From Thermoproteota archaeon (GTDB lineage: Archaea; Korarchaeota; Korarchaeia; B14-G2), in contig QMWA01000090.1 in NCBI GenBank assembly GCA_003661385.1, forward strand, positions 1 through 7,117: 7,117 nt of DNA, in the 5' to 3' direction. This document shows, one piece after another, positions 1 to 7,117 of the stretch. Every line of letters begins with the position of its first letter. Within the stretch, counting starts at the first letter, position 1. Made by a program: the position numbers and the translations under genes. Under the pieces are notes generated by a model. The model did not search any database. It had not been told where the DNA came from and saw only the letters and a program-made list of their open reading frames with translations.

Positions 1-425
1 ATGTTCTTCTTGAGAAGGGTTCTGTAGCCTACTGCCAGATAGGGCTCCTCGAGTGTTGAAAGCCTATGCCATGCTCTGACCTATGTAGTACCTAGTCTCC
101 GCCCTCTGGTATGCTGCGTGCCCTCCTGTTTATGTTCTCTGAGAGCACGCCCCTCCTGTAGGCTGTCTAGCACTGCTGCTCTAGCCTCCATCATCGCCTC
201 AAATGCCCCTCTGGCTTCTAGAGGCGGCTTTCTCGTGAAGAATGTCCTCTCTGCCTCAGTATAGTACTCGTCTGCTTTCACTAGGCAGATTGTGGCATGA
301 GGCCTGCACCCTGTACTCCGTCTAAGGGTGATAGTATCGCATGAGGCTGAGATGAGAACCTTTCTGGCCCCGCGCCACCAGCAGATCGAGAGCTCATGGA
401 AGCTGCAGAGCCGAAAGGCTTGAGT
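1..425 (-). other. Unassigned minus-strand open frame, possibly a decayed gene
   Basis: I do not recognise this protein. One reading frame is open from 425 down to 84 (114 codons), meets a TAG at 81-83, and then stays open to the window edge. The best protein-like part starts at a GTG at 279-281 and reads MKADEYYTEAERTFF, followed by an Ala/Glu/Arg-rich helical stretch. After the stop the same frame continues with RLSTLEEPYLAVGY. The helical character and an R-x4-H (RALREH) vaguely recall HEPN-type proteins, but this is weak and not a family call. No ribosome-binding site is evident before the GTG. Continuation of the frame across a stop suggests an inactivated gene, but a chance open frame cannot be excluded. 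Confidence 0.25.
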
Positions 426-608
426 CTAAGGTTCGTAAGAGAGAGAAGCCATGAGTTCTCCCAATGTAGTCTCCTTTCCCCCTCCTAAGCTCGCATAACC
501 CTGTAGTGGGCACCGGTGGGGGAGGTAAAAGCCATATTTGCAGAGAATGAGGTACAGCGGCCTGTTTGCTCTTGAGCTTATCAATAGCCTTTAGGAACAC
601 CTACTGCT
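426..608. other. Intergenic, no supported gene
   Basis: This stretch lies downstream of the M24 gene, whose stop codon is at 609-611. A minus-strand frame starting with GTG at 598-600 is open for 68 codons, but it is proline- and leucine-rich in a compositionally odd way, lacks a ribosome-binding site and matches no family I know. I see no hairpin plus T-run that would mark a terminator. Confidence 0.4.
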
Positions 609-1724
609 CTACTCGAACAACTCATACTCATAGGTAGTAAGCTTCCTGGCCCCTTCTTTCTCTATCACGTAGGTGTCCTCTACCTTGATGGTTCCTATGC
701 CTGGGATAGTGATTGGCGAGTGGACGGAGGCTAATACCATGCCGGTTTTCACTATGTATTGCCTGTGGGCTGCAATTATGGTCGTTATGGGGTCTTCTTC
801 CACCAGCAGTCCTACTCCGTGGGCGAAACCGAGGACTACGTTCTTTTCATATCCCTTACTTACGAGATAGCCTCTTATTGCCTCCTGGACATCGGCCAGT
901 TTAAACCCTGGCTTGAGGCTTCCCTCGGCTAAGGAATGGGCTTCTAGGAAGACCTTGAGGGCTTCTTTAGCCCTCGGCTTGGGTTCGCCCACGAACAGCG
1001 TCCTAGCCATGTCGGCATAGTAGCCGCCTTGATCCGCTGCCACTACTATGGTAACTGGGTAGCCCTCCTGGATGCGGGTGTCCGGCAAGGGCTCAGCGTG
1101 TATCCTCACCGAGGGGCCAGCGTTCACATAGACGAGGGGATGCCTGGCACCATTCCTCATGAGGATGTAATAGGCCTCGGCTGCCACCTCCAGTTCTGTG
1201 ACACCAGGCCTAAGGGCCTCGATGGCTGCTTCCATGCCCTTAGCACATACATTAGATGCCCTTTTAATGAGAGCTATCTCATGGGCATCCTTAATCATGC
1301 GAAGCCTCATTATGAGGCCGTGGACATCTCTTATCTCCACCTGCCTGTTCAGCTTCTTGAAGAGCTCGAAGAAGAGTACGTAGGCATCACGTTCTATGCT
1401 ATAATCGAAGCCCACTACCTTATAACCGCCCTCACGAATAGCATTACTCACAGCCCTCATGAGCTCCTCGGCCCTCCGCCATGTCCTCACGTCTTCTATG
1501 CCCGTTCTCTCCATCAATTCTGGCGCCTCGTCTTCAAAAGCGAAAGCTATGGGCTCACCCTCAGGCGGTATGAGGAGAGCTGGTCTAAGCCACTTCTCAC
1601 CAGTGAAGTAAGCGAAGGAAGAGAGAGTCCTTATCATGGAGGCTTCTATGCCTTCACTACGCATCAGCTCTTGGAAACGTGCCACCCTAGTCCTATACGG
1701 TTCCTGCAATCCCAACTCAATCAC
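609..1724 (-). CDS. M24 family (prolidase/aminopeptidase P/creatinase fold) protein with altered active site
   Basis: The 371-residue protein has the two-domain layout of prolidases: an N-terminal creatinase-like domain (about 1-135) and a C-terminal pita-bread domain (about 145-371). Family signatures seen are IHAEP (H209), YYADMART (D238, R241, T242), AHGVG (H302) and KVEDT (E349). Against the Pyrococcus prolidase pattern as I remember it, only three of the five metal ligands remain (D238, H302, E349). The first Asp appears to be V227, the Glu of the EP motif appears to be H335, and the His of the HE motif appears to be E309. Such a protein may bind metal differently or not at all, so Xaa-Pro dipeptidase activity should not be assumed. 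Creatinase shows that this fold can work without metals. The start is GTG at 1722-1724, with box A at 1748-1754 placing transcription start at the start codon. A TTG at codon 4, behind GGAGTGA, is an alternative. Its neighbours suggest no pathway. Confidence 0.85.
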   Translation of the reverse strand: MIELGLQEPYRTRVARFQELMRSEGIEASMIRTLSSFAYFTGEKWLRPALLIPPEGEPIAFAFEDEAPELMERTGIEDVRTWRRAEELMRAVSNAIREGGYKVVGFDYSIERDAYVLFFELFKKLNRQVEIRDVHGLIMRLRMIKDAHEIALIKRASNVCAKGMEAAIEALRPGVTELEVAAEAYYILMRNGARHPLVYVNAGPSVRIHAEPLPDTRIQEGYPVTIVVAADQGGYYADMARTLFVGEPKPRAKEALKVFLEAHSLAEGSLKPGFKLADVQEAIRGYLVSKGYEKNVVLGFAHGVGLLVEEDPITTIIAAHRQYIVKTGMVLASVHSPITIPGIGTIKVEDTYVIEKEGARKLTTYEYELFE

Positions 1725-1991
1725 TCCTTAACGGCGCTAAACAGGCATATAAAAGAGTTAACACCGTCATAAATCCTTGGTACATCCCTCAGCTCTCCAC
1801 GCCTCTTCATCAGGAGGGAATTGCTTACGACACTTACATCGCTTAATATCATGGAGGTAGCCGATAGTTCTGGCCTTAACGTCAGGCCTACAGCTGGCTG
1901 CCATAGGTGCCATGAGGATGTTACAGATGAATGCCTGGAGGAGGCTCTGCCTTACCTTGAAGGCTGGCGCATCATTTATTCCATGCGCGCT
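1721..1991 (-). pseudogene. Fossil of a copper-type P1B-ATPase (CopA-like) C-terminus
   Basis: Minus-strand reading from 1982 gives GINDAPAF, which is the conserved hinge motif of P-type ATPases (GDGINDAPA). It is followed at once by KVRQSLLQAFICNILMAPMAA, matching the start of the penultimate membrane helix of heavy-metal ATPases (KxxQNLxWAFxYN). In an intact enzyme several dozen residues separate these blocks, so an internal deletion is inferred. Near 1895 the frame shifts, and the next frame reads GLTLRPELSATSMILSDVSV and then VSNSLLMKR, which is the family's last helix (LRPELAAxAMxLSSVSVVxNSLxLKR). The copper-site Tyr of the YN pair is Cys here (ICN). The ATP-binding and phosphorylation domains are missing. 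The second frame runs on through an unrelated tail to a TGA at 1721-1723 that overlaps the GTG of the M24 gene. This is a dead remnant that presumably once exported Cu+. Confidence 0.8.
1748..1754 (-). promoter_or_regulatory. Box A (TATA) of the M24 gene
   Basis: The minus strand reads TTTTATA here, centred about 27 nt before the GTG start at 1724. That spacing places the predicted transcription start at or next to the start codon, so the mRNA would be leaderless. The element lies inside the 3' tail of the P-type ATPase fossil. Confidence 0.5.
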
Positions 1992-2138
1992 CTATGCCTC
2001 TTGAAGCTCCGTCATCTCCCATAATGATAAGCCAGCTATCTCAGCTGCTTTGCCAAGCGATATGAGACTCTTGTGATAGAGCTTTAATGCCATTATGTGA
2101 GCAATATCAGCAGGCACCTTCACGCTTAGCATCTCCAT
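1992..2138 (-). pseudogene. Truncated UPF0175 family antitoxin
   Basis: The frame encodes 48 residues starting MEMLSVKVPADIAHIMALKL and containing ISLGKAAEIAGLSLWEM. The SLGKAAEIAGLS core is the hallmark of UPF0175, small helix-turn-helix antitoxins usually paired with PIN-like DUF3368 toxins. Family members are normally about 75-100 residues. Here the coding sequence stops at TAG 1992-1994 right after the core, and ten bases later the sequence is P-type ATPase fossil, so the C-terminal toxin-binding half is gone. No DUF3368 toxin follows. The start at 2138 is supported by a strong GAGGTGA ribosome-binding site (2145-2151, spacing 6) and a box A further upstream. A second ATG at 2130-2132 is in frame. 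It could still yield a short DNA-binding peptide, but it is most likely an inactivated antitoxin. Confidence 0.65.
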
Positions 2139-2144
2139 GCTTAA

Positions 2145-2180
2145 TCACCTCAACCAGCTAACCGCTAAGGGTTTATTTAA
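2145..2180 (-). promoter_or_regulatory. Promoter and ribosome-binding site of the truncated UPF0175 gene
   Basis: On the minus strand a box A-like TTAAATAAA lies at 2172-2180, about 26 nt upstream of a plausible transcription start near 2150. GAGGTGA at 2145-2151 is complementary to the archaeal 16S rRNA 3' end and sits 6 nt before the ATG. This unit has both elements, unlike the apparently leaderless genes around it. Confidence 0.5.
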
Positions 2181-2200
2181 CCATTCTTTTCTGCACTTCT

Positions 2201-2222
2201 GAGCTCGAAGAGCTTCGAGCTC
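2201..2222. repeat. Perfect 10-bp-arm palindrome
   Basis: GAGCTCGAAG (2201-2210) and CTTCGAGCTC (2213-2222) form a perfect inverted repeat around a 2-bp AG spacer. It lies about 20 bp upstream of the box A of the truncated UPF0175 gene and inside the coding-like remnant on the minus strand. It could be an operator half-site pair, a hairpin in RNA, or a by-product of alternating Glu/Leu/Ala codons. Confidence 0.7.
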
Positions 2223-2347
2223 CTCCTCTGTAGATACAAACACGTCACGTCAAGGGTAGTAGATTGGCAAGGTCTGGGCATGGAGTCCAGTCGTGTTTCA
2301 GCAGTTTCCCAAGAAGAACCCGCTCGCAATTTCTTAGACCACATGAT

Positions 2348-2439
2348 GCAGGCTCTATGCCTGCGCCTCTGCTAGTAGGTTGAGCTTACTTACCAAGCCT
2401 GTGCGCTGCCAGCTACGTGTGCTGGCTTATAAGCCTGTG
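2348..2439. repeat. Cluster of inverted and direct repeats upstream of mfnB
   Basis: Three elements are seen. GCAGGC (2348-2353) pairs with GCCTGC (2359-2364) across a 5-nt loop. GCCAGC (2408-2413) pairs with GCTGGC (2421-2426) across a 7-nt loop. The direct repeat AAGCCTGTG occurs at 2395-2403 and 2431-2439, bracketing the second hairpin. The second hairpin and the direct repeats end about 30-40 bp before the mfnB box A, a position where a regulator could bind. No function is demonstrable from sequence alone. The rest of 2223-2460 shows no recognised gene. Confidence 0.45.
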
Positions 2440-2463
2440 GAACGATGTAGGCTGTAGGTGGTT

Positions 2464-2472
2464 AAATTTATA
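2464..2472 (+). promoter_or_regulatory. Box A (TATA) of mfnB
   Basis: AAATTTATA is a good archaeal box A, centred about 28 nt before the TTG start at 2498. Transcription would begin at about 2494-2498, giving a leaderless or nearly leaderless mRNA. An in-frame stop at 2483-2485 excludes a longer N-terminus. Confidence 0.65.
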
Positions 2473-2497
2473 GGGTGGAAGCTAGCTTGGGGGTTGC

Positions 2498-3214
2498 TTG
2501 GCTAAGCTCTTAGTCAGCCCTAGGAGCGTTGAGGAGGCTATAGAGGCTGTCAGGGGTGGAGCTGACATAATTGACGTGAAGAACCCTAGGGAAGGCAGCT
2601 TGGGGGCCAGCTTCCCCTGGGTTATCTCAGCTGTCAGGAGAGCTGTCCCCAGGAGCATTGAGGTCAGTGCTACGCTGGGAGATGCCCCCTGTCTGCCTGG
2701 CACCATGTCGCTTGCTGCAGCTGGAGCCCTCCAGGCTGGAGCTGACATAGTGAAGGTTGGGCTGAAGTTCACTGGCAGAAGCAGGGCTACTGAGCTCATG
2801 TCCATGGTTGTGAAGGCAGCTAGGCTTATTAAGCCCACTTCAGTGGTTGTGGCAGCAAGCTACGGTGACGCACATGAGGTTGGTGCACTAGACCCCATGG
2901 ATGTACCTCAGGTCGCTTACGAGTCGGGCTGCGAGGTCGCTATGCTAGACACAGCAGTCAAAGATGGCAGAAGCCTGCTAGACCACTTGAGCAGAAGAGA
3001 GCTCAGGAGGTTCGTCGACGAAGCCCACAGCCTAGGGCTTAAGGCTGCCTTAGCAGGCTCCCTTAAGCTAGAGCACATACCAGCGTGCCTGGAGCTCGGA
3101 GCTGACATAATAGGGGTGAGGGGAGCTGCCTGCGAAGGAGGAGACAGGAACACAGGCAGGATCACAGCGAGAAAGGTCAGAGAGCTAGCTAGCATAGTAC
3201 ACTCCACACTCTAA
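2498..3214 (+). CDS. mfnB: (5-formylfuran-3-yl)methyl phosphate synthase (MfnB)
   Basis: MfnB makes 4-(hydroxymethyl)-2-furancarboxaldehyde phosphate from two molecules of glyceraldehyde 3-phosphate, the first committed step to the furan ring of methanofuran, in the cytoplasm. The 238-residue protein is full length for the family and collinear with the Methanocaldococcus enzyme as I recall it. Blocks seen are GGADIIDVKNP (D26, K28), EGSLGASFPWVI, GADIVKVGL (K86), VAMLDTAVKDG (D151, K155), ALAGSLK and the C-terminal GVRGAACEGGDRN (from 206). The Lys residues matching the known catalytic Lys27 and Lys155 are both present. The start is TTG: an in-frame stop at 2483-2485 rules out a longer protein, and homologues begin at the same point. 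The gene stands alone, with no other methanofuran or C1-pathway gene in the window. Methanofuran is known from methanogens and some other archaea, so this does not prove methanogenesis. Confidence 0.95.
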   Translation: MAKLLVSPRSVEEAIEAVRGGADIIDVKNPREGSLGASFPWVISAVRRAVPRSIEVSATLGDAPCLPGTMSLAAAGALQAGADIVKVGLKFTGRSRATELMSMVVKAARLIKPTSVVVAASYGDAHEVGALDPMDVPQVAYESGCEVAMLDTAVKDGRSLLDHLSRRELRRFVDEAHSLGLKAALAGSLKLEHIPACLELGADIIGVRGAACEGGDRNTGRITARKVRELASIVHSTL

Positions 3215-3491
3215 TAGCTCAGCTACCCCAGCATCTGACTAGCAGCCGCTGGAAAGCCCGCCCCATAGAGTGCTTGAGAAAGCGTCTTTAAGCTTGGAGA
3301 AGACAGCCAGCTAGCTGCTATCATATGTAGGCGAGTGGACAGGATAGACCACATGCCACGTGTAGAGAACACCTGCATCCAGGAACTCTAGGGTAGCTGG
3401 AGCATTCTACTACCAGAGCTGCTTTGAGTGGTAGGAGGCGGCGAGCTCAGGCGATGAGGAAGCGTAGAAAGCCTAGGGGTGGCGCTTGCGG
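3215..3491. other. Intergenic, no supported gene
   Basis: This gap lies between the convergent mfnB and oxidoreductase genes. All frames are broken by frequent stops and no family motif emerges. No tRNA-like cloverleaf or T-rich terminator was recognised. CTAG-containing words such as GCTAGC (3310-3315) are common here, as in the end of mfnB. Confidence 0.4.
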
Positions 3492-4991
3492 TTAAACGAA
3501 CGCATGGAACTTCCTTCCGTCCTTCTTGCATATGATCTGCGCTAGATTCCTCCCAGATAGTGCTACAGCAGGTAGGCCTCCGCCGGGCTCAACCCACTGA
3601 CCTACCATGTAGAAGTTCTTTAACCCAGGTAGGGTTTTCCTTATACGCTTTCCGAATGTGCTGGGTGTTGGAAGCCAGCCTTCAAAGCTCCCCTTCCAGT
3701 TATTCGTGTACCTTATGTAGGTGGCTGGAGTTGCAACGTCGTAGACCTCAACTCTCGAAGCTATGTCTCCGAGCTTCTTATCCAGTATGTCTATGACGCT
3801 CGTAGCCAGCCTCTCCTTTTCTCTGCGGTATTTTTGGATGTCTGCCTCCCTTAACCTAGTCCAGTATCCATGGTCAGCTGGAAGGTGCAAGATGACAGGT
3901 GTTTTCCCCTTAGGTGCTAGAGTGGGGTCGAAGTTGTATATTCTTACGAAGAGCCTTTCCACTCTGTTCTCGCTATCGACCAGCAGAGGGGTGTCGAGAG
4001 GGAAGTTTAAGGCATGCGGGTGCCCGTCGAAGCTTCTCGCTACTCCTAGCGACACCTGGCAGATCGCTGGGAAGAGCTTCCAGTTGCTGTACATGCTCAT
4101 TATCTCCTCGTCCACGTACTTCCCGTCAAGCATCTCGAAGATCGTGTAGTGCCCGTCTGCAGCTGAGACCACTATGTCTGCATCGTAGACTTCTCCATCA
4201 GCCAGCTTTACTCCCACAGCTCTGTTGTTTTTCACCACGATCTTGGACACCTTCGAGTTATAGTGTACCTTCCCGCCAAGGGAGATGTACCTCTTCTCGA
4301 TGGACCTCGCAAACTCTAGCGAGCCACCAATGGGGTAGCCTGCAGACTTCAAGTGCATCCATGAGAGGGTTGCGATAAGCACAACCATCGTGCACTGCTC
4401 ATCTATCCCGAGAATGAGGGGGAAAGCTTCCCTCAGGAAGGGGTTTTTAAACCTCTTAGCATAGCTTCCAATGGTTATTCCCTTCCATGCTCTGAGGAGC
4501 CTCAGGTAAGGATGGAACTTGAGCAGGAACTTGATCCCGTCGATTGGCCCATAGAGCTCGGGCGCTTTATCCACTGGCAAGTCAAACTCCGCGAACTTCC
4601 TCACTGCACCCATAAACTCGCTTATTGCTCGCTCATCTTCAGGTGCAATCCTCAGCATCTCCTCTTCCAGCCTATCAGCGTCTGTGTAGACTGTGAAGAC
4701 CTCTCCTCTCCTCCCCTCTATCCTACAGAACTCATCGAAGTCCACTATCTCCTTGCCCTGAATCGCATGCAGCTCCATCCACACTCTATGGACGCTGACT
4801 GAGGGGCTTGAGCCTACAAGCCAGTGGATGCAGCCATCAAAGGTGTACTCCTTCCTCTTCCAAGATGTACATAAGCCACCTGGAGCGCTATGCATCTCAA
4901 AAATCTCTGTCTCATAGCCATTCATCTGCAGGTAGCAGCCTGTTGACAGCCCAGCTATCCCAGCTCCTATGATCACCACTCTCTTAGCCAT
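3492..4991 (-). CDS. FAD-dependent oxidoreductase, phytoene desaturase-like (COG1233 type)
   Basis: The 499-residue flavoprotein has a Rossmann FAD-binding start, VVIIGAGIAGLSTGCYL, with GAGIAG at 9-14, an acidic E32 closing the second strand to hold the ribose, and the APGG motif at 36-39. The middle carries a substrate-domain strand ending VVSAADGHYT, typical of CrtI/RetSat-like enzymes. Near the C-terminus are RYTNNWKGSFEGW (427-439) and the flavin-closing YMVGQWVEPGGGLPAVALSG (461-480). Length and motif order suit the phytoene desaturase/retinol saturase superfamily, which desaturates or saturates isoprenoid chains. The actual substrate cannot be read from sequence, and no carotenoid gene lies nearby, so no gene name is given. 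There is no signal peptide. The ATG at 4989-4991 follows a strong GGAGGT (4997-5002, spacing 5), and a TTAAGTA box A lies upstream. The gene is monocistronic here. Confidence 0.88.
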   Translation of the reverse strand: MAKRVVIIGAGIAGLSTGCYLQMNGYETEIFEMHSAPGGLCTSWKRKEYTFDGCIHWLVGSSPSVSVHRVWMELHAIQGKEIVDFDEFCRIEGRRGEVFTVYTDADRLEEEMLRIAPEDERAISEFMGAVRKFAEFDLPVDKAPELYGPIDGIKFLLKFHPYLRLLRAWKGITIGSYAKRFKNPFLREAFPLILGIDEQCTMVVLIATLSWMHLKSAGYPIGGSLEFARSIEKRYISLGGKVHYNSKVSKIVVKNNRAVGVKLADGEVYDADIVVSAADGHYTIFEMLDGKYVDEEIMSMYSNWKLFPAICQVSLGVARSFDGHPHALNFPLDTPLLVDSENRVERLFVRIYNFDPTLAPKGKTPVILHLPADHGYWTRLREADIQKYRREKERLATSVIDILDKKLGDIASRVEVYDVATPATYIRYTNNWKGSFEGWLPTPSTFGKRIRKTLPGLKNFYMVGQWVEPGGGLPAVALSGRNLAQIICKKDGRKFHAFV

Positions 4992-4996
4992 AACTT

Positions 4997-5021
4997 ACCT
5001 CCATTAGGCGAGGATACTTAA
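4997..5021 (-). promoter_or_regulatory. Box A and ribosome-binding site of the oxidoreductase gene
   Basis: GGAGGT lies at 4997-5002 on the minus strand, 5 nt from the ATG. A box A-like TTAAGTA lies at 5015-5021, centred 27 nt from the ATG. If that box A is used, transcription would start at the ATG and the ribosome-binding site would be left out of the mRNA. Either transcription starts further upstream or the two signals serve different transcripts. Confidence 0.45.
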
Positions 5022-5529
5022 GCTTTACCAGCAAAAAGCTCAGAACTAGGGGAAAAGCGGGTTCACACCTCAAGGCTACCTCCTCGATCTCCCTGCTCCC
5101 AGGATCCTGCTTCAGGAGGCAAGCAGATGCTGCATAGCTGCTGAGCCAGCATAGGCTTGTAAGCGCTTTGTGGTAATCTACGCGAGTCTGTAGCCGTAGT
5201 GTTACAGCTCTCTAAGCCTGTATCTAGCGGCACACAGGTAGGTGTACTCCTGGCTGCCTGAGGTATATGGTACTGTATCGGGTTGCGGTCAGGATGAATA
5301 TCAGACAGCTAGCATCTGAAGTGTTTGAGAGGCTTCTGCTTGAGTTTGATATAGCTGGTGGTGTGAGAAGAGGGGCATCTTAGTGGCAGCTACCTCGCAG
5401 CAGAATCGCAGCAAGAGAAGACAGGAAGCTTAGCTAGGATGGTATGCTAGTGTTAGCCTGGGATGATACACCCAGCATGACCCATAACAGAGAGAATCAG
5501 GGCTCTTAAGGTTCAGATACCTGATAAGA
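5022..5529. other. Long intergenic region, mostly without recognisable genes
   Basis: About 500 bp separate the divergent oxidoreductase and vapBC genes. Apart from the small ORF at 5294-5383 and a 75-codon minus-strand open frame overlapping the oxidoreductase start, no frame looks convincingly coding. No RNA gene or mobile element was recognised. It may hold eroded gene remains. Confidence 0.35.
5294..5383 (+). CDS. Possible 29-residue small protein or gene remnant
   Basis: ATG at 5294 opens a frame reading MNIRQLASEVFERLLLEF, followed by DIAGGVRRGAS and a TAG at 5381-5383. The first part would be a good amphipathic helix. A GGTATATGG box A-like element (5262-5270) is centred about 28 nt upstream, the same geometry as the leaderless genes in this window. 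An in-frame ATG at 5267-5269 would lengthen it to 39 residues. Just past the stop another frame continues with GILVAATSQQ, so this could be the front end of a frameshifted gene. I recognise no family. Confidence 0.25.
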   Translation: MNIRQLASEVFERLLLEFDIAGGVRRGAS

Positions 5530-5537
5530 TTTAAGTA
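5530..5537 (+). promoter_or_regulatory. Box A (TATA) of vapBC
   Basis: TTTAAGTA is centred about 26 nt before the vapB ATG at 5559, predicting a leaderless vapB transcript. Its 3' end overlaps the first operator half-site (5535-5542), so a bound repressor would compete with TBP/TFB. Confidence 0.55.
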
Positions 5538-5566
5538 TGACTAAAGTCATACCTTAGTATGACTTT
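5535..5566. promoter_or_regulatory. Predicted vapBC operator with three alternating half-sites
   Basis: Half-site GTATGACT occurs at 5535-5542, inverted as AGTCATAC at 5545-5552, and direct again at 5557-5564. The last two form a perfect palindrome with 10-bp arms, AAAGTCATAC (5543-5552) and GTATGACTTT (5557-5566), with a 4-bp spacer. The first two form an 8-bp-arm palindrome with a 2-bp spacer. The direct copies are 22 bp apart, about two helical turns, so dimers would bind the same DNA face. The array spans from the box A to beyond the start codon, the expected position for autorepression by VapB or VapBC. Binding by VapB is inferred, not shown. Confidence 0.7.
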
Positions 5567-5822
5567 GAAGACTGTGGTCTCCAGGAAGGGGCAAGTTGTC
5601 ATACCTAAGGAGCTTAGGGAAAAGCTAGGTCTGAGAATGGGGACAGTTCTGAGGGTGTGGGTTGAAGGGAAGAGGGTCATCCTTGAGCCCGTATCTGAGC
5701 CCCCAGAGGAGATCTTTGTCAAGGCTGGCCCAGAAGTCACCGATAGAGTGCTGAGGGAGGCCAAGGCCCTCGGAGACAAGGCTGAAAAGCTCCTCCGAGA
5801 TCTAGGTGTACAGGATGGTTAA
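5559..5822 (+). CDS. vapB: AbrB-family antitoxin VapB
   Basis: This 87-residue protein opens with a SpoVT-AbrB swapped-hairpin DNA-binding domain, VVSRKGQVVIPKELREKLGL (about residues 6-25), continuing through a strand that ends VILEP near 43. The remaining 44 residues are acidic and helical and fit the toxin-wrapping tail of VapB antitoxins. It should neutralise the PIN RNase encoded immediately downstream and repress its own promoter as a VapBC complex. The coding region overlaps vapC by 8 bases, a typical arrangement for translational coupling. The ATG start at 5559 lies inside the third operator half-site and 26 nt from the box A, implying a leaderless mRNA. Length and domain order are normal for the family and nothing suggests decay. 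Confidence 0.9.
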   Translation: MTLKTVVSRKGQVVIPKELREKLGLRMGTVLRVWVEGKRVILEPVSEPPEEIFVKAGPEVTDRVLREAKALGDKAEKLLRDLGVQDG

Positions 5823-6267
5823 GGCAGCCATAGACACAGGTGTGGTAATTGAGTACATAGATGAGCTAGGGCTGCTTCACCAGCAGGCAAGCATTCTGTT
5901 CTCAGCAGCACTAGCAGGCATGATAGAGCTGATAATCCCCCACCCCATCCTAGCTGAGACATACTACGTCGCAGCTAGGGTCTACAGCAAGCTGGGCTAT
6001 GAGAACCCAGGGGATAGGGCGTCAAAGCTCGTCGAATGGCTCTACAGGCTCCCGACGGTCACAGTGGAAGAGGGCTTAGACCTTGCCCTGGAAGCAGGCA
6101 GGATCAAACACACTTACAAGATAGCCCTAACAGACTGCTATGTCCTAGCAGCATCAAAGATACACATGTGCACAGCAGTCTTCAGAAAGCCTGAGAAGGA
6201 GATGCTCCCCAACATAGACAGCTTGACAAGAGAGTTCAAAATACTCTTTCTGGAATCTTACAAATAG
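5815..6267 (+). CDS. vapC: PIN-domain toxin VapC (ribonuclease)
   Basis: The 150-residue protein has the PIN fold signature: AIDTGVVIEYI (D7) at the N-terminus, HPILAETYYVA (E48) in the middle, and ALTDCYVLAAS (D107) in the C-terminal half. These three acids match the Mg2+/Mn2+-binding triad of VapC RNases, which cut tRNA or other RNAs to stop translation. The usual fourth acid in the later strand is not an Asp here. The segment AVFRKPEKEM offers E127 or E129 instead, as in many archaeal VapCs. ATG 5815-5817 is preferred over GTG 5806 because AGGTG at 5804-5808 sits 6 nt before it. The gene overlaps vapB by 8 bases and should be co-transcribed from the vapB promoter. The triad looks intact, so the toxin is probably active. 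Confidence 0.9.
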   Translation: MVKAAIDTGVVIEYIDELGLLHQQASILFSAALAGMIELIIPHPILAETYYVAARVYSKLGYENPGDRASKLVEWLYRLPTVTVEEGLDLALEAGRIKHTYKIALTDCYVLAASKIHMCTAVFRKPEKEMLPNIDSLTREFKILFLESYK

Positions 6268-6303
6268 CCACTAACGCGCGCGGGTGCGGTGGCTGAGAGC
6301 CAC
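6266..6303 (+). other. Competing stem-loops downstream of vapC
   Basis: GTGGCT (6289-6294) can pair with AGCCAC at 6298-6303 (3-nt loop) or with AGCCAC at 6266-6271 (17-nt loop), the latter starting inside the vapC stop codon. The two hairpins exclude each other. There is no T-run, so this is not a classic archaeal terminator. It may stabilise the 3' end of the vapBC mRNA or be chance. Confidence 0.35.
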
Positions 6304-6478
6304 GCTCAGGAGCAGCGCTAGGCAGCTGATATACCTAGGTTCAGCGTCTGAAGTGCTCTGGAGGGCATTTGCTTTGAATCCAACGGAGCCTGGCGATGCG
6401 AGGAGGAGAGATTGGGGTCCGGTGGGTGAAGGGAGCGGGTACTGTGGTGGATGGCGAGGAGAACGCTGGGCAAGCTTG
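6304..6478. other. Intergenic, no supported gene
   Basis: This G-rich stretch lies between the convergent vapC and the membrane protein gene. A plus-strand frame starting at 6284 stays open into the membrane protein gene, but it is rich in Arg, Gly and Trp and lacks any recognisable motif. I see nothing else. Confidence 0.4.
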
Positions 6479-7117
6479 CTAGGAGAAGTGCAGGGTCAGA
6501 GTCACGACCCTGTACAGCACGTAGAGCAGTAGGAGAGACATCGCGAAGGCTAGAAGCCTCAGAGAGGTCAAGATGACCTCCCTTGAGAGCTCAACTGAAA
6601 CCCTGTAGCCTAGGATGCTCTTCTCATATATGACTAGAGAGTATGCTCTAGCAACGTCCTCGGGAACCAGAGCAACTTCAGGTATAGCTATCAGAGCTAT
6701 CACAGCGGAGGCGACCTTAGCTGCGGAGACAGCCATGAAGGCAAGCATGTAGTTCTCTTTGGCCAGAAGCCCGATTGGGGCAGCTACCAGCTGGGCAATA
6801 GATCCCAGTACAGCAGCAAGTGTGCTGGCTCTCACAGCACCAAGCCAGCTCTTGTACCTGGCGAACAGGAACTGGCCTATGAAGTTTGCTCCAGTAAAGG
6901 AGAAGGATGAGTAGGCTGAGAGGGGCACGTGTAAGGCTGGAATCGGGGTGGCCCAAGCTAAGACAGGTGCGGCAACGTCCATCCCGAGGCTCAGCCTAAG
7001 CACGCTGAAAGGCTTCCTCCCCCAGAAGAGCGAGGCAAAGACGCTTGCTAAGGTGCCTAGCAGGTTCATTGCTACCGCTAGGGAGTCTGGAGCCTTCAGC
7101 TTGTTCACCACATAGGG
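6479..7117 (-). CDS. MFS-like multi-pass membrane transporter, C-terminal part (start outside the window)
   Basis: The frame is open to the window edge, so the 212 visible residues are only the C-terminal part. Before the first GTG it reads PYVV, which suits the middle of a transporter better than a start. About six hydrophobic segments are visible, roughly at residues 12-32, 40-56, 64-86, 95-119, 123-145 and 182-205. The basic turn WGRKP after the first segment resembles the conserved loop between paired helices of major facilitator proteins. A polar loop of some 30 residues precedes the last helix, longer than is usual near an MFS C-terminus. The substrate is unknown. The stop is at 6479-6481, and an inverted repeat (CAGGGTC 6491-6497, GACCCTG 6506-6512) covers the last codons and could form a hairpin in the mRNA. 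An integral membrane protein is near certain; the MFS assignment is moderate. Confidence 0.7.
   Translation of the reverse strand, partial: PYVVNKLKAPDSLAVAMNLLGTLASVFASLFWGRKPFSVLRLSLGMDVAAPVLAWATPIPALHVPLSAYSSFSFTGANFIGQFLFARYKSWLGAVRASTLAAVLGSIAQLVAAPIGLLAKENYMLAFMAVSAAKVASAVIALIAIPEVALVPEDVARAYSLVIYEKSILGYRVSVELSREVILTSLRLLAFAMSLLLLYVLYRVVTLTLHFS

Follow-up and report, generated by a model that had tools for sequence, protein, structure and literature searches.

P1B-type ATPases are assigned to groups by short motifs in their transmembrane helices, CPC in TM6 defining P1B-1 and CPH defining P1B-3, and the P1B-1 group further shows YN(X)4P in TM7 and MXXSS in TM8 (PMC5552934). Structures are available for the copper-exporting P-type ATPase A (PDB 3j08 and 3j09) and for a copper efflux ATPase (PDB 3rfu), whose C-termini follow the order GINDAPA - K(I/V)(K/R)Q..L..A(F)..N(X)4P..A - RPE(L/F)....M.(L)S.VSVV.NSLL..R. 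A second point of comparison is offered by the intergenic pseudogene remnants of prokaryotes that Pseudofinder was built to detect (PMC9336565), that is, degraded genes that sit where no gene is predicted and can be recovered by six-frame search.

Here we compare these systems with a locus in the window, by which we mean the whole stretch of 7,117 nucleotides that was analysed. It belongs to an uncultured, probably archaeal genome, 91% complete and available as a draft of 206 contigs. On the minus strand (1982-1799) lies what is almost certainly a pseudogene, namely the final fragment, interrupted twice, of a gene for a P1B-1 (CopA-type, Cu+-exporting) P-type ATPase. It shares with 3j08, 3j09 and 3rfu the C-terminal order given above, but lacks TM1-TM6, the N-domain, DKTGT and 44 residues after GINDAPA, and it reads CN in place of YN and MXXSD in place of MXXSS. 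From the remnants addressed by Pseudofinder it does not differ in principle; it is an ordinary prokaryotic pseudogene that implies no new mechanism.

Anatomy and identity of the copper-pump remnant

The original prediction had read on this strand GINDAPA, a penultimate-helix motif and, one frame over, a last-helix motif, with a deletion behind GINDAPA and a frame shift near 1895, and all of these features are present where it placed them; its interpretation, too, is essentially supported. The remnant opens with the P-domain hinge motif GINDAPAF (1982-1959, frame -3), directly followed in the same frame by TM7, KVRQSLLQAFICNILMAPMAA (1958-1896). At 1895 the reading changes from frame -3 to frame -1, in which the TM7-TM8 loop and TM8, (A)VGLTLRPELSATSMILSDVSVVSNSLLMKRR, occupy 1894-1799 (VGLTLRPELSATSMILSDVSVVSNSLLMKRR itself 1891-1799). 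The open frame continues through a tail, GELRDVPRIYD...VKE (minus strand, 1798-1721), whose TGA end adjoins the start of pepQ; its first residues may be the copA C-terminus, and the remainder of the tail gave no match. Frame-aware profile alignment shows about 44 profile columns (residues) to be absent between GINDAPA and TM7. Apart from a possible leftover at the junction (below), nothing of copA remains upstream of GINDAPA, and a stop codon lies shortly before the motif: TM1-TM6 including CPC, the N-domain and DKTGT are all missing, and the CPC-bearing TM6 part is absent from both the window and the genome. What survives amounts to about 60 residues split over two frames. Most of the reading frame is gone, the frame is changed and the site holds no intact copy, as in a pseudogene. 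No part of the remnant is able to pump copper, and the pump function is lost.

The predicted order of a P1B-ATPase was examined with a frame-aware profile built from 29 C-termini of P1B ATPases, with frame changes and long gaps permitted. Across the whole window this alignment scores 70.9 at the remnant, collinear with the CopA C-terminus, and 19-21 at the next best place, while 150 dinucleotide-preserving shuffles of the window, taken on both strands, give a mean of 18.6 (sd 1.6) and a maximum of 24.7. The window has a single instance of the GINDAPA codon pattern in any spelling, and 200 shuffles produced none. The tblastn search that the prediction had proposed was run on the raw DNA of the window with 30 archaeal CopA/CopB sequences (P1B ATPases from relatives) as queries. 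Most CPC-type queries produced the outcome named there as support, two collinear matches, one in frame -3 and one in frame -1, whose summed E-values range from 2e-7 to 1e-4 (2e-7 for L012, 2e-6 for L016, 2e-5 for both L025 and L004).

Identity as a CopA-like copper ATPase agrees with the best matches, TIGR01511 and the copper-exporting structures 3j08, 3j09 and 3rfu. A joined peptide that we assembled from the two frames, and whose E-values are not the main proof, aligns to columns 486-542 of the 542 in TIGR01511, up to the last column (E 3e-4), and finds by phmmer the copper ATPase structures 3j08, 7r0g and 3rfu (E 0.001-0.014; 3j08 and 7r0g best); a Pfam search with it gave no match. DNA words of the remnant stretch match the corresponding place in the intact copA of several relatives, and the full stretch was found by DNA word search only in the present genome (G000). 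A match of the frame -3 read-through to HDIG (E 0.0027) was set aside, as most of it falls beyond 1895, where this frame is the wrong one.

To place the remnant among pump types, the ATPases of relatives were sorted by their TM6 motif. In tblastn it is nearer to the CPC-type (P1B-1) CopA than to the CPH-type (P1B-3) pumps carried by most class relatives, for which the best E is only 0.005. Its TM7 keeps N(X)4P (N-ILMA-P), with C for the Y of YN, and its TM8 reads MILSD, with D for the second S of MXXSS, which departs from the P1B-1 motif. The change from SS to SD is also present in some intact CPH-type relatives and is, therefore, no sign of decay on its own; with MILSD in place of MXXSS, the remnant is nevertheless not a working P1B-1 pump. 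Two motifs of the translocation site are thus altered, and what survives of them is no longer canonical. The P1B-3 CopB motifs GYN(X)4P and MSXST are replaced by ICN(X)4P and MILSD, and the alignment to CPH-type relatives is weak. The remnant is specifically P1B-1 (CPC-type)-like, and its overall similarity to CPC-type sequences supports such descent.

Junction, neighbours and genome

The remnant adjoins a C-terminally truncated, antitoxin-like gene of the UPF0175 family (PF03683) of 48 aa on the minus strand (2138-1992; Pfam E 5e-9). This gene matches only columns 18-53 of the 75 in the profile, less than a full-length domain, and ends at the TAG at 1994-1992; its DNA similarity to relatives (L065/L066) stops at about 2008-2012. 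The original prediction mentioned neither this truncated gene (2138 to about 2007) nor the possible M24 remnant at 299-141 described below. A second, apparently full-length UPF0175 is found at G000:C13:4264-4446.

The junction stretch (minus strand, 2009-1983) reads ELQEA*SAH and is matched weakly in tblastn (E 0.6-0.95). Because relatives have ELQ(E/N).G..VAMVGDGINDAPA in their CopA and this locus has ELQEA*SAHGINDAPA, the deletion join between UPF0175 and copA is probably near 2009, and ELQEA*SAH is possibly a leftover of the CopA sequence ELQE(A)G..VAMVGDGINDAPA. A single large deletion around ELQEA would have brought the 5' part of the UPF0175 gene, a neighbour of copA, up against the copA 3' end, to be followed by smaller losses and by substitutions. 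An origin of GINDAPA from UPF0175, whose frame it continues past the stop, was considered and rejected: UPF0175 relatives have no GINDAPA there, and the motif is collinear with CopA.

Directly downstream of the remnant lies an intact PepQ-like M24 peptidase gene (minus strand, 1724-609; start at 1724 or within a few codons downstream of it). Further along the same strand, the piece ADEYYTEAERTFFTRKPPLEARGAFEAMMEARAAVLDSLQEG (299-141) resembles M24 proteins, among them the PepQ encoded in this window (tblastn E between 1e-4 and 3e-4; Pfam M24 E 0.0026), and judging by these matches it may be a second gene remnant, of an M24 peptidase. The plus strand carries an apparently intact pair of an AbrB-type antitoxin (5559-5822) and a PIN-domain toxin (5806-6267).

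An intact copA, which the original prediction suggested looking for in the same genome, was not found. The whole assembly (91% complete) contains no detectable P1B ATPase and no other copA part, HMA domains above threshold are lacking, and a single P-type ATPase turned up, a protein of 900 aa at C96 that bears neither a CPC nor a CPH motif. P1B copper export appears to have been lost from the genome or never to have become fixed in it; the missing part might still harbour an intact copA. Among 61 relatives, 57 have a match to TIGR01511 and 33 pass its cut-off. No copA stands beside the homologous pepQ in G022, G024, G033 and G055, two of which reach a contig end nearby (nearest pepQ genes at 45-47% identity), and the genomes compared include no other of the same family. 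For these two reasons copA may have been acquired or moved to the locus before it decayed, and the claim that the ancestor of the locus had an exporter stands as likely rather than proven.

Parallel decay and rival explanations

Inspection of relatives' sites did uncover one intact and one broken copA in syntenic positions. In G009 (genus g4, same class) a CPC-type copA of 793 aa is intact, and at the syntenic place in G007, of the same genus (L127, G007:C28:26500-37000, against L159, G009:C7), it is broken by deletions and several frame changes. What G007 retains of it is an HMA piece from the N-terminal end, middle pieces that are shifted and a C-terminal piece with 92% identity. The broken gene resembles the remnant in being CPC-type, in its deletions and frame changes and in a C-terminal end that is best preserved. 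Its decay is younger, however: the HMA piece is still there, as is the whole GDG..TM7-TM8 stretch. G007 has, in addition, a CPH-type pump that is intact, and just downstream of its broken copA it carries some 1 kb of extra DNA.

Three class relatives carry C-terminal pieces of CopA as open frames of 141-233 aa; pieces at G015 C40 and G020 C117 end at contig ends and were left out of the remnant count. One open frame of 233 aa, L126 (G020:C29, about 8246-8659), joins a ThiF/MoeB-like N-terminal piece to a CopA C-terminus and is a remnant fusion or an assembly join, and in G025 the CopA piece is joined to unrelated residues. The pieces of G007, G025 and G020 show that copA has decayed to a C-terminal remnant in other members of the class too. 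It is hardly probable that such pieces (P-domain end plus TM7-TM8; G000, G007, G020, G025) survive preferentially in the class, be it through a residual or new role or as a mark of recurrent loss of Cu+ export.

Could the remnant still be in use, yielding a small protein in the form of either the 43-aa TM8 peptide (1852-1721) or the 48-aa UPF0175 product? The 43-aa frame has an ATG and ends adjoining pepQ, and the open pieces in the three class relatives might be read in the same way. Yet its start falls inside the former TM8, a Pfam search gave no match and no homologue has the same architecture, while among the relatives' pieces that of G007 belongs to a visibly broken gene and those of G020 and G025 are fused to a ThiF-like fragment and to unrelated residues; we regard continued use as very improbable. 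Extremely improbable is an artefact in which a chimeric contig or base errors mimic the remnant of a normal gene. A draft of 206 contigs invites the thought, and the single frame change at 1895 could be a base error of such a fragmented assembly, but large deletions are unlikely to arise in this way. The assembly has no further copA part, 44 codons are lost in frame between the pieces, and the 5' truncation lies well inside the contig with intact genes on both sides. Chance similarity of short membrane-helix peptides, which the weak scores of each piece alone in HMM libraries (E 0.018 for the TM8 piece) might suggest, has a vanishingly small probability and is refuted by order, direction, spacing and GINDAPA, which jointly lie far above all 150 shuffles.

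Read as the end of a decayed copA, the locus illustrates how gene-dense genomes conceal short remnants, and it changes no mechanism. It records that a genome now apparently without any P1B ATPase has lost a Cu+ exporter and, with the parallel but more recent loss seen in G007 of the same class, contributes modestly to the picture of copper handling in this lineage.
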